A stretch of 64,000 nt of DNA from Deltaproteobacteria bacterium. GTDB lineage: Bacteria; Myxococcota_A; UBA9160; SMWR01. Below are positions 1 to 64,000 of this stretch, piece by piece. The notes under the pieces were generated by a model. It did not search any database and was not told where the DNA came from. It was given only the letters and a program-made list of their open reading frames with translations. How positions within the stretch are numbered: position 1 is the first letter of the stretch; the number at the start of each line of letters is the position of its first letter. The position numbers and the translations under genes were made by a program. The stretch is from contig PBYF01000059.1 of the NCBI GenBank assembly GCA_002729515.1, positions 1-64,000 of the forward strand, in the 5' to 3' direction.

Positions 1-91
1 CCGGGCACAGTGGGCCGGACAGGGGCCCGGGCACAGTGGGCCGGACAGGGGCCCGGGCACAGTGGGCCGGACAGGGGCCCGGGCACAGTGG
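1..91. repeat. 26-bp tandem repeat, about 3.5 copies
   Basis: Three identical copies of a 26-bp unit (1-26, 27-52, 53-78) begin CCGGGCACAGTGGG. They are followed by the first 13 bases of a fourth copy (79-91). The array runs off the left edge, so its true length is unknown. It lies just downstream of the Nudix gene stop at 111. No protein signal is visible in it. Confidence 0.93.
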
Positions 92-110
92 AGACGGCCC
101 GCGCGCAGCA

Positions 111-752
111 CTACGGCGCAAACCCTTGCAGAGCGCCCCAGCGATCCGGGAGCGGCTGCCCGACGGCAGCAAAGAACACCTCCAGAAAACGGTAGGTCAG
201 CCCCCACACCACGTGCGGCTCGGCCTCCCCGACCCGGATCCCCGGAAACGCAAGCTCGCCCGGGACAGGCAGCACGTACGAAACGCGACGCACCCTCTCG
301 TGGAGAGCTTCGAGCGGAAACCAGAACGCTGCGTTCACCTCGTGGTTGGGGCGCAGCGGCGAAACTTCGGCCAGGTGGTAGACGAAGCCCGAGATCACGA
401 GCGCGGAAACGCCTGCGGTCCTCCGACCTTGCAGATCGCCGAGCCGTCCCAGGAACTCGGCACCGGACAGGTCGAGTCCCACCTCCTCGAACGTCTCGCG
501 CTCTGCAACGCCGCGCGGGTCGCGTTCGTCCGGTTCCTGCCGTCCTCCGGGAAACGCCATGTGTCCGGACCACGGATCCCCGGAGTGCTCGGCGCGCTCG
601 ATGAAGAGTACTTCGAGGCCGGACGACGCACTGTGCAGCACCGTCGCGACCGCTGCGCGGGCGCAGCCGGCCGGATCGACGGTTTCGGGAACTCGCGTCG
701 CGAGCGCCCTGCGAATCTCCTCGAGAGTCGGCACGGCGAAAGACGATACCAT
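111..752 (-). CDS. Nudix hydrolase, CoA-pyrophosphatase (NudL-like) type
   Basis: A 213-residue Nudix hydrolase, probably of the group that cleaves CoA and related nucleoside diphosphates. The Nudix box lies at about residues 70-92. It begins with AFPGGRQEP, and the catalytic helix contains REXXEEXG (R85, E86, E89, E90). The spacing between the glycine and the REXXEE helix is one residue longer than the classical box, as in the NudL/YeaB family, and the preceding GHMAFPGG fits that family as well. The ATG at 750-752 was chosen because the protein then starts just before the fold. An in-frame extension upstream would run into the divergent neighbour. The start codons of the two divergent genes are separated by only 7 bp. 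The exact substrate is inferred. Confidence 0.85.
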   Translation of the reverse strand: MVSSFAVPTLEEIRRALATRVPETVDPAGCARAAVATVLHSASSGLEVLFIERAEHSGDPWSGHMAFPGGRQEPDERDPRGVAERETFEEVGLDLSGAEFLGRLGDLQGRRTAGVSALVISGFVYHLAEVSPLRPNHEVNAAFWFPLEALHERVRRVSYVLPVPGELAFPGIRVGEAEPHVVWGLTYRFLEVFFAAVGQPLPDRWGALQGFAP

Positions 753-759
753 CCGGCCG

Positions 760-1926
760 ATGGCCGAACTCCACGAGCCGGACCCGGACCCCGCCGGCGT
801 ACTGCGCCTCGTCAGGCGTGACCGTGCCGCCGCCCAGAAGCAGGTGGGTTCCCTCACGCTCGAACAGCAGGTCGCGCTCGTCTGCTCGGCCCCCGTCCGG
901 CAGCGCCAGGAGCTGCTCGAGTTGCTTCCGGAACCGGAGCGGGCAATCGAACTCCTCCCGGAGGCCGAATTCTGCTTCACCGTGAAGGCGCTCGGACTCG
1001 AAAGTGCGCCCTGGATCCTCGAGCACGCCACGCCCAATCAGGTCGCGGCCGCAATCGACCTCGACGCGTGGAGCGAGCACGCTCTCGTTGGCGCAAAGCT
1101 GGGCGCCTGGCTCGACGCGCTTGCCGAATCGGAAGACGAAGCGTTGCTGCGCTCGCTGAGCAACATCGATTCGGAGTTGCTCGTACTCTGGCTGCGCGAT
1201 CGGATCGCGGTCTTCATCAAGCCGTCGGACGATGAGGGGTGGACGCCGCCCGACGGCAGCCAGACCCTCGAGGGCCAGTTCTACTTCGTCTCGCTGCGCA
1301 CGGGCGACGATGTAGCGACGATCCAGCGCTTGCTGCAAGCACTCTTCCGCGCCGACTACTGGACCTACTTCCGCCTCATGCAGGGCGTCATCCACGAGCT
1401 TCCGACCGAGGTGGAAGAGTGGGCGCTGCGCTGGCGCAACGCGCGACTCCAGGACCTGGGCTTCCCGAGCTGGGAGAACGCCATGCGGCTCTACCAGTAC
1501 CTGAGCCCGAAAGAACGCGCGACACTTCCTCCGGGCGAGAACCCCCTAGACGTCGCCGCCTGGGACCTACCCGTCTGGATGCCGAGCCTTCCGGAGGCCG
1601 GTGCGGAGGGCCGCACCGTCTTCCGCGCAATTGCGCGCCTGGAGGAAACCGAGCGCCGCGCGGCCTTCTTCTCCTTCGCCGCCATCGCGAACGCCGTCGC
1701 CGTCGCCGACCACATGGAGCTGTCGGATTCGGAAACCACGCCGCGCGCCATCGAAAAAGCCGCCCGTTGGATCGACCGTGGCCTGGCACACCTGGCCGCC
1801 GAGCACGGGCTCACAGACGAAGAAGTCCTGCGCCGCGTGTCCTTCCAACACCTCTTCCGCCTGGGTGCAAATCTCGACCCGGAGCGCGCGCGCCCCCGCC
1901 GCACGCCGGAAGCACCCGGGGCCTGA
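760..1926 (+). CDS. DUF6178-like protein of unknown function
   Basis: A soluble, Glu/Leu-rich protein of 388 residues with no signal peptide or membrane segment. It appears mostly alpha-helical. The segment LQDLGFPSWENAMRLY and the following YLSPKE resemble DUF6178 proteins, which are common in deltaproteobacteria and have no assigned biochemical role. That family match is from memory of the motif and should be treated as tentative. The ATG at 760 is preferred over an upstream in-frame ATG at 559, which lies inside the opposite Nudix gene. The coding end is followed by a strong hairpin at 1936-1962. Confidence 0.7.
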   Translation: MAELHEPDPDPAGVLRLVRRDRAAAQKQVGSLTLEQQVALVCSAPVRQRQELLELLPEPERAIELLPEAEFCFTVKALGLESAPWILEHATPNQVAAAIDLDAWSEHALVGAKLGAWLDALAESEDEALLRSLSNIDSELLVLWLRDRIAVFIKPSDDEGWTPPDGSQTLEGQFYFVSLRTGDDVATIQRLLQALFRADYWTYFRLMQGVIHELPTEVEEWALRWRNARLQDLGFPSWENAMRLYQYLSPKERATLPPGENPLDVAAWDLPVWMPSLPEAGAEGRTVFRAIARLEETERRAAFFSFAAIANAVAVADHMELSDSETTPRAIEKAARWIDRGLAHLAAEHGLTDEEVLRRVSFQHLFRLGANLDPERARPRRTPEAPGA

Positions 1927-1935
1927 ACTTGCGAA

Positions 1936-1962
1936 AGGCCCGCCGGCAGAGCCGGCGGGCCT
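1936..1962. terminator. Bidirectional hairpin terminator
   Basis: A perfect 12-bp GC-rich stem (AGGCCCGCCGGC, 1936-1947) pairs with 1951-1962 across a 3-base loop. It sits between the convergent DUF6178-like gene (stop at 1926) and the histone-fold gene (stop at 1985). There is no T-tract, so it may work as a bare hairpin in both directions. Confidence 0.75.
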
Positions 1963-1984
1963 CCGCTAACTCTCTCGCGCCAGG

Positions 1985-2191
1985 CTAAAGGTCGACGGCC
2001 TTCAGCGTCTTGCGCTTGTTGCCAACGGCGCGCGCTTCGGCGCCCTTGATCAGTGCACGTACCGCCACATCGAGCGCACCATAGAACTCGCCACCGACGT
2101 TGCACTTCTTGACCGCGGCCTTCGTCCGGGCCTTCGAAATAATCAAATCTCCACCACCGCGCTTTGCGGCCTTCTTTCGTCGCGCTGCCAT
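1985..2191 (-). CDS. Small bacterial histone-fold protein
   Basis: A 68-residue, lysine/arginine-rich protein that is probably a DNA-binding chromatin protein. The N-terminus is a basic tail (MAARRKKAAKRGG). A short helix SKARTKAAVKKC follows, then a long helix starting GGEFYGALDVAVRALIKGAE, then NKRKTLKAVDL. The last segment matches the loop-2/helix-3 signature (GRKTxxAxDL) of archaeal histones and of the Bdellovibrio histone family. The start was set at the second Met (2189-2191) because GGGAGG (RNA sense, 2196-2201) lies at good distance before it; the first in-frame ATG at 2201-2203 overlaps that Shine-Dalgarno. It is monocistronic and faces the hairpin at 1936-1962. Function is inferred from the fold signature and size only. 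Confidence 0.75.
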   Translation of the reverse strand: MAARRKKAAKRGGGDLIISKARTKAAVKKCNVGGEFYGALDVAVRALIKGAEARAVGNKRKTLKAVDL

Positions 2192-2382
2192 GTTTCCTCC
2201 CATCTACACCGCGTCATCGATACCGGTCGTCGCCGGAACGACCCGGCTAGAACCTCAACTCGCTCGAATCGGACGTCATCGCCCGCCGTCGCGAGGGCCG
2301 GATCATAAGCACTTTCAGGACAGGTTCCAACGAAAAACTACTCGAATTTCGCCCTCCGGTGCCCGTTTCCGGACAATCGGGG

Positions 2383-3168
2383 TCAGAGGACCCCGACCCC
2401 CTGCCGCAGCGCGGGCAACATCGTCTCGACTGGCTCGGCGAGGCGAAAGTCGGCCACCGCATCGTAGGGGGTCTCAGAGGCAGCGAGGATCGCGGTGCGG
2501 GCGCCTGCGCTCCGGGCCCTGTCGAACATTCCATTGACCGGACCCACCACCAGAGAGGTTCCGGCCGCGACAAAAAGATCGCAGGCGGCGGCAGCATCCA
2601 TGGCACGCTTCAGATCGGCTGCGACGAGCTCCTGACCAAACGAGATGGTCGCGGGCTTCCAGGCTCCACCGCACCCACAGCACGGGACCGCGACTCCCGA
2701 CTCCCAGATCTTCTGCGCGAAGCGACGCGGCTCCCGGACCCCGCAACCCACGCACACGACGGCGGAATCGGTCCCGTGGATGTTGACGAGCCGATCGACG
2801 GGAAATCCGCTGCGCTCGTGGAGCCCGTCCACGTTCTGGCTGACGAGCAACTCGATCTGACCCAATTCCGCGAAATCCGCAAGCGCGCGGTGGGCCGGGT
2901 TCGGCTCCGCATTGCTGATGAGCTGCCACGTCTCGCCCTTGTAGCGCCAGTACTCCTCGCGCGCCGTCTCGCTCGCCAGGAATTCCTGGATCGGTATCGG
3001 CTGGTAGTGCTCCCAACGCCCCCCAGGAGAACGAAAATCCGGGATCCCGGAAGCCGTGGAAAGTCCGGCCCCGGTCAGCACGACCACGGTGCGCGCCTCC
3101 GCCCAGCACCCGGCGAGTTCGTGAACGTCCGACACGGCCGAAATGTACACTGCGTGTGTGGCACCCAT
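2383..3168 (-). CDS. Sir2-family NAD-dependent protein deacylase
   Basis: A sirtuin of 261 residues. The NAD-binding motif [16 protein letters not shown] is near residues 32-47, QNVDGLH near 111-117, and the catalytic His is in NIHG (H131). The zinc site is formed by C139-x2-C142 and C163-x2-C166. The later segment SFGQELV takes the place of the usual FGE. It would remove acyl groups from protein lysines using NAD. The start is uncertain: the ATG at 3166-3168 gives a short extra N-terminus and overlaps the start of the divergent aldolase gene, while GTG at 3133-3135 would give a more compact protein. The stop codon lies in a small inverted repeat (2379-2394). Confidence 0.9.
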
Positions 3169-4180
3169 CGACCTGCGCAGCGACACGGTCACTCGCCCCA
3201 CCGCGGCAATGCGCCGGGCCATGGCCGCGGCCGACGTCGGAGACGACGTCTACGGCGAGGACCCGACCGTGAACCGTCTCCAGGAGACGGCCGCACGGCT
3301 CCTCGGCAAGCAGGCGGGGCTTTTCGTCCCATCGGGCACGATGGGCAACCAGGCCTCGATTCATCCCTTCGTGCGTCCCGGCGAAGAAATACTCGCCGGC
3401 CACGGCGCCCACGTACTGCGCTACGAGTCCGGGGCGGCGGCGGCCCTGTCGAGCGTCCAGGTGGTGTCGATCGGTGAAGGCGGGACCTTCGACGGAGCCG
3501 ACGTGCGGGCGGCCGTGCACCCGGACGAGGCCCACTACGCGCCGACCCGGGTCGTCGCGGTGGAGAACACCCACAACGCGGCCGGCGGTCGCATCTTCTC
3601 GCTCGAGCGCGTGAAGGACGTCGCGGCGGCAGCGCGGGAACACGGACTGCACCTCCACCTCGACGGCGCGCGGATCTGGAACGCGGTAGTCGCGACCGGA
3701 ACACCCGCTGATGTCTGGGCCGCTCCCTTCGACACGGCAACCTTCTGTCTCTCGAAGGGACTCGGCTCCCCGGTCGGCTCCGTGATCTGCGGCTCGGAGC
3801 CGACCCTCCGGCGCGTGCACCGCGCCCGCAAGATGCTGGGCGGCGGAATGCGCCAGGCCGGCATCCTGGCAGCAGCCGGCCTGCACGCTCTCGAGCACCA
3901 CGTCGAGCGGCTCGCCGACGACCACGCGAACGCGCGGCGTCTCGCCGAAGGTCTCGCCGAGCTGGGCTTCCGGGTGGACCCAATGCCCGAGACGAACATC
4001 GTGCTCTTCGACGTCGAGGACACCGGGGCCTTCGCCCGGGCCACCCGGGCGCGCGAGGTCTGGATCAACCCGATGGGAACGGGCCGCTTCCGGGCAGTGA
4101 CCCATCTCGACGTCTCGGCGGACGACATCGAGGACGCCTTGGCGCGAATCGGTGCGGCCTCACGGGAGGGGGTGCGGTGA
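3143..4180 (+). CDS. Low-specificity L-threonine aldolase
   Basis: A PLP fold-type I enzyme of 345 residues that cleaves L-threonine and L-allo-threonine to glycine and acetaldehyde. The protein opens with [12 protein letters not shown], typical of the GLY1/LtaE family. PLP-related features are [22 protein letters not shown] (the cofactor Asp) and [12 protein letters not shown] with the Schiff-base lysine K205. Length is normal for the family. Either ATG 3143 or GTG 3158 could be the start; GTG would begin [10 protein letters not shown] and avoid most of the overlap with the divergent sirtuin gene. The stop TGA overlaps the GTG start of the next gene by four bases, so the two are probably co-translated. 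Confidence 0.92.
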
Positions 4181-5583
4181 GCGATCCCCAGGCCGAGATC
4201 CAAGACGCCGGACACGTGCCGCCGGCGCGCGCGGGCTCGTACCCGATCCGGACCGGCAACCGCGTGCGACCCCTGGTCGACGGCAGGCCGGCCTTTCGCC
4301 GCATTTGCGAGGCGGTCGAGGCAGCGCGGCACAGCGTTTTCGTGACCGTCGCCTTCCTGGAGCGGGACGTGCCCATGCCCGACGGGCGGGGGAGCTTCTT
4401 CGACGTACTCGAAGGCGCCGCGGGGCGCGGCGTCGAAGTGCGGGCACTCTTCTGGCGCGAGCCCCGCCTGCACGAACTCGAGCCCGACTCGACACACTTT
4501 CCGGGCGACGCCGAGGACCGCGCCTTCCTCCGGGCACGGAGTTCGAGCTTCCTCGCCCGCTGGGACCGCCACCCGAAGAGCTACTGCCATCACCAGAAGA
4601 GCTGGCTCATCGACGCCGGCGATGCGGGCGAGGTGGCCTTCGTCGGCGGCATCAACCTGCTGCGCTCGTCCTCGCTGACGAGCCCAGAGCATCCGGCACT
4701 CGAGATCGGCCAGGACCACGACGTCTACGTCGAGGTGCGGGGGCCCGCCGCCACGGACGTACACCACAACTTCGTGCAGCGCTGGAATGGTGCCAGCGAG
4801 GCGTCGCGTCCCGACGGCGTCTGGCCCAACGCCGAAACCGCCCGCGACCTCGAATTCCCCGCGTTGCTCTCTCCCGCGGCCGGCGACGTCGCTGTACAGA
4901 TGACACGCACCGTGATGGCCGGTCTCTACCGCGACGAGACGGCGGCACCGGGCGCCAAACCGTTCCCCATCGGAGAAGGCGAGAAGAGCTGTCTCGAGCA
5001 GTACCTCGCCGCCATCGCCGCCGCCCGCGAGGCTATCTACCTGGAGGACCAGGCGATCGGGTCACCGGCAATCGTCGATGCTCTCGCAGCGGCACTGGAT
5101 CGCGGCGTGGACGTGCTCTTCCTGGTGCCGGGGAACGCCCATCCGGCCTTCGTCGAAGCGAGGCGCGATCCCCGGGCGGCGTTCTTCTTCGAAAAGCTCG
5201 CAGAGCTCGCCCGCTTCGAGCGCTTCACCCTCGCGGCGATCGCGGGGAGCCGCGGCGATGGGCACTACGACGAGATCTACGTCCACGCGAAGATCATGCT
5301 CGTCGATGACGCCTGGGCGACGATCGGCTCGACCAACGTGGCGGAGCGCTCCTTCCACAACGACACCGAGCTCAACGCTTCGTTCTGGCACGCAGAGACG
5401 GTGCGAAACTTCCGCGTCGAGCTGCTGCGCGAACACCTCGCACGCGACACCACCACGCTCGACGCCCGCGGCGCCCTGCGACTCTTCCACGAGCTGGCCC
5501 GGGGGAATCGCAAACGCCGGGCTCTTGGGCAAAGGCTCGAGGGCCTGGCGTACGCGGTAGACCCGAACGAGTACGGGACCTAG
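4177..5583 (+). CDS. Phospholipase D-family protein (cardiolipin synthase-like)
   Basis: A 468-residue protein with two HKD catalytic motifs: H139-x-K141-x4-D146 in HHQKSWLID and H370-x-K372-x4-D377 in HAKIMLVD, the latter followed by [17 protein letters not shown]. The tandem HKD arrangement makes a single active site for phosphodiester hydrolysis or transphosphatidylation. There is no N-terminal membrane anchor of the kind found in classical cardiolipin synthases, so it may be a soluble or peripheral phospholipase or phosphatidyltransferase. The GTG start overlaps the aldolase stop and has GGAGGGGG just upstream (4164-4171). It converges on ilvD with only four bases between the stops. Confidence 0.88.
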
Positions 5584-5587
5584 CGGG

Positions 5588-7270
5588 CTACTCGTCTGTA
5601 ACGCAGCCTTCCGAGGCGGACTTCACCGTTCGGATGTACTTGTAGAGCGTGCCCCGGCTGGCCTTGAGGGGCGGCGCCCGGAACGCTGCTCGGCGGCGCG
5701 CGAGTTCGTCCCCGTTCACCTCGAGTTCGAGCACCCGATCCTTCGCGTCGATGTGGATGCGATCCCCGTCGCGAACCAGAGCGATCGGCCCGCCCTCCTG
5801 GGCCTCGGGTGTCACGTGGCCGACGATGAAGCCGTGAGAGCCGCCCGAAAAACGCCCGTCCGTGATCAGCGCAACGTGCTCGGCGAGTCCAGCACCCGCG
5901 ATCGCCGAAGTGGGCGTCAGCATCTCCGGCATCCCCGGGCCCCCCTTCGGACCCTCGTAACGGATCACGACGACCTGACCGCGCGCGATACGCCCCTGCT
6001 CCAAGGCGTGCAGCATCTCCTCCTCGCTGTCGAATACCGCGGCCGGACCCGTGAACTCGAGGCCCTCTTTCCCGGTGATCTTCGCCACGGCGCCTTCGGG
6101 CGCCAACGAGCCGCGCAGGATCTGGATGTGCCCCGTCTCCTTGATCGGGTCGCCCCACGGGCGAATCACCCGCTGATCCGCCGCGAGCGGCGGCAGCTCT
6201 GCCACGTTCTCCGCGAGTGTCCGGCCCGTCACGGTCAGGCAATCGCCCTCGAGCGCCCCGCGCTCGAGGAGCATGCGCTGGAGTCCCGGAATGCCGCCGA
6301 CTTCGAAGAGGTCCTCCATCACGTACTGGCCGCTCGGCTTCAGGTCCGCCAGGTAAGGCACCCGGTCGCTCACGACCTGGAAGTCGTCGAGCGTGAGCTG
6401 AATTCCCACCGACCGCGCCATGGCGATCAGGTGGAGCACGGCGTTGGTGGAGCCGCCCAGCGCCGTGACGACCACCATCGCGTTCTCGAAAGCGGCGCGC
6501 GTCATGACCTGGCTCGGGCGCAGATCGCGCTCGAGAAGATTCCGTATCGCGGCGCCGGCGCGCCGGCACTCCTCGCGCTTGCCGGGGTGTTCGGCGGGCG
6601 TCGAGCTACTGCCCGGCAAACTCATGCCGAGGGTCTCGATCGCGGACGCCATCGTGTTGGCGGTGTACATACCCCCGCAGGCTCCCGCACCGGGGCACGA
6701 ATTCCGCACGATGTCGCTGCGGGCCTCCTCGTCGATCGACCCGGCGATGAACTCCCCGTAGGACTGGAAGGCCGACACCACGTCGAGCTTGTCGCCGCTC
6801 CGGCTCGTGCCGGGCCGGATCGTTCCGCCGTAGACCATGAGCGCCGGCCGGTCGAGCCGGCCCATCGCCATCACCGTGCCCGGCATGTTCTTGTCGCAGC
6901 CGGGCAGGGCGACGAGCGCGTCGTACCACTGCCCGCCCATCACGGTCTCGATCGAGTCGGCGATGAGATCGCGAGACTGCAGCGAGTAGCTCATGCCCTC
7001 GGTGCCCATCGAGATGCCGTCGGAGACGCCGATCGTATTGAAACGGAATCCCACGAGACCGGCTTCGACGACACCCTGTTTCACTTCTCCCGCCAAGTCG
7101 AGCAGGTGCATGTTGCACGGATTGCCCTCGAACCAGCACGAGGCGACGCCGACCTGGGCCTTGTCCAGGTCGGCCTCGGCGAGGCCGGTGGCGTGGAGCA
7201 TCGCCTGAGAAGCGCCCTGGCTCTTGGGTTGGGTGATCTTCTCGCTGGTCCGGTTGAGCTTTTTCGCCAT
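5588..7270 (-). CDS. ilvD: Dihydroxy-acid dehydratase
   Basis: A 560-residue enzyme for the third step of isoleucine/valine synthesis, dehydrating 2,3-dihydroxy-3-methyl acids to 2-oxo acids. Cluster ligands are visible: the Cys in FEGNPCNMH, the Cys in [10 protein letters not shown] and the Cys region [18 protein letters not shown]. This three-cysteine set supports a [2Fe-2S] or [4Fe-4S] enzyme. Length and order are standard for IlvD. The ATG at 7268-7270 gives a normal start. It lies 59 bp downstream of the Gfo/Idh gene on the same strand. No other branched-chain amino acid genes are nearby. Confidence 0.97.
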
Positions 7271-7329
7271 GGCGTCGCGACGATAGCCCAGCAGCTGGGG
7301 CGGCCGAGATGCGCTGGGACTGCCCGCAC

Positions 7330-8313
7330 TCAGCCCCGGGGTGCAAGCCCCGCCGCCCGGTAGATCGCGTCGATGACTCGCATGTTGGCAACACCGTGCG
7401 CCGCGTCGGTGGGCATGGGCACGCCTTCTCGCACCCAGCGCACGAAGGCGCGGAGTTGTCCGGTGTAGGTCGAGTCGCCGGAAACCCGCTCGCGACGGTC
7501 GCCGTTGGGCGACTTCACGCGGAGGCGATGGAAGAAGTGAGGCGCCACCGGGTTGAAGGCGCGCAGCTCCCCATGTTCACCGCGCGCGATGGCCCGCAGC
7601 TCGAACAGACGGGCGGACCACAGCGAGCAGCGCACGCGGCCCGTAACGCCCCCCGGAAAGCGCAACTCCGCCTCGGTGAAGCGATCGACGCCGGGCCGGA
7701 GCTGCTTCGAACGGGCGCTCACCACCTCCGGTTCCGACCCGGCGAGGAAGCGCACGATGCTCACCGGGTAGCAGCCCGCATCCATGAGGGTGCCGCCCGC
7801 CAGCGCGAGCTGGTAGCGGATGTCGTTGAAGAACGGCAGCGGGAAGCACATGCCGGCTTCGACGTGGCGAATTGCTCCGAGCTCCCCGCTGTCGACGATC
7901 TCGCGCATACGCGCGGCGAGCGGGTGGTAGCGCCAGTGAAACGCTTCGGCGACCACGAGCCCGGTTCGGTCCGCGGCGTCGGCCATGCGCGTCGCCTCCT
8001 GTTCGTTGGAGGCAAGGGGCTTCTCGCAGAGCACGTGCTTCCCGGCGTCGAGTGCGCGCAGCGTCCACTCGCAGTGCAGGCCGTTCGGAAGCGGGTTGTA
8101 GATCGCCTCGATCTCCGGATCGGCGAGGAGCGCGTCGTAGCTGGCATGCACCCGGGGAATTCCGTGCTTTGCGGCGAATGCCCGGGCGCGCTCCGGATCG
8201 CGGGCGGCCACCGCCACGACTTCCGCCCCGGCGAGTTCGCGCGCCGGACGCACCAACGCCGGGGGGGTGATCCTCGCAGCGCCCAGGGTTCCGATGCGAA
8301 GCGGCTCCAGCAC
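7330..8313 (-). CDS. Gfo/Idh/MocA-family NAD(P)-dependent oxidoreductase
   Basis: A sugar-dehydrogenase-like protein of 327 residues. The Rossmann start is [13 protein letters not shown], followed by [12 protein letters not shown]. The family signature [14 protein letters not shown] carries the conserved EKP lysine. MDAGCYPV, in the C-terminal domain, matches the usual DxGxY/H region. Similar proteins act on dihydrodiols, sugars or inositols, but the substrate cannot be read here. GTG at 8311-8313 was chosen because the extra upstream residues would run through a tandem repeat (8321-8386). It is likely co-transcribed with ilvD downstream. Confidence 0.88.
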
Positions 8314-8320
8314 GACCCTG

Positions 8321-8386
8321 CCTATCACGAATCGCGGCCCATGCCTACCGCGAATCACTGCCCATGCCTACTGCGAATGACGGGAC
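8321..8386. repeat. 23-bp imperfect tandem repeat, nearly 3 copies
   Basis: Units at 8321-8343, 8344-8366 and 8367-8386 (incomplete) share the pattern CCTAyCrCGAATCrC followed by CCCATG in the first two. The array occupies the space between the divergent Gfo/Idh and F420-type oxidoreductase genes, where promoters for both should lie. Confidence 0.8.
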
Positions 8387-8472
8387 TTGACATCCATGGT
8401 GAGACCCCGCGTGATGGCGCAGGCGAAGGGAGTGGCCGTGGAATTCACGAGCAAAGCAGAGTTCGAAGACCT

Positions 8473-9279
8473 GTGAAGCTCGGCATCGTCGTGCGAACGA
8501 TGGGGCCCCAGTCGACGCGGGAAACCGTGCTCGCCTGTGCCCAGGCCGCCGAGGGCGCGGGACTCGACGATCTGTGGGTGCCCGATCACATCGCAATCCC
8601 GCCCGACGACGCCGCGGGCTCCGGGGGGCGCTACCTCGACCCGCTCGCGACCCTCGCCTACCTGGCGGCGGCGACCACGCGCATCGGCCTGGGAACCGGC
8701 GTCCTGGTGCTTCCCTACCGGCCAGCCCTGGCCACGGCGAAGTGGGTCGCAACGATTCAGGAGCTCTCGGGCGGCCGCCTCCTTCTGGGAGTCGGTACCG
8801 GCTGGATGCAGGCCGAGTTCCGCGCGGTGGGCGTCGCGCGCGAAGAGCGCGGCCGTCGCACCGATGCGACCCTCGACCTGCTGCGGCGCTGCTTCGACGC
8901 GGACGAAGTGGAGGAGAACGGCCAGCCCTTTCTCTTCCTGCCGCGCCCTGCACGCCCGCCCATCTTCGTCGGCGGAGCTGCCCCGCACGCCCTGGAACGC
9001 GCCGTGCGTTTCGGCGACGGCTGGATGCCCATGGGGGGGCCGCCCGAGCAGCTCGCCGGACCCGTGTCCGAGCTCCGCTCACTCGCCCGCGCGGCGGGTC
9101 GACCCGAGCCCGAGGTGGTAGTGCTGACGGGACTGTCCCTCGACGACCCGCCCCGGGCAGCCGAACGCGCCGCCGCCTATCGCGAGGCCGGCGTGACCCG
9201 ACTGGTATTCGGCAGCCGCTACGCGGACTCCGACACTTTTAGCCGCGAAGCCGAGGCGCTGGCGGCGCTGCGGCTCTGA
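8473..9279 (+). CDS. LLM-class F420-dependent oxidoreductase
   Basis: A TIM-barrel luciferase-like protein of 268 residues. It opens VKLGIVVRTMGPQ. The family segments WVPDHIAIP, TTRIGLGTGVLVLPYR and GRLLLGVGTGWMQAEF are all present, with the C-terminal VTRLVFG strand. Such proteins use F420 (or sometimes FMN) for hydride transfer on unknown substrates. GTG at 8473 was selected because the preceding in-frame sequence is not family-like. It diverges from the Gfo/Idh gene across the 23-bp repeat array. It converges on a sulfotransferase with a long hairpin between them. The substrate is unknown. Confidence 0.85.
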   Translation: MKLGIVVRTMGPQSTRETVLACAQAAEGAGLDDLWVPDHIAIPPDDAAGSGGRYLDPLATLAYLAAATTRIGLGTGVLVLPYRPALATAKWVATIQELSGGRLLLGVGTGWMQAEFRAVGVAREERGRRTDATLDLLRRCFDADEVEENGQPFLFLPRPARPPIFVGGAAPHALERAVRFGDGWMPMGGPPEQLAGPVSELRSLARAAGRPEPEVVVLTGLSLDDPPRAAERAAAYREAGVTRLVFGSRYADSDTFSREAEALAALRL

Positions 9280-9288
9280 CCGGAGCCT

Positions 9289-9331
9289 CGCGTGACGGGC
9301 GCCGGAGCGGCACCCCGGCGCCCGTCACGCG
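9289..9331. terminator. Bidirectional terminator, 17-bp perfect stem
   Basis: CGCGTGACGGGCGCCGG (9289-9305) pairs perfectly with 9315-9331 around a 9-base loop. It separates the convergent oxidoreductase and sulfotransferase genes. The sulfotransferase stop codon (9325-9327) lies inside the right arm. No T-tract follows. Confidence 0.85.
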
Positions 9332-10485
9332 GGAGACCCGCCAAACGGGACGCAATAGACCTCGCAGTACTCCGCGAAGCACGCGCGGGCGCGCTCCCGC
9401 TCGATGCCGAAGGGGGCGAGATGGTACTCGTGACGTCCGTGCCGCCCCCTGGGATTCTCTTCGATCCACTTCGCCATTCTCGTGCGTGTCTCTGGAGACA
9501 TCGAGATGCCGGCCGCCCCGTAGATGCGCTCCACCTCCCGCAGCGGATCGGCAATGAAGTCCGTGTAGGCAACGTCGATCCACGGCCGCGCCCCGGGTGC
9601 GCGCCGGAAGCGAAGCAACGCCTCGACGTAGTCGCAGAGCAGGCGCAGGATGCTCTCGCCGATTTCGTGGGGATCCACCGCTTCGCTTCGCATCCGGCGC
9701 AGGAATAGCGCGAGGCTGCAATTCGAAGCCAGGATTTCCAGCGGGTCGCGGTGAAACTGCACGAAGTGCGCGTCCGGGTAGACGGCCGCGAGATCCTCGA
9801 GAAACAGCAGGTGGGGCGAGTTCTTGAGCACCCACCGCGCGGGCGGCAGGCGCCACTGCAGGAGCTGGAGTTGGAGCCGGTGATAGACATACGCAGACCG
9901 CATGGCGGCCGCCCGCGCCCACGCGTAGTGGCTCGGCACACGCATGGCGTAGATCTGGTGGGGTGTCCGGCAGGCGTTGCTCAGCAGCCAGTGACACTCG
10001 TCGGGCTCTTCGGCGCCGGTGAGGTGCATGGCGCGCAGCTCTGCCGGAGTGGCTGCGGCCGCAGCGCGCGCTTTCACGATTCTCGGGTCGTCGGCCGCGA
10101 CCCCGAGACCCGGCGGGGGGCACGGGCGTTTCGCCTGCCAACTGATCAGAGAGCGGTTCCCCGGATCCCGGTGCATCAACCAGCCCGCCGCCGTCTGCCC
10201 GGTGCGCGGCAGCGTGGCGATGACGAGCGGCGCCGCGATCACCTCGTTGCGAATCTCTGGATGACGCTCCACCCAGTGCTGGATCTCGAGGCGATTGACC
10301 AGGTGGCCCACCATCTCGCCGTGGACGAGGCGGCGGCCCGCGTCGGGGAGCTCCGCCTCCGTCTCGATCGCACCGAGGAGCACGCCGAGCGCCTCGCGCC
10401 AGTCGTCGCCTCCGAAGTCCTCCAGGCCCGTCAATTTCGCCGCTGCTCGTTCGATCACTGCCGGGTCCAGCAGAGCGTCGCCCAA
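9325..10485 (-). CDS. Sulfotransferase-family protein (PAPS-type)
   Basis: A 386-residue bacterial sulfotransferase-fold protein. The 5'-phosphosulfate loop is IATLPRTGQTAAGWLMH, with the final Thr of the loop kept and Gln in place of the usual Thr. The 3'-phosphate region is FVQFHRDPLEILASNCSL. KNSPHLLFLEDLAAVYPDA between them is typical of the family. The expected reaction is transfer of sulfate from PAPS to an alcohol or amine; the acceptor is unknown. The start is best placed at TTG 10483-10485, with GAGG about 10 bases upstream and immediately after the antiporter stop. Both genes probably form one transcript. Confidence 0.85.
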   Translation of the reverse strand: MGDALLDPAVIERAAAKLTGLEDFGGDDWREALGVLLGAIETEAELPDAGRRLVHGEMVGHLVNRLEIQHWVERHPEIRNEVIAAPLVIATLPRTGQTAAGWLMHRDPGNRSLISWQAKRPCPPPGLGVAADDPRIVKARAAAAATPAELRAMHLTGAEEPDECHWLLSNACRTPHQIYAMRVPSHYAWARAAAMRSAYVYHRLQLQLLQWRLPPARWVLKNSPHLLFLEDLAAVYPDAHFVQFHRDPLEILASNCSLALFLRRMRSEAVDPHEIGESILRLLCDYVEALLRFRRAPGARPWIDVAYTDFIADPLREVERIYGAAGISMSPETRTRMAKWIEENPRGRHGRHEYHLAPFGIERERARACFAEYCEVYCVPFGGSPA

Positions 10486-10486
10486 C

Positions 10487-12364
10487 TCAGGCGACCTCGT
10501 CTTCTTCCCGGTGGGGAACCCAGCCGGCGTCGCGAAGCGCCGCGTGTGCGGCGTCCCGGTCGTCCACGTGCACGGCCACGGAGACGACGTCGCCCTCCTG
10601 CAGTGCGAGCGTTTCACGCATCGGGAAGGTCTTCCCCCCGCGTCGCACCGCGAGGAACACGTGCCGATCTCCTCTGCTATTTTCCGGCCCGGTCTCCGCA
10701 TCCGTGCCGTTCGCATCGCGCGGTGCGTCAGCCACCCGCCAGCACTCGACTTCGATTTCCCCGTGACGTTCGCGCACGTCCCAGCGCTCGACGTCCAGCG
10801 GGCCGCCGAAGAGGACCTCCGCGGCCTCTTCCCTCACGAGTTCCGGCGCGAGACCCTCCTCGGGCCGCGCCACCGCCACGTACCCAGTCGGCACGCCGAA
10901 GCGCTCACGGGCACGGCTCACGAAAACCCCGTTCAACATCTGGTTCGGCGTGAGCCCCACGACGGTCCCCACGGTCTCGATCCGCGCCCGTTGCAGCGTT
11001 CTCTCCTGGAGTGCATTTCCGTAGACGACGGGGAACCCCAGCTCTTCGGCGCGTCGGCAGCTCTGGGGGTTCGAGTCGAGAAATACCACGGGCACATCCC
11101 CGCCGCGAAGCACCTCGCCTAGCAACAACCCCAGACCCTGGGCGCCCAGGATTGCGATGCCGTCGCGCCCGGGCAACCGCTGGCCGAGAAGCCGCGCCAC
11201 CAGACCGGCGGTGAGGCCGGCCAGCAAAACGGTGCACGCGATCACGAGGAAGACGAGTGCTAGCAGCTCGGGGCCGCCCGCGATCTGCGCGCGCTCGAGC
11301 CCGACCGCCGTCACCGAGGCGACCGCGGCGGCGACGATGCCGCGCGGCGCCACCCAGGCAATCAACGTGCGCTCGCGCCAGTCGAGTTCGGAATGTTGCG
11401 TGGAAAGCCAGACCGCAAGCGGTCGCACCAGCAGCACGAGCACTCCCACCACGACAAACCCGCCGCGGCCGAGACTCTTCACATCGTCGATGCGCACGGC
11501 TGCCGCGAGCAGCACGAAGAGCATCCCGATCAACATCACCGTGAGCTGGTCCTTGAACTCGCGGAGGTCGCGGTCGACCGGCGAGCGCAGGTTCCCCACC
11601 ACCACGCCGGCGAGCGTCACGGCCAACAGCCCGCTCTGCTCGAACACCACGTTGCAGCCTTCGAAGAGCACGAGCACCACGGCGAGGACCACGATGTTCT
11701 GCTGCCCCTCGGGCACGAGCCTTTTCACCCGCAGTAGCCAGGCGAGGGCAAAGCCGGTGGTGATGCCCAGTGCCGCACCAAAACCCACCTGGTAGACGAG
11801 CACCGTCGCCCCGCTCGCCAGCGAGTCCACACCCGGTGCCAGAGCCACCTCGAGCAGCAGCACCGCAAGAATCGCCCCGACGGGATCGATCAATACCCCC
11901 TCGGCCTCGAGCACCGTGGCGACGCGCGGCCGCAGGCGCAGCTCTTCGACGAGCGGCCCCACCACGGTGGGGCCTGTCACCACCACCAGACTCCCGAAGA
12001 CGAGCGCGATCATCCACGACCAGTCGAGGGCGAAGTGTGCGGCAAGAGCGCCGCCCAGGAGCGTGACCAGCGCACCGCCCAGCACCAGACGCCGGATCGG
12101 CGCCTGCTCGCGCCGCAGCCGCGAGATCTCGAGGTTGAGGCCCCCCTCGAAGAGAATGACCGCCACCGAGAGCTCGACGATGGTAAAAAGCCCCTCGCCA
12201 AGCGCCTCGGGCGCAACCCACCCGAGGCCGTCGGGTCCCAGACCGGCGCCCACGACGAGCAGGAGAACGATGCCGGGCAGATGCAGATGCCGCGCGGCCG
12301 CCTGGGCCAGCACCCCGGCAGCCAACGCAAGCACGAGCGTCCATGCCGCGTGCGCTTCCGCCAT
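10487..12364 (-). CDS. CPA-type Na+/H+ (or K+/H+) antiporter with TrkA-N domain
   Basis: A 625-residue membrane protein. The first ~400 residues hold about a dozen hydrophobic helices, including LPGIVLLLVVGAGLGPDGLG, VILFEGGLNLE and the ion-site regions VVTGPTVVGPL and EGVLIDPVGAI. The C-terminal part has a Rossmann TrkA-N/RCK-like domain (IAILGAQGLGLLLGEVLRGG, then VVFLDSNPQSC) and an RCK-C-like tail (FPMRETLALQEGDVVSVAV). It would exchange monovalent cations for protons at the inner membrane, gated by a nucleotide-binding domain. Ion specificity is not readable. It is upstream of, and probably co-transcribed with, the sulfotransferase. Confidence 0.92.
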   Translation of the reverse strand: MAEAHAAWTLVLALAAGVLAQAAARHLHLPGIVLLLVVGAGLGPDGLGWVAPEALGEGLFTIVELSVAVILFEGGLNLEISRLRREQAPIRRLVLGGALVTLLGGALAAHFALDWSWMIALVFGSLVVVTGPTVVGPLVEELRLRPRVATVLEAEGVLIDPVGAILAVLLLEVALAPGVDSLASGATVLVYQVGFGAALGITTGFALAWLLRVKRLVPEGQQNIVVLAVVLVLFEGCNVVFEQSGLLAVTLAGVVVGNLRSPVDRDLREFKDQLTVMLIGMLFVLLAAAVRIDDVKSLGRGGFVVVGVLVLLVRPLAVWLSTQHSELDWRERTLIAWVAPRGIVAAAVASVTAVGLERAQIAGGPELLALVFLVIACTVLLAGLTAGLVARLLGQRLPGRDGIAILGAQGLGLLLGEVLRGGDVPVVFLDSNPQSCRRAEELGFPVVYGNALQERTLQRARIETVGTVVGLTPNQMLNGVFVSRARERFGVPTGYVAVARPEEGLAPELVREEAAEVLFGGPLDVERWDVRERHGEIEVECWRVADAPRDANGTDAETGPENSRGDRHVFLAVRRGGKTFPMRETLALQEGDVVSVAVHVDDRDAAHAALRDAGWVPHREEDEVA

Positions 12365-12455
12365 TGCGGACGGAGGCTACCCAATCTGACCCCCCGGGCC
12401 GCGTCCCGGCCGGGGCCCGGCCGCGCCGCATCCCCTAGAATGGACGAGGGGCACC

Positions 12456-13460
12456 GTGACCGAGGGCAACCGCCGCGCCATCCTCGCCGCACTCTTCGCC
12501 AACATCGGTATCGCCCTTGCGAAGCTCGCGGCGTGGCTGGCGACCGGAGCAGCGTCGCTGCTCGCTGAAGCGGTGCACTCGTTCGCAGACGTCACCAACC
12601 AGGCATTGTTGCTGCTGGGCGGAGTACGCGCCGGGCGCGAAGCGACGCCGGAACACCCCTTCGGCTACGGACGCGAGCGGTACTTCTGGGCCTTCGTCGT
12701 GGCGATCGTGCTCTTCCTGCTCGGCGGCCTCTTCGCCATCGCCGGAGGTGTCGAAAAGCTCCGGCATCCCCACGAGTTGGTGGAACCGGGCTGGGCGATC
12801 GGTGTGCTGCTGGTCGGCCTCGTGTTCGAGGGCTTCTCATTCCGGACGGCAATTGTCGAGTCGAACAAGTTGCGTGGCTCGGCGAGCTGGTGGTCGTTCG
12901 TGCGGCGTACCAAGAACCCCGAACTGCCCGTCGTTCTGCTCGAAGATGCGGGTGCTCTGCTCGGGTTGGTCATCGCCCTGGGCGGTGTGCTCCTGGCCGA
13001 CCTGACCGGAAATTCGAGCTGGGACGCGCTCGGAAGCATCGGGATCGGCGTGTTGCTCACCGCGATCTCCATGGTCCTCGCCGTCGAGATGAAGAGCCTG
13101 CTCATCGGGGAGTCCGCGCGGGCAAGGGACCAGTCCGCGATTCGGGACGCGCTTCGAGCGCACCCGCGCGTCACCCGACTGCTCCACATGCGAACGCTCC
13201 ACCTGGGCCCGGAGGAGCTGCTCGTGGCGGCCAAGCTCGAACTCGAGCCGAGCCTCGACTTTGGCGGCGTGGCGCGCGTCCTGAACGAGCTCGAGAGCGC
13301 CGTTCGGGCGCGGCTGCCCAGCGTGGGGATCATGTATCTCGAACCCGACCTCCACGACCCCGGACGGGCACCCCCCTCAGGCCTGGGGCCCATCCCCACC
13401 GGGGGAGATCCACCCAGCGATGGCTCGGTTGACAGCTCCCAGGCCGGGGGCGACCCTTGA
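12456..13460 (+). CDS. Cation diffusion facilitator family transporter
   Basis: A 334-residue divalent metal/proton antiporter. Six transmembrane helices lie in the first ~210 residues. The second contains EAVHSFADVTNQ (metal-binding H-x3-D type), and a later one has EDAGALLGLVIAL. A cytosolic ZT-dimer-like domain follows (HPRVTRLLHMRTLHLGPEELLVAAKLEL). The last ~35 residues are a low-complexity Pro/Gly tail. GTG at 12456 directly starts the conserved N-terminus. The gene diverges from the antiporter across about 90 bp. Specificity (zinc, iron, manganese or other) is not decidable from the motifs. Confidence 0.92.
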   Translation: MTEGNRRAILAALFANIGIALAKLAAWLATGAASLLAEAVHSFADVTNQALLLLGGVRAGREATPEHPFGYGRERYFWAFVVAIVLFLLGGLFAIAGGVEKLRHPHELVEPGWAIGVLLVGLVFEGFSFRTAIVESNKLRGSASWWSFVRRTKNPELPVVLLEDAGALLGLVIALGGVLLADLTGNSSWDALGSIGIGVLLTAISMVLAVEMKSLLIGESARARDQSAIRDALRAHPRVTRLLHMRTLHLGPEELLVAAKLELEPSLDFGGVARVLNELESAVRARLPSVGIMYLEPDLHDPGRAPPSGLGPIPTGGDPPSDGSVDSSQAGGDP

Positions 13461-13588
13461 GGCTCCACTAAAAGTGACCCCGAGTCAGACCTGTGGGTCG
13501 TCCCCCTGAACTACACCGTGCCGAGAGGCGCGGTTCGTGTGATTGTCTGGCGAGCGCGGACGCATCTGGTGCAGGCGGAGGAAAAACG

Positions 13589-14542
13589 TTGAGCGACCGA
13601 GTCTTCCAGGGCACATGGGGAGTAATCCTCGGTGGCTCGAGCGGCTTTGGCCTCGCAACGGCCCATGCACTGGCCGAGCGCGGCATGAACCTATGCCTCG
13701 TGCACCGCGACCGCCGCGCGGCGTTGCGTCGCGTGGAGCCCGACTTCGAAAAGATCCGCGCTTCCGGCGTCCAGCTACTCACCTTCAACGCCGACGCGCT
13801 ATCGGCCGAAAAGCGCGCCGAGATCCTCGACGTGCTGACCGGGGAGATCGGCGACGAACGCGTCCGCTTTCTCCTCCACTCCATCGCGTTCGGCAATCTC
13901 AAACTGATCGCGCCGGAGCAGACCCGACCGAACGCCGGAGGCAAGGGCCGAGCGCAACTCGCCCAGCGTCTCGGCGTCGACGCCGATGAGCTGGGCGCCG
14001 CCATCGACGCGGTCTTCGCGGAAGGTCACTCGGAGCTTCACACCCTCGCCACGCCGCCGGAGTACCCGTCGAAGTCCTTCCTGGACTACGAGGATTTCGC
14101 ACGAACGATCCACTGCATGGGAACGAGCCTGCTCGACTGGACCCAGGACCTGCTCGCGCGACAGCTTTTCGCCGGGGACGCACGAGTCTTCGGTCTGACC
14201 AGCGAGGGAAACACGGTGGCCTGGAAGGGCTACGCGGCCGTGGCCGCCGCCAAGGTGGCGCTCGAGTCCGTAGCCCGTTCCATCGCGGTCGAAATGGCCC
14301 CCCATGGCATCCGCTGCAACGTGATCCAGGCGGGCGTCACCGAGACGCCGGCGCTCGCGGCGATTCCCGGCAGCCACCACCTGAAGGCCCAGGCGCTCTG
14401 CCGCAATCCCTTCGGCAGGCTCACCAGACCCCGGGACGTCGCCGCCGTGATCGCGCTCCTGACCCGGGACGAAGCGGGCTGGATCAACGGCGAAGTGATT
14501 CGCGTCGATGGAGGTGAACACATCTCGGGAGCGACCTCGTGA
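13589..14542 (+). CDS. FabI-like enoyl-ACP reductase (SDR), first gene of lipid operon
   Basis: An SDR of 317 residues. The nucleotide loop is ILGGSSGFGLATAHAL. LLHSIAFGNLKL matches the FabI motif, and the catalytic pair has FabI spacing, Y215-x6-K222, in GYAAVAAAKVALES. IRCNVIQAGVTETPA and VDGG complete the fold. About 40 extra residues sit between the SIAF motif and the active site (LAQRLGVDADELGAAIDAVF), longer than ordinary FabI. It likely reduces trans-2-enoyl thioesters with NAD(P)H, though a 3-ketoacyl or other reductase role is possible. The TTG start at 13589 has GGAGG seven bases upstream. The last codons overlap the next start by four bases. It is the first gene of a ten-gene run. 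Confidence 0.85.
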   Translation: MSDRVFQGTWGVILGGSSGFGLATAHALAERGMNLCLVHRDRRAALRRVEPDFEKIRASGVQLLTFNADALSAEKRAEILDVLTGEIGDERVRFLLHSIAFGNLKLIAPEQTRPNAGGKGRAQLAQRLGVDADELGAAIDAVFAEGHSELHTLATPPEYPSKSFLDYEDFARTIHCMGTSLLDWTQDLLARQLFAGDARVFGLTSEGNTVAWKGYAAVAAAKVALESVARSIAVEMAPHGIRCNVIQAGVTETPALAAIPGSHHLKAQALCRNPFGRLTRPRDVAAVIALLTRDEAGWINGEVIRVDGGEHISGATS

Positions 14543-15534
14543 CGCTTTGGCTGCACTCCCTGGGACACTTCCACCCCGAGAACGAGATCACGAATCGTTT
14601 CCTCGAGGAACTCGACATCGGGACCGACGACGCCTGGATCCTCGAGCGGGTGGGAATTCGCTCTCGCCGCACCGCGCTCGACCTCGGATACATCCGCGAA
14701 ACCCGCAACTGCGACGTGCGCGCAGCGACGGAGGCGAGCAGCATCAGCCTGGCAGAGCAAGGGGCGCAGGCAGCCCGCATGGCGCTCGACCGCGCCGGAC
14801 TCTCGGCCACCGACATCGGCATGGCGATCTTCGGAAGTTCTGCACCCGACTGGGTCTCTCCAGCCGAAGCGTGCAACGTGGCGAGCGCTCTCGACGTGGA
14901 CGTTCCGTCCTTCGACGTGAACTCGGCCTGCACGAGCTTCCTCGCCCAACTCCACCTGCTCTCGCTGATGGATCCGGCAAAGCTGCCGCAGTTCGTGCTC
15001 CTCGTCGGAGCCGACAGCCTGACCAAGACCGTCGACTACAATGACCGTACGGCGGCTGTGCTCTGGGGCGACGGCGCCGCGGCGGCGATCGTTTCGACAC
15101 GCGAACCCGGACGTGCCTGCGTGCTGGGCAGCGACCTCGAATCCCGTCCCACGGCGGGCGATAAAGTCGTCGTGTCCCGCACTGGCTTTTTCGCCCAGGA
15201 GGGGCGCACCGTCCAGAGCTTCGCGATCCGGAAGACACGAGACGGCTTCGAACGCCTGCGCTGCGAGTTGGCTCAGGAGGATCGGCCCCTCCACTTCGTC
15301 GGCCACCAGGCAAATCTCCGCATGCTCGAGACGGTGTGCCGCTATTGCGACATCCCACCGGAGCGACACCACGCCAACGTGGAGTGGTACGGGAATACCG
15401 GTGCCGCCAGCTCGGCCACGGTGATTTCCCAGCGCTGGGGAAAGTGGGAGCCGCACGACGACATCGGAGTGGTGGGCGTCGGTGCCGGACTCACCTGGGC
15501 GGGCTACCTGCTCCGCTTCGGAGGTCCGGCGTGA
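14539..15534 (+). CDS. 3-oxoacyl-ACP synthase III-like protein
   Basis: A thiolase-fold condensing enzyme of 331 residues. The KAS III triad is intact: C131 in NSACTSF, H256 in VGHQANLRMLE and N286 in YGNTGAASS. The N-terminal segment WILERVGIRSRR corresponds to the FabH TRTGIRxRR region with Thr-Arg changed to Glu-Arg. It should catalyse decarboxylative condensation of malonyl-ACP with an acyl starter and so prime the pathway; the starter is unknown. The GTG start overlaps the preceding stop and the stop overlaps the next GTG. In this operon it pairs with a separate KAS I/II gene. Confidence 0.9.
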   Translation: MTLWLHSLGHFHPENEITNRFLEELDIGTDDAWILERVGIRSRRTALDLGYIRETRNCDVRAATEASSISLAEQGAQAARMALDRAGLSATDIGMAIFGSSAPDWVSPAEACNVASALDVDVPSFDVNSACTSFLAQLHLLSLMDPAKLPQFVLLVGADSLTKTVDYNDRTAAVLWGDGAAAAIVSTREPGRACVLGSDLESRPTAGDKVVVSRTGFFAQEGRTVQSFAIRKTRDGFERLRCELAQEDRPLHFVGHQANLRMLETVCRYCDIPPERHHANVEWYGNTGAASSATVISQRWGKWEPHDDIGVVGVGAGLTWAGYLLRFGGPA

Positions 15535-16121
15535 AGTACTCCGATTTCCTCACCGCCGATGGCTTCAACGAGGCGGATCTGCTCGCCTTCGCCCACGGAA
15601 CACTGATCGAAGACGCCCCGGAAGCGTTCGCCGCACGCCTCCCCGCGCCGCCCATGCTGATGCTCGACCGCGTCACGCATATCGAGCGTCGGGGCAATCG
15701 CGGGCGGGTGACGGCCGAGCGCGACGTACGTCTCGACGACTGGTTCTTCCAGTGCCACTTCATCAGCGATCCGGTGCAGCCGGGATGCCTGGGTGTCGAC
15801 GGGGTCTGGCAACTGCTGGGCTTCTACTGCAACTGGGCGGGCGGCCTCGGCGCAGGGCGGGCGCTCGGCTGCGGCGAAATCGAATTCTTCGGCCAGATCC
15901 GCCCTCACGACCAGCTGGTGCGCTACGAAATCGACGTGCGGCGCTACACCGAACTCCCCGAGTCGCGCTCGGCCATCGCGATCGGAGACGCCACGCTGAG
16001 CGTGGACGACGAGCCCATCTACACCATCAAGCGCGCCAAAGTCGGACTCTTCCGCGATCTCGCCTACCGCAACTACCCCCAGCTCTCGGAGAACGCGCGC
16101 GGCGGCAGGCTCGACCGATGA
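15531..16121 (+). CDS. fabA: FabA-like 3-hydroxyacyl-ACP dehydratase/isomerase
   Basis: A hot-dog protein of 196 residues, close to E. coli FabA in motifs. WFFQCHFISDPVQPGCLG carries the catalytic His (H76), and GVDGVWQLLGFY carries the Asp (D90). The 14-residue spacing equals that of FabA H70-D84. GCGEIEFFGQI and KVGLFRD also match. FabA dehydrates 3-hydroxyacyl-ACP and isomerises trans-2 to cis-3 double bonds, so its presence suggests an unsaturated product. Whether isomerase activity is kept cannot be told from sequence. The GTG start overlaps the previous stop (GTGA); the stop overlaps the next ATG. Confidence 0.92.
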   Translation: MKYSDFLTADGFNEADLLAFAHGTLIEDAPEAFAARLPAPPMLMLDRVTHIERRGNRGRVTAERDVRLDDWFFQCHFISDPVQPGCLGVDGVWQLLGFYCNWAGGLGAGRALGCGEIEFFGQIRPHDQLVRYEIDVRRYTELPESRSAIAIGDATLSVDDEPIYTIKRAKVGLFRDLAYRNYPQLSENARGGRLDR

Positions 16122-16570
16122 GCGCGATGCCGACGCCCGAGGAAGTCCTGGCCCGGATTCCGCAACAGGAGCCGTTCCGCTTCATCGACGAGATCCTCTG
16201 CATCGACGAGGAGGAGATCGAGGCCCGCTACACCTGGCGGCCCGACTCCGACTTCTACCGGGGGCACTTCCCGGGCAACCCGGTGACGCCGGGCGTACTG
16301 TTGATCGAGTCCATGGCCCAGGCGGCCGTCGTTGCCCACGGGATCTACCTGCTGAGCCGCGATGGCGGAGATCCGGAAAAACTGGTCACATTCTTTACCG
16401 ATGCCCAGGTCGACTTCAGCGGCGTGGTGAAACCGGGCGACCGCGTGGATATCCGGGGTCAAAAGATCTTCTGGCGCCGGCGCAAGCTTCGCTCGCAGGC
16501 GGAGATGCGCCTCGCGGACGGCACGGTCGTCTGCACCGCCGTGCTTTCGGGGATGGGGGTGGCGCAATGA
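16118..16570 (+). CDS. FabZ-like 3-hydroxyacyl-ACP dehydratase
   Basis: A second, shorter hot-dog dehydratase of 150 residues. The motif GHFPGNPVTPGVLLIESMAQ contains the catalytic His (H50) and Glu (E64), with the usual 14-residue spacing. The N-terminal PFRFIDEI replaces the common PFLLVDRV. Having both a FabA and a FabZ type implies division of labour: FabA for the isomerising step, this one for ordinary dehydration during elongation. It overlaps both neighbours by four bases, so translation is coupled. Confidence 0.9.
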   Translation: MSAMPTPEEVLARIPQQEPFRFIDEILCIDEEEIEARYTWRPDSDFYRGHFPGNPVTPGVLLIESMAQAAVVAHGIYLLSRDGGDPEKLVTFFTDAQVDFSGVVKPGDRVDIRGQKIFWRRRKLRSQAEMRLADGTVVCTAVLSGMGVAQ

Positions 16571-17844
16571 AGCAGCGCGTCGTGATCACCGGTCTCGGCA
16601 TCGTGGCACCGAATGGAAACGGGCTCCACGACTTCGAGATCGCGCTGCGCAAGGGGCGCTCGGGACTGCGGCGTCACCCCGCCATGGAAAAACACGGCTT
16701 CGCCTGCAGGGTGGCCGGTGTTCCCCAGGGTGCGGATGAACTGGCCGAGGCGATGTTCGACAGCGACGAACTCATCGCCATGAACTCGAGTCACCGCTTC
16801 GCTGGGATCGCCGCCGTCGACGCATGGACCGACGCGGGTCTTCCGCGTCCGGCCCGAGACGACGAGACCGTCGACTGGGACAGCGGCGCAATCCTGGGCA
16901 CCGGGATCGGCGGAATGGATACGATCGCGGCACACATCGTGCCGCGGGTGAATAGCAATAGCGTCCGCCGGCTCGGCAGTACCATGGTCGAGCAGGTGAT
17001 GGCGAGCGGAGTCTCCGCACGGATCTCCGGCCTCCTGGCCCTCGGAAACCAGGTGACGACCAATTCGAGCGCGTGCAGCACCGGCACCGAGGCACTCGCC
17101 CTGGGATTCGAGCGAATCCGCCGAGGTGCTGCGAAGCGGATGCTCGTGGGCGGCGCCGAGGGTGCGAGTGAGTACATCTGGGCCGGCTTCGACGCCATGC
17201 GCGTGCTCTGCCGTAGCTTCAACGACGAGCCCGAGAAGGCCTCGCGCCCCATGAGTGCCAGCGCCGGGGGGTTCGTCCCGGCGGCTGGGGCGGGCGCACT
17301 GCTGCTCGAGAGTCTCGAATCCGCCCGTGAACGTGGCGCGCGCATCTACGCCGAAGTGATGGGCACCGCGATCAATTGCGGCGGACAGCGCGGCGGCGGC
17401 AGCATGACGGCACCCAATCCCGAGAGCGTGCGCCGCTGTATCAAGAGCGCACTCGAAGCCGCGGGCGTCCCCGGTGACGAGATGGGCGTCATCAACGGCC
17501 ACCTGACCGCGACCGGTGCGGATCCCTCGGAGGTGCACGCCTGGGCGAACGCCCTGGAGTGTGCTCCCGGAAAACTGCCCCCCATCACCTCGACCAAGAG
17601 CATGATCGGCCACGCGCTCGGGGCAGCGGGCGCCATCGAGTGCGTCGCGACCGTGCTGATGCTCCGCCACGGCTTCGTGCACCCCTCCATCAACTGCGAA
17701 GACCTGCACCCGGAGATAGAGCCGTACGCGGCGTCGGTCCCGCACGAACTGCGCGCGTTTCCGGAACTGCGGTTCGCGATCAAGGCCGGCTTTGGCTTTG
17801 GCGACGTGAACGCCGCGACCGTCCTCCGGAAATGGAATACCTGA
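16567..17844 (+). CDS. 3-oxoacyl-ACP synthase I/II (KAS)
   Basis: A 425-residue elongating condensing enzyme. The Cys-His-His triad is C170 in SSACSTGTE, H312 in NGHLTATGADPSE and H349 in KSMIGHALGAAGA. The 37-residue gap between the histidines equals that of FabF. The first histidine lies in NGHLTATGAD rather than the usual AHGTSTPLND, a shift seen in specialised KAS enzymes. The C-terminus (KAGFGFGDVNAATVL) is FabF-like. It elongates the ACP-bound chain with malonyl units. The ATG overlaps the dehydratase stop by four bases; a 45-bp gap precedes the ACP gene. Confidence 0.93.
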   Translation: MKQRVVITGLGIVAPNGNGLHDFEIALRKGRSGLRRHPAMEKHGFACRVAGVPQGADELAEAMFDSDELIAMNSSHRFAGIAAVDAWTDAGLPRPARDDETVDWDSGAILGTGIGGMDTIAAHIVPRVNSNSVRRLGSTMVEQVMASGVSARISGLLALGNQVTTNSSACSTGTEALALGFERIRRGAAKRMLVGGAEGASEYIWAGFDAMRVLCRSFNDEPEKASRPMSASAGGFVPAAGAGALLLESLESARERGARIYAEVMGTAINCGGQRGGGSMTAPNPESVRRCIKSALEAAGVPGDEMGVINGHLTATGADPSEVHAWANALECAPGKLPPITSTKSMIGHALGAAGAIECVATVLMLRHGFVHPSINCEDLHPEIEPYAASVPHELRAFPELRFAIKAGFGFGDVNAATVLRKWNT

Positions 17845-17889
17845 AACGCTTTCAACTGGCGGCCCAGCCGCGGCATAGAAAGGAACCCA

Positions 17890-18138
17890 ATGGACCGCGA
17901 AGAAGCATTCGCAAAAGTCGTGAAAATCATCACGCCCCACGTGAAAAACCAGGCGGCACTCGAGTCCGCCGACGATGCCACACACATCCTCGACGATCTC
18001 AAGGTGAACTCCGCCCGGCTCGTGGACGTGGTGCTCGCCTTCGAGGACGAGTTCGACATCGAGATCCCGGACGAGGACGTCGACGCAGTGAATACGATTG
18101 GCGATTGCGTGAATCTGGTCCTCGAGAAGACCGGCTGA
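17890..18138 (+). CDS. Acyl carrier protein with Asn-Ser attachment site
   Basis: An 82-residue acidic carrier protein. Helix 2 reads LKVNSARLVDVVLAFEDEF, placing the phosphopantetheine serine at S41. The universal Asp-Ser-Leu is replaced by Asn40-Ser41-Ala42. IEIPDEDVDAVNTIGDCVNLV gives the acidic recognition helix and C-terminal helix, so the fold is intact. The changed site suggests recognition by a dedicated phosphopantetheinyl transferase, and one is encoded two genes downstream. GAAAGGAACCC lies before the ATG. It would carry the growing chain for the operon's condensing enzymes. Confidence 0.92.
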   Translation: MDREEAFAKVVKIITPHVKNQAALESADDATHILDDLKVNSARLVDVVLAFEDEFDIEIPDEDVDAVNTIGDCVNLVLEKTG

Positions 18139-18147
18139 CCCGAGCCC

Positions 18148-18900
18148 TTGTCCGGTTTCCCGCTCATAGCCTCCGAGCGCCGCACGCTCGAATTCCAGCG
18201 TCTGGTTGGGAGAATCCTGGCCCCGCTGTGGGTCCCGGTCTGCGTGGGAATCATGCGCTTCGTCTTCCGCTGGCGCATCGAGGGAATGCAGCAGGCCCGG
18301 CGCACCTATGCGCACATCCGCCGCGATCCGACGACCCCGGTGGTCATCTGCGCGAATCACCTCACGATGCTCGACTCCGGAGCCATCGCGTGGGCGCTGG
18401 CCTCTCCGTGGCAGCATGTGACGCACTACACGTCGTTACCCTGGAATACCCCCGCCCGGGAGAATTTCGCCTCCACGTGGTGGAAACAAGCGCTGATCTG
18501 GGTCATGAAGTCCTTGCCCGTGGAGCGCGGTGGCGACCGGCGCGCCGTGGGCGCCGTCTTGAAGCGCCTGGTCTACCTGACGGGGCGCGGCGACGTGGCG
18601 CTCATCTTTCCCGAGGGAGGGCGCAGCCGCACCGGACGAGTGAACACACAAGCCGTCACCTATGGCATCGGGCGCATCGTCAAAACGTATCCGGGCTGCC
18701 AGGTGGTATGCGTCTACCTGAGGGGAGCTGCCCAGGAGACCTGGACCACACGCCCGGCTTTCGGCGAGACGCTTCGCATTTCCGTCGAGTGCTTCGAGCC
18801 CAAAACCGACAAAAGGGGCCTCAGGGGAAGCGTCGACATCTCTAGCCAGATCCTCAAGCGGCTCGACGCGATGGAACGGGAGCATTTCGATGCTCGGTAA
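18148..18900 (+). CDS. PlsC-type acyltransferase
   Basis: A 250-residue lysophospholipid or glycerol-3-phosphate acyltransferase-like protein. The H-x4-D motif is in NHLTMLDS (H71, D76), and the glycerolipid motif FPEGGRS is at about 154-160. A hydrophobic segment near residues 20-40 (LAPLWVPVCVGIMRFVF) likely binds the membrane. It could move the finished acyl chain from ACP to a lipid acceptor, coupling the pathway to membrane lipids. The TTG at 18148 is the only suitable early start, nine bases after the ACP stop. It overlaps the next gene by eleven bases. Confidence 0.88.
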   Translation: MSGFPLIASERRTLEFQRLVGRILAPLWVPVCVGIMRFVFRWRIEGMQQARRTYAHIRRDPTTPVVICANHLTMLDSGAIAWALASPWQHVTHYTSLPWNTPARENFASTWWKQALIWVMKSLPVERGGDRRAVGAVLKRLVYLTGRGDVALIFPEGGRSRTGRVNTQAVTYGIGRIVKTYPGCQVVCVYLRGAAQETWTTRPAFGETLRISVECFEPKTDKRGLRGSVDISSQILKRLDAMEREHFDAR

Positions 18901-19474
18901 CGACGTCGTCGACCTCGCCGATCCCGAGGTGCGCGGCGGCCCCGCACACCCGCGCTTCGACGCCCGCGTCTTCTCCCCGCCGGAACGCCGTGCGCTCGAG
19001 TCGGAGAGCGCCCCCAACCGGTTGCGATGGACGCTGTGGGCGGCGAAGGAGGCCGCCTACAAGCTGGCGGTCAAACGGGACCCGAACGCGATCTTTGCCG
19101 CCTCCCGCTTCGTCGTGAGGCTAGACGGAGCATCGCACGGGCAGGTGGCGCACCCCGGTGGGTGTGTCGCGGTGACGCTCGACGTCCGGGACGACACCGT
19201 GCATGCGGTGGCGCGCGATACCGCCGCATCAGAGGTCGTAATCGGCCTGGCGTCCTGTGCCGATTCAACGGATGCTTCCGCTGCTGTGCGTCACCTCGCG
19301 GTACACGACGTCGCTTCGCGGCTCGGTGTCACACAATCGGATCTGCAGCTCGGGCGCCGCGGGCGGATCCCGACGCTCTCGCTGCGAGGCTCGGACCGCC
19401 ACCTAGACCTCTCCCTCTCGCATCACGGACGCTACGTGGCATTCGCGTGCGAGGTCGGAACCACCGCGGCGTGA
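18890..19474 (+). CDS. 4'-phosphopantetheinyl transferase
   Basis: A 194-residue carrier-protein-activating enzyme. The magnesium-binding N-terminus GNDVVDL (D5) and the signature W-x2-K-E-A in WAAKEAAYKL (W50, K53, E54) mark the superfamily. LSLSHHGRYVAFA near the C-terminus is the SHxxxYVAxA element. It transfers phosphopantetheine from CoA to the ACP serine. Its position between the acyltransferase and the carboxylase suggests it serves the atypical ACP of this operon. The start overlaps the previous gene and the stop overlaps the carboxylase GTG. Confidence 0.88.
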   Translation: MLGNDVVDLADPEVRGGPAHPRFDARVFSPPERRALESESAPNRLRWTLWAAKEAAYKLAVKRDPNAIFAASRFVVRLDGASHGQVAHPGGCVAVTLDVRDDTVHAVARDTAASEVVIGLASCADSTDASAAVRHLAVHDVASRLGVTQSDLQLGRRGRIPTLSLRGSDRHLDLSLSHHGRYVAFACEVGTTAA

Positions 19475-22400
19475 GCGGATCCGACGCGCCCCAGCGTTTC
19501 GCGATCGTGAATCGCGGCGAGTCCGCCCTGCGCTGCATTCGCGCCGTCAAATCGCTGCGTGCTGCCGAGGGGTCGGGCCTGCGTGCGATCGCGCTCTACA
19601 CGCCGGTCGACCGCGACGCTCCGTTCGTGCGCCATGCCGATATTGCAGTGCCGCTACCCGCCGAAGAGGGCCGTGAGGTTGCGGCCTACCTGGACCACGA
19701 CGGCATCCTCCGCGCACTGCTCGAAAGCGGTGCGGACGCCGTGTGGCCGGGCTGGGGCTTCGTGGCCGAGGATCCCGTCTTCGTCGAGCGGCTCGAGGAG
19801 GTGGGTATCCGCTTCCTCGGTCCTTCTGCCCGGGCAATGCGCCAACTGGGCGACAAGATCTCCTCGAAGGAAATCGCCGAGAAGGCGGGAGTACCCGTCA
19901 CGCCCTGGAGCGGAGGCGTCGTCGCAGACGAAAACCAGGCCGCGAAAGTGGCGGAACGCCTGGGGTTCCCCGTGGTCGTCAAGGCGGCGGCCGGCGGCGG
20001 CGGCCGCGGCATCCGACTGGTAGAGCGCGCCGAGGATTTACCGGAGGCTTTCCGCTCGGCGGCCTCCGAGTCAGCAACCGCGTTCGGAGACAACCGGCTC
20101 TTCATCGAGCGGAAGGTGACAGGCGCTCGCCACGTCGAAGTGCAGATCGCCGCCGATCTGGAGAGCTTCGTGGTCTCCCTCGGCTGCCGTGACTGTTCGG
20201 TCCAGCGACGGCACCAGAAACTGATCGAAGAGGCGCCGCCTCCGGGTCTGAACCGGAATCTCATCGAGAAACTCGAGGCCGCCGCGGTACACCTCGCGCG
20301 CGAAGTGGGCTACAGCGGCGTCGGCACCGCCGAGTTCCTGGTCTCGGACGAGGAATTCCAGTTCCTGGAGATGAACCCTCGACTCCAGGTGGAGCACGGC
20401 ATCACCGAAACGGTGACCGGCGTCGACCTCGTCGAGTTGCAGATCCGTATCGCGCGCGGCGAGTCCCTCGTCGGCCTCAGCTTCGTCGAGCGGGGTACGG
20501 CCATCGAGGCCCGGGTCTGTGCCGAGGATCCCGACGCCGGCTTCCTGCCCGCGCCCGGACGCATCGCGCGCTTCGATCCCGCGCTCGGCCCGGGCGTGCG
20601 CGTCGACACCGGCGTCGCCGCCGGGAGCGCCGTTCCGGCCGCATTCGACTCGCTGATCGCAAAGGTAATTGCAAGCGGGCGCAACCGCGAGGAAGCGCGC
20701 GCGCGCCTGGCCTGCGCGCTCCTAGATTTCGACCTGGTGATCGAGGGCGGCGCTACGAACAAAGGCTTTCTGCTCGATGTGCTCGACGCTCTCGACTTCC
20801 GGGAAGGCGGCGTCGATACCGAATGGCTCGACCGCTTTTGCGCGGACCGCGGGCCGGAACGCGAATACGGCGTCGAGGCCCTCGTGGTCGCCGCGATCCT
20901 CTCCTACCAGAACACGCGACACGCGGCACGCCTCAACTTCTACGCCGACACGAGCAATGTGTCACCGGACCGAACCCCCCCCGCCCGCGGGCAGAAGATC
21001 GACCTCAGCCACGGAGCCGAGAGCTACCGCGTCGAGGTCTTTGCGGTCGGCTCCTGGCGCTACCGGGTGCACTGCGACGGTCGCGTGGTCGAGGCAACTC
21101 TCCGTGAGGACGGCGCGCATACCGCCCGCCTGACGCTGGGCGAACGCACCGTCCGCGTGCTCTACGACCGCACCGAGTCCGGCCTGCGCGTGGAGGTCGA
21201 GGGACGCACCCACACCTTCAGCAATCAGGCTGCCGGAGAAGTTCGGGCGGGCACGCCGGCGATGGTCGTCGCCGTCCAGGTATCACCTGGCGACGAAGTG
21301 CATGCCGGCCAACGCCTCGGTCTCCTCGAAGCCATGAAGATGGAAATCGGCTTCGACTCCCCCGTCTCGGGTGTGGTGAAGGAGGTGTCTGCCCGGCGCG
21401 GACAACAGGTAGCGGCCGGCGAGGTCCTGCTCGTGATCGAGCCGACCCAGGAGGGCACCCCGACCGGAACGCTGGCCCCGCGCCTTGAACTCTTCCGGGT
21501 GCCCGATCGTCTGGCACCGCTTTTCTCAGACACCGATTCGGGCATCAGCGACCTGGCAGCCGCCGGTGCGGCACCGGCGGCCGAGCGCCACGGCGCATTG
21601 GCGGCGGTTCGAGAAGAGGTCCGACGCGTGCTCCTGGGATACGACACCAACGAGGCACGCGCCGAACTCCTCGCCTCGTTCCTCGAGGCGCCGTTGCCCG
21701 GTGGCCTCTCGGAAGACTTTCTCTGGGAGCTGGCCGAGATCCGCCGGGAACTCGAGGCCTTTGCCGACGTCGATCAGCTCTTCATCCGCGCGCCCGGCGC
21801 TTCAGTCGGTGGCGAACTCGGCCCGTCGAACAATGCCCGCTTGCGCGTCTTCGTGCGTCGCCTCCACGCCGCCGGAGCGGGTATCGACGAGAGCTTCCTC
21901 ACACTGGTACAGCAAGCTCTCTCCCATTATGGAATTGACTCACTCGAACACTCCGACGCGCTCGAGCGCGCAGTGCTGCGGCTTCTCTCGTCACAGCTCC
22001 AGGACGGGCTCCGCCAGCATCTGGTGCTCGCGATCCTCTCCCGCGTGGTGGAACTCACCGAGAGGGGTGTGCGCCTGGGCACGGATCGCGCACTCGAAGC
22101 CGCGCTGGAACGAATCGCCGGAATGCGCGGTCTCGTGTCCGACGCCGTGGCCGACGCAGCGGCCGACGCGTCCTACACCATCTTCGAACGCCCCCGGATC
22201 GAACGCCTCGCCGAGCGGACCAGCAAGCAGCTCGAAGAGTGGCTCGCGCTGGCGGAGTCCGAGCCACACCCGCCGCCCGAGGAAGTACTGCTGCACCTCG
22301 CCGACGCACCCCAGCCCATTTTCAACCGGGTCGGCAACTGGCTCTCGGACGACGATCCCCGCCGCCGCGCAATCGCGATGGCAGCGTGGCTGCACCGGCT

Positions 22401-25059
22401 CTACTCACCGGAGGTGCCGGCACTACACACCTCGGCCGTGAGCGCGGAGGGCCGGTACGATCGCTTCGACTTCCAGGAAAGGGGCGTCGTGCTGGCGGCG
22501 ACCTGCACACCCGACGAAATTTCCGAACGCGTCGAGTGCCTCTTGGAGCGCGCCGCCGAGTCGGACACCGGAGCCACGCGCGCGCTGGAGATCTTCGTGC
22601 CGATCGAGGGCGAAGAATCCCGCGATCATTGGCTCGCGATTCTGGCGGGCCTGCCCGCAGCCGAGGACGCACCTCGAATCACAGTCACCATCGTGCCACG
22701 CAACGGCAGCTGCATCCACCACACGCTCGCGGTGACACCGGACGGGCTTCTCGAAATCGAGGATCTCCACGGAATCCACCCCGAGACCGCGCGACGCATC
22801 GACCTAGAGCGTCTCGATGGCTTCGAACTCGAGCGCATCCCTTCCGGCGAAAACATCTACTGCTTCCACTGCCGCTCGCGGGAGGTCGCTTCGGACGAGC
22901 GTGTAATCGTTCTCGCAGATGCCCGCAGCCGTTCTCCGGACGATGACCGCGAGGTGGCACTTCACGTTCCGGCCTTCGAGCACGCCTTCTACGAAGCAAC
23001 GCGCGCACTCCGCTCGATTCTGCGAGCCCGCGACCCGAAGCGGAGACTCCAGTGGAACCGCGTCGCGCTCTTCGTCTCTCCGGCGATCCTGCTGGATCCG
23101 GACACCGCCCAACAGCTGGCCCGTCGCCTCGCCCCCGCCACCCGCAACCTCGGACTCGAAAAAGTCGTCGTGCGGATCCAGGTCCTTGAGCGCGCGGTGC
23201 CCGATCGACCGCTGGAGGCCATCGAGTTCGTGATCTCCAACATCACCGGATCGAATATGGAGATCCGGACACGGGCACCCCACGTCGCACCGCTCGAACC
23301 GCGCAGCGACTACGAGCGGCGCATCGTCGAAGCGCGTCGCCGCCGGCTCATCTACCCCTACGAAATCATTCGGATGCTCACGGGCATGGGCCAGGGCCAG
23401 GCACCGGTCGGTGTCGGGCCGGCGTCCGAGCTGACGGTGGGACGTTTCGAGGAATTCGACCTGGACCCCCAGGCGCAGACACCGCGGGCTGCCAGCGTCG
23501 AGGGGCGCCCCTACGGAAAGAACAGCTGCGGAATCGTCTTCGGCATCATCACGACGCCAACTCCGAAGGTGCCCGAGGGCATGAGCCGGGTCCTGGTCCT
23601 CTCGGATCCGACTCTCGGCATGGGTTCCCTCGCCGCGCCGGAGTGCGACCGGTTGATCGCAGCGCTCGACCTGGTCGAGGAGCGCCAGCTCCCGCTCGAG
23701 TGGATCCCGGTCTCGAGTGGAGCCCGCATCGCGATGGACAGCGGCACCGAAAACCTCGACGCCACCGCCCGCGTGGTTCGCCGCATCGTGCATTACACCC
23801 AGGACGGCGGCACGATCCACCTGATCGTTCCGGGCGTCAACGTCGGTGCCCAGAGCTACTGGGACGCCCTCGCCACCATGCAGATGCACAATCGCGGAGC
23901 GCTCATCATGACGCCCCGGGGTTCCATGGTGCTCACCGGCCGTGCGGCCCTCGAAGCGTCGGGAGGAGTGGCGGCGGAGGACGAGCCCGCCATCGGCGGC
24001 TTCGAGCGAATCATGGGGACCAATGGCGAGGCCCAGTACTTCGCGAACGACCTCGCCGACGCATTCCGCATCCTCTACCAGCACTACGACTTCACCTACG
24101 TGGTTCCCGGCGAAGCCGGCCCGAGGCCGCTGCCGACCGGAGATCCGCCGGAACGATCCATCTGCGAATCCCCCTGCGACGCGGGCGGGAACGGCGGCGA
24201 ATTCCAGACTGTCGGCGAAATCTTCGACGACGTGGCAAACCCGGGCCGCAAACGCCCCTTCCCCATGCGCGCCGTCATGAAGGCCGTAATCGATGACGAT
24301 GGCGGTCACCTCGAGCGCTGGCGCGCCTGGGTGGGCGCCGAGACGGCCATCGTCTGGGACGCCCATATCGGTGGACACCCCGTCTGCCTGATCGGAATCG
24401 AGAGCACCAACGTGGAGCGCGAGGGCTATCGCCCGCCCGACGGCCCCTCGACCTGGAATGCCGGCACGCTCTTCCCCCTCTCTTCGAAAAAAGTGGCTCG
24501 CGCGATAAACGCCTCCAGCGGGAACCGTCCAGTCGTGGTGCTCGCAAATCTCTCCGGCTTCGACGGCTCCCCCGAAAGCATGCGGAAGCTCCAGCTCGAA
24601 TACGGGGCCGAGATCGCCCGCGCCGTCGTGAACTTCGACGGGCCGATCGTCTTCCTGGTCGTCTCCCGCTACCACGGAGGCGCCTACGTAGTCTTCTCCC
24701 AGGACCTCAATCCGCGGCTCAAAGCCGCCGCCCTCGAGGGTTCCTACGCCTCGGTCATCGGGGGCGGCCCAGCGGCGGCCGTCGTCTTCAGTCGGGAAGT
24801 GCGAGCACGCGCTCTGGCCAACCCGGAGGTTTCCCGCCTCGAGCAAGAGGCACGCAGCCGCAGAACGCCGGCCGCACGCGATCAATTCGACCGTATGCTG
24901 AGGGAATCGATGCTCGAGAAACAGTCCGAGATCGCAGCGGAGTTCGACGACATCCACACCGTCGAGCGCGCTCGCCAGGTGGGCTCGCTCACCGAGATCA
25001 TCACCCCTGCCGAGATGCGCTCCTTCCTGATCCGCGAGCTCTCCGGCAGCGAAAGCTGA
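19471..25059 (+). CDS. Single-chain biotin-dependent carboxylase, eukaryotic ACC-like layout
   Basis: A 1862-residue carboxylase on one chain. Residues 1-460 are biotin carboxylase, with an ATP-grasp loop AAGGGGRGIRL (about 174-180) and LEMNPRLQVEH (E300, N302, R304). The biotinyl domain has LLEAMKMEIG with the biotin lysine at K623. About 620 residues of helical linker follow, where eukaryotic acetyl-CoA carboxylase has its central region. The carboxyltransferase starts near 1290 (YPYEIIRML), with SSGARIAM (about 1415-1422), VLANLSGFDGSPESM and HGGAYVVFSQDLNP (about 1735-1748). These parallel the NSGARIG, FANWRGFSGG and RGGSWVV motifs of eukaryotic ACC. It probably makes malonyl-CoA for the operon; another acyl-CoA substrate is possible. 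The GTG start overlaps the previous stop. Confidence 0.88.
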   Translation: MSGSDAPQRFAIVNRGESALRCIRAVKSLRAAEGSGLRAIALYTPVDRDAPFVRHADIAVPLPAEEGREVAAYLDHDGILRALLESGADAVWPGWGFVAEDPVFVERLEEVGIRFLGPSARAMRQLGDKISSKEIAEKAGVPVTPWSGGVVADENQAAKVAERLGFPVVVKAAAGGGGRGIRLVERAEDLPEAFRSAASESATAFGDNRLFIERKVTGARHVEVQIAADLESFVVSLGCRDCSVQRRHQKLIEEAPPPGLNRNLIEKLEAAAVHLAREVGYSGVGTAEFLVSDEEFQFLEMNPRLQVEHGITETVTGVDLVELQIRIARGESLVGLSFVERGTAIEARVCAEDPDAGFLPAPGRIARFDPALGPGVRVDTGVAAGSAVPAAFDSLIAKVIASGRNREEARARLACALLDFDLVIEGGATNKGFLLDVLDALDFREGGVDTEWLDRFCADRGPEREYGVEALVVAAILSYQNTRHAARLNFYADTSNVSPDRTPPARGQKIDLSHGAESYRVEVFAVGSWRYRVHCDGRVVEATLREDGAHTARLTLGERTVRVLYDRTESGLRVEVEGRTHTFSNQAAGEVRAGTPAMVVAVQVSPGDEVHAGQRLGLLEAMKMEIGFDSPVSGVVKEVSARRGQQVAAGEVLLVIEPTQEGTPTGTLAPRLELFRVPDRLAPLFSDTDSGISDLAAAGAAPAAERHGALAAVREEVRRVLLGYDTNEARAELLASFLEAPLPGGLSEDFLWELAEIRRELEAFADVDQLFIRAPGASVGGELGPSNNARLRVFVRRLHAAGAGIDESFLTLVQQALSHYGIDSLEHSDALERAVLRLLSSQLQDGLRQHLVLAILSRVVELTERGVRLGTDRALEAALERIAGMRGLVSDAVADAAADASYTIFERPRIERLAERTSKQLEEWLALAESEPHPPPEEVLLHLADAPQPIFNRVGNWLSDDDPRRRAIAMAAWLHRLYSPEVPALHTSAVSAEGRYDRFDFQERGVVLAATCTPDEISERVECLLERAAESDTGATRALEIFVPIEGEESRDHWLAILAGLPAAEDAPRITVTIVPRNGSCIHHTLAVTPDGLLEIEDLHGIHPETARRIDLERLDGFELERIPSGENIYCFHCRSREVASDERVIVLADARSRSPDDDREVALHVPAFEHAFYEATRALRSILRARDPKRRLQWNRVALFVSPAILLDPDTAQQLARRLAPATRNLGLEKVVVRIQVLERAVPDRPLEAIEFVISNITGSNMEIRTRAPHVAPLEPRSDYERRIVEARRRRLIYPYEIIRMLTGMGQGQAPVGVGPASELTVGRFEEFDLDPQAQTPRAASVEGRPYGKNSCGIVFGIITTPTPKVPEGMSRVLVLSDPTLGMGSLAAPECDRLIAALDLVEERQLPLEWIPVSSGARIAMDSGTENLDATARVVRRIVHYTQDGGTIHLIVPGVNVGAQSYWDALATMQMHNRGALIMTPRGSMVLTGRAALEASGGVAAEDEPAIGGFERIMGTNGEAQYFANDLADAFRILYQHYDFTYVVPGEAGPRPLPTGDPPERSICESPCDAGGNGGEFQTVGEIFDDVANPGRKRPFPMRAVMKAVIDDDGGHLERWRAWVGAETAIVWDAHIGGHPVCLIGIESTNVEREGYRPPDGPSTWNAGTLFPLSSKKVARAINASSGNRPVVVLANLSGFDGSPESMRKLQLEYGAEIARAVVNFDGPIVFLVVSRYHGGAYVVFSQDLNPRLKAAALEGSYASVIGGGPAAAVVFSREVRARALANPEVSRLEQEARSRRTPAARDQFDRMLRESMLEKQSEIAAEFDDIHTVERARQVGSLTEIITPAEMRSFLIRELSGSES

Positions 25060-25062
25060 GCC

Positions 25063-25929
25063 GTGAAGTTCTGCGTCTCCCTGGCATTCACCGACCTCAC
25101 CCACTACGTCGAGACCGCGAAGACTGCCGAAGAGTACGGCTGGAACTACGCAGTGGTATCGGATCACGTGGTCCACCCGGAGAAGATCGCCACGCCCTAC
25201 CCCTACACCCACGACGGTGCGCCACGCTGGGAATCGACGGCACCCTGGCCCGACCCCATCGTCGCGATCGCAGCCATGGCCTCCGCGACCCACCGGCTGC
25301 GTTTCATGACCTCTGTCTTCGTTCTCCCCCTGCGCAACCCCTTCCTCGTGGCGAAGGCGGTCGGCACGACGTCGTTGGTGTCCGGGAATCGCCTGACCCT
25401 CGGAATCGGTGCGGGCTGGATGGAGGACGAGTTTCGGCTCATGGATCAGGACTTCCGGTGCCGCGGCAGGCGCATGGACGAGATGATCGACGTGATGCGC
25501 AAGCTCTGGACGGGAGAAATGGTGGAACACCGGGGCGAGTTCTACCCCTTCGACCGGCTCCAGATGAGCCCGGGCCTGACGGAGCCCGTCCCGATCTGGT
25601 CCGGCGGTATCTCGGAGGCAGCGCTGCGCCGGGTGGGCCGGGTAACGGACGGATGGATCTCCGACTTGCACTCGACGGAGGAGCTCCGGGAGCTCATCGG
25701 AAAAGTGCGGCGGTACCGGGCCGACGCCGGCCGCGGCGACGAACCGCTTCCCATCGTCGGAGCCTGCACCGACGCCGTCGGCGTGGATGGCATCCGCCGA
25801 CTGGAAGAAATCGGAGTGACCCACCTGCTGACCCTTCCGTGGGTGTTCTACGGACTGGACGGCCAGACCCTCGAAGGCAAGAAAGAGGGCCTGCGCCGCT
25901 TTGCGGAGGACGTGATCGCCGCGTTCTGA
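25063..25929 (+). CDS. LLM-class F420-dependent oxidoreductase (lipid operon)
   Basis: A luciferase-like TIM-barrel protein of 288 residues. Recognisable segments are WNYAVVSDHVVHP, HRLRFMTSVFVLPLRNP, GNRLTLGIGAGWMEDEF and PVPIWSGGISEAALRRVG. The GTG start is only three bases after the carboxylase stop, so it is probably the last gene of the lipid operon. It may reduce or oxidise the lipid product with F420, but no substrate is visible. It is clearly a different paralogue from those at 8473-9279 and 35159-36187. Confidence 0.86.
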   Translation: MKFCVSLAFTDLTHYVETAKTAEEYGWNYAVVSDHVVHPEKIATPYPYTHDGAPRWESTAPWPDPIVAIAAMASATHRLRFMTSVFVLPLRNPFLVAKAVGTTSLVSGNRLTLGIGAGWMEDEFRLMDQDFRCRGRRMDEMIDVMRKLWTGEMVEHRGEFYPFDRLQMSPGLTEPVPIWSGGISEAALRRVGRVTDGWISDLHSTEELRELIGKVRRYRADAGRGDEPLPIVGACTDAVGVDGIRRLEEIGVTHLLTLPWVFYGLDGQTLEGKKEGLRRFAEDVIAAF

Positions 25930-25979
25930 GACACCTTCAGCACGCCGGGCGCACCGCCCTGGTATCCTTTCGCGCCGCA

Positions 25980-28900
25980 ATGTCTTTGGATGAGCCGCTC
26001 TTGTGGCGTTTTCTGCCAGACGTCCGCACCGGGGAACGCTCTCGGTTCCTCTTCTTTGCGGGCCTCTTGATGCTGATCAGCCTCGGCCAGACAATAGGGC
26101 TGGCGGGCACCGAGGCGCTCTTTCTAGCGAAGCTCGGAATCGAGGATCTGGGCCAAGCGTTCGTCGCCGCCGCCATATTCACCGTCGTGGGCTCCATGGC
26201 ATACGCCGCACGCGTCGGAAACGTGAGAAATGACGGGCTGTTCATCCAGATGCTATTCGGCGCGGCCCTTCTGCTCTCCGGCGGCGCATTCCTGGTCGAT
26301 CGGCAAAGCGTCGCGATCCTGCCGGCCCTGTTCTGCTTCTGGTACCTGACCCAGGCGATCTTCCTGAACCATTTCTGGACGTTCAGCGGTGACTTCTTCG
26401 ACACGCTGTCGAGCAAGCGACTCGTTCCCCTCTTCACGATCGGCTCCAGCCTCGGCGGGGTGGTGGGAGGCTTGGCGGCCGCCGCACTCGCGAGATTCTC
26501 TGGCCCGGCGAGCCTGATCGCTGCATGGGGCATCACCCTCGCAGCTGCGGCGGTGCTGCTGATTCTTGGTCACCGCGCCCTGCGCCGGTGGGGCCCCCTC
26601 GAATTGGAGGAAGCAGACGAAACCTCAGCGGAGAACCTGCGCGGCGCGGCCCGCTATGCCGGAAGCTCACCTCTCACACGCTGGCTCGTTCTCTCGGCTC
26701 TCGGAATGGTAATCGCTGCGTTCATGGCGCAGTACCTCTACTCGGACGTCTTCGCCCGACGCTTCCCGGAGCCCGCCGAACTCGCAGCATTCTTCGCGAT
26801 CTATTTCGCCGTTACCAATCTGATCGAGATCCTGGTCGAGGTCTTCGTCACGCCGCGGCTCATCCGCAGGATTGGCGTGCCCGGGGCGAACCTGATCCAC
26901 CCCGTTCTGCTGATCCTTTCTTTTGGCGGGCTGGCCTGGCGCTACGGCCTCCCGGCCGCGATGGGCGCCCGCATGGCCCGCGAACTGACGGATAACGCAC
27001 TGGCTGCACCGATCCGCTCACTCGTGCAGAACGCGATCCCCCGCAGGCTCCGCGGCCGCATGCGCGCTTTCCTCGAGGGCATTGTCGTCTACGCCGGCAT
27101 GGCGACAGCGGGCCTCCTGCTGCTCCTCTTCGACCAGCCCGATCCGCTCTGGCTGTGCGGCGCCGGTGCAGCCGCCGGGCTCTTCTACCTGGTCGCGAAT
27201 ATCCGCGTCCGGCGGGCCTACTGCGACACACTGGTCGACCAGCTGAAAGCGGGACGCCTGGACTTCGCGCAGGGTGAAGCCACGATCGGTGGCTGGGAGG
27301 CCTCCCAGCTGGCGGAACTCTGGGAGGAGTCGCTCCGCACCGAGGGTCCCCGGCCCTCGGATTCGGTGATGCAGCTGATCCCAGCGCTCGCATCGCGCGG
27401 CATCGTCGATCCGCTGGTGCGCGCGGCCTCACACTCAACCGCGGCGGTGCGCCGGGCAAGCGTCACCGCATTGGCATCGACCGGACTGGAGCGTCTGGCC
27501 GGACCCGTCGCGCTCTCGCTGGACGACCCGGATTCCGACGTGCGGCTCGCCGCCCTTCGCGGGCTGGCGCGCGTCTCCGGCGACGGCCAGTTTCTGCAGA
27601 GCCGCGTCGACGACCTCCTCGAGGACCTCGACCCCCGGGTGCGCGCCGAAGCCGCCTCGATGGCCGGCGACGCGGGCGTCGAGACCCTCGAGAAGATGAT
27701 CGACTCCTCGAGCGCCGCGGAAGCGGGTGCCGCGTTGGCCGTGGCACCCGCCGCCCTGCTACCCAGCGCCGTGGACCGCATAGCCAGCACCGATGCTCGC
27801 ATTCGCGCCGCGGCGGTCGCGTGCGCAGCGCGGCTCACGGACGCTCCGCCACTCGAGACGCATACCCTGCTGGACCTGCTCCGCGACGAGGACGCCGGCG
27901 TGCGACACGCCGCCGCACTCCTGGCCGCGAGCTATGACGCCGGCGAGGTGCTCGCCGCCTTGGCCGATCGGCTCACCGATTCCTCGGCCCGGGTGCGCTC
28001 CGCGGCCGAAAGCGCGCTGGGATCCAGGGGCGCAGCGGGTATCGCAATCGTCGAGCCGCACCTTCGCGACGACACGGAGCAGACCGTCGAAGCTGCACTG
28101 CGCGTGCTGGACACCAGCTCAGCGCCGATCGCGCACAGCTTGCTGCTTCGGGAACTTCGTCACCGCGTCGAGAGGCTGTGGTGGTACCTGCTTGGCGTCC
28201 AGCACCTCAGTGTGGATCGGAACCCTTCGCACCGCCTGCTCGCCGCCGCCTTCGGCGACGCGATCCTGCGCGAGTGGCGACTGGCGTTCTACGTTCTCGG
28301 GCTCGTCGAAAGCCAGAGCATGATCCACAAGGTGTCGCGAGAGCTGCGCGTCGGAACCGCGCGCTCCCGCGCGGACGCCCTCGAGGTACTGGCGAACCTC
28401 GGCAACCGGGAGAGCGCCCGCCTGCTCGTCCTGGCCCACGAGGCGGGGCCGCTCTGGGAGCGCGCTCGTTTCGTGACCAACACGATCGATGTACCCACTG
28501 AACCCAGCGCGCTCGTGGAAGCGGCTTTCGAGGCGGACAATCGCTGGGTGCGGAACGCGGCGCACCTCGCGACGGATGGGGTGCGCGGCCTGGCGCACGA
28601 GGAGGAGACGATGCAGCAGATCCTGGCACTCAAACGAGTGGACCTCTTCAGCAACCTGAGCTTCGAACAGCTCGAGGCAATCCTCCAAGCCAGCAGCAAC
28701 GCCGAGTTCCTGGCGGGCGAGGTCATCTTTCGCGAAGGCGAGCCCGGGAACACGCTCTTCCTGCTGGTCGATGGCGCCGTGGACATCGTGAAGGACCACG
28801 AAGGCAAGCGGGAGTTGACGCTGAAGACCATCCACGCCGTCGATTACTTCGGGGAGATGGCGATCCTGACAGACGACCCGCGGAGCGCGACGGCCATCGC

Positions 28901-29042
28901 AGCCGGCCACTGCCGTCTGATCACCCTCGATGGCGACGCCTTTCGCGAGTTGCTGCTCCAGATTCCAGAAATTTCATTCGAGATCTTCCGGGTCCTGACG
29001 CGCCGCGTCCGCGACGCCGAACAAAAATTTCGCGAGCGCTGA
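25980..29042 (+). CDS. Transporter-like membrane protein fused to HEAT repeats and cyclic-nucleotide-binding domain
   Basis: A 1020-residue fusion. Residues 1-430 form about twelve hydrophobic helices of MFS or ATP/ADP-translocase type (start MSLDEPLLWRFLPDV, later LFTIGSSLGGVVGG). Residues ~460-720 are helical HEAT-like repeats with recurring DPDSDVRLAALRGLA and DEDAGVRHAAALLAA. Residues ~880-1010 are a cNMP-type domain: ILALKRVDLFSNLSFEQL, IFREGEPGNTLFLLVDG, and VDYFGEMAILTDDPRSATA, close to the Crp-like phosphate-binding cassette. The design suggests a membrane protein gated by a ligand and by protein contacts. The ATG at 25980 has no clear Shine-Dalgarno sequence. Similar fusions are known in deltaproteobacteria; the substrate is unknown. 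Confidence 0.88.
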   Translation: MSLDEPLLWRFLPDVRTGERSRFLFFAGLLMLISLGQTIGLAGTEALFLAKLGIEDLGQAFVAAAIFTVVGSMAYAARVGNVRNDGLFIQMLFGAALLLSGGAFLVDRQSVAILPALFCFWYLTQAIFLNHFWTFSGDFFDTLSSKRLVPLFTIGSSLGGVVGGLAAAALARFSGPASLIAAWGITLAAAAVLLILGHRALRRWGPLELEEADETSAENLRGAARYAGSSPLTRWLVLSALGMVIAAFMAQYLYSDVFARRFPEPAELAAFFAIYFAVTNLIEILVEVFVTPRLIRRIGVPGANLIHPVLLILSFGGLAWRYGLPAAMGARMARELTDNALAAPIRSLVQNAIPRRLRGRMRAFLEGIVVYAGMATAGLLLLLFDQPDPLWLCGAGAAAGLFYLVANIRVRRAYCDTLVDQLKAGRLDFAQGEATIGGWEASQLAELWEESLRTEGPRPSDSVMQLIPALASRGIVDPLVRAASHSTAAVRRASVTALASTGLERLAGPVALSLDDPDSDVRLAALRGLARVSGDGQFLQSRVDDLLEDLDPRVRAEAASMAGDAGVETLEKMIDSSSAAEAGAALAVAPAALLPSAVDRIASTDARIRAAAVACAARLTDAPPLETHTLLDLLRDEDAGVRHAAALLAASYDAGEVLAALADRLTDSSARVRSAAESALGSRGAAGIAIVEPHLRDDTEQTVEAALRVLDTSSAPIAHSLLLRELRHRVERLWWYLLGVQHLSVDRNPSHRLLAAAFGDAILREWRLAFYVLGLVESQSMIHKVSRELRVGTARSRADALEVLANLGNRESARLLVLAHEAGPLWERARFVTNTIDVPTEPSALVEAAFEADNRWVRNAAHLATDGVRGLAHEEETMQQILALKRVDLFSNLSFEQLEAILQASSNAEFLAGEVIFREGEPGNTLFLLVDGAVDIVKDHEGKRELTLKTIHAVDYFGEMAILTDDPRSATAIAAGHCRLITLDGDAFRELLLQIPEISFEIFRVLTRRVRDAEQKFRER

Positions 29043-29049
29043 AGCTTGC

Positions 29050-29093
29050 GCCGTTCCCCCAGACGACCCATCCTGCCGGAATGGGGGAACGGC
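29050..29093. repeat. Inverted repeat reaching into SRPBCC start codon
   Basis: GCCGTTCCCCCA (29050-29061) pairs perfectly with 29082-29093 across a 20-base spacer. The right arm starts at the second base of the next gene's ATG. It could be a terminator for the fusion gene ending at 29042, or an RNA structure that hides the start of the SRPBCC gene. Confidence 0.7.
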
Positions 29094-29593
29094 CGGCAGC
29101 GGCCGCGATCACGACGGCGCTCTCTGCCGTGATCGACGCGCCGTTGACCCAGGTGTGGCGCGCGATTTCCGAGCCCGCGGAGCGGCTCCGCTGGGACCCG
29201 TGCATCGAGGCGCTCATCGCTCCGGCCGAGGGCTTCCCGGCGGTCGGAACCGAGGCGCGGTGGCGCTATCGCCTCCGAGGCTTCCCAGTGGTCCTCCGCG
29301 ATTGGCCGCTCGAGGTGAGGCCGGGGCAGTTGCTGCGCTCCGACGTCGCTCTGGGTCTGTTCCGCTTCGAGCAGACCTGGTCACTCCGGCCGGCCCAGAC
29401 CTCCGGTCGCACGCGGTTCGGGCTCCATCTGGCCACAGCCAACTCGGTCGCCGTGGTGGGTGGAATCGTGGACCGCTTCGGCGTGCGCCGTCTCACGGCC
29501 CGGTACGCGGATGAAAAGCTGTGCGCGCTGCGCAGCTGGTGCGAACGACCGGCCTCGGCGCCGTCCCCGCCGCCCATTCGGGCGAGCAGATGA
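29081..29593 (+). CDS. SRPBCC-family protein (polyketide cyclase/dehydrase-like)
   Basis: A 170-residue START-like lipid-binding fold protein. SAVIDAPLTQVWRAISEPAERLRWDPCIE is the typical N-terminal strand and helix of the family, followed by an alternating beta pattern (TEARWRYRLRGFPVVLRDWPLEV, split by turns) and a C-terminal helix. Such proteins bind hydrophobic ligands and are sometimes enzymes; no catalytic residues are evident. The ATG at 29081 lies at the edge of an inverted repeat. The gene converges on the GMC oxidoreductase with 118 bp between them, where I see nothing convincing. Confidence 0.75.
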   Translation: MGERPAAAAITTALSAVIDAPLTQVWRAISEPAERLRWDPCIEALIAPAEGFPAVGTEARWRYRLRGFPVVLRDWPLEVRPGQLLRSDVALGLFRFEQTWSLRPAQTSGRTRFGLHLATANSVAVVGGIVDRFGVRRLTARYADEKLCALRSWCERPASAPSPPPIRASR

Positions 29594-29711
29594 GTTGGGC
29601 ACCAGGGGTTCGCCAAACCCGCAACTCTGCCGGCGACGATCAGGACGCCGACGCGGTCGGCTACACGAATAACGCACTCGCCCTGCAGCCGTTGGGCGAC
29701 GCGGACGGTCG

Positions 29712-31391
29712 CTAAAAGCTCGCTGTTTTCGGGACCTCGTGAGCGTGCCGGTAGAAGTCGACCCGCTCGGGAGGCAGGAGCGTGTTTCCCAGGATGAGAT
29801 CCGCGGCGCGCTCCGCGATCATCATCACGGCAGCGTAGATGTTGCCGTTGGTGATCGAAGGCATGACGGACGCATCGACAATGCGGAGCCCTCTCACCCC
29901 TCGAACCCGCAGACTGCGTGGGTCGACGACGGAGCCGGCATCCGTACCCATGCGGCACGTGCACGAGGGATGGAGCGCGGTTTCGGCGTCCCGCGCCACC
30001 CAGTCGAGAATCTCGGTATCGCTGGCCAGTTCCGGCCCCGGAGACAACTCGCCTGCATCGAGCCCAGCGAAGGCCGGCTGGCTCAGCAGCGTGCGCGCGC
30101 ACCGCACCGCCTCCAACCACTCGCGCCGATCGCGCTCTGTCGAGAGGTAGTTGAAGCGCAGCGACGGCGGAACCCGAGGATCGCCGGAGCGGATCCGCAC
30201 CGAACCCCGCGCATCGGACAGCATGGGGCCGACGTGAACCTGATAGCCGTGACCCGGAACGGACCGCGAGCCGTCGTAGCGGATCGCAACAGGAAGGAAG
30301 TGGAACATCACGTTGGGGTGCGAGACGTGCTCGTTGCTGCGCACGAAGCCGCCCGCCTCGAAGTGATTTGTCGCACCCGGACCGCTCCCCAGCAGCCACT
30401 GGAAACCGATCCAGGGACGACGCCAGCGGGCGAGCGCCCAGGCCATCGACACGGGGCGGCGGCAGGCGTGCTGGACGTACACCTCCAGGTGATCCTGAAG
30501 GTTCTCACCCACCCCCGGCAGGTCCGCAATTACGTCGATCCCGTACTCCTGCAACAACGCGGCGGGTCCGATTCCCGAGAGCTGCAGCAACTGCGGCGAA
30601 TTGAATGCGCCACCGCAACAGATCAGCTCTTTCGCGTATACGCGCTCGACCGGACGACCCCTTCGGGAAAACTCGATACCGACGGCCCGATCCCCCTCGA
30701 AGATCAAACGCGAGACGAGCGCACGGCAATGGACAACGAGATTCGGCCGACGCTTGACGGGATGCAGGTACGCGCGGGCGGCACTCAGCCTTCGCCCGCG
30801 ATGAACGTTGCGATCGAATGCCGCGAAGCCCTCCTGGCGGTAGCCGTTGACGTCGTCGCTGAGCCCGTATCCCGCCTGCTGCGCGGCCTCGAAGAAGGCG
30901 CGGGAGAGCGGTCCGGCTGCGGCACCCCGCTCGAGCACCAGCGGCCCGTCGCTGCCACGCCAGTCGTCTGCACCCACTGCGCAGGTCTCCATCCGCTTGA
31001 AGTAGGGAAGGCAGTCTGCGTAGCCCCAGTGCTCGAGACCCGGCTCCCGGGCCCAGCGTTCGTAGTCGAGCGGGTTCCCGCGCTGAAAGATCATGCCGTT
31101 GATGCTGCTCGAGCCACCCAGGAGTTTGCCGCGAGCGTGGTAGATTTCGCGCCCGCCCAGCCCCGGCTCGGGTTCCGACTGATACTGCCAGTCGTACCTC
31201 CGTCTGCCGATGAGAAACGGCAGGGCGGCGGGCATGTGGATGAAGACGTCCCACCAGGCATCGGGCCGGCCAGCCTCGAGCACGAGTACCCGGTTGGCGG
31301 AATCGGCGCTGAGCCGGTTCGCCAGGACACAGCCGGCGGAGCCACCGCCCACGATCACGAAGTCGTAACGATCTGCAGTCCCGGGGCTCAC
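29712..31391 (-). CDS. GMC-family FAD-dependent oxidoreductase (choline dehydrogenase-like)
   Basis: A 559-residue flavoenzyme. It opens with DFVIVGGGSAGCVLANRLS for FAD binding. GGSSSINGMIFQRGNPLDYE is GMC signature 1 and CCGGAFNSPQLLQLSGIGP is signature 2. The active-site His lies in LHPSCTCRMGTD and the partner Asn in SITNGNIYAAVMM. It oxidises an alcohol to an aldehyde; it resembles alcohol/choline dehydrogenases, and the substrate is unknown. The start is GTG at 31389-31391. It lies downstream of the BHMT-like remnant and the TetR gene on the same strand, so TetR may control it. Confidence 0.92.
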   Translation of the reverse strand: MSPGTADRYDFVIVGGGSAGCVLANRLSADSANRVLVLEAGRPDAWWDVFIHMPAALPFLIGRRRYDWQYQSEPEPGLGGREIYHARGKLLGGSSSINGMIFQRGNPLDYERWAREPGLEHWGYADCLPYFKRMETCAVGADDWRGSDGPLVLERGAAAGPLSRAFFEAAQQAGYGLSDDVNGYRQEGFAAFDRNVHRGRRLSAARAYLHPVKRRPNLVVHCRALVSRLIFEGDRAVGIEFSRRGRPVERVYAKELICCGGAFNSPQLLQLSGIGPAALLQEYGIDVIADLPGVGENLQDHLEVYVQHACRRPVSMAWALARWRRPWIGFQWLLGSGPGATNHFEAGGFVRSNEHVSHPNVMFHFLPVAIRYDGSRSVPGHGYQVHVGPMLSDARGSVRIRSGDPRVPPSLRFNYLSTERDRREWLEAVRCARTLLSQPAFAGLDAGELSPGPELASDTEILDWVARDAETALHPSCTCRMGTDAGSVVDPRSLRVRGVRGLRIVDASVMPSITNGNIYAAVMMIAERAADLILGNTLLPPERVDFYRHAHEVPKTASF

Positions 31392-31427
31392 AGCGCGGCG
31401 GCTACCATGAGAACACCGCCATCGAAC

Positions 31428-31703
31428 TCACGCCTGCCGGTGCTCCCAGTTGGACTCCGTCTCGCTCCTCGGCGTATCTGGCTCAGCCCTCCAGATCCGG
31501 TCTTCCTCGAATTTGCCCAACGCGACTGCCATCTCCCGCATATGGGAACCCAGGCAGCCGAAAGCCACCGGCTGGGCGGCCAGCTGACCGTCGTCCGCTT
31601 CTCGGATCACCGGCAGCGTCCGGGCCGGATCCCACATGCAGTTCATACCCACGATGTCAGCGCCCGCGTCGCGCAAGCGCCGGGCGGACGGGCTATCGGC
31701 CAT
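31428..31703 (-). pseudogene. Short BHMT/homocysteine S-methyltransferase-like remnant
   Basis: A 91-residue reading frame. Its first half (LRDAGADIVGMNCMWDPART) resembles the GADIVGVNCHFDP region of betaine-homocysteine methyltransferases, which is followed by QPVAFG. It then jumps to GCLGSHMREMAVALG, which looks like the GCCGxxPxHIRAIA end of the same family. About 50 residues between these blocks appear to be missing, and one zinc cysteine of the CC pair is Leu. The N-terminal barrel is absent. GAGGAGG lies eight bases before the ATG (31701-31703), so the fragment may still be translated. It could also be a small protein of unrelated function. Confidence 0.5.
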
Positions 31704-31803
31704 TGCTCGCTCCTCCTCGGCCGGTGGCTTGGAATCGGTCGACACCAGCGCCCTGTAAAGCGCCTAGCCGTTTCACCCGCTGCTGCACTCGGCAGAAATT
31801 CGT

Positions 31804-32346
31804 TCACGCACGGGTCATCTCGCGCAGGGCCCGGATCACCTCACGGGCGGTCTCGACATCGAGCGGGGGCAGGCCGAGGAGTGCGGACAGCCACAGCCCA
31901 TCCGCCGCCAGACCGACGACGGTGGCCGTGGTCTCGTCGATGCCGTCCGCCTCGAGCCGAGCGTGCCAGCTCGCGAAGCGCTCGCGCACCTCCTCCAGAT
32001 GCGCCGAGTCGCGGCCCAATGTCGCCAGAATCCCCGCCATGAGCCGAGCCGAGTTATCGGCCGGCTTCCCATCGTCCGTCACGGTGGATGCGAGGTAGGC
32101 CCGCGTCCAGGCGCCCGCGGGCGCTGCATCCGACCCCGACAATGCATCCAGGTCGGCGTCGAAGCGCTCGAGCATGCGCCGGCACAGGCCCGCAACCAGC
32201 GCCTCCTTGGAGGCGAAGTGGTAGAGGAGCCCCCCCTTGCTGACACCCGCGTCCGCGGCCACGGCGTCGAGCACGAGGCTCACCGGCCCCCCGGCCAGCA
32301 GCCGGGCCTCCGCCGCATTGAGGATCCGCTCCCGCGCACCTGCCAC
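31804..32346 (-). CDS. TetR-family transcriptional regulator
   Basis: A 180-residue repressor. The N-terminal helix-turn-helix is in ERILNAAEARLLAGG to AVAADAGVSKGGLLYHFASKEALVAGL, the TetR signature. The C-terminal region is a variable ligand domain. The GTG at 32344-32346 was chosen because a longer reading would place the operator inside the gene. With the promoter-like elements at 32354-32383, the transcript would start at or next to this GTG, so the mRNA may be leaderless. It probably represses itself and perhaps the downstream remnant and GMC oxidoreductase genes. Confidence 0.9.
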   Translation of the reverse strand: MAGARERILNAAEARLLAGGPVSLVLDAVAADAGVSKGGLLYHFASKEALVAGLCRRMLERFDADLDALSGSDAAPAGAWTRAYLASTVTDDGKPADNSARLMAGILATLGRDSAHLEEVRERFASWHARLEADGIDETTATVVGLAADGLWLSALLGLPPLDVETAREVIRALREMTRA

Positions 32347-32353
32347 ACGAGCA

Positions 32354-32383
32354 GAAATACACCGTCCGGACGGTATGGTGCAA
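32354..32383 (-). promoter_or_regulatory. tetR promoter with palindromic operator
   Basis: On the minus strand, a -35-like TTGCAC (32378-32383) and a -10-like TATTTC (32354-32359) are 18 bp apart. A perfect 14-bp palindrome, ACCGTCCGGACGGT (32361-32374), fills the spacer. This is the expected arrangement for TetR-type self-repression. Confidence 0.7.
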
Positions 32384-32454
32384 TCCCTTTTTGGGGTGCG
32401 CGCGAGAGCCAAACCTCCGAATCTCGGTTTGGGCGGCGCTCTTTTGCCGGGGCC

Positions 32455-33462
32455 TCAAGCGGCGCAGACGTAGTCGACGCCCTCGCGGTGTCCGTGCCGG
32501 CTGAGCCAGCGGCGGATCCGCGCTCGCCGTTTTGCACCCGCCACCGACACCACGATCCGCTCACTGGCAGGCACCGGAAGGGCCTCGGGCGGGATCACCT
32601 CGGCGCCGTGGATCGATTCGCCGAGCCTCCGCGGGTGCACTTCGACGATGCGAGTGGGCCGGCTGCCGAGCCGCTCGAGTTCCTTGCGCAGGGCGCGCCC
32701 CGTGGAGCCGTGGCCCCAGAGCGTGTAGCCGGGGCTTCGCCGGAGGAAGCTCTCGAAGAGGTGCGAAGCCTTGCAGGCGGTGAAGCGGTCGATTCCGTAG
32801 ACCTCGCTCGTGCGCGAGAGCCGGCCCGGAGTCTCTCGCCACTCGAGCAGGGGGCGCGATACGTTTGCCAAACGAAGGCCGGCCCCGAGCCAGCGCAGCA
32901 CCATGTCGTAGTCCTCGGGCCAGCCTGCAGCGCGGTAGCCAAAGTCCTGCATCGGTTTGCGACGGGCAAAAAGCGCCGGATGGGCAATCGGACACTCTAC
33001 GAAAGCCTCGTTGCGCACCTCCTCGGGACGGGAGATGCCGTTCAGCCAGCGGGCGTACTCACGGCGTCCGTCCGTGACGGCATCCGCCGGAAAGAGCTCC
33101 ACCTGGCAACCGACGGCCGCCCAGCCGGGGTTCGCTTCCAATGCCCCGCGTTGGAGCGCCAAACGTTCGGGATGCATCCGGTCGTCGGCATCCATGCGCG
33201 CGACGAAGGGGCCGCGGCAGAGTTCGAGACCGGTATTCAGGCTTCCGACGATGCCGCTGTGCTCGCACGGAACGACACGGATTCGGGAATCCTTCACTGC
33301 AAAGTGGGAACCGATCTCCACACTGCGATCGTTCGAACCGTCGTCGACGAGGAGGCATTCCCAGCGGGTCTCGGTCTGCACGAGCAGACTCTCGAGACAC
33401 TCCCCCAGGGTAGCCTCGGCATTCCAGACCGGAATCAGTACTGAGATCAGCGGCTTGGCAAT
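32455..33462 (-). CDS. Family 2 glycosyltransferase, no canonical start codon
   Basis: A GT-A fold glycosyltransferase. The conserved first strand (ISVLIPVWNAEATLGECLES) is encoded in frame. It is followed by LLVDDGSNDRS and FVARMDADDRMHPERL (the D-x-D site). A C-terminal domain with LWGHGSTGRALRKELERLG looks Rossmann-like. No ATG, GTG or TTG precedes the first strand back to an in-frame stop; the first ordinary start is GTG at 33381, which would delete strand 1. I extend the gene to ATT 33460-33462 as a possible rare start. The gene may instead have lost its 5' end, or the sequence may carry an indel. It is upstream of tetR on the same strand. Donor and acceptor are unknown. Confidence 0.8.
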   Translation of the reverse strand: MAKPLISVLIPVWNAEATLGECLESLLVQTETRWECLLVDDGSNDRSVEIGSHFAVKDSRIRVVPCEHSGIVGSLNTGLELCRGPFVARMDADDRMHPERLALQRGALEANPGWAAVGCQVELFPADAVTDGRREYARWLNGISRPEEVRNEAFVECPIAHPALFARRKPMQDFGYRAAGWPEDYDMVLRWLGAGLRLANVSRPLLEWRETPGRLSRTSEVYGIDRFTACKASHLFESFLRRSPGYTLWGHGSTGRALRKELERLGSRPTRIVEVHPRRLGESIHGAEVIPPEALPVPASERIVVSVAGAKRRARIRRWLSRHGHREGVDYVCAA

Positions 33463-33826
33463 GATGAAACTCTCGCGTTCAGCAACGTTTGAACCCGCTC
33501 GGAATATGCCGAAGGCCGGTCCGGGGGGCGAGAAGCCGCGATGCTCTCGGCCCCCGCATCGGGGACCAGATCCCCCCGCCCCCGCCTCGATTCGCCCGAA
33601 TGGAGTCAGCTCTCATCCGGGTGGTGCATCACGGAGCGCGCCAAGCGCTCATGGGCCTGCCCGGGCGCAGCCCCCCCCCTGTCGGAAGTTCTCGCCGTGT
33701 CTTCTCAGCGTCCGATGAGCAGAGATCCCGCCAAATGGGGAACGGGTGTGGAGCGTGCCCTCAACAGGGCGAAGACACCGCCAACCCATCTACCTGCCGT
33801 TGGATTCGGCTGCACCCCGGCCAGCA
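33463..33826. other. Gap of 364 bp without a recognisable gene
   Basis: This lies between the bioA stop and the glycosyltransferase 5' end. The sequence is GC-rich with C-runs (for example at 33670-33680) and a small hairpin GCCCT-CAACA-GGGC. I see no conserved frame, RNA gene or riboswitch. It should hold the glycosyltransferase promoter. Confidence 0.5.
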
Positions 33827-35155
33827 CTAGCCGCGGCCCGAACGATTGGAGGCAACTTCGCAGACGCATTCACTCAGAATGGCGAGGAGGCGGTCCAGGT
33901 CTTCGTCGGGAATATTGAGCGAGGGGGTGATGTAGACCACGTTGCCCAGCGGGCGCAGGTACGCGCCGCGCTTGCGAGCCAGATCGAAGACCCGCCAGCC
34001 GGCATCTGCCAGGTACCCAGCGTCGCCCTCGAGGTCGAGAGCACCGATCATGCCGAGCGAGCGGGTTCGCGCCACACCGGGAACCGACTCGAGGGCCGAG
34101 AACGCCGCCGCGATACGCGCCGCCTTGGGCCGGGCGTGCACCAGCACCGCCTCGTCGTCGAAGACGCGCAACACCTCGCGGGCAACGGCGGCACCGAGCG
34201 GATTTCCGCAAAAGGTGTGCCCGTAGTAGAACGCGCGCTCCGGATCGCCGAGAAATCCCTCGAATAGGCGGGTCGTCGCCAGGGTTGCCGCCATGGGCAA
34301 CATGCCCCCGCTGAAACCCTTGGCCGTACAGAGCACATCGGGAGCAATCCCGGCGTGATCGCAGGCCCACATCGGTCCGGTGCGGCCGTACCCGGTGAAG
34401 ACCTCGTCGCAGACGAGGAACACGTCGTGGCGATCGCATAGCTCGCGAACGAATTGCAGGTAGTCCGGTGCATAGATCTGCATTCCGGCGGCGCCCTGCA
34501 CCGCCGGCTCCACCACCACGGCGGCGAGTGTTTCAGCATTCTCCCGGAGCGTTTTCTCGAGCGCTTCGCGAGCGCGAGCGGGATCGTGCGGGTGGCGCGG
34601 CGGAGGCACGTGGATGCAGTCGAGTAACACGTCGCGGAAGGGGCGCCGGAACACCTCGACACCCCCAAGTGCCGTCACTCCGAGCGTCTCGCCGTGGAAC
34701 GCGTCCTCGAACGCGACGAAGCCTCGGCGTTCGGGCCTGCCGTTCTGCGACCAGTATTGAAGGCACAACTTCATCGCCACCTCGACCGCCGTCGAGCCGT
34801 TGTCGCTGAAGAAGACGTGCTCGAGGCCCGGGGGAGCCACCGCGCACAGCGCTTCGGCGAGTTCCGCCGCGTTCTCATGGGCAATCCCAGCCAACGCGGT
34901 GTGGCCCAGGATCTGGGCCTGATGCGCCAGGGCAGCCACCAGACGCGGGTGTCCGTGGCCCAGGGTGCAGGTCCACCACGACGCGTTCCCGTCCAGGTAT
35001 TCGCGCCCGTCCGCGTCCCGCAGGCGCGATCCGCTCGCCGCCGCGATCACGAGCGGGTCTACCCGCTCACGGTAACGGCTCATCTCCGTGTAGGGATGCC
35101 AGACGCGCCGTTTGTCGAGACCGACGACGCGTTCCCGGTGGTCCGCGCCCCCCAA
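33827..35155 (-). CDS. bioA: Adenosylmethionine-8-amino-7-oxononanoate aminotransferase
   Basis: A PLP class-III aminotransferase of 442 residues that uses S-adenosylmethionine as amino donor to make DAPA in biotin synthesis. Features specific to BioA are VWHPYTEM at the N-terminus, DNGSTAVEVAMKLCLQYW and FHGETLGVTALGG. CDEVFTGYGRTG carries the PLP Asp, and TAKGFSGGMLP carries the Schiff-base Lys. FYYGHTFCGNPLGAA also fits. The TTG at 35153-35155 is used because it is four bases after the upstream gene's stop and the protein then has normal length. No other bio genes are near, but the window encodes a biotin-dependent carboxylase. Confidence 0.93.
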   Translation of the reverse strand: MGGADHRERVVGLDKRRVWHPYTEMSRYRERVDPLVIAAASGSRLRDADGREYLDGNASWWTCTLGHGHPRLVAALAHQAQILGHTALAGIAHENAAELAEALCAVAPPGLEHVFFSDNGSTAVEVAMKLCLQYWSQNGRPERRGFVAFEDAFHGETLGVTALGGVEVFRRPFRDVLLDCIHVPPPRHPHDPARAREALEKTLRENAETLAAVVVEPAVQGAAGMQIYAPDYLQFVRELCDRHDVFLVCDEVFTGYGRTGPMWACDHAGIAPDVLCTAKGFSGGMLPMAATLATTRLFEGFLGDPERAFYYGHTFCGNPLGAAVAREVLRVFDDEAVLVHARPKAARIAAAFSALESVPGVARTRSLGMIGALDLEGDAGYLADAGWRVFDLARKRGAYLRPLGNVVYITPSLNIPDEDLDRLLAILSECVCEVASNRSGRG

Positions 35156-35158
35156 GGC

Positions 35159-36187
35159 CTAGAGCGCGAGCTCTGCCATGGCGCGCACCGCTTCGGGCTG
35201 ACCGACGCCGAGCAGCAGGGTCTTCACGGGTGAGTCCTTCCACGCCTCGAGCCGCTCCGCGATTCGCTCGCGCGGTCCGACCAGCGCCGTCTCGTCCACC
35301 AGAGCGTCCGGAACCGCGGCCATGGCCTCCTGCTTCTTGCCCTCGAGGAAGAGGTCCTGGATCTTGGCAGCCGCCTCCTCGTAGCCGAGGCGCTTCGCGT
35401 AGTCGTTGTAGAAGTTCTTGTCCCGCGCACCCATGCCACCGATGTAGAGCGCGAGCCCCGCCTTGATCGGAAAGCGGCAGCGCTCGAGGTCGTCCCCCAT
35501 CACGACGGTCACGAAGGGCGCCACGTCGAAGTCGTCGAGGCTCTTGGCGCCCTCGGCCTCGGCGATGCCCTCCCGAACTGATCCGTAGATCAGCTCGGCC
35601 TGGTCCGGGCTCATCCACACGGGCATCACGCCGTCGGCCACCGCGCCCGCGCAGCGCAAGCCGTTGGGGCTGATCGCCGCTGTGTAGATCTGCATGTCGG
35701 CGCGGCCGTGAAGGATGCTCTTCATTGGCTTGCCGTAACCGGTGGCACCTTCGCTCATGAATGGAATCTCGTAGTGGAAACCCTTGTGCTCGAGCGGCGC
35801 CTCGCGGCGCAGGATGTCGCGTACGATCCCGATGTACTCGCGGGTGCGTGTGAGCGGACGACCGTAAGGAACACCGTGCCAGCCCTCGACCACCTGAGGG
35901 CCCGACGGGCCCAGGCCCAATACGAAGCGACCACCGCTGAGTGCGTCGAGCGACATCGCCGTCATCGCGGTCATCGCCGGGGTACGAGCCGGCATCTGCA
36001 TGATGGCAGTCCCGACCTTGATCTTCGTGGTGCGGGCCGCGATGTAAGAGAGCGGGACGACGGCGTCGTTCCCGTAGGCCTCGGCGGTCCAGACCGAGTC
36101 ATATCCCAGGCGCTCGGCCTCTTCGATCACGTCGAAGGGAACCTGGAGCTTCGGTCCAAATTGCCCTGCCAGAATGCCGAGCCGCAT
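35159..36187 (-). CDS. LLM-class F420-dependent oxidoreductase
   Basis: A luciferase-like protein of 342 residues, longer than the other two in the window and close to the TIGR03559-type group. It opens [15 protein letters not shown] and contains [33 protein letters not shown] and [20 protein letters not shown]. It is expected to use F420 as hydride carrier; the substrate is unknown. The ATG at 36185-36187 is preferred over GTG 36194 because GGAGG (RNA sense, 36196-36200) sits eight bases upstream of the ATG. It is upstream of and probably co-transcribed with bioA. Confidence 0.9.
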
Positions 36188-36237
36188 CGTCCGCACCTCC
36201 GGTGATTCGAGAACTGCCCAGGATATCAGACCGGAAA

Positions 36238-38754
36238 CTAGTCCGTAGGAACCGCCTCGAGGGGGAGCTCGATGGCAAATGTCGTGCCTTGGCCCGGGGC
36301 CGAGTCGACCTCGATATGGCCTCCGTGGCGTTCGATCAACCCGTGGGAAAGGGAAAGCCCCAGACCCGTACCGACACCCACCGGCTTCGTGGTGAAGAAC
36401 GGATCGAAGATGCGGCTCTTCACGTCTTCGGGAATCCCCGGGCCATCGTCGGTGAATTCGAGCCGGACGCCCCGGCCACCGGGTCGGGTGCGGATCCGTA
36501 TGGTTCCGTCGCTTTCGATCGCGTCACACGCGTTCATGAGCAGATTCAGGAAGACCTGGTTCAGCTGACCCGGATAGCAACGCACCCGAGGCAGATCTCC
36601 GAAGTCCTTCTCGACCCGGATGTTATTCTTGAAGCGGGGCTCCATGAGTCGCAGCGTGCGCTCGATCTCCTCGTGGAGGTCGGCATCCTGGAGATCGGCC
36701 TGATCCATCCGCGAGAAGCTGCGCAGGTCTTGGACGATCTTCTTGACGCGCGTGGTTCCCTCTCGGCTGCGCTCCAGGAGTTTTCCGATCGCCTCCTGAA
36801 CGCGCTGGGTATCCGCCTCGGTATGCTGCGCTTCCACCAGCTTTCCGATCTGTTCGTCGAGCAGCTGCAGATTGGCGTGCACGAAGCCGATCGGGTTGTT
36901 GAGTTCGTGAGCCACCCCCGCAACGAGCTGACCCAGCGACTTCATCTTCTCGGCCTGGGTGAGCTGCGCCTGTGTCTCGCGGAGTTCGAGGGTGCGCTCC
37001 TCCACGCGGGCCTCGAGCGTCTCGTTGAGCTTCGCGATTTCGTCGAAGGCCTTGGCGTTCTCGATGGCGATCGAACTCTGGTTCGCGAGCGTTCGCAGCA
37101 GCAGGCGGTCATCGGCGCCCAACTGGTCGAGCGTGAGCTTTCGGCCCACGGCGATTGCTCCCAGCAGATCGACGCCGTAGAGAATGGGGACGAGGAGTTC
37201 GATCTCGAAGGTGTCGAATACATCGCGGCAGGCTTCGCGGGTCTCGACGTCCACCTCGTCGTCGAAATCCGCCCGTGTCAGGTCCTCACGGCGCATCCAC
37301 AGGTGCTTCCAGACCGGGTGCTCGGACGGAATCTCGAAGCCGAGAGCCGTCTGATCCCAATCGCCGCGCGAGGCAATGGCTCGCAGCGACCTGCCCTTTT
37401 CGTCTGCCAGCAGCACCATGGCGCGCTCCACCCCCATGGTGTCCGTGAGCGCCACGAGGATGCGGTTGGAAATCTCGTTGAGTGAAAGCATCGAGACCAT
37501 CGCCTCGGAGATCTCACGCACCGCTACCCGGTAGGCGACCCGGTCGCGGTCGAAGGAGCGGTCCACGAGCGCCTGCATGCGACGGCGCACCGGATCGAAG
37601 AGGAGCAGCGCCACGAAGAGCAGTGCCAGCTGGGCCGGGCGTTCCCCGACTCCGAAACGGGCCACGAGCGTGTCGGCAGAGGTGATCACCAGGGCGAATA
37701 CACCGGTGATCCCCAGGGTCGCGGCGCCGTAGGCAAAAGACGAACGCGCGACGTTGCGCACGTCGACCAGCTGGCGCCGAACGATACTGAAGCCGACCGC
37801 TACGGGAAAAACAAATACCCAGAGAAGCGCCTGGTACTCGGGAAGCGGCTTCACGAGGAGCCACTCGAGAAAGAGGATCCCCAGCACCGGGGCAAAGCTC
37901 ACCAGCGCCGCCAGGAGGACCACGTTCGCTGCAGTTTTCATCGGCCCGGCACCGTTGCGGCTCCGCTCGATTCCGAGGACAAGCAGCGAGGCGATGACCA
38001 TCACAAGCGTAAAGAGGAACGAGGCATTCGCTGAAAGTTCGGCGGGAATGCCCAACGGTCCGTGCAGGAGCGCCAGGCCGATGAGTACCGCGGCTGCGGC
38101 GTAGGGAAGCAGCTGCAACCGGTGGTTCCGTACGACCCAAACCGGTTCAATGGGATACGTGGTGAAGAGATGGAACGCTGTCGCACCGATCAGCGGCATA
38201 TTGATGGCAGCCCGAGCCTGGGCCCATAGCATCGAACCGGAGTGAATCGTGAGCGAGAGCTGCACCGCCAGCGTGGAGCAGAACAACAGCAGCGCCCACG
38301 CGTGGGAACGGCCCAGCCTGAGCAACCACACCGCGACGCCCGTAACGATGTAGATGGTGGCGACGCAGAGGAGCAGCGCGTGAAAGAGCACCGAAGAGGC
38401 GTCGCGCATCTCGGCGCTCGGAACGGACGCAAGCAAAACGTCGAGCCGGCGGCCGTCCGGTTTCTCGAGCCGGTAGGCGTTGACGGCTCCCGGGACAACC
38501 GCGCCGTGCGCCGCGTAGGACTCGCCGTTCAGTTCGAGCACCCGGTCACCCACGCCGACCCCGGCCTCTGCCGCGGACGGGTGGAGACGCTCGATGACGG
38601 CGAGGCCTCCGAGCCGTGCGTCCGAGAACGGGTGGCTGAACTGGCCACGGGTCGAAACCAGCGCCGCAAGCGACAGGAGGATCGAGAGTGTCGCCCAGCC
38701 AATCGCCAAGGCGGCGGTGATGGTGCGCAGGCGGAGGGGAGACGTCGGGTTCAT
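36238..38754 (-). CDS. Sensor histidine kinase with PDZ, membrane and GAF domains
   Basis: An 838-residue kinase. One membrane helix (11-35) precedes a periplasmic PDZ-like domain ([20 protein letters not shown]). About eight transmembrane helices (120-380) follow. A GAF domain covers about 410-560 ([25 protein letters not shown]), then a coiled coil ([18 protein letters not shown]). The dimerisation domain has the phospho-His in [13 protein letters not shown]. The ATPase domain has [25 protein letters not shown] and [11 protein letters not shown]. No response regulator is adjacent, so its partner is elsewhere. The ATG is at 38752-38754. Confidence 0.93.
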
Positions 38755-38840
38755 GCAGCCCCGGGCACCCCCGAGAGACTAGGGGGATCCCAGCGCCGGC
38801 GTCAAACCGGGGGGTGGGCCAGAACCGCGCCGATCACGCG

Positions 38841-39140
38841 TCAGCGCTGTCCACGCACCTCGGTGAGGATCTCATCGAGTTCGACCCGCGGCGGGGGGCC
38901 GTAGTTGTAGCCGCGGTTGTTGAGAGCCACGACGTCGTCGGTCGCAAGGGCCGAACGCTCGTGCTCGCGACGCAGGCTCTCGACGAATGCCTCGACCTTG
39001 GCATCGGAGCCGGTGGGAGGCGATCCACAGCGACCGGCGGACTCCGCGGGCTCGGCGCGGACCCCCGGCGAGAGCAGGGCAACGCTGGCCAGCAACGAGA
39101 GCAGGCCGAGCATCGTGGTGGTGCGTTCACGTGCTCGCAT
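38841..39140 (-). CDS. Small secreted protein of unknown function
   Basis: A 99-residue protein with a clear signal peptide: basic MRARERTTT, hydrophobic MLGLLSLLASVALL, then a likely cleavage after VRAEP. The mature part (~70 residues) is hydrophilic with a helical segment AKVEAFVESLRREHERSAL and a tail NRGYNYGPPPRVELDEIL. AGGAGG lies nine bases before the ATG. I do not recognise a family. It is the next gene upstream of the histidine kinase on the same strand, 86 bp away, and might relate to its sensing, but there is no direct evidence. Confidence 0.7.
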   Translation of the reverse strand: MRARERTTTMLGLLSLLASVALLSPGVRAEPAESAGRCGSPPTGSDAKVEAFVESLRREHERSALATDDVVALNNRGYNYGPPPRVELDEILTEVRGQR

Positions 39141-39288
39141 GACGGGCCTCCTGGGTCCCCTCCACCCGTCTCATCGTCCGATCGGCGTGGGGTCTTGACG
39201 CAGAGGCACACCGGGGTTCCGGTGCGTTGCCGCCGGCCCGCACATCGCTCGCCGCTCGGCTGCCGGGCAAGCCCCCGACGCGGAGGAC

Positions 39289-40071
39289 CTAGATTCCGGA
39301 GCCCTCGTTCTCCTCGTCGACGTGGAGACCACACTCCCGGGTATCCACGTTCTCCCACCACCAGCGGCCCGAACGCGGATCGTCCCCGGGCTTGACAGCA
39401 CGAGAGCAGGGCGCGCAGCCCACCGAAGGATAGCCCTCGGCGTGCAGGCGGTTGATGGGAACGCCGTGCTCGGCCACGTAGTCGTGCACACGGTCCGACG
39501 TCCAGTTCGCGATGGGATTGACTTTGACGAGCCCGCCGTTCGCAGTGTCGATCTCGACCTTCGGTGTATCGACGCGGGTGACGTTCTGGTCGCGGCGCAG
39601 GCCCGTGACCCAGGCGCCCAGATCCGCTCCAGCCAGGTACCGCCTCAGGGGTTCGACCTTGCGCGCGCGGCAACAGCGTTGGCGGTCGTCCACGGATTCG
39701 TAGAAGAGATTGAGGCCGCCGGTACGCACCAACTGCTCCACGTCCTCGGCGCGGGGGAAGACCACCTCGATCGACTTGTCGTAGCGATCGCGCACCCGAT
39801 CGATCAGGTCATAGGTCGCCTGGGGAAGACGTCCGGTATCGAGCACGAAGACCCGCGAGGCCGGGTCGATACGGTGCATCATATCGAGCAGCACCAGGCC
39901 CTCGGGTGCACCGAAGGAGCAGGCGAGCGATAGTCTGGGTGAAAAATTCTTGATACACCAGATCAAGATTTCATCTGCCGTGAGAGACTCCGCGGCATCC
40001 GAGCGTATAAACTGCAATACCTCGCTACGGATAAGTTTCTTTCGATCTAGATCTACAACAGGAGCCGCCAT
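39289..40071 (-). CDS. cysH: Adenylyl-sulfate (APS/PAPS) reductase
   Basis: A 260-residue assimilatory sulfonucleotide reductase that makes sulfite from APS or PAPS. SLACSFGAPEGLVLLDMM is the PP-loop-like site. The two cysteine pairs in RQRCCRARK and GCAPCSRAV mark the iron-sulfur, APS-type enzyme. The catalytic cysteine is in ECGLH near the C-terminus, and RWWWEN precedes it. Presence of the Cys pairs favours APS over PAPS as substrate. The cluster could be supplied by the SUF system in this window. The 5' end and upstream region (39930-40135) are clearly more AT-rich than the neighbours. Confidence 0.95.
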   Translation of the reverse strand: MAAPVVDLDRKKLIRSEVLQFIRSDAAESLTADEILIWCIKNFSPRLSLACSFGAPEGLVLLDMMHRIDPASRVFVLDTGRLPQATYDLIDRVRDRYDKSIEVVFPRAEDVEQLVRTGGLNLFYESVDDRQRCCRARKVEPLRRYLAGADLGAWVTGLRRDQNVTRVDTPKVEIDTANGGLVKVNPIANWTSDRVHDYVAEHGVPINRLHAEGYPSVGCAPCSRAVKPGDDPRSGRWWWENVDTRECGLHVDEENEGSGI

Positions 40072-40135
40072 TCGAGCCAGTCTACCTCACCCCAAGATCA
40101 TTTCCCAATAATTCCCTACCAAATCAAACGGTTAT

Positions 40136-40372
40136 ATGGAAGCCGGACTCGAGGTCTCCGACGGCGCGCGGACCCGTGTAGGGTGTGCCTCCCATGACGC
40201 CCACCGGTCCGGCCCGCAGGTCGTCGGACTCCTCAACGACTGGCTCGAACCGAGTCTCGGGAATCTCGCGCTGCGCTGGAGCCTGGTCATCGTCCTCTCG
40301 ACGAGTGCGATCGGTGCCGGCCTGCTGGCACTCGGGGCGCGGCGTCTGCCCGAAGCGCTGGAGTCCATCTAG
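40136..40372 (+). pseudogene. C-terminal remnant of an MFS transporter
   Basis: A 78-residue frame. The part from about 40213 reads SGPQVVGLLNDWLEP and then ALRWSLVIVLSTSAIGAGL. This matches the last loop and final helix of spinster-type MFS transporters, which carry GPxxVGxLSD and an LRxALL helix. The preceding residues are not family-like and everything N-terminal is missing. Its stop TAG overlaps the opposing gene's stop in one CTAG. It is probably a decayed gene. Confidence 0.55.
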
Positions 40373-40704
40373 TCCGCAGAACTGGATCCCATCGAATCCC
40401 CGCGTGCGGCCAGTGCCGCCTCGGCTGCGCGAAGCTTGTCCTCCATGTGCACTTCCTTGTCACGGCGCTCGTCGATCTTGATGACTGTGCCAACGCGCAC
40501 GGCGCCTTCGGCGAAGACCGCCTCCTGCATACCGCGAATCAACGCAAAAATATCGTCGACCTCACCTTCGAGCGTCGTGAACATGGGGTTGAGCTCCCAC
40601 CGCACGCGGTCCTGCCGCTCCAACACACAAAGCGCTGCAGCGACGTAACGCGAAACGCTCGGGCCTTCTCCGGTGGGGGCGATGCTGACGGCGACGATGG
40701 CCAT
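40369..40704 (-). CDS. MTH1187-family thiamine-binding protein
   Basis: A 111-residue protein. IVAVSIAPTGEGPSVSRYVAA, WELNPMFTTLEGEVDDIFALI and VFAEGAVRVGTVIKIDERRD fit the MTH1187/YkoF-like (former DUF77) family, small ferredoxin-fold proteins that bind thiamine. The C-terminal 15 residues are an extra Ala/Ser-rich tail. It is eight bases downstream of folK on the same strand, so the pair is probably one transcript. The stop shares a CTAG with the opposing MFS remnant. Confidence 0.85.
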   Translation of the reverse strand: MAIVAVSIAPTGEGPSVSRYVAAALCVLERQDRVRWELNPMFTTLEGEVDDIFALIRGMQEAVFAEGAVRVGTVIKIDERRDKEVHMEDKLRAAEAALAARGDSMGSSSAD

Positions 40705-40712
40705 GGCTCCTC

Positions 40713-41213
40713 CTAACGGGTCGCGGCGCGCACACCCGTGCGACCCAGGCGACTGGCGAGCTCGGCAACGCTCTCGCCGAGGGTGGGGTGGACAGCTTCG
40801 GGGACAATATCCGCCAGAGGCACGAGCACGAAGGCACGTTCGTGCATGCGCGGGTGCGGCAGGATGAGATCGGGCGCATCCCGCTTCTCCGCCCCGTAGA
40901 GCAGCAGGTCCAGATCGAGCACGCGCGCCGTGTTGCGCTCACCGTCGCGGCTTCGACCTGCCTTCACTTCGAGCGCCTGGAGCAATTCGAGGAGTTCTTC
41001 CGGCGACAGCGTGGTGTCGAGTGCGATGGCGGCGTTCAGGTACGCGCCCTGCGGTGGACCGCCGACCGGATCGGTCTCGTAGAATGGAGACAGGGCGTCG
41101 ACGCGAACGCCCGGCGCAGCACGCAGACCGTCGACCGCGCGCTCGAGATTTGCCACGCGATCGCCGAGGTTCGAACCCAGGGCGATACAGGCCCGCGTCT
41201 CATGCTCCGCCAC
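40713..41213 (-). CDS. folK: 2-amino-4-hydroxy-6-hydroxymethyldihydropteridine diphosphokinase
   Basis: A 166-residue HPPK that transfers pyrophosphate from ATP to the pterin precursor of folate. It has the start ACIALGSNLGDR, SPFYETDPVGGPPQGAYLNAA and RNTARVLDLDLLLYG with the magnesium aspartates, followed by LPHPRMHERAFVLVPL. Length is normal. It diverges from the aminotransferase gene across about 30 bp, so the two promoters overlap or the aminotransferase start lies further in. No folP or folB is nearby. Confidence 0.95.
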   Translation of the reverse strand: MAEHETRACIALGSNLGDRVANLERAVDGLRAAPGVRVDALSPFYETDPVGGPPQGAYLNAAIALDTTLSPEELLELLQALEVKAGRSRDGERNTARVLDLDLLLYGAEKRDAPDLILPHPRMHERAFVLVPLADIVPEAVHPTLGESVAELASRLGRTGVRAATR

Positions 41214-41242
41214 GCCGCGAGTCTACAGCTACACTGCGCGGT

Positions 41243-41308
41243 CGTGTCCGCCCCGCCGACTCTGCCTCCCACACTCGTGTCCGCCCCGCCGACGCTGCCT
41301 CCCGAACT
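41243..41308. repeat. 33-bp tandem duplication at aminotransferase start
   Basis: Two 33-bp copies (41243-41275 and 41276-41308) begin CGTGTCCGCCCCGCCGAC and differ at only a few bases. Each contains an in-frame GTG (41244 and 41277), giving a repeated VSAPPTLPP peptide. Confidence 0.88.
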
Positions 41309-42554
41309 CAGGTCAGCGGTTCCCGGCCCGCGGTCGCACGCTCTCGCCCGCCGGCTCGCGGCCGTCGAGAGCCGCAACGTCACCTGCCTCGACCCCGGAC
41401 CGGTCTTCTGGGAGCGCGCCGCCGGAGCGAACGTCTGGGACGTCGACGGCAACCGCTACGTCGACCTCACCGCCGCCTTCGGCGTGGCCAACGTGGGCCA
41501 CGCGCACCCCCGCGTGGTCGAGGCCGTCGCCGACCAGGCCGACCGGCTCCTTCACGCAATGGGCGACGTGCACCCGGCAGACGTCAAGGTCGCGCTGCTC
41601 GAAGAACTGGCACGGCGCTTTCCCGGGGGAGGCGACTGCCGGACCGTGCTCGGATCCTCCGGATCGGATGCCGTCGAAAGCGCCCTCAAGACGGCTCTTC
41701 TCGCAACCGGCAAGCCGGGAGTGGTTGCCTTCAAGTCCGGCTACCACGGCCTCGCGCTCGGTGCGCTCGACGCAACCTGGCGGCCCTTCTTTCGCGAACC
41801 CTTTTCATCGCGCCTGCCAGAAGCCACCGTCTTCGCGCGCTTCGGCGACGCGGACACCGTGTTGCGGGCCGCGCACGAGTCACCCGCCGAGATCGGAGCG
41901 GTGCTCGTCGAACCGATCCAGGGGCGGGGCGGCGATCGCATTCCACCGCACGGCTTTCTGACTGCGCTGCGAACGCTATGCGATGCCCGGGGCTGGTTGC
42001 TCATCGCCGACGAGGTCTACACCGGCTTTGGCCGCACCGGCCGCTGGTTCGCGTGCGATCACGAGGGCGTCGTTCCCGATCTGCTCTGTGTGGGCAAGGG
42101 CCTGGCATCCGGCATGCCGCTCTCCGCCTGCATCGGACGCAACGAGGTCATGGACGCCTGGCCCGCCTCGGGCGGAGAGGCCCTGCACACCTCGACCTTT
42201 CTGGGACATCCCCCCAGCTGCGCCGCGGCCCTCGCGTCGCTGGCAGTGATCGAGGAAGAGAAGCTCGTCGAACGCGCGGCCGACACCGGCGCCGCTGCAC
42301 TTTCGCACCTGCGCGCACGTCTCGACGCGACACCGGGTATCTCGGACGTGCGCGGCCAAGGCCTGCTGATCGCCGTCGAGTGTGAAGACCCGGCACGCTC
42401 GGTCGGCGCTTGCGCGCGCGCCCTGGCCGACGGCGTGATCGTGCTCGCATCGGGCGATCGGGGCGAAGTGGTATCGATCACCCCGCCCCTATCGATCGAG
42501 CCGGTCGCGTTGGAGCACGCGCTCGACGTCGTAGTCGAGGCGCTCTGCGGATGA
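41244..42554 (+). CDS. Class-III aminotransferase (LuxE/LuxC operon)
   Basis: A PLP aminotransferase of up to 436 residues. Family features are [49 protein letters not shown] and [12 protein letters not shown] with the Schiff-base lysine. It resembles 4-aminobutyrate and acetylornithine-type enzymes. The N-terminus is uncertain because a 33-bp duplication supplies two GTG starts. The stop overlaps the LuxE-like gene start by four bases, tying it to acyl activation and reduction genes. One possible role is amination of the aldehyde made by the reductase, which is inference. Confidence 0.88.
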
Positions 42555-43657
42555 GTGCCGACCCCCGCCGTGCAGCTCTCGACGAGCGCGTCCTGGAATG
42601 GATCGCGGAACCGCTCTGGGGACACGACGAGGAGCGCTTCGACGAACTCGCACTCGATCTCTTCGCCTTTCAGTTCACCCACTGCACGCCCTATGGGCGT
42701 TTTTGCACCGGGCGCGGCCACACGCCGGAAAGCGTCCGCTCCTGGCGAGAAGTGCCCGCTATTCCCGCCGGTGCCTTCAAGGAGGTCGCGCTCCGCTCAT
42801 TTCCCGAGGAGTGCGCCGCCCACGTCTTCCGAACCAGCGGGACTTCCGTCGAACGGCGGGGCGAACTCCACCTGGACACGCTCGCCATCTACGAGGCGTC
42901 GCTCATCGTTCCCTTCCGGCGCTTCCTTCTGCCGGATCTGCACGCCGGGCGCGAACCGCTCATCTTTGCCCTCACGCCCTCTCCTGCCGAGGCGCGCGAC
43001 TCCTCGCTTTCCCATATGTTCGCAGTCGCCATCCGGGAACTCGGAGCAGAAGGCAGCTGCTTCTTCGTCAGTGCCGGCGAACTCGAGGTGGATGCACTCC
43101 TCGAAGCCCTAGAGAATCCGCCGGCTGAGCGACCTCTGCTCCTATGCGGCACGTCGTTCGCCTTCGTCCATCTCGTCGATGCCCTGTCCGATCGGGGTGC
43201 GCGGATCGCATTGCCCGAAGCCGCTCGCATCATGGAGACCGGCGGGTTCAAGGGACGCTCCCGGACCCTGCCCCGCGCCGAGTTCTACGCGTGTCTCGAG
43301 GAGGCGCTCGGCGTGCCGGTCGAACGCATCGTCAACCAGTACGGTATGACTGAATTGGGCAGCCAATTCTACGACTCCGCACTTCGCGAACCCGGCGCCT
43401 TGCGACGAAAACTCGCGCCGCCGTGGACGCGCGTGCAAACGCTCGACCCAACGACCGGACACGAGGTCGCAGCCGGGGAGGCGGGAACGATCGTCATCAC
43501 CGACCTCGCCAATACCGGAAGCGTCTGCACCGTGCAGACGGCAGATCTGGGGCGGCGAATCGGTGAGGGCTTCGAAGTGCTCGGCCGGGAGCCGGGCGCG
43601 GAGGAGCGCGGCTGCTCGATCGCCGCTGACGAACTCCTGGCGACAGGCGGAGCGTGA
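42551..43657 (+). CDS. LuxE-like acyl-protein synthetase
   Basis: A 368-residue member of the LuxE/acyl-protein synthetase family (related to ANL adenylating enzymes). HVFRTSGTSVERRGELHLDT carries the serine/threonine-rich ATP loop, and VNQYGMTELGSQFYD carries the YGMTE adenylate motif. SIPAGAFKEV-like and TCTVQTADLGRR segments also fit; the first reads IPAGAFKEVALRSF here. In bioluminescence LuxE activates fatty acid as acyl-AMP and passes it to LuxC. ATG 42551 overlaps the aminotransferase stop; the stop overlaps the LuxC-like start. No luxAB genes occur nearby. Confidence 0.85.
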   Translation: MSADPRRAALDERVLEWIAEPLWGHDEERFDELALDLFAFQFTHCTPYGRFCTGRGHTPESVRSWREVPAIPAGAFKEVALRSFPEECAAHVFRTSGTSVERRGELHLDTLAIYEASLIVPFRRFLLPDLHAGREPLIFALTPSPAEARDSSLSHMFAVAIRELGAEGSCFFVSAGELEVDALLEALENPPAERPLLLCGTSFAFVHLVDALSDRGARIALPEAARIMETGGFKGRSRTLPRAEFYACLEEALGVPVERIVNQYGMTELGSQFYDSALREPGALRRKLAPPWTRVQTLDPTTGHEVAAGEAGTIVITDLANTGSVCTVQTADLGRRIGEGFEVLGREPGAEERGCSIAADELLATGGA

Positions 43658-44895
43658 GCCCGGAAACGCTGCGCAAACGGCGCGAGGCGCTGCGCGCAGC
43701 CGGCGAAGTGCTTCGCCGGCGCCCCGCCGGCGCGACGCTCGATAGCCTCTGCAGAGTTCTCGACGCCTGGCGCAATCCCGAGTCGATGTGGCGCAAGCAG
43801 CTGGCCGACGCTCTCCCTGTGGCGACCGGCTTCTCGCCCGAGACGGTCCGTGAGGGACTGCGCATCGGCCTCGAGAACTGGACCGGCGCATCGCTTCATT
43901 CGCTCGTAGACCGCGAGCTTCCGGGCGGGACCACGGGCTTCGAGACGACGGCGTTGCTTCTCGCCGGATCGATTCCCATGCCGAGCCTGATCCAGATCAT
44001 CGCGCCGTTATTGCTGAGTTCACCGGTGTTGGCAAAATGCGCCTCGCGCGACCCGGTAACGCCCGGGCTCGCGGCGCGGTCGATCGGCGAGACAGACCGC
44101 GAACTCGGTGACTGCATCGCAGCCGTTGAATTCCCCAGCAGCGACGAAGACTGCGTCGCCGAACTCCTGGCCTGCGAGTGCATCGTGGCCACGGGATCGG
44201 ATGCGACCGTCGCGGCGGTCCGCAGGCGCACCGCCTCCGGGCGGCGACTCGTGGAACACGGCCATCGGCTTTCCCTGGCCGCGCTGGGTCCCGCTGCCTG
44301 TCACGGCGGCATCCTGAGCGACGTCGCCGGCCGACTTGCCCTGGACGTCGCGCTCTGGGACCAACTGGGCTGTCTCTCCCCCATCGCGGTGTACGCGGTT
44401 GGCGAACACGCCGCCGATGCCGTCACGGACGCCCTCGCCAATGCTTTCGAAGATCTGGTGGAGAAGCTGCCGCGCGGACGTGTCGAGCCGGCCGCGGCCG
44501 CACTCTTCGCCCACGAGCGCGCAGAAGCGGAGTTTCGCGCGTCCTCCGGGTCCGTCCGGCTTCGCGCCGGACCTTCCGACGCGTGGGCCGTCGTGCGCGA
44601 GCAGGCGCCAAGCGCGCGTCCAGCACCGCTACACCGCTTCGTCCGCGTCTTTCCCGTGGAGGATGCCGCGGCGCTTCCCGCGGCCATGGCACCCTACGCT
44701 GGGCACCTGGCGGGCGTTGCAATCGAGGGATTCGCGCGCGAAACGAAGCCCCTTTCCGACGCGCTCGTCGAATTGGGGGCGTCGCGGATCTGCGCGCCGG
44801 GTTCGCTCCAGGCGCCACCTATCGACTGGAACCGCGACGGTCGCGGTGTGCTCCGTTTGCTCGCGCGCCGCCCCCGGGCACAGGCAGCGGTGTAG
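43654..44895 (+). CDS. LuxC-like acyl-CoA reductase
   Basis: A 413-residue aldehyde-dehydrogenase-fold enzyme that reduces an activated acyl group to an aldehyde with NADPH. VALWDQLGCLSPIAVY corresponds to the LuxC active-site segment DQxxCSSPQ, so the nucleophilic cysteine is present. LLLAGSIPMPSLIQIIAPLLLSS and VLAKCASRDPV are also LuxC-like. The start (GTG at 43654) overlaps the previous stop. Together with the LuxE-like gene it forms a likely two-enzyme fatty acid reductase. Confidence 0.86.
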   Translation: MSPETLRKRREALRAAGEVLRRRPAGATLDSLCRVLDAWRNPESMWRKQLADALPVATGFSPETVREGLRIGLENWTGASLHSLVDRELPGGTTGFETTALLLAGSIPMPSLIQIIAPLLLSSPVLAKCASRDPVTPGLAARSIGETDRELGDCIAAVEFPSSDEDCVAELLACECIVATGSDATVAAVRRRTASGRRLVEHGHRLSLAALGPAACHGGILSDVAGRLALDVALWDQLGCLSPIAVYAVGEHAADAVTDALANAFEDLVEKLPRGRVEPAAAALFAHERAEAEFRASSGSVRLRAGPSDAWAVVREQAPSARPAPLHRFVRVFPVEDAAALPAAMAPYAGHLAGVAIEGFARETKPLSDALVELGASRICAPGSLQAPPIDWNRDGRGVLRLLARRPRAQAAV

Positions 44896-44905
44896 GCTGT
44901 CTTTC

Positions 44906-46006
44906 ATGCGCGCACTGGTGATCGGCGGAACGGGTCCGACGGGCCACTTCATCGTAAACGGACTCCGAGAGCGGGGCTACCGCGTCACCATCCTCCACCG
45001 CGGTGAACACGAAATCCCAGAAATCCCCGAAGACGTCGAACACCTCCACGCCGATCCCTACTCCGAAGAGGCGTTGCGCAAGATCTTCGCCACGCGTCAC
45101 TTCGATGTGTGCGTCGCGACCTACGGGAGGCTTCGCGCCACTGCCGCCACCAGCGTCGGGAAGGTCGGCCGCTTCGTGTCGGTGGGCGGCGCGCCCGCCT
45201 ACCGCGGTTATATGCAGCCCGGTCTGTACGATCCGGCTGGCCTCCCGGTCCCGCTCCCCGAGCATGCGCCCCTGGTCGATCGAAAGGAGGAGGACGAAAA
45301 GGGCTACCGGATCATGCGCAGCGAGCAGACGGTATTCGAATGCCATCCAACGGCGACGCACTTCCGTTATCCGTACGTATACGGCCCTTACCAGCTCCTG
45401 CCGCGCGAGTGGTGCATCGTGAAGCGTATCCGCGACGGTCGCCGCCAGATCGTACTGGCCGACGGCGGGTTGACTCTTCACCACTACGGCTACGCCGCCA
45501 ACGTCGCCCACGCCGTACTGCTGGCAGTGGACCGGCCCGAAGCATCCGCCGGACAGATCTACCACTGCGCGGACGAGGAGGTGCTGACACTCGCACAGGT
45601 CGTCGAGATCGTGGCGAGCGCGCTCGGTGCAACGCTCGAGATCGTCTCCATTCCCTGGGAACTCGCCACGCCGGCGCGACCTCTCGTCATGCAACCCCTC
45701 AACAGCCACCGCGTGTTCGACCTTTCGAAGCTCAAGCGCGACCTCGACTACCGGGACGTCGTACCGCCGCGCGAAGCCCTGGGGAAGACCGCGCACTGGC
45801 TCATGGAGCACCCGCCGCAACCCGGCGGGAACGAGGAGCACGCGCTCACGGACCCGTTCGATTACGCGGCCGAAGACCGTTTGATCGAGGCCTGGGAAGA
45901 GGCGGTCTCGAGCTTCCCCGAGATCCGCTTCGAGCCCGAACCCGGATATACCCTCTCCTACAGCGGACCCGGTGGGCGAATACCGAGCGGCACAAAGTTC
46001 GACTAA
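44906..46006 (+). CDS. NAD-dependent epimerase/dehydratase-family protein
   Basis: An extended-SDR-like protein of 366 residues. It opens MRALVIGGTGPTGHFIVNGL with the G-x2-G-x2-G loop, then VTILHRGEHE. RFVSVGGAPAYRGY, HFRYPYVYGPYQLLP and VFDLSKLKRDLDY are typical of the sugar-epimerase or isoflavone-reductase-like branch. The usual YxxxK pair is not obvious, and EKGYRIMRSEQ may supply it. It starts ten bases after the reductase stop, so it belongs to the same operon. The substrate is unknown. Confidence 0.85.
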   Translation: MRALVIGGTGPTGHFIVNGLRERGYRVTILHRGEHEIPEIPEDVEHLHADPYSEEALRKIFATRHFDVCVATYGRLRATAATSVGKVGRFVSVGGAPAYRGYMQPGLYDPAGLPVPLPEHAPLVDRKEEDEKGYRIMRSEQTVFECHPTATHFRYPYVYGPYQLLPREWCIVKRIRDGRRQIVLADGGLTLHHYGYAANVAHAVLLAVDRPEASAGQIYHCADEEVLTLAQVVEIVASALGATLEIVSIPWELATPARPLVMQPLNSHRVFDLSKLKRDLDYRDVVPPREALGKTAHWLMEHPPQPGGNEEHALTDPFDYAAEDRLIEAWEEAVSSFPEIRFEPEPGYTLSYSGPGGRIPSGTKFD

Positions 46007-46086
46007 GCCCCGGACCTCCGTAAACAACTAGAAATATTGAAGAGATTTCCCTCCCCACCCGATCCGGATGGAATCTAGACCAAAAG

Positions 46087-46124
46087 AGTCCGATATTTAC
46101 AGGACTATTTTAGTCCGATATTCT
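46087..46124 (+). promoter_or_regulatory. SUF operon promoter with Rrf2-type operator
   Basis: TTTACA (46096-46101) and TATTCT (46119-46124) are exactly 17 bp apart and resemble -35 and -10 boxes. The spacer holds an inverted repeat GGACTA-TTT-TAGTCC (46102-46116). The half-site AGTCCGATATT occurs twice (46087-46097 and 46112-46122). The Rrf2-type gene begins 22 bases downstream, so self-repression is likely. Confidence 0.75.
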
Positions 46125-46146
46125 CGCGGGCTGGGAGGAGCTGCCG

Positions 46147-46611
46147 GTGTTTCGACTCAGCCGACTCTCGGACTACGGCATCGTGCTCATGGCCCACCTG
46201 GCCGGTCTCGATCGCAACGACCCGCACGCCGCGCGCGAAGTCGCTTCGGCCGCGGGACTGCCTCTGCCCGTCGCCAGCAAACTGCTGAAGGCGCTGACCC
46301 GCAAGGGTCTGCTCGTCTCGCACCGCGGTGCCAAGGGCGGCTACACCCTGGCACGCGGGCCAGAGGAGATCAGCACCGCACAGATGATCACCGCCCTCGA
46401 GGGTCCGATCGGCCTCACCAAGTGCACGGTCCACCCCGGCGAGTGCGCCCAGGAGTCGAACTGCCACGTGCGCGAGCCCTGGCAGCGCATCAACGACGTG
46501 GTGCGCACCGCGCTCTCGGAGGTGAGTCTCGCCGACCTGGCGCAGCCGCCGCGGGCGGAACACCACCCCGAGACGCTGCCCCTGGCGGACGAGCACCGCG
46601 GGAGAAGTTGA
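46147..46611 (+). CDS. Rrf2-family iron-sulfur regulator (IscR/SufR-like)
   Basis: A 154-residue winged-helix regulator. It opens [18 protein letters not shown], and the recognition region includes [27 protein letters not shown]. Three cysteines at C93, C100 and C106 ([15 protein letters not shown]) are placed like the [2Fe-2S] ligands of IscR. It should sense cluster status and control the suf genes behind it through the inverted repeat at 46102-46116. The GTG start has GGGAGGAG upstream. It is followed after two bases by sufB. Confidence 0.93.
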
Positions 46612-46613
46612 GC

Positions 46614-48828
<2,215 letters not shown>

Positions 48829-48832
<4 letters not shown>

Positions 48833-50115
48833 GCGCGCTCGACGAAGCTCGAAGCCGCCTGCTGGCACTGCACGAACGGGTCGCCGAGACCGGCCCCGCG
48901 TGGCTCGCGCCGCTGCGCCGGAGCGGCGCCGAGACGTTCGCAGCCGAAGGGCTACCGCACACGAAGCTCGAAGAATGGCGCTACACGAACCTGGCCGGAC
49001 TGGCGAAGCTTCGCTTCGACCTGCCCGAGCCCGACCGTACCGCCGTTTCGCGCACCGACCTAGAGACTCTGGCCAGCCCTGTCTTCGCGTGCAGCCTCCA
49101 CGTCTTCGTGGACGGATTCTACGCTCCGGAGCTCTCGGCCCTCGGCGCTCATGTCGAGAACCTCGCCTCCCTCGGCGAGGCACCGGCAGAACTCGGTGCA
49201 CTCATCGATGGAAAGCAGCACCCCCTGGCGGCCCTCAACACAGCCCTGCTCGGCGACGGCGCGTTGTTGCGCATTCCGCACGGCGCACGCATCGAGGAGC
49301 CGATCCACGTAGTCTTCGCCGCCACTGGAGCGGTCCGCAGTCCGCGTCTGCTCGTGATCGCCGAGGCCGGAAGCCGGGTGCAGGTGATCCAGGACTGCGT
49401 CTCATTGCCGGGCGACGCCGGCTTCAGCAACGCCGTGACAGAGATCTGCGTCGGGGAGAACGCGCGGGTGGACCTCGTGACCGTGCAACGCGAATCCGAC
49501 ACGGCATTCCACGTGTCGAATACGGCGGTGCGCGTCGATCGGGACGGACGTTTCGAGAGCCACGTCCTCACCCTCGGCGGGCAGCTCGTGCGCAACGATC
49601 TGTCTCTGACACTCGCCGGCGAGGGCAGCGACGCCACCCTGAACGGACTCTTCCTGGGGGCCGGCGAGCGGCTGATCGACAACCACAGCCTCGTCGACCA
49701 CGCGCAGCCTCACGGCACCAGCCGGCAGCTCTACAAGGGCATCCTGGGCGGCGGGTCTCGGGGTGTTTTCCGCGGCCGCGTCGTGGTGCGTCCGGACGCC
49801 CAGCACACGAACGCCGAGCAGTCGAATCCGAACCTGCTGCTATCGGACAGCGCCGAGATCGACACGAAGCCACAGCTCGAAATCCACGCCGACGACGTCA
49901 AGTGCAGCCACGGCTCGAGCATCGGGCAACTCGACGAGGAGGCTCTCTTCTATCTCCGCTCTCGCGCGATCGACACGGCTGAGGCCCGCGACCTGCTCAG
50001 CCGGGGCTTCGCCCACGAGGTGCTCGGCGCACTGCCGGTCGAAGCCCTTCGCCAAGGGCTCGAGAATGCGCTCGAGCAGACGCTGGCCACCACCACCGGA
50101 AGATCCATCTCGTGA
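48829..50115 (+). CDS. sufD: Fe-S cluster assembly protein SufD
   Basis: A 428-residue partner of SufB in the SufBC2D complex. The N-terminal helical part includes GLPHTKLEEWRYTNL, a strong SufD marker. The beta-helix core has repeated strands, and GRVVVRPDAQHTNAEQSNPNLLLSD and DDVKCSHGSSIGQLDEEALFYLRSR (His and Cys of the cluster site) mark the C-terminal half. The start overlaps the sufC stop and the stop overlaps the sufS start. Confidence 0.96.
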
Positions 50116-51332
50116 GCTTCGACATCGAGGCCGTCCGCAATGACTTCCCCATCTTCGAGCAGACAACACGGGGCAAACCGCTCGTCTTCCTGGACAGCGC
50201 AGCAAGCGCCCAGAAACCGCGCCCCGTGCTCGACGCCATGTGGGAGCTCTACACGACGAGCTACGCCAACATCCACCGCGGCGTCTACGAGCTCTCGGAG
50301 CGTTCCACCGCGGCGTTCGAGGCAAGCCGCGAGAAGGTGCGACGCTTCATCGGCGCCGCAGACGCCCGAGAGATCGTATTCGTGCGCGGAACGACCGAGG
50401 CGATCAACCTTGTGGCCGCCACCTTTGCGCGCGCGCGCGTGGGCTCGGGCGACGAGGTGCTCATCACCCACATGGAGCACCACTCGAATATCGTGCCGTG
50501 GCAGCTCCTGTGCGACCAAGCCGGCGCGCGGCTGCGCGTCGCTCCGATCGACGACCGCGGGGCGCTACAGATGGACGAGTTCGAAAAGCTCATCACCCCG
50601 CGAACGAAACTCGCCGCATTCGCCCACGTGTCCAACGCGCTTGGCACCGTGAACCCCGTGCGTGAGCTGGTAGAGCTGGCGCACCGCGAGGGCGTGCCCG
50701 TGCTGGTAGACGGTGCGCAGGCCGTGCCCCACCAGGCCGTCGACGTCCAAGAACTGGGCTGCGACTTCTACGCTTTCTCGAGCCACAAACTCTTCGGACC
50801 CTCAGGCGTGGGCGTCCTCTGGGGACGCGCCGAGCACCTCGAGGCCATGCCGCCCTACCAGAGCGGCGGCGAGATGGTTCTCACCGTGAGCTTCGAGAAG
50901 AGCACCTGGAATGACATCCCCCACAAATTCGAGGCCGGCACCCCCGACATCGCCGGCGTCGTCGGCCTCGGCGCCGCCATCGACTACCTGACCGGTCTCG
51001 GACTCGACGCCGTCACCACCTACGAACGCACGTTGCTCGACTACGCCACTCACGCCCTCGAGGCCATCCCCGGGCTGCGCCTCATCGGCACCGCGCCGCA
51101 CAAGGCCGCCGTGCTCTCCTTCGCGCTCGACGGGGTCCACCCCCACGACGTCGGAACCATCCTCGACCGCGAGGGGATCGCCGTGCGCACGGGCCACCAC
51201 TGCGCCCAACCCGTGATGGAGCGCTTCGGAGTCCCCGCCACAGTGCGCGCCTCGCTCGCTCTCTACAACCGCGAGTCTGACGTGGATGCCCTCGTGTCCG
51301 GGCTGCAGCGGGTACGCGAGGTATTCCGCTGA
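50112..51332 (+). CDS. sufS: Cysteine desulfurase SufS
   Basis: A 406-residue class-II cysteine desulfurase that supplies sulfur for the SUF scaffold. PLP features are the Schiff-base lysine K226 in FSSHKLFGP and the HMEHHSNIVPWQ segment. The persulfide cysteine is C364 in TGHHCAQPVMERF. Both residue numbers and total length equal those of E. coli SufS. In this operon it works with SufU, the zinc-dependent sulfur acceptor. It overlaps sufD by four bases and shares its final base with the sufU start. Confidence 0.97.
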   Translation: MSFDIEAVRNDFPIFEQTTRGKPLVFLDSAASAQKPRPVLDAMWELYTTSYANIHRGVYELSERSTAAFEASREKVRRFIGAADAREIVFVRGTTEAINLVAATFARARVGSGDEVLITHMEHHSNIVPWQLLCDQAGARLRVAPIDDRGALQMDEFEKLITPRTKLAAFAHVSNALGTVNPVRELVELAHREGVPVLVDGAQAVPHQAVDVQELGCDFYAFSSHKLFGPSGVGVLWGRAEHLEAMPPYQSGGEMVLTVSFEKSTWNDIPHKFEAGTPDIAGVVGLGAAIDYLTGLGLDAVTTYERTLLDYATHALEAIPGLRLIGTAPHKAAVLSFALDGVHPHDVGTILDREGIAVRTGHHCAQPVMERFGVPATVRASLALYNRESDVDALVSGLQRVREVFR

Positions 51333-51778
51333 TGTCGGAGTTGCGAGAGCTGTATCAGACGGTGATCCTCGACCACAACAAGAACCCTCGGAACTCTGGA
51401 ACGCTCGAGAAACCGAGCCACAGCGCGGACGGCAACAACCCGCTCTGCGGTGACGTGATCCACGTGACGCTTCGGGTCGAGGACGACGTGGTGAAGGACC
51501 TGCGCTTCGAGGGTGTGGGGTGCGCAATCTCGACGGCCTCCGCGTCCCTCATGACCCAGGCCGTAAAGGAGCGGTCCGTTTCCGAGGCGCTGGAGCTCTT
51601 CGACGACTTCCACAAACTGGTGACCACCGATGCGCCCGCAAACGAGACCGAGCTCGGGAAGCTCGTCGTCTTCGCGGGCGTCCGCGAATTCCCGGTGCGC
51701 GTCAAGTGCGCAACGCTGGCGTGGCATACGCTCAAGAATGCGCTGAAAGGCTCGGACGATGTTGCGAGAACCGAGTGA
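51332..51778 (+). CDS. sufU: Zinc-dependent sulfurtransferase SufU
   Basis: A 148-residue IscU-fold protein. The zinc and acceptor residues are C39 and D41 in NPLCGD, C64 in GVGCAIS and C126 in VKCATLAW, matching Bacillus-type SufU offset by two residues. An 18-residue insertion between the second and third cysteine (LELFDDFHKLVTTDAPANE region) is typical of SufU rather than IscU. It accepts persulfide from SufS. It overlaps sufT by 20 bases. Confidence 0.94.
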   Translation: MSELRELYQTVILDHNKNPRNSGTLEKPSHSADGNNPLCGDVIHVTLRVEDDVVKDLRFEGVGCAISTASASLMTQAVKERSVSEALELFDDFHKLVTTDAPANETELGKLVVFAGVREFPVRVKCATLAWHTLKNALKGSDDVARTE

Positions 51779-52112
51779 CGCAGCCGGTGAGGCTGGCGCG
51801 CCGGAAGCCGAGTCCATCCGGGACAAGATCATCGAGGAACTTCAGACCGTCTACGACCCGGAAATCCCGGTCGATATCTACGCGCTCGGGCTGATCTATG
51901 ACGTGAGCGTAGACACGGAAGGCAAGGCCGCGATCCGCATGACCCTCACCACCCCGATGTGCCCGGCCGCCGAGATGCTTCCGCCCGAAGTCGAGACGAA
52001 GGCCCGAGCCGTTCCGGGCGTGACCCGGGTTGAACTCGACCTGGTCTGGGACCCGCCGTGGAGCCCAGCGATGATGTCGGAAGCGGCCAAACTCGACCTC
52101 GGAATGGTCTAG
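51759..52112 (+). CDS. sufT: SufT-like MIP18/DUF59-family protein
   Basis: A 117-residue protein of the DUF59 family that helps iron-sulfur cluster maturation or transfer. IIEELQTVYDPEIPVDIYALGLIYDV is the family core. TTPMCPAAEMLP contains the single conserved cysteine, and VELDLVWDPPWSPAMMSEAAK ends the domain. The first ~18 residues are variable and overlap sufU. It is the last gene of the SUF operon. Confidence 0.93.
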   Translation: MLREPSDAAGEAGAPEAESIRDKIIEELQTVYDPEIPVDIYALGLIYDVSVDTEGKAAIRMTLTTPMCPAAEMLPPEVETKARAVPGVTRVELDLVWDPPWSPAMMSEAAKLDLGMV

Positions 52113-52164
52113 GACACTGCTGGCTCTCGGCTTTTCGGTCTTCCTCGTATTCGGTGTCTGCCTG

Positions 52165-53223
52165 GTGCTCGTGGGAGTACACCAGGAGGAACTCGCAGCC
52201 GACCTGGGCCTCGACCTGGCGGGTACCGGGCTCCTAGGGGCGGCGCTATCCCTCGGAATCGGCGTTGGGGTCGCGGGTGCCGGCCCGCTGGCCGACCGTC
52301 TGCCGAGACGGCGGCTATTTGCCGCGGCGGGGCTGCTCGCCGGCGGCTCGCTCCTGAGCTTCGCGCCGGACATGGGCTTCCCGCGCGCCCTGGTCCAGAT
52401 GGCGGTGGTCGGAATCGGAATCGGCGCTCTCGAAACCGTGGTCAACGTGGCGGTCACCCAGCGCCACGGCGCAGCGTCGACCCGGCCACTCCTGTTCGTG
52501 CACTCCGCCGCAACCATCGGCGCCATGCTGACCCCGTTCGCGGTCGCATTGACGCTCCCTGCGTGGACTACGAGCTTTCATGTCACCGGTGCCGCCGCGC
52601 TGGTGCTCGCCGGTGGCGTCCTCTTCTCGGAGCTACCTGCCCCGCCGCCGCGAAAGCCGGGACTCCGCAAGCTGCCGGCGCTCGGCGCGCTACTCCCCTT
52701 TCTCGTCATGGGGTTCGCCTATGTCGGAGTCGAGACGACGCTCACACTCTTCGCAGTTCCCTACGCCCACGAAACGCTGGCGCTGACCGAGGCTCGCGGC
52801 CGGGAAGCGATCGGCATTTTCTGGAGCGGGCTCCTGGCGGCGCGGCTCCTCTTGATGCTGGTTCGCCGGCCGATCGGCGCCGGCTTCCTCGTGGCCTCCG
52901 GTCTCGCGGGTGCCGCCATCGTGTTCGGAGGCATCGGCTGGCAGCTGCAGCGGGTCGAAATCGTCTACGCCGCTGCCGGTCTGGCCATGGGCTTCGTGTT
53001 CCCGTTGATGATCGCGCTGACTGCGGAGCGTTTCCCCGATGCCCGTGGCACGGCAACCGGCCTAGTCGCCGGGGCGGCCGCCTTCGGCGGCTTCGCTCTC
53101 CCGTGGCTCTCCGGTGTGCTGGGAGACCGCGTGGGCGTGGCACCGGCCCTCGCCGCGCTGGCGCCCTGGTGCCTCGTGGTGGCCTGTGCCGCCGCGCTGA
53201 CGCAGCGCGGGAACCGCGAATGA
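52165..53223 (+). CDS. MFS transporter
   Basis: A twelve-helix major facilitator of at least 352 residues. GVAGAGPLADRLPRRRLFAA is the loop 2-3 signature (G-x3-D-R-x-G/R-R-R). RFPDARGTATGLVAGAAAFGG is the equivalent in the second half. The GTG at 52165 begins late: the frame is open upstream and encodes a hydrophobic stretch (LLALGFSVFLVFGVCLVLVG) that looks like the rest of helix 1. The true start is probably nearer 52117, a CTG, just after sufT. The substrate is unknown. The stop overlaps the next gene. Confidence 0.88.
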   Translation: MLVGVHQEELAADLGLDLAGTGLLGAALSLGIGVGVAGAGPLADRLPRRRLFAAAGLLAGGSLLSFAPDMGFPRALVQMAVVGIGIGALETVVNVAVTQRHGAASTRPLLFVHSAATIGAMLTPFAVALTLPAWTTSFHVTGAAALVLAGGVLFSELPAPPPRKPGLRKLPALGALLPFLVMGFAYVGVETTLTLFAVPYAHETLALTEARGREAIGIFWSGLLAARLLLMLVRRPIGAGFLVASGLAGAAIVFGGIGWQLQRVEIVYAAAGLAMGFVFPLMIALTAERFPDARGTATGLVAGAAAFGGFALPWLSGVLGDRVGVAPALAALAPWCLVVACAAALTQRGNRE

Positions 53224-54047
53224 GACGCGTGCTCCTGGCGCTGCTGGGGGGAATCGCAATCCTTGCCGCCGGAGTCGCGATGCGTCGACCGCTCATCGAC
53301 ATGATGCTCTACCACCCCATGGCCGGGATCGATCGCGCCCCGGAACGCCTCGGAATCGACGCAGACGAAGTCTTTGTCGTCACCGAGGACGGCGTTCGCC
53401 TCCACGCCTACCACCTGCAAGCCGAAGGGGCGACGCGGGCGATCCTCTTCCTTCACGGGAATGCGGGAAACGCCGCTCACCGGCTGCCCGACGCCGAGCG
53501 CCTGCGCCGCCTGGGTGCCGACGTGCTGCTGCTCGATTACCGCGGCTACGGCCACAGCGAGGGAAGCCCCAGCGAAGCCGGACTCTACGCCGACGCGAGA
53601 GCGGGGCTCGCCCACCTGACCGGAACACTCGGCTTCGACGAGCAGCGAGTCGCGCTCTTCGGACGCTCGCTCGGCGGGGCGGTCGCCGTAGATCTTGCCC
53701 AGGACCGGAAACTCGCCGGCATCATCCTGATAAGCACCTTCAGCTCCCTCGCGGATGTCGGATCACGACACTTCACCCCGATCGCCCGGATCTTCGCCGG
53801 GCGCGGGTACCGCGCCGAGGAAAAGATCAAGCGCGTGCGAGCACCGCTTCTCTTCTTCCACGGAGACCGCGACAGAATCGTTCCTTTCGAACTGGGCCAG
53901 AGGCTCTTTGCCGCCGCACCGGAACCGAAGGCATTCGAGACGCTCTCGAACACCGGTCACAACGACATCGTCGAGATCGGCGGCGCAGCGTACTTCGCGC
54001 GGATCGGCGCATTCCTCGACGGAGTCGCGCCTACCTCCAGCCGATGA
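53220..54047 (+). CDS. Alpha/beta hydrolase, membrane-anchored
   Basis: A 275-residue serine hydrolase of the YfhR/BEM46-like group. An N-terminal hydrophobic helix (VLLALLGGIAILAAGVAM) likely anchors it. The oxyanion region is LFLHGNAGNAAHR, the nucleophile Ser is in LFGRSLGGAVA, the acid Asp in FFHGDRDRIVP, and the His in SNTGHNDI. Physiological substrates of these proteins are poorly known. ATG 53220 overlaps the transporter stop by four bases. Its 3' end overlaps the convergent lipoprotein gene by 17 bp. Confidence 0.9.
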   Translation: MRRVLLALLGGIAILAAGVAMRRPLIDMMLYHPMAGIDRAPERLGIDADEVFVVTEDGVRLHAYHLQAEGATRAILFLHGNAGNAAHRLPDAERLRRLGADVLLLDYRGYGHSEGSPSEAGLYADARAGLAHLTGTLGFDEQRVALFGRSLGGAVAVDLAQDRKLAGIILISTFSSLADVGSRHFTPIARIFAGRGYRAEEKIKRVRAPLLFFHGDRDRIVPFELGQRLFAAAPEPKAFETLSNTGHNDIVEIGGAAYFARIGAFLDGVAPTSSR

Positions 54048-54453
54048 CCCGATAGCCCTGCTGGGCCAGGCAGACGCCCACAAAGCGCGCCTGGATCGGA
54101 TCGGGGTCGCGCCAGCGAAAGAGGCCCCGGAAGAAACCCGCGGTCGCTCCCGCTGCCGCTCCGAAGCCCGCGCGGCGTCCCGGGTCGCCCCAGACAGCGC
54201 CGCCCGCACCTCCCACAGCCCCGCCGACGGCGCCACCGGCCGCCGTGGAGCCGGCCGTTTGCAGCGCCGGGTTCCGCTCGAGCCCGTACGACTCCGAAAA
54301 CGCGATGCACTCGTCGACGTCTCGCTGCGCGCCGTCCCAGCCCACGGTTTTCAGGGTCTCGTTCGGATAGAGGACCGGCCGCTTCGCGGCACACCCGCCC
54401 AGGAGCGCGAGCGCGGCGAGAAGCCCTGGCAATGCGGACCATCGCAACCCCAT
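54031..54453 (-). CDS. Glycine-zipper lipoprotein
   Basis: A 140-residue outer-membrane-type lipoprotein. The signal ends with the lipobox LALLGGC. The middle part is a glycine-zipper segment with regular Gly/Ala spacing (AGGAVGGAVGGAGGAVWG and AGFGAAAGATAGFF), a motif that can insert in membranes. The C-terminus (IQARFVGVCLAQQGYRVIGWR) resembles the end of similar lipoproteins. GGAGG lies six bases before the ATG at 54451-54453, which decides this start over an in-frame ATG further upstream. Function is unknown. Confidence 0.85.
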   Translation of the reverse strand: MGLRWSALPGLLAALALLGGCAAKRPVLYPNETLKTVGWDGAQRDVDECIAFSESYGLERNPALQTAGSTAAGGAVGGAVGGAGGAVWGDPGRRAGFGAAAGATAGFFRGLFRWRDPDPIQARFVGVCLAQQGYRVIGWR

Positions 54454-54478
54454 CGAACCTCCGAGCAGGGCCAGGGTA

Positions 54479-54943
54479 TCACCCCTCGCCAGGGCCAACG
54501 GGACCCCCCATCAGCACGTGGGTCTCCGTCTGCCCCTCCTCCTCGAACCCGTGACGGGCGTAGAAGTTTCGCGCGGGGTTGCCGCGGAGCACCTGGAGCC
54601 GAACCGGCAACCCGAGTGCCTCCGCCCGCTCCACCACGTGTGCCAAGACACCGGCGTCGACTCCCCGGCGCTGGAAGCGCGGCAGGAGAGCGAGGTTTCC
54701 CAGATAGACGTAGTCGCCACGCTCCTCCCACATGAGAAACCCGGCAGCTTCACCCCGGACGCAGATGATCTGGTAGTCGCGCCAGTCGAAACGCGCATCG
54801 AAGAACGCGCGCTGCTCCGCCTCGGTCGTGCCAAAAACAGCCTCGACGCTGGCGCCCAGCGCCTCCCGCTGGATGCGCCGCAGCAGTTCCACGTCGTCAC
54901 CGCTTGCCGGCCTCGACTGGAAACTCAATGGGGCGGAAAACAT
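54479..54943 (-). CDS. GNAT-family N-acetyltransferase
   Basis: A 154-residue GNAT protein. The acetyl-CoA loop is LGNLALLPRFQRRGVDAGVL (Q/R-x2-G-x-G/A pattern). VRLQVLRGNPARNFYARHGFEEEGQTE is the C-terminal B motif. It probably acetylates a small molecule or peptide amine. The start at ATG 54941-54943 has no strong Shine-Dalgarno sequence, so the true start could differ by a few codons. It lies upstream of the glycine-zipper lipoprotein on the same strand. Confidence 0.88.
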   Translation of the reverse strand: MFSAPLSFQSRPASGDDVELLRRIQREALGASVEAVFGTTEAEQRAFFDARFDWRDYQIICVRGEAAGFLMWEERGDYVYLGNLALLPRFQRRGVDAGVLAHVVERAEALGLPVRLQVLRGNPARNFYARHGFEEEGQTETHVLMGGPVGPGEG

Positions 54944-55009
54944 GGAACGCCGTACCGACAGCCCGATGCCAGCTGATACAATCCGCTCTCCATCACTCCG
55001 GAGATCCCG

Positions 55010-56572
55010 ATGCGCCTCGCGCTCACCCGTCTTGCCGCCGTCGCCGCGCTGCTGCTGCCCTTCGCCCCCGGCGCCCTCGCTTACCCCCTGGACGGGTACG
55101 ACTACACGGGAATCTATCGCCTCAAAGCCCAGCGCATGGTGCAGACCGGCAAAGCCAAGGGCAAGAAGCGGCCGCCCGGCGAGTTGCTGCCTCTCAAAGA
55201 CGTTCAGCTTCGACTCCTCGACCACCGGGGCCTCGAGCTCCCGCCGCCGGACCCGAAGCTCACCGCCGCCGTGAGGCGGTTGCTCGGCCCCGAGGCCGAC
55301 CGATACGGCATCGCGCTCCTCGACCTCTCCGACATCAACGCACCACGTTATGCGGAGGTCAACGGTCTCCAGCGCCAGAACCCAGGCAGCGTCGGCAAGA
55401 TCATGGTGGCCCTCGGGATCTTCCAGGTGCTGGCGGACATACACCCGGACGACATCAAGGCGCGCGAACGCATCCTGCGCGAAACCATCATCACCGCCGA
55501 CATCTACAGCGTCTACGACCATCACACCGTGATGAAGAGCGACCCCAAGACCGGCAGAGTCTGGCGCGAGCCGATCAAACAGGGCGATCGAGCGAGCATG
55601 TGGACCTATCTCGACTGGATGATGTCTCCGAGTTCAAACTCCGCCGCGGCAATGCTCGAGAAACAGTTGATCCTGATGAAATACTTCGGCAAGAACTATC
55701 CACCGTCTCCCGAGGAAGAGGCGCGTTTCTTCGAGGAGACGAATTACAACTCGCGGGGCAAGATCTTCGCCTCAGCCATTCAGGATCCCGTGACACGCAA
55801 CGGCCTGGACCTGCGTTACCTGCGCCAGGGCAGCTTCTTCACCCATCAGGGAAAAAAGCGGGTCGCCGGCACGAGCAGCTACGCAACGGCTCGTGAGCTG
55901 ACACGGTTCATGCTCAAGCTGGAGCAGGGCAAGCTCGTCGATGAGTGGTCGAGCCGCGAGATCAAGCGACTCATGTACGTCACCGAGCGGCGTATCCGGT
56001 ACGGGTCGTCCGGTGTGCTGCGCCAGTCGGCCGTGTACTTCAAGTCCGGCTCACTCTACAGCTGCGAACCCGAGCCCGGGTTCACGTGCAAGAAGTACCA
56101 CGGCAACAAGCGCAATTACATGAACTCCATCGCGATGATCGAATCGCCGGCGGGACAGAACCGCCTCTACTACCTGGTCTCTGTGGTCTCGAACGTCCTG
56201 CGCAAGAACTCGGCGCAGGACCACCGCGACCTGGCGCGGGCCATCCAGGGACATCTACTCCGGAAGCATCCGGCCAAGGCGACCGGGCCGGGCCAGCTGC
56301 CGGCCTCCGCGACCTTCGGCAAGGGATTCATCGGCTACGCTGCCGAGCGTCGCGCCGTCCAGCTCAAACTCGACACCCAGGAGTCGCTGCTAGACCTGGG
56401 CTACGACATCGGGGAAATAGACGGTGTTATCGGACGCGGAACCCGCAAGGCCATCCGCAGCTTCCAGAAGTCCCAGGGACTGAAGGTGACCGGTCAGCCG
56501 TCGGAGGCATTGCTGGCGAAGATGCGCCAAGTGGCGCAGGAAAAGGGCCTGGCGCGGCCTGATGCAAACTAG
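55010..56572 (+). CDS. Secreted beta-lactamase-fold protein with peptidoglycan-binding domain
   Basis: A 520-residue exported protein. A signal peptide covers residues 1-24 (RLAAVAALLLPFAPGALA). A class-A beta-lactamase/PBP-like domain has S-x2-K in PGSVGKIMVALG, S-x-N in SPSSNSAAAM and K-S-G in YFKSGSLYS. The C-terminal ~75 residues are a peptidoglycan-binding type-1 domain (QESLLDLGYDIGEIDGVIG then RGTRKAIRSFQKSQGLKVTG). A cell-wall peptidase role (carboxypeptidase-like) is more likely than antibiotic resistance, given the wall-binding domain. Its stop shares a CTAG with the convergent phosphatase gene. Confidence 0.85.
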   Translation: MRLALTRLAAVAALLLPFAPGALAYPLDGYDYTGIYRLKAQRMVQTGKAKGKKRPPGELLPLKDVQLRLLDHRGLELPPPDPKLTAAVRRLLGPEADRYGIALLDLSDINAPRYAEVNGLQRQNPGSVGKIMVALGIFQVLADIHPDDIKARERILRETIITADIYSVYDHHTVMKSDPKTGRVWREPIKQGDRASMWTYLDWMMSPSSNSAAAMLEKQLILMKYFGKNYPPSPEEEARFFEETNYNSRGKIFASAIQDPVTRNGLDLRYLRQGSFFTHQGKKRVAGTSSYATARELTRFMLKLEQGKLVDEWSSREIKRLMYVTERRIRYGSSGVLRQSAVYFKSGSLYSCEPEPGFTCKKYHGNKRNYMNSIAMIESPAGQNRLYYLVSVVSNVLRKNSAQDHRDLARAIQGHLLRKHPAKATGPGQLPASATFGKGFIGYAAERRAVQLKLDTQESLLDLGYDIGEIDGVIGRGTRKAIRSFQKSQGLKVTGQPSEALLAKMRQVAQEKGLARPDAN

Positions 56573-57195
56573 AATTCGAGGCCCGCAAGCCTCGGCCAGT
56601 CCTCGGGCGTAAGAGAACCCATATAAGTCGCCTTCCCGTCCGCCGCGCGGAAGACGTGGGCGATTCCCTCGGGTCGCGTCTTCAGACCAAAGCTGTAGAG
56701 AAGCGTGCCGGTGTGCGTGATGAGTACCGTATTTCCGCCCGGTGGCGGCGGCGTTGCCAGCATCTCGCGAACCATTCCGCCGCGCTCGGACCGCTCGGGC
56801 ACACTCAGTGTGTCCCAGACCGAAAGCAGCTCCGACTCGGTCACACGCCCGAAGGCGAGACGCCCCGTCTCGAGACAGCGGCAGTAGGGGCTCGACAGCA
56901 CCTGCCCCACCGGAATCCCGAGACGCGCGAAAGATTTTCCGATGCGCCGCGCCTGCTCGCGTCCCTCTTCGGACAAGACACGCTGGGTCGAGCAGTCACG
57001 AAGGTTGAAGGTTTGCGGGTCAGGCGCCACGTGCTCGGTCGTTGCATGACGCATGAGCACAACGTAGCCGCCGCGCTTGAGTGCCTCGACGAGAGCCGGC
57101 CCCTCGAGGCTGGGTTTGAGCGCCTGCTGCGCCAACACACCCGGCACCGGAAGCAAGAGACCGAAGAGCAGCGAGAGCGCGCCAATCCGCAGCAT
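56569..57195 (-). CDS. Exported histidine phosphatase-family protein
   Basis: A 208-residue protein with a signal peptide (LSLLFGLLLPVPGVLA). The RHG/RHA motif is in YVVLMRHATTEH. LSEEGREQARRIGKSFARLG, VLSSPYCRCLETG and VLITHTGTLL (the second His) complete the phosphoglycerate-mutase fold. It is therefore a periplasmic phosphomonoesterase of unknown substrate. The start is ATG 57193-57195. The stop overlaps that of the gene upstream on the other strand in a CTAG. Confidence 0.9.
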   Translation of the reverse strand: MLRIGALSLLFGLLLPVPGVLAQQALKPSLEGPALVEALKRGGYVVLMRHATTEHVAPDPQTFNLRDCSTQRVLSEEGREQARRIGKSFARLGIPVGQVLSSPYCRCLETGRLAFGRVTESELLSVWDTLSVPERSERGGMVREMLATPPPPGGNTVLITHTGTLLYSFGLKTRPEGIAHVFRAADGKATYMGSLTPEDWPRLAGLEF

Positions 57196-57261
57196 GCGGT
57201 TCGCAGGCTACCACGCGACGTTCGGCTCCGCCCCGATCACCCACCGGTGCGGCCCCTAAAG

Positions 57262-57480
57262 GCGTCCGTGCGGGGCGAGGCGGTGCAGGTGCCGACGGCG
57301 GAACGCTAGCGCGAGACGGTGTACCTGGCGTTCGAGCCACAGAAGGCGACGCCTTTCGACCGGGAGGCCACGGCGAAAGAGCTCGACGCGATCCCCCTCG
57401 ACACACTATTCCTCGCCCCCGGGAAGCAACACGCGGCACGGCCGGTCCTGCACGAATCTCAGCCGAGTTTCCCGATCTAA
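57262..57480 (+). pseudogene. Broken reading frame with internal stop
   Basis: In the 349-bp space between the phosphatase and TPR genes, one frame looks coding. It reads ASVRGEAVQVPTAER, then a TAG at 57307-57309, then RETVYLAFEPQKATPFD continuing to a TAA at 57478-57480. Amino-acid composition is protein-like but I recognise no family. It may be a decayed gene, or chance in GC-rich DNA. The rest of the gap shows nothing clear. Confidence 0.3.
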
Positions 57481-57544
57481 TCCACGCGCAGGACTTGGCA
57501 ACAGAGTCAACAGGCTCCGCCTGCACGCAGCGCTTCGCCAATAC

Positions 57545-58456
57545 TCACGGTGAATTCCCGCGACCGAGCCTGGCCTTGACTTTCTCGATCCGGTCCTCCG
57601 TCAGCCGCGTTTCGATGTGGTCGGACCCGACCGAGCGCTTGAGCATCTCGAGTGACTGCTCGTAGATCCGCAGCGCCTCGACCCATTTTCCCTGGCGCGC
57701 GTAGAGATCTGCAAGACTCCGGCGATAGATCGCGACATTCGGACTGCTCTCGCCCGCGACCTGCCGTGCCGTCACGATCGCCTGCCGGTGCTGTCGTTCC
57801 GCAACGTCGAAGCGCTCCATCGCCTGGTAGAGAAGCCCCAGATTGTTCTGGATCGTCGCGATCCGTATGGCGTAACGGCCTCCGTGGTCCCCGTAGATCA
57901 AGGCCGCCTCCAGCAAATTGACCTCCGCGAGCCGGTGCTTGCCGAGACGGCGCTGCACCTCGGCAAGCAGCACGATGCTCTCTGCCGTCTCGGGGGCCGT
58001 GGGTTCGAGGCTGCCGATCCGGATCTCGGCGCACTCGGTGAAGGCCGCTTCGGCCTCGGCGAGCCTGCCCTGCATCACCTCCAGGAGCCCAAGACTTTCG
58101 AGCACGTCTGCCCGCAGTTCCGGTTCCGCCGGGGACAGAGCCCTGGCATGGTCACGCGCCAACTCGAGCAGCCGCTGCGCCTTCTCGATCTGGCCCTGGC
58201 GGCGGTAGGCTTCGCCGAGCCCCAGTTCAGAGCGGACGCGGCGCGGGTCCCCCACCGCAAACACGGCCTGCGCCTTGTGCCAGGCCCGCTCGTAGTAGAG
58301 AGCCGAGGCATCGGTTTTGGTCTTGCTCCAGCGACTGCCGCTGGCGTACAGGCGCTCCCAAGCTTCGGCATCGGACTCGACACTCTCCCCTGACTCGGTT
58401 GTCGCGCAAGCCAACGCGAACACGACACAGCAGAGGGCAATGGGGAGGGACCTCAT
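57545..58456 (-). CDS. TPR-repeat lipoprotein
   Basis: A 303-residue lipoprotein. The signal ends in VVFALAC (lipid-modified Cys). Tetratricopeptide-like helix pairs follow: SELGLGEAYRRQGQIEKAQRL, ESLGLLEVMQGRLAEAEAAF, LAEVQRRLGKHRLAEVNLLE, QNNLGLLYQAMERFDVAE and RRSLADLYARQGKWVEALRI, each with the small-aromatic spacing of TPRs. It probably scaffolds an envelope protein complex. The ATG at 58454-58456 was chosen because it begins the signal peptide; further upstream sequence is not protein-like. Confidence 0.88.
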   Translation of the reverse strand: MRSLPIALCCVVFALACATTESGESVESDAEAWERLYASGSRWSKTKTDASALYYERAWHKAQAVFAVGDPRRVRSELGLGEAYRRQGQIEKAQRLLELARDHARALSPAEPELRADVLESLGLLEVMQGRLAEAEAAFTECAEIRIGSLEPTAPETAESIVLLAEVQRRLGKHRLAEVNLLEAALIYGDHGGRYAIRIATIQNNLGLLYQAMERFDVAERQHRQAIVTARQVAGESSPNVAIYRRSLADLYARQGKWVEALRIYEQSLEMLKRSVGSDHIETRLTEDRIEKVKARLGRGNSP

Positions 58457-58636
58457 ACGCGAACGAGTAGGATTGCGGCCCCGACCGGCCGGAGCCATCC
58501 CGTGGCGGCGGGAAAGAAGACCAGCGGCGGCGGGGACATCGAGGCGAAGTGCAGCATCCGAGCCATGGAAGCCGCGAGCGCAGCCGAAGTCAACGCAACG
58601 GCATGGTATGCTCTGCACGCGCCGTAAGGAGCACGC

Positions 58637-59563
58637 TTGCCCCAGGAGACCGGACCCGTTCTCGTCACCGGGGCCAACGGCCACCTCGGCCGCCGGCTGC
58701 TACGCCGCCTTTCGGGATCGCGCCCGCTGCGGCCGGTCGTTCGCTCCGAGCGTGCAGCCGAACAGATCTCGGCCCTCGACCTGCCCGACCCGCCTCCCAT
58801 ATCGATCCTCGACTACGGCGACGCGGCGGCGCTGACCCAGGCGGCGAGCGGTTGCAGCCACGCGGTGCACCTGGCCGGCATCCTCAAGGAGAACTCGAGC
58901 AGCCGCTACGCCGACGCGCACGAGCGCGCGTCTCTCGCTCTCGCCAACGCCTCGGATGCCGCCGGCCTGAGCCGCATCGTGTACCTGAGCATTCTCGGGT
59001 CGAGCCAGGACTCGGCCAACGCCTGCCTGGCTTCGAAGGGACGCGCCGAACAGATCTTGATGGCGGCGCGCACCCCCACTCTCGTGTTGCGAGTACCGAT
59101 GGTTCTGGGAGAAGGAGACTTCGCCTCTCTAGCACTCGGGCGCCGCGCACGTGCCCGAGCCACAGCACTGACTCGCGGAGGCACCTGCCTCGAGCAGCCC
59201 ATCTACGCAGGTGATGTCGTCGACGCAATCGTCGCAGGAACGACGCGCGACGGACTCGACGATCTGGCGCTCGATCTCGCCGGCCCCGAGTCGCTGCCCC
59301 AGCACCAGCTCGTGGCGCGCGCTGCAGCCGCGGCCGGTGCCGACGGTCCAACAACCCTTGCGGTTCCTTACGCGCTGAACCACGCCCTCGCGTGGATCTT
59401 CGAGAAACTCGTTGACGACCCGCCTGTCACACGTCCCATGCTCGGTGTGCTCGACTGTGACGATCAGGTCGATCCGAGCGAAGCCCTTGCGAAGCTCGGC
59501 ATCGAGTCCACTTCCCTCGACGAAATGCTGCACCGCTGCGTGGGACTGGGAGCCGGCCGATGA
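58637..59563 (+). CDS. NAD(P)-binding epimerase/NmrA-like protein
   Basis: A 308-residue atypical SDR. PVLVTGANGHLGRRLLRRL is the nucleotide loop. HAVHLAGILKENSSSR, RIVYLSILGSSQDSANACLASKGRAEQI and LRVPMVLGEGDFASL resemble the complex-I NDUFA9-like or NmrA branch, where the catalytic Tyr is lost. The TTG start at 58637 has AAGGAG five bases upstream. It overlaps the flippase-like gene by four bases, suggesting a role in membrane lipid or isoprenoid work, though no direct evidence shows this. Confidence 0.82.
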   Translation: MPQETGPVLVTGANGHLGRRLLRRLSGSRPLRPVVRSERAAEQISALDLPDPPPISILDYGDAAALTQAASGCSHAVHLAGILKENSSSRYADAHERASLALANASDAAGLSRIVYLSILGSSQDSANACLASKGRAEQILMAARTPTLVLRVPMVLGEGDFASLALGRRARARATALTRGGTCLEQPIYAGDVVDAIVAGTTRDGLDDLALDLAGPESLPQHQLVARAAAAAGADGPTTLAVPYALNHALAWIFEKLVDDPPVTRPMLGVLDCDDQVDPSEALAKLGIESTSLDEMLHRCVGLGAGR

Positions 59564-60525
59564 GCGGAGGAGCAAAGAGCCTGCGGGGAGACATCTTGAA
59601 GCGCGCGATCCCGTGGATCGTGACGCTCGCCTGCTTCACCTATCTCTACTTCCGCATCGATGGCGCCGCCCAGCGCGAGGGCTCGAGCGCGATCCCGTAC
59701 CTAGCAAACGTCTTCGCGAATGTCAGCTGGGCACGATGGCTCGGGCTGATGGTTCCCTACTCGATCTTCTTCTTCCTCATCGATTCGCTGGTCGTGTGGC
59801 GGGTCATCAACTGGTTCAACGCCCGCGTGCGCTACGCGGACATCCTGCCGATTCGCGGCAGCACGTACATCATCTCCATCCTGAACGAGCAGGTCGGAAA
59901 GGGGGTCATGGCGGTCTACCTGAACCGCCGCGACGGGGTGCCCGGCTGGCAAGTCGGCTCCAGCATGCTCTTCATCATGTTCTGCGAGTTCTTCTACCTG
60001 CTGCTCTGGGCCAACGTGGGCTACGCGCTGCAGGGAGACGCTCTGCCGCCACAATTCGGCCTGCTTCCCTGGGTCGCGCTGGGCTCCGGAATCTTCTTCG
60101 CGCTCTGGGTGCTCTACTTCCGCGGCGCGATCGCCCCGACCAGCCGGCTGCGCGACCGGCAGATCCTGCACGCATTCCGCCAGGCAAAGTGGTGGCAGTA
60201 CGGCGCGATCGTCTTGCTCCGCTCGCCGGCCCTGCTGATGGCGGTCGTGGTCTACACCCTGTCGCTGCGCCTCTTCGATCTCGAGACAGGGTTCCTGGAT
60301 ATGCTCATCACCCTCCCGCTGATCTTCTTCGGAGCCGCAATTCCAACACCGATGCGAGCCGTCGCCATCACGCTCTGGTCGTTTCTCTATCCTGAAAATC
60401 CGGCGCAGGCCACCGCCTTCGGACTCGTGCAGCACAACTTCTTCATCTTTTTCAACGCGTCGATCGGATTGTTGTTCCTCAGACGGGCAAACCGCGAGCT
60501 CTTCGGGCCAAAAAGAGCCACCTGA
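59560..60525 (+). CDS. Flippase-like integral membrane protein (LPG synthase TM/UPF0104-like)
   Basis: A 321-residue membrane protein with about eight helices, including IPWIVTLACFTYLYFRI, GLMVPYSIFFFLIDSLVVW and FNASIGLLFLRRANREL. STYIISILNEQVGKGVMAVYLNRR resembles the conserved polar loop of the lysylphosphatidylglycerol-synthase transmembrane family, whose members may flip lipids. Assignment is by hydropathy and this loop only. It starts inside the end of the preceding gene. Its 3' end overlaps the convergent CDP-alcohol phosphatidyltransferase gene by 47 bp. Confidence 0.75.
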   Translation: MSGGAKSLRGDILKRAIPWIVTLACFTYLYFRIDGAAQREGSSAIPYLANVFANVSWARWLGLMVPYSIFFFLIDSLVVWRVINWFNARVRYADILPIRGSTYIISILNEQVGKGVMAVYLNRRDGVPGWQVGSSMLFIMFCEFFYLLLWANVGYALQGDALPPQFGLLPWVALGSGIFFALWVLYFRGAIAPTSRLRDRQILHAFRQAKWWQYGAIVLLRSPALLMAVVVYTLSLRLFDLETGFLDMLITLPLIFFGAAIPTPMRAVAITLWSFLYPENPAQATAFGLVQHNFFIFFNASIGLLFLRRANRELFGPKRAT

Positions 60526-61030
60526 GCCGATCGGCCATTGAGACAAGAGTCGAGGCGACGAGCACCCAGGCGAGCAGAGTGACGAGGTCGGCGCCTGGCC
60601 AACCGAGTCCGAGTGCGTCGCGAACGATCGGTACGGCGACGATCACGTAGTAGGCGATGCCGTTGCAGCGGCCGAGTTTACTGGGCCGCAGGTTCCGCGC
60701 GGAAAGCCAGCGCGAATCGAGCGCGTATTGCAGAAACGCAGCGGCTATCAGCATTGGAAGCAGCGCCGGAAGCACGCCGGCACACGACAGCGCCGCTGCA
60801 CCGGTGCAGACGAAGATCGCATCCGCGGCGTGGTCGATGATACCGCCGAGCGGTGTGGCCTCGCCGTAGCGCCGTGCCGCCCAGCCATCGGCGCAGTCCG
60901 TGGCAACCGCCAAGACGAAGACGAGCGTCGCGAGCACGGGTCTCTCGGCGCCGATTGCACCAAAGAGCGCCGGTGCGGCCAGAAGACGCAGCGCCGTGAA
61001 TCCGTTCGCCCGCGTCAGCCAAGAGTCCAT
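60479..61030 (-). CDS. CDP-alcohol phosphatidyltransferase
   Basis: A 183-residue membrane enzyme of phospholipid synthesis. The full motif D-x2-DG-x2-AR-x8-G-x3-D-x3-D is present in DCADGWAARRYGEATP and GGIIDHAAD. About six transmembrane helices are seen. It would transfer a phosphatidyl group from CDP-diacylglycerol to an alcohol (glycerol-3-phosphate, inositol or similar). The acceptor cannot be told. It diverges from the cytochrome gene across 44 bp. Confidence 0.9.
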   Translation of the reverse strand: MDSWLTRANGFTALRLLAAPALFGAIGAERPVLATLVFVLAVATDCADGWAARRYGEATPLGGIIDHAADAIFVCTGAAALSCAGVLPALLPMLIAAAFLQYALDSRWLSARNLRPSKLGRCNGIAYYVIVAVPIVRDALGLGWPGADLVTLLAWVLVASTLVSMADRLRWLFLARRARGLPV

Positions 61031-61074
61031 CGAGACGAGACGGTACCGGCGCAGGCGCTAAGCTGCACAAAATC

Positions 61075-61398
61075 GTGCGACACTCCTGGTCCGTACTCAT
61101 CGCCCTGGTCGCACTGTCCTGCTCCAATGCGGGCGACACGCAAACAGCGGTGCAGCGCGGCGAGATGATCTATCGCAACACCTGCACCGTCTGTCACGCA
61201 CAGGATCCCGCGCAGGTGGGGAGCCTGGGACCTCCCGTGGCGGGCGCGTCGGCGACGCTGCTCGAGGCAAAGGTGGTGCGCGGAGAACATCCGCTGGGCT
61301 ACGAGCCCAAGCGCACCACGAACCAGATGCCCCGGCTCGCCTACCTGAAGGACCACATCGGAGATCTCGCGGCGTATCTCGACTCCGTGAACCGCTAG
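61075..61398 (+). CDS. Monoheme c-type cytochrome, lipoprotein
   Basis: A 107-residue cytochrome. The heme motif is CTVCH. The axial Met is in TNQMPRLAYL, and the region between is typical of small class-I cytochromes. A lipoprotein signal ends at LVALSC. It is anchored to a membrane and exchanges electrons with partners outside the cytoplasm. GTG 61075 is the start. It converges with the PuuD-like gene, sharing a CTAG stop overlap. In known PuuD proteins the cytochrome is the C-terminal domain of the same chain. Confidence 0.92.
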   Translation: MRHSWSVLIALVALSCSNAGDTQTAVQRGEMIYRNTCTVCHAQDPAQVGSLGPPVAGASATLLEAKVVRGEHPLGYEPKRTTNQMPRLAYLKDHIGDLAAYLDSVNR

Positions 61399-62093
61399 AT
61401 CAGGAACACCTGGGACAGCAGAAGAACGGTGGTCAGTGCCAGACCCGCATGGATCGTGCCGGAGACGGTGGTGAGCGGCTTCTGCGTGGTCGCATCCGGT
61501 CCGATCAGGCCATTGATCTCGACCAGGCCGATGACGATGAATGCCACCGTCCAGTACGTCAATACGTGTATGCCGACATCCGCACCCCTTGCGAGGGAGG
61601 GCAGGTGACTCGCCGCCGCCATGAAAAAGAGCATCGGGATCGAGAAGAGCGTATTGGTGCGCGACGCCATCCCAGCCCGGGCCCCGGCCCCGGCGGCTGC
61701 CGGGTTCGCCTCGCCGCCACCCGCCACGTTCTCCGCGTTCGCAATGACGATCTTCTGGGCGGGCCAGATCAAGAACCACACATTCAAGAACATGAGCGTG
61801 CCCATGAGGCCTCCGGTCAGGACGCGGGTCATGTAGCCCGAGCTCAGGGAGGTGCCCGTGTGCAACTTGAGAAACAGCATCAACACGCCTGAAAGGAGGG
61901 TGAACATGGCGCCCCAGCGAAACCACCAGAGCGCGGCGGGCACGAGTCCCCGCGTCATCGCACTCTTGGCCGTACCGCCGAGCTCCGTGCCAAAAAAGGG
62001 TGTCTGGATGAAGTTGAAGTAGTAGAGAACACCGATCCAGGTGATCCCAGCCAGGAAGTGAATCCAGCGGAGTAGAAACTCTGTGATCTCCAT
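61395..62093 (-). CDS. PuuD-like membrane domain protein (urate hydroxylase-type)
   Basis: A 232-residue membrane protein of the PF06181 type. It starts MEITEFLLRWIHFLAGITWIG. WFRWGAMFTLLSGVLML, GTLMFLNVWFLIWPAQKIVIANA and PMLFFMAAASHLPSL match the N-terminal membrane part of the urate hydroxylase PuuD. Seven or eight helices are likely. PuuD normally continues into a cytochrome c domain, but here the protein ends before it. A separate cytochrome gene lies tail-to-tail with it. Catalysis on urate is not established for such forms. GGAGGG lies upstream of ATG 62091-62093. Confidence 0.85.
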   Translation of the reverse strand: MEITEFLLRWIHFLAGITWIGVLYYFNFIQTPFFGTELGGTAKSAMTRGLVPAALWWFRWGAMFTLLSGVLMLFLKLHTGTSLSSGYMTRVLTGGLMGTLMFLNVWFLIWPAQKIVIANAENVAGGGEANPAAAGAGARAGMASRTNTLFSIPMLFFMAAASHLPSLARGADVGIHVLTYWTVAFIVIGLVEINGLIGPDATTQKPLTTVSGTIHAGLALTTVLLLSQVFLI

Positions 62094-62124
62094 GGCATCC
62101 CTCCTCGATTGAAGCCCGGGCAGT

Positions 62125-63051
62125 CTAGGGCAATCTCCACGGGTATGGGTGTCTCTTCCCGGCCGCCCAGCGCGGAACTCGCGTGGCGATGCGACCCCAG
62201 CCCAGATCCTCGAACAGCGTCTCGACCTCATTGCGGTCCGCACCTACCCAGTTCATCTCGCGCAACAGGGCGCGGATCCCCGGTACGTCGCGAACCAGCG
62301 TCGCGAGGTCGCGGGTACGCAGCGCCTGCTCCCGATGCGCATCGATGAGTCCGGCCACTCGTTTTGGACCGCGCACCGCAACGCCGGCCCACCGATCGGA
62401 GTCGGCCGGCACCTCCTCGATTCGGCGGAAGGCGCGCAATGCCGCAGCCGCGGTCTTGGGTCCGACTCCCGGCACACCCGGAAGGTTGTCGACGCTGTCT
62501 CCCATGAGCCCCAGGTAGTCTGGAATCTGTGCCGGGTCCACGCCGAAACGCTCTCGCACGCCGTCGGCGTCGCAGCCGATCTCCTTCGCCATGTCCCAGA
62601 GCGTGACGCGCCCGTCTTCACGAACCAGTTGCGCCAGGTCCTTGTCGGTCGTCACCACCCGGGCGCTAGCGCCACGTCGCACCAGCTGCGTCGCGCACGT
62701 CGCGATCACGTCGTCGGCTTCGTAGCCCTCCACTTCGAGCGCGGGGATGCCGAGGGCGCGCGTCGCCTCGGTACAAAGATCCCACTGGGGCTCGAGGTCG
62801 TCGGGAACCTCGCCGCGTTGGGCCTTGTAGTCCGGGAATTCCTCGTTGCGGAAGCTCTCCATCGCGTAGTCGAAGGCCACCGCCAGGTGCGTGGGCTCGT
62901 GGTCGGTGAGGTACTTGAGGAGCGTGTTGGTATAGCCATAAGCGGCGTTGGTCGGCGTTCCGTCAGGCGCCTTCATCTCGGGCAGCGCGTAGTAGGCACG
63001 GAATACCCACACCGGACCGTCGATCAAGTGGACCAGGGGTCCCCCGGCCAC
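62125..63051 (-). CDS. Stand-alone 5'-3' exonuclease (Pol I N-domain/flap nuclease type)
   Basis: A 308-residue nuclease equal to the N-terminal domain of DNA polymerase I. VHLIDGPVWVFRAYYALP starts the metal site, followed by LAVAFDYAMESFRNEEFPDYKAQR. GYEADDVIATCATQL and VVTTDKDLAQLV hold the metal aspartates. IPDYLGLMGDSVDNLPGVPG is the helix-hairpin-helix region. It would remove RNA primers and flaps. GTG 63049-63051 starts just after the proS stop, so the genes are coupled. Whether Pol I elsewhere also has this domain is unknown. Confidence 0.92.
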   Translation of the reverse strand: MAGGPLVHLIDGPVWVFRAYYALPEMKAPDGTPTNAAYGYTNTLLKYLTDHEPTHLAVAFDYAMESFRNEEFPDYKAQRGEVPDDLEPQWDLCTEATRALGIPALEVEGYEADDVIATCATQLVRRGASARVVTTDKDLAQLVREDGRVTLWDMAKEIGCDADGVRERFGVDPAQIPDYLGLMGDSVDNLPGVPGVGPKTAAAALRAFRRIEEVPADSDRWAGVAVRGPKRVAGLIDAHREQALRTRDLATLVRDVPGIRALLREMNWVGADRNEVETLFEDLGWGRIATRVPRWAAGKRHPYPWRLP

Positions 63052-63052
63052 G

Positions 63053-64000
63053 CTAGATCTGCGACGAGAGACCGCGCTCCTCGAGCACCGCCTCGGCGGT
63101 CGCCTCGGCCGCTTTCTGGAGGTCCATGGTCCGGGAGGTCTTGCCGCGCCGCCGCACCAACTCGACCTTGCCTTCCGCGAGACCCCTGGGTCCGACGACC
63201 AGGCGATAGGGAACGCCGACCAGATCCGCATCCTTGAACTTGACACCCGGCCGCTCGTCCCGGTCGTCGAGAATGACTTCGATCCCCGCAGTCACCAGGG
63301 CGTCGTAGAGTGCGCCCGCGGCATCCCGGGTCGCGGCATCCTTGGCGTTGAGCTGCGTGACCACGACCTCGAAGGGCGCCACGCTGAGCGGCCAGACGAT
63401 GCCCGACTCGTCGTGATGGCGCTCCACGACCGCCGCCATGGTTCGCTGGATGCCGATGCCGTAGGACCCCATGACGATCGGCCGGGTCTTGCCCTGTTCG
63501 TCGAGTACCGCCGCGCCCATCACTTCGTAGCGCGTGCCGAGCTTGAAGATGTGGCCGATCTCGATCGTCTTCTGCACGGCGAGCGGGCCGTCACAAGCGG
63601 GACACGATTCGCCCTCATTCACCTCGCGAAGGTCTAGCCACGCGTCCACCGCGATGTCATGCTCGACATCGACGCCGCGAAGGTGGAAGCCGTCTTCGTT
63701 TGCACCGGTCACCATGCCACATCGCCCGCGCAACGCTTCATCGGCCACGATCCGGACACCGCTCACTCCGACCGCGCCCAGACTCCCGGCCGCGGCACCG
63801 AGCGCAGAGAGAATCTCCTCGTCGGACGCGGCGCACCAGTCGACGCTCCCCAGTCCGTCGGAGAGCTTCTGCTCCACCAGTGAATGGTCGCCGCGAAGAA
63901 GCACGAGCGTGGGCTGCGCGTCCACCGTGTAGACGAGCGTCTTGATCTGCCGTTCCGGCGGAGCCCCTGCGTCGAAGCGGGCCAGGTCGTCGATGGTGCG
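63053..64000 (-). CDS. proS: Prolyl-tRNA synthetase, C-terminal part (5' end beyond window)
   Basis: The last 315 residues of ProS; the gene continues past the right edge. The first ~115 residues are the YbaK-like insertion (editing) domain (TLVYTVDAQPTLVLLRGDHSLVEQKL, split by a short turn). GESCPACDGPLAVQKTIEIGHIFKLGTRY is the class-II core, and VMGSYGIGIQRTMAAVVE is motif 3. The anticodon-binding domain follows (WPLSVAPFEVVVTQLN, then DDRDERPGVKFKDADLVGVPYR). This arrangement is the long bacterial ProS form. It is upstream of the exonuclease gene. Confidence 0.95.
   Translation of the reverse strand, partial: RTIDDLARFDAGAPPERQIKTLVYTVDAQPTLVLLRGDHSLVEQKLSDGLGSVDWCAASDEEILSALGAAAGSLGAVGVSGVRIVADEALRGRCGMVTGANEDGFHLRGVDVEHDIAVDAWLDLREVNEGESCPACDGPLAVQKTIEIGHIFKLGTRYEVMGAAVLDEQGKTRPIVMGSYGIGIQRTMAAVVERHHDESGIVWPLSVAPFEVVVTQLNAKDAATRDAAGALYDALVTAGIEVILDDRDERPGVKFKDADLVGVPYRLVVGPRGLAEGKVELVRRRGKTSRTMDLQKAAEATAEAVLEERGLSSQI

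Follow-up and report, generated by a model that had tools for sequence, protein, structure and literature searches.

A predicted face-to-face histone of a bacterial order that also encodes HU, and its sirtuin neighbour in one genome

A 68-codon open reading frame in the genome of a Deltaproteobacteria bacterium (GTDB phylum Myxococcota_A) encodes a lysine-rich protein with a histone-like C-terminus, and next to it, on the same strand, lies a gene for a Sir2-family deacylase. The locus thus raises the question of whether the protein is a real histone, of which type, and whether its neighbourhood reveals a partnership with the deacylase. We analysed a stretch of 64,000 nucleotides (contig PBYF01000059.1, positions 1 to 64,000; hereafter the window). 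Histones of the α3 type are sparse in bacteria, occurring in 1.15% of bacterial proteomes as given in PMC11390915, and HLp of Leptospira is described in PMC12701072 as the first bacterial face-to-face (FtF) histone characterised by experiment. The features relevant here are as follows.

766..1926, plus strand: DUF6178 protein, convergent with the histone gene (Pfam PF19676, E 3.2e-70)
1937..1961: perfect inverted repeat of 11 bp in the gap between the histone and DUF6178 genes, which converge (read from the sequence)
1985..2191, minus strand: bacterial histone assigned to the FtF type, 68 aa (ORF translation, profile match, predicted helices)
2201-2196, minus strand: Shine-Dalgarno sequence GGGAGG of the histone gene (read from the sequence)
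2330..2302, minus strand: sigma-70-like promoter TTGGAA-17-TATGAT of the histone gene, after the sirtuin stop (promoter scan)
2383..3222, minus strand: Sir2-family deacylase (Pfam SIR2, E 2.5e-34; best PDB match 1ici, E 6.1e-35)
3143..4180, plus strand: beta-eliminating lyase/threonine-aldolase-type enzyme (Pfam PF01212, E 1.4e-102)

The window also carries a 26-bp tandem repeat at its left edge (1-91; 3.5 copies, 100% match) and a 23-bp tandem repeat at 8311-8383 (3.2 copies); no tRNA (ARAGORN) and no Rfam match were found in it.

The reading frame and its histone family

The ORF is read on the minus strand; its ATG occupies 2191-2189 and its stop codon ends at 1985. Its product is laid out as a charged tail (residues 1-15), α1 (20-29), α2 (34-57) and a short α3 (65-67), with a computed pI of 10.9 and net charge of +13. 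Both the lysine-rich N-terminal tail, MAARRKKAAKRGGGD, and the C-terminal end NKRKTLKAVDL are present as the initial annotation had described them. Many relatives likewise have GGAGG-like motifs upstream of the start of their histone genes. When the 54-codon cores of 23 relatives (drawn from 80 histone loci) were compared with that of the window, 112, 113 and 526 differences fell at first, second and third codon positions, respectively; this excess at third positions indicates that the ORF is real and under coding selection. A family-profile search found one copy in the genome of origin (4.44 Mb, 149 contigs; G000).

To place the protein, we used an alignment of 44 sequences, consisting of the window and 43 loci picked by eye from the 80 with near-duplicates left out. 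As a single sequence, the histone matched two FtF histones with solved structures (PMC11390915; PMC12701072) in a PDB search, the archaeal HTkC at E 0.0015 and HLp at E 0.67. With the 44-sequence profile these matches strengthened to E 3.6e-10 for HTkC (9f2c) and 5.8e-5 for HLp (9qt0), versus 0.12 for the Bdellovibrio dimer histone HBb (8cmp) and 0.078 for HmvA (8bdk). R54, N58, R60, T62 and D67 are invariant in all 44 sequences, and their spacing is identical to that of the FtF signature R48, N52, R54, T56 and D61 (Schwab et al. 2024, PMC11390915). K20 and K24 are also invariant and R22 nearly so, and one of these may be the counterpart of K16, the conserved α1 lysine of the FtF logo. The same source lists Myxococcota among the carriers of FtF histones and describes the tails of bacterial FtF histones as mostly positively charged; tails in the 44 sequences have a median length of 14 residues and a net charge of +4, and three loci (L078, L080 and L081) lack one. 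RKTLKAVDL aligns with the RKT motif of both HTkC and HBb, so the resemblance reflects homology rather than chance. The gene is thus best filed, from its sequence, as a real bacterial histone of the FtF type, which would form tetramers; since HTkC has Glu at the N52 position, N58 alone is no proof of them.

Other assignments were discarded. The histone has no Pfam match (no family at E 1 or better), and sub-cutoff NCBIfam matches to citrate lyase gamma (E 0.0081) were taken as chance. A pseudodimeric DUF1931 histone is ruled out by the length of 68 aa, the single fold and the lack of a Pfam match, and the HU/IHF family by the lack of a PF00216 match.

The AlphaFold2 monomer (mean pLDDT 70.6, pTM 0.39) has helices at 20-29, 34-57 and 65-67. 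In this moderate-confidence model, α3 is truncated to the 3-4 residues, and α2 shortened to 24, as expected of an FtF histone. The top three of 732 Foldseek matches were HTkC (9f2c, two chains) and then HLp (9qt1), with E values of 0.037 to 0.071 and none at 0.001. VIA-align gave Z scores of 3.2-3.7 to FtF, dimer and nucleosomal histones alike among the 50 matches listed, the best being HTkC; being unable to separate these types, it was left out of the choice between them. Three results back the histone fold proposed at the outset, namely the match of the profile to histones of solved structure, the predicted helix pattern and the Foldseek order, while with Foldseek E values above 0.001 and Z scores of at most 3.7 the FtF assignment rests mainly on sequence.

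One related locus (L062:4998-5375, the same locus as L143, from genome G037) encodes two FtF histone folds fused in a single 125-aa ORF with a 10-residue linker, on a 169-kb contig. The 53-codon cores of the two folds have the same DNA sequence, so the fusion either arose by duplication not long ago or is an artefact of assembly. A dimer model sought through this natural doublet was too poor to use (pLDDT 55, pTM 0.38).

The best surviving alternative, though an unlikely one, is a dimer histone of the HBb type that bends DNA as a dimer only. HBb (Bd0055 of Bdellovibrio bacteriovorus; PDB 8CMP, 8FVX) shares the single short histone fold and the RKT motif, remains a weak match to the profile and practically ties with HTkC in VIA-align (Z 3.5 versus 3.7), and Schwab et al. 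(PMC11390915) list bacterial dimers in Myxococcota_A. However, the equivalents of R54 and N58, invariant in 44/44 sequences here, are missing from HBb and, according to PMC11390915, from bacterial dimer histones, and the profile matches FtF histones far better. The likeness to Bdellovibrio histones that had been suggested therefore holds in a wide sense only, signature and profile placing the protein nearer the tetramer-forming FtF histones.

Among these, HTkC (Thermococcus kodakarensis, PDB 9F2C) is the best match in both profile and Foldseek searches; it differs by its Glu in place of Asn (N58), and archaeal FtF histones are described as generally tail-less (PMC11390915). HLp (Leptospira perolatii, PDB 9QT0-9QT2) shares the single histone fold, the N-terminal tail and the R..N.R.T....D signature. 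In contrast to the locus studied here, where DUF6178 is the neighbour, the Leptospira gene lies beside SMC and MAP according to PMC12701072.

Distribution, HU and the convergent DUF6178 gene

The histone was found in 56 of 60 related genomes, and in all 32 of those with a completeness of 90% or more and a contamination of 5% or less; these sets of relatives count the genome of origin in. Among 377 sampled genomes of the phylum, it occurs in 75/79 genomes of the same order, 8/11 of a further family of the same class (f12) and only 3/287 elsewhere, the split being a hand count from the rows of the search. The histone is thus nearly fixed across the order, common in the class and absent from most of the remaining sampled phylum. 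The records of the 80 histone loci are mostly titled Myxococcota, Myxococcales or 'Deltaproteobacteria', and the other titles are Latescibacterota, Methylomirabilota, Planctomycetota, Krumholzibacteriota, Eisenbacteria and Gemmatimonadetes. In two records titled Latescibacterota chromosomes (L055 and L056), histone identity is 77 and 80%.

HU-family genes are present in 60/60 genomes, with two separate PF00216 genes in the genome of origin, whereas L. perolatii is described as lacking HU (PMC12701072). DUF6178 constantly accompanies the histone: the two are linked in 50 of the 55 genomes that have both, and of the 43 loci with at least 3 kb downstream of the histone, 37 have DUF6178, convergent in every case. 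In four of the five unlinked cases the histone contig ends within 2.8 kb downstream and so gives no evidence of unlinking; the fifth (G058) does. A literature search on the name DUF6178 found no paper. The inverted repeat at 1937..1961 is a possible two-way terminator for the convergent pair; it has no strong T run and was not flagged by the terminator scan.

With HU in every genome a general DNA packer is not missing, and the protein could instead have a non-packing job, such as membership of a protein complex or local regulation; the constant DUF6178 neighbour also counts in favour of this. The charge of +13, the conserved RxTxxxxD motif and the wrapping of DNA by the homologue HLp all speak for DNA packing instead, and we regard such a job as distinctly improbable.

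Transcription and the sirtuin neighbour

A single promoter was found upstream of the window's histone gene, versus a mean of 0.0 in shuffled sequence. Of the 56 loci, 41 have a comparably good promoter ahead of the histone gene, versus a mean of 0.75 and a maximum of 2 over 20 shuffle rounds. The conserved promoter-like site, along with the strong Shine-Dalgarno sequence, points to separate transcription; most likely the histone gene is a transcription unit by itself.

Of the 56 upstream regions, 50 were kept as leaders and six skipped because no clear -10 was seen or the distance was out of range. In the 5' leaders of several relatives, a GGGG(G) run comes directly after a small hairpin (for example L115, L116, L120, L122, L134, L140, L147, L154, L156 and L162). 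Among the 34 leaders with a G run, to which the test was confined, 20 have a stem of at least 5 pairs beside it, versus 9.0 on average and never more than 17 over 200 shuffle rounds. The arrangement is possibly a regulatory leader; the histone leader in the window lacks a G run of this kind.

The sirtuin gene does lie beside the histone on the same strand in the window. Comparison with the N-termini of relatives puts its start more probably near 3135 than at 3222; the sirtuin and the threonine-aldolase-type gene stand head to head, and their likely starts, placed in the same way, would be very close together (3135-3160). Across relatives, a sirtuin is found near the histone in 13/56 loci (with flanks of up to about 6 kb), or in 10/42 when at least 4 kb upstream of the histone is available; 11 of the 43 loci without it have less than 4 kb upstream. 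It directly adjoins the histone in only five of the 56 (the window, G001, G003, G041 and G049), and in 8 of the 13 linked loci at least one opposite-strand gene (amidase, alpha/beta hydrolase and others) lies in between, which excludes a single transcript there. No sirtuin is nearby in any of the 14 histone loci taken as other phyla.

Of the 60 genomes, 17 encode a sirtuin closely related to this one (E 1e-99 or better; at least 61% identity), and in 13 of them it lies within 10 kb of the histone. The four unlinked ones are all in one family (f10), and a search of their stretches for other genes of the block found none; in G025 of this family a metallo-beta-lactamase-like gene precedes the sirtuin, as read from the locus. 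A tree of the 17 sirtuins was poorly resolved and was left out of the gain/loss decision. As a linkage control, the threonine-aldolase-type gene is linked to the histone in 23/35 genomes, about as often as the sirtuin (Fisher p 0.53, only a guide, as the genomes are related). Linkage here therefore measures conserved gene order.

These observations bear on whether the two genes form a functional pair, in which the sirtuin would strip acyl groups off the lysine tail and so tune DNA packing. The 13/17 linkage and the lysine- and arginine-rich tail fit such a pair, and in Streptomyces the sirtuin CobB1 is described as controlling the acetylation of the HU protein HupS, and acetylated HupS as binding DNA less well (PMC11229371). 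Against it stand the 43/56 loci lacking a sirtuin in the stretch examined (up to 6 kb), the scarcity of direct adjacency, the intervening divergent genes, the histone's own promoter-like site and the equally linked control; the same observations led us to reject a histone-sirtuin operon. In a literature search on histones with sirtuins or Myxococcota, no report of this gene pair appeared among the titles and abstract openings listed. We consider the pair very unlikely. The adjacency had been called suggestive but possibly due to chance; a survey of whether it persists in relatives left the partnership unsupported, and pure chance does not describe it either, for the linkage goes back to inherited gene order. 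Both genes belong to an old syntenic block, the sirtuin only part of the time, and it lies beside the histone mainly for that reason. Nothing beyond gene order ties the window's sirtuin to the histone; regulation by lysine deacylation would be possible by analogy.

A proposed role beside HU

Taken together, we think it probable that the gene encodes a single-copy, single-domain bacterial FtF (α3-truncated) histone that is transcribed on its own, serves general nucleoid architecture beside HU and has the sirtuin as an inherited neighbour. The directly established parts of this reading are the coding ORF, its FtF homology and signature residues, the promoter-like site, near-universal presence in the order and coexistence with HU. 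By analogy with HLp, for which PMC12701072 reports DNA wrapping, and with HTkC, two histone folds would pair by handshake into a dimer, and a ring-shaped tetramer would arise from two dimers meeting face to face at the R54/N58 region. Some 60 bp of DNA may then wrap round the tetramer with no sequence preference, the lysine-rich tail adding non-specific contacts, and the histone would act as a general architectural protein of the nucleoid next to HU.

A bolder version holds that the whole class fixed the FtF histone as a core chromatin protein together with HU, that its tail is reversibly acylated and that the linked sirtuin is the eraser in the families that keep it. We give this little credence, even less than the simple pair; if true, it would amount to a histone-modification system in bacteria. 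The locus carries a caution in this respect, as the adjacency of histone and deacylase is explained by inherited gene order.

FtF histones were already known in bacteria; notable here are the near-fixation of one in a single order alongside HU-family genes and its wide occurrence in the class. Since histone and HU-family genes occur together, unlike in Leptospira, this lineage is a useful test case for how a histone and HU share one chromosome.

Follow-up and report, generated by a model that had tools for sequence, protein, structure and literature searches.

Gene content of the locus

The window analysed in this study is a 64-kb stretch of DNA, positions 1-64000 of contig C116 (92,112 bp), from the MAG of a Deltaproteobacteria bacterium (4.44 Mb in 149 contigs; 93% complete, 7.7% contaminated). 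Profile searches of the window revealed ten genes at 13589-25929, all on the + strand and nearly all overlapping (Table 1). All of them belong to the families given in the initial annotation of this DNA. The intergenic distances, in gene order, are -4, -4, -4, -4, +45, +9, -11, -4 and +3 bp when the ATG at 16118 is taken as the FabZ start. Rfam and tRNA scans of the whole window gave no match.

Table 1. Genes of the locus and domains of the large carboxylase, with window coordinates
Feature	Coordinates	Strand	Evidence
SDR, FabL/FabI-type enoyl-ACP reductase	13589..14542	+	Pfam adh_short_C2 1.7e-40
KAS III (FabH-like)	14539..15534	+	profile matches; Cys131/His256/Asn286 present
FabA dehydratase/isomerase	15531..16121	+	NF003509 207 bits vs cut-off 124; His76, Asp90
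FabZ-type dehydratase	16118..16570	+	profile matches; His53, Glu67 (numbering counted from 16109)
KAS I/II-family condensing enzyme	16567..17844	+	Cys170/His312/His349
Acyl carrier protein (ACP)	17890..18138	+	PF00550 3.7e-7
PlsC/LPLAT-family acyltransferase	18148..18900	+	PF01553 5.1e-12; HX4D, FPEG
Sfp-type 4'-phosphopantetheinyl transferase (PPTase)	18890..19474	+	PF01648 6.2e-9
Predicted single-chain acetyl-CoA carboxylase (ACC), 1862 aa, eukaryotic domain order	19471..25059	+	
ACC biotin carboxylase (BC) domain	19492..20841	+	Pfam Biotin_carb_N, CPSase_L_D2, Biotin_carb_C
ACC biotin carrier (BCCP) domain	21229..21441	+	PF00364 6.4e-14; EAMKM, biotinyl-Lys 623
ACC central domain (CD)	21448..23430	+	profile and structure matches to eukaryotic ACC CD
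ACC carboxyltransferase (CT) domain	23458..25035	+	nearest solved relatives are eukaryotic ACC
F420-type LLM oxidoreductase, local addition	25063..25929	+	TIGR03619 223 bits vs cut-off 167

The first gene, initially described as FabI-like, does encode an SDR enoyl reductase, but one closer to FabL than to FabI. It exhibits the Y-x6-K and GxxxGxG motifs (the latter as GGSSGFG) and an insert of ~60 aa ahead of the active site, and its top NCBIfam and PDB matches are FabL; Y215 and K222 are invariant in 21 sequences. With regard to the dehydratases, the open reading frame 15482-16570 was considered as a single gene and rejected: FabA lies in another frame (15531-16121), and the start of FabZ overlaps its end by 4 bp (ATGA). 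The KAS I/II-family enzyme has diverged from FabF and FabB alike. In the ACP, the phosphopantetheine serine stands in an NSAR motif instead of the usual DSL, a replacement kept in 30 sequences.

Catalytic residues were compared in 18-30 aligned sequences per gene. The active sites of KAS III, KAS, FabA (H/D), FabZ (H/E), the enoyl reductase, the acyltransferase and the PPTase were all found to be present and invariant, including the C-H-N residues of KAS III (28 sequences) and the WxxKE...K residues of the PPTase among its aligned relatives. The combination of FabA with two condensing enzymes, to which FabZ is added, had been pointed out previously and is real. With discrete KAS III, KAS, dehydratase, enoyl reductase and ACP genes and intact active sites, the locus encodes a type II fatty-acid synthesis (FAS) system.

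Architecture of the large carboxylase

The ninth gene had been noted as a giant carboxylase. Its 1862-aa product indeed combines biotin carboxylase and carboxyltransferase, but its most unusual feature, the eukaryotic architecture, was overlooked. Pfam detects BC, BCCP and CT domains in one chain and gives a weak match to ACC_central; Pfam, profile and structure comparisons taken together yield the order BC-BCCP-CD-CT, which is that of eukaryotic ACC. A heteromeric AccABCD enzyme is not what is encoded here, as the CT is fused into the single chain and a true AccA was not found in the host genome. The MK motif of the BCCP is present in the homologues compared.

The central domain of the bacterial fused ACC is homologous to that of eukaryotic ACC. 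A profile made from 45 homologous central regions gave significant matches solely to eukaryotic ACC central domains, the best being Chaetomium ACC (E 4.2e-16), followed by yeast and human. An AlphaFold2 model of the domain (pLDDT 85, pTM 0.84) was compared with the PDB using Foldseek: all 30 chains below E 1e-3 were eukaryotic ACC, with yeast ACC as the best match (E 1.5e-20 over 715 columns), and the first non-significant match, at 0.011, was noise. The global TM score with eukaryotic ACC is moderate (0.55) and the rmsd is high, as is expected where domains are placed differently; we therefore claim homology and fold, and not the same quaternary state.

For the CT domain, the best matches are to eukaryotic ACC (1.4e-20), well ahead of PccB types (7e-11), and a profile search likewise placed eukaryotic ACC closest. 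The BC part is about as similar to PCC, MCC and PYC enzymes. In a CT tree, the eukaryotic sequences, which are fragments from PDB alignments, group with the giant ACCs and away from PccB; its branches are saturated, with lengths at the limit, and the tree was left out of the claims on origin.

Conservation of the gene order

The first nine genes form an operon that is conserved across an order of uncultured Myxococcota. The carboxylase is present in 72 of 80 relatives, all from this one order, with 54-76% identity for the main copy; the relatives that bear names are uncultured Myxococcota or 'Deltaproteobacteria' MAGs. The same gene order, which the initial annotation had proposed to look for in other genomes, was found. 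Of the 34 first-type relative loci, 26 retain seven or more of the nine core genes in unchanged order and strand, so the gene row is not a product of chance. Five other loci run off the end of a contig, and three are reduced to a small remnant (FabZ-ACC, KAS III-ACC and SDR-FabG-ACC).

Many other families of the order exhibit a fuller version, ENR-KAS III-FabA-FabG-FabZ-KAS-ACP-PlsC-PPTase-ACC, in which a FabG (TIGR01830, 233 bits) precedes FabZ. In the host's family, the operon-type FabG lies outside the operon; the host copy is on contig C49 (76% identical; the next best is 43%). Contigs C49 and C75 give identical-scoring matches (for example FabG at 67634 and 31926), which suggests a duplicated contig in the MAG.

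The LLM oxidoreductase, counted as the tenth operon gene in the initial annotation, was discarded as a member: it is missing in the same-genus genome G001 and adjoins the ACC in just one relative locus (in G009). Directly 3' of the locus, at 25937-29042, the window encodes a large protein with weak similarity to TLC ATP/ADP transporters, HEAT repeats and a cyclic-nucleotide-binding domain; in G001, a TLC/HEAT/cNMP-type gene of similar size directly follows the ACC.

The giant ACC was not found in eight members of the order (G007, G018, G023, G029, G030, G035, G040 and G047), and the operon is therefore dispensable somewhere. Nearly all of the genomes compared are incomplete MAGs, so that such absences carry some risk. 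Full-length homologues of the ACC were also found outside the order, where they are not accompanied by the fab genes of the operon.

Other fatty-acid synthesis genes in the host and its relatives

The locus had been regarded as self-contained and as distinct from a housekeeping fab set. It is not self-contained, since FabD is absent from it and FabG from the host's copy, both being encoded elsewhere in the genome. Nor was a complete separate fab set found in the host: its other fab locus comprises only YceD-RpmF-FabD-ACP-FabF (FabD on contig C72), and a distant FabH lies on contig C41.

In the host genome (93% complete), no PF07977 dehydratases were found besides the FabA and FabZ of the operon. 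In most operon-bearing relatives FabA and FabZ are likewise confined to the operon, save for PfaC-type domains and a relocated FabA. PfaC-like dehydratase domains within a 3037-aa frame are seen in G001 (C155:20790-37210); the host shows none.

A true AccA (over 250 bits) was also not found in the host genome. Of 80 genomes, just two encode one, and G007, a member of this pair, is without the giant ACC. A tally of PF03255, which scores 80 of 80 genomes, is misleading as a count of AccA: nearly all matches are weak and were taken as PccB-like carboxyltransferases, and only two exceed 250 bits. In two reduced genomes, G027 and G038 (2.2 and 2.8 Mb, 91% complete), no KAS III or PPTase was found outside the operon. 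Other components are more widespread. A FabF of canonical length is encoded outside the operon nearly throughout the order, there are PlsC-family proteins other than the operon's acyltransferase, and the host carries a PCC-type carboxylase gene set (contig C35).

FabZ was likewise not found in most of the operon-less clades of the order that were tested, and several of these carry adjacent MaoC-type genes, which suggests a replacement. Such genes were observed in G029 (L110 3158-5675), where they adjoin a PccB-like gene, and in G023 (L112 8225-9327); they are a possible HadAB-like stand-in for FabZ.

The host encodes a third type II cluster on contig C70 (L091 4000-13000), comprising two ketosynthases, an ACP, a PlsC-family acyltransferase, an AMP-ligase and a tryptophan-halogenase-like FAD protein. 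Its gene content resembles that of a pathway for a pigment or polyketide.

Function of the operon

The biology encountered here is a variant of a type II FAS operon combined with a single-chain ACC, both of known kinds. On balance, we favour the interpretation that the operon serves core type II fatty-acid synthesis in the Myxococcota order and is supplied by a single-chain ACC of eukaryotic architecture that it encodes itself. The operon looks core because the host shows no AccA and no FabA or FabZ beyond those of the operon, and because KAS III and PPTase are encoded in the most reduced relatives by the operon only. Together with the FabD-ACP-FabF locus, it looks like one part of a two-part system rather than a free-standing extra pathway. 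The possibility that this is the organism's only fatty-acid locus, which the initial annotation had named as fatal to its proposal, is borne out in part: no other FabA or FabZ and no AccA were found in this 93%-complete MAG, but other copies of FabF, ACP and FabH are present. The canonical FabD-ACP-FabF genes and the FabH also count against a core role, as do the eight genomes of the order without the giant ACC, the unusual signature of the operon ACP compared with canonical ACP, the other PlsC-family proteins and the PCC-type carboxylase set on C35, which could likewise supply malonyl-CoA.

In the pathway that we propose from the gene content, the single-chain ACC would make malonyl-CoA, and FabD would transfer the malonyl group to an ACP that the PPTase of the operon has activated. 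Synthesis would be primed by KAS III, and the operon KAS would elongate the chain. Ketoreduction would be carried out by FabG, supplied from C49 in the host and from within the operon in other families. FabZ would dehydrate, whereas FabA would both dehydrate and isomerise, keeping a cis double bond, and the FabL-like SDR would reduce the enoyl intermediate. The PlsC homologue would then pass this chain on to a glycerolipid. The atypical ACP and the second KAS may serve a branch of this pathway, for example for unsaturated chains, alongside the canonical ACP and FabF.

The invariant NSAR motif of the ACP leaves room for such a dedicated branch. A stronger version of this idea, close to the proposal in the initial annotation, is that the operon is a dedicated second system: a special acyl chain, such as an unsaturated or a long one, would be assembled on the operon ACP and delivered to a membrane lipid via the operon acyltransferase, a logic resembling that of the rhizobial AcpXL very-long-chain cluster. 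The initial annotation had pointed to a PPTase, an acyltransferase and a carboxylase as parts of the operon; these, together with an ACP, are confirmed as belonging to a conserved type II acyl-chain operon. The conserved NSAR of an ACP standing beside a canonical FabD-ACP-FabF locus, the operon's own PPTase and acyltransferase, the second FabH of the host and the absence of the operon from some clades would all fit a dedicated system. However, it would have to share FabD and, in the host, FabG; the host has no other FabZ, FabA or AccA, in G027 and G038 the sole KAS III and PPTase found are those of the operon, and the operon is near-universal in the order. We regard a dedicated system as possible but rather doubtful.

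It is improbable that the large enzyme is an acyl- or propionyl-CoA carboxylase, with methyl-branched or alpha-carboxylated chains as the product of the operon. The BC resembles PCC, MCC and PYC about equally, PCC-type enzymes accept several acyl-CoAs and the substrate is not readable from sequence, yet both CT and CD have eukaryotic ACC as their first match and PccB only much further down, the Tsukamurella homologue has a type I PKS/FAS and a holo-ACP synthase as neighbours, and the host lacks AccA as an alternative.

Comparison with known systems

The operon and its carboxylase can be compared with several described systems. The rhizobial acpXL-lpxXL cluster likewise brings together a dedicated ACP, FabZ, condensing enzymes and an acyltransferase, but is without KAS III, FabA, PPTase and carboxylase, and its LpxXL is not a PlsC (PMC11901934). 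Instead of the LpxXL/MsbB and two FabF proteins of an AcpXL cluster, the present operon encodes a PF01553 acyltransferase and one KAS plus KAS III. The Pfa PUFA synthases have FabA-type dehydratase chemistry in common with the operon but are multidomain type I proteins (KS-ACP-DH), whereas here every enzyme is a discrete gene product, a distinction that the initial annotation had drawn correctly.

A single-chain bacterial ACCase serving type II FAS has been described in Shewanella oneidensis (AccS); its domain order is reported to be unlike that of eukaryotic ACC, it is encoded in a single-gene operon next to AccR, and its homologues are reportedly confined to Shewanella and a small number of gammaproteobacterial genera (PMC11602165). 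The Myxococcota ACC, which has the eukaryotic order, is set apart from AccS by this published description. With the ACCs of yeast, Chaetomium and human (ACC1), it shares the one-chain BC-BCCP-CD-CT organisation and a homologous CD, and its CT is closest to theirs. It differs from them in being bacterial, in having a CD only ~15% identical and in sitting in a type II fab operon.

Distribution and origin of the fused ACC

The main interest of the locus is an ACC of eukaryotic architecture in bacteria. The Myxococcota order appears to use this fused enzyme instead of a four-subunit ACC, within one operon that holds most of fatty-acid synthesis. A literature search of open-licence papers for eukaryote-type ACC in Myxococcota found no describing paper. 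Whether bacterial XCC subunits fused about a central linker to give rise to eukaryotic ACC is a question that Lombard and Moreira did not settle (PMC3199775). A bacterial ACC family whose domains follow the eukaryotic order and whose CD is homologous makes this question testable with sequences and structures, and may help to trace the source of eukaryotic ACC.

The fused ACC family was found in 139 of 379 sampled Myxococcota genomes. It also occurs on Actinomycetota replicons (Tsukamurella, Gordonia and Embleya), with 39-48% identity over the aligned part, where the homologues are annotated as 'carboxyl transferase domain-containing protein'. The Tsukamurella copy comes after genes for a type I PKS/FAS and for a holo-ACP synthase, and thus differs from the Myxococcota enzyme, a member of the same family, in not neighbouring type II fab genes. 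Tentatively, the eukaryotic and the Myxococcota/Actinomycetota fused ACCs might derive from one fusion in bacteria, the eukaryotic cytosolic ACC having been acquired from such a bacterium. If so, the type II operon would show the fused ACC still beside separate fab enzymes.

Some genomes carry a second copy of the fused ACC, 38-45% identical (L061, L062, L064 and L072-L074). In G019, the second copy shares its contig with a 2665-aa KS-containing frame and a PPTase.
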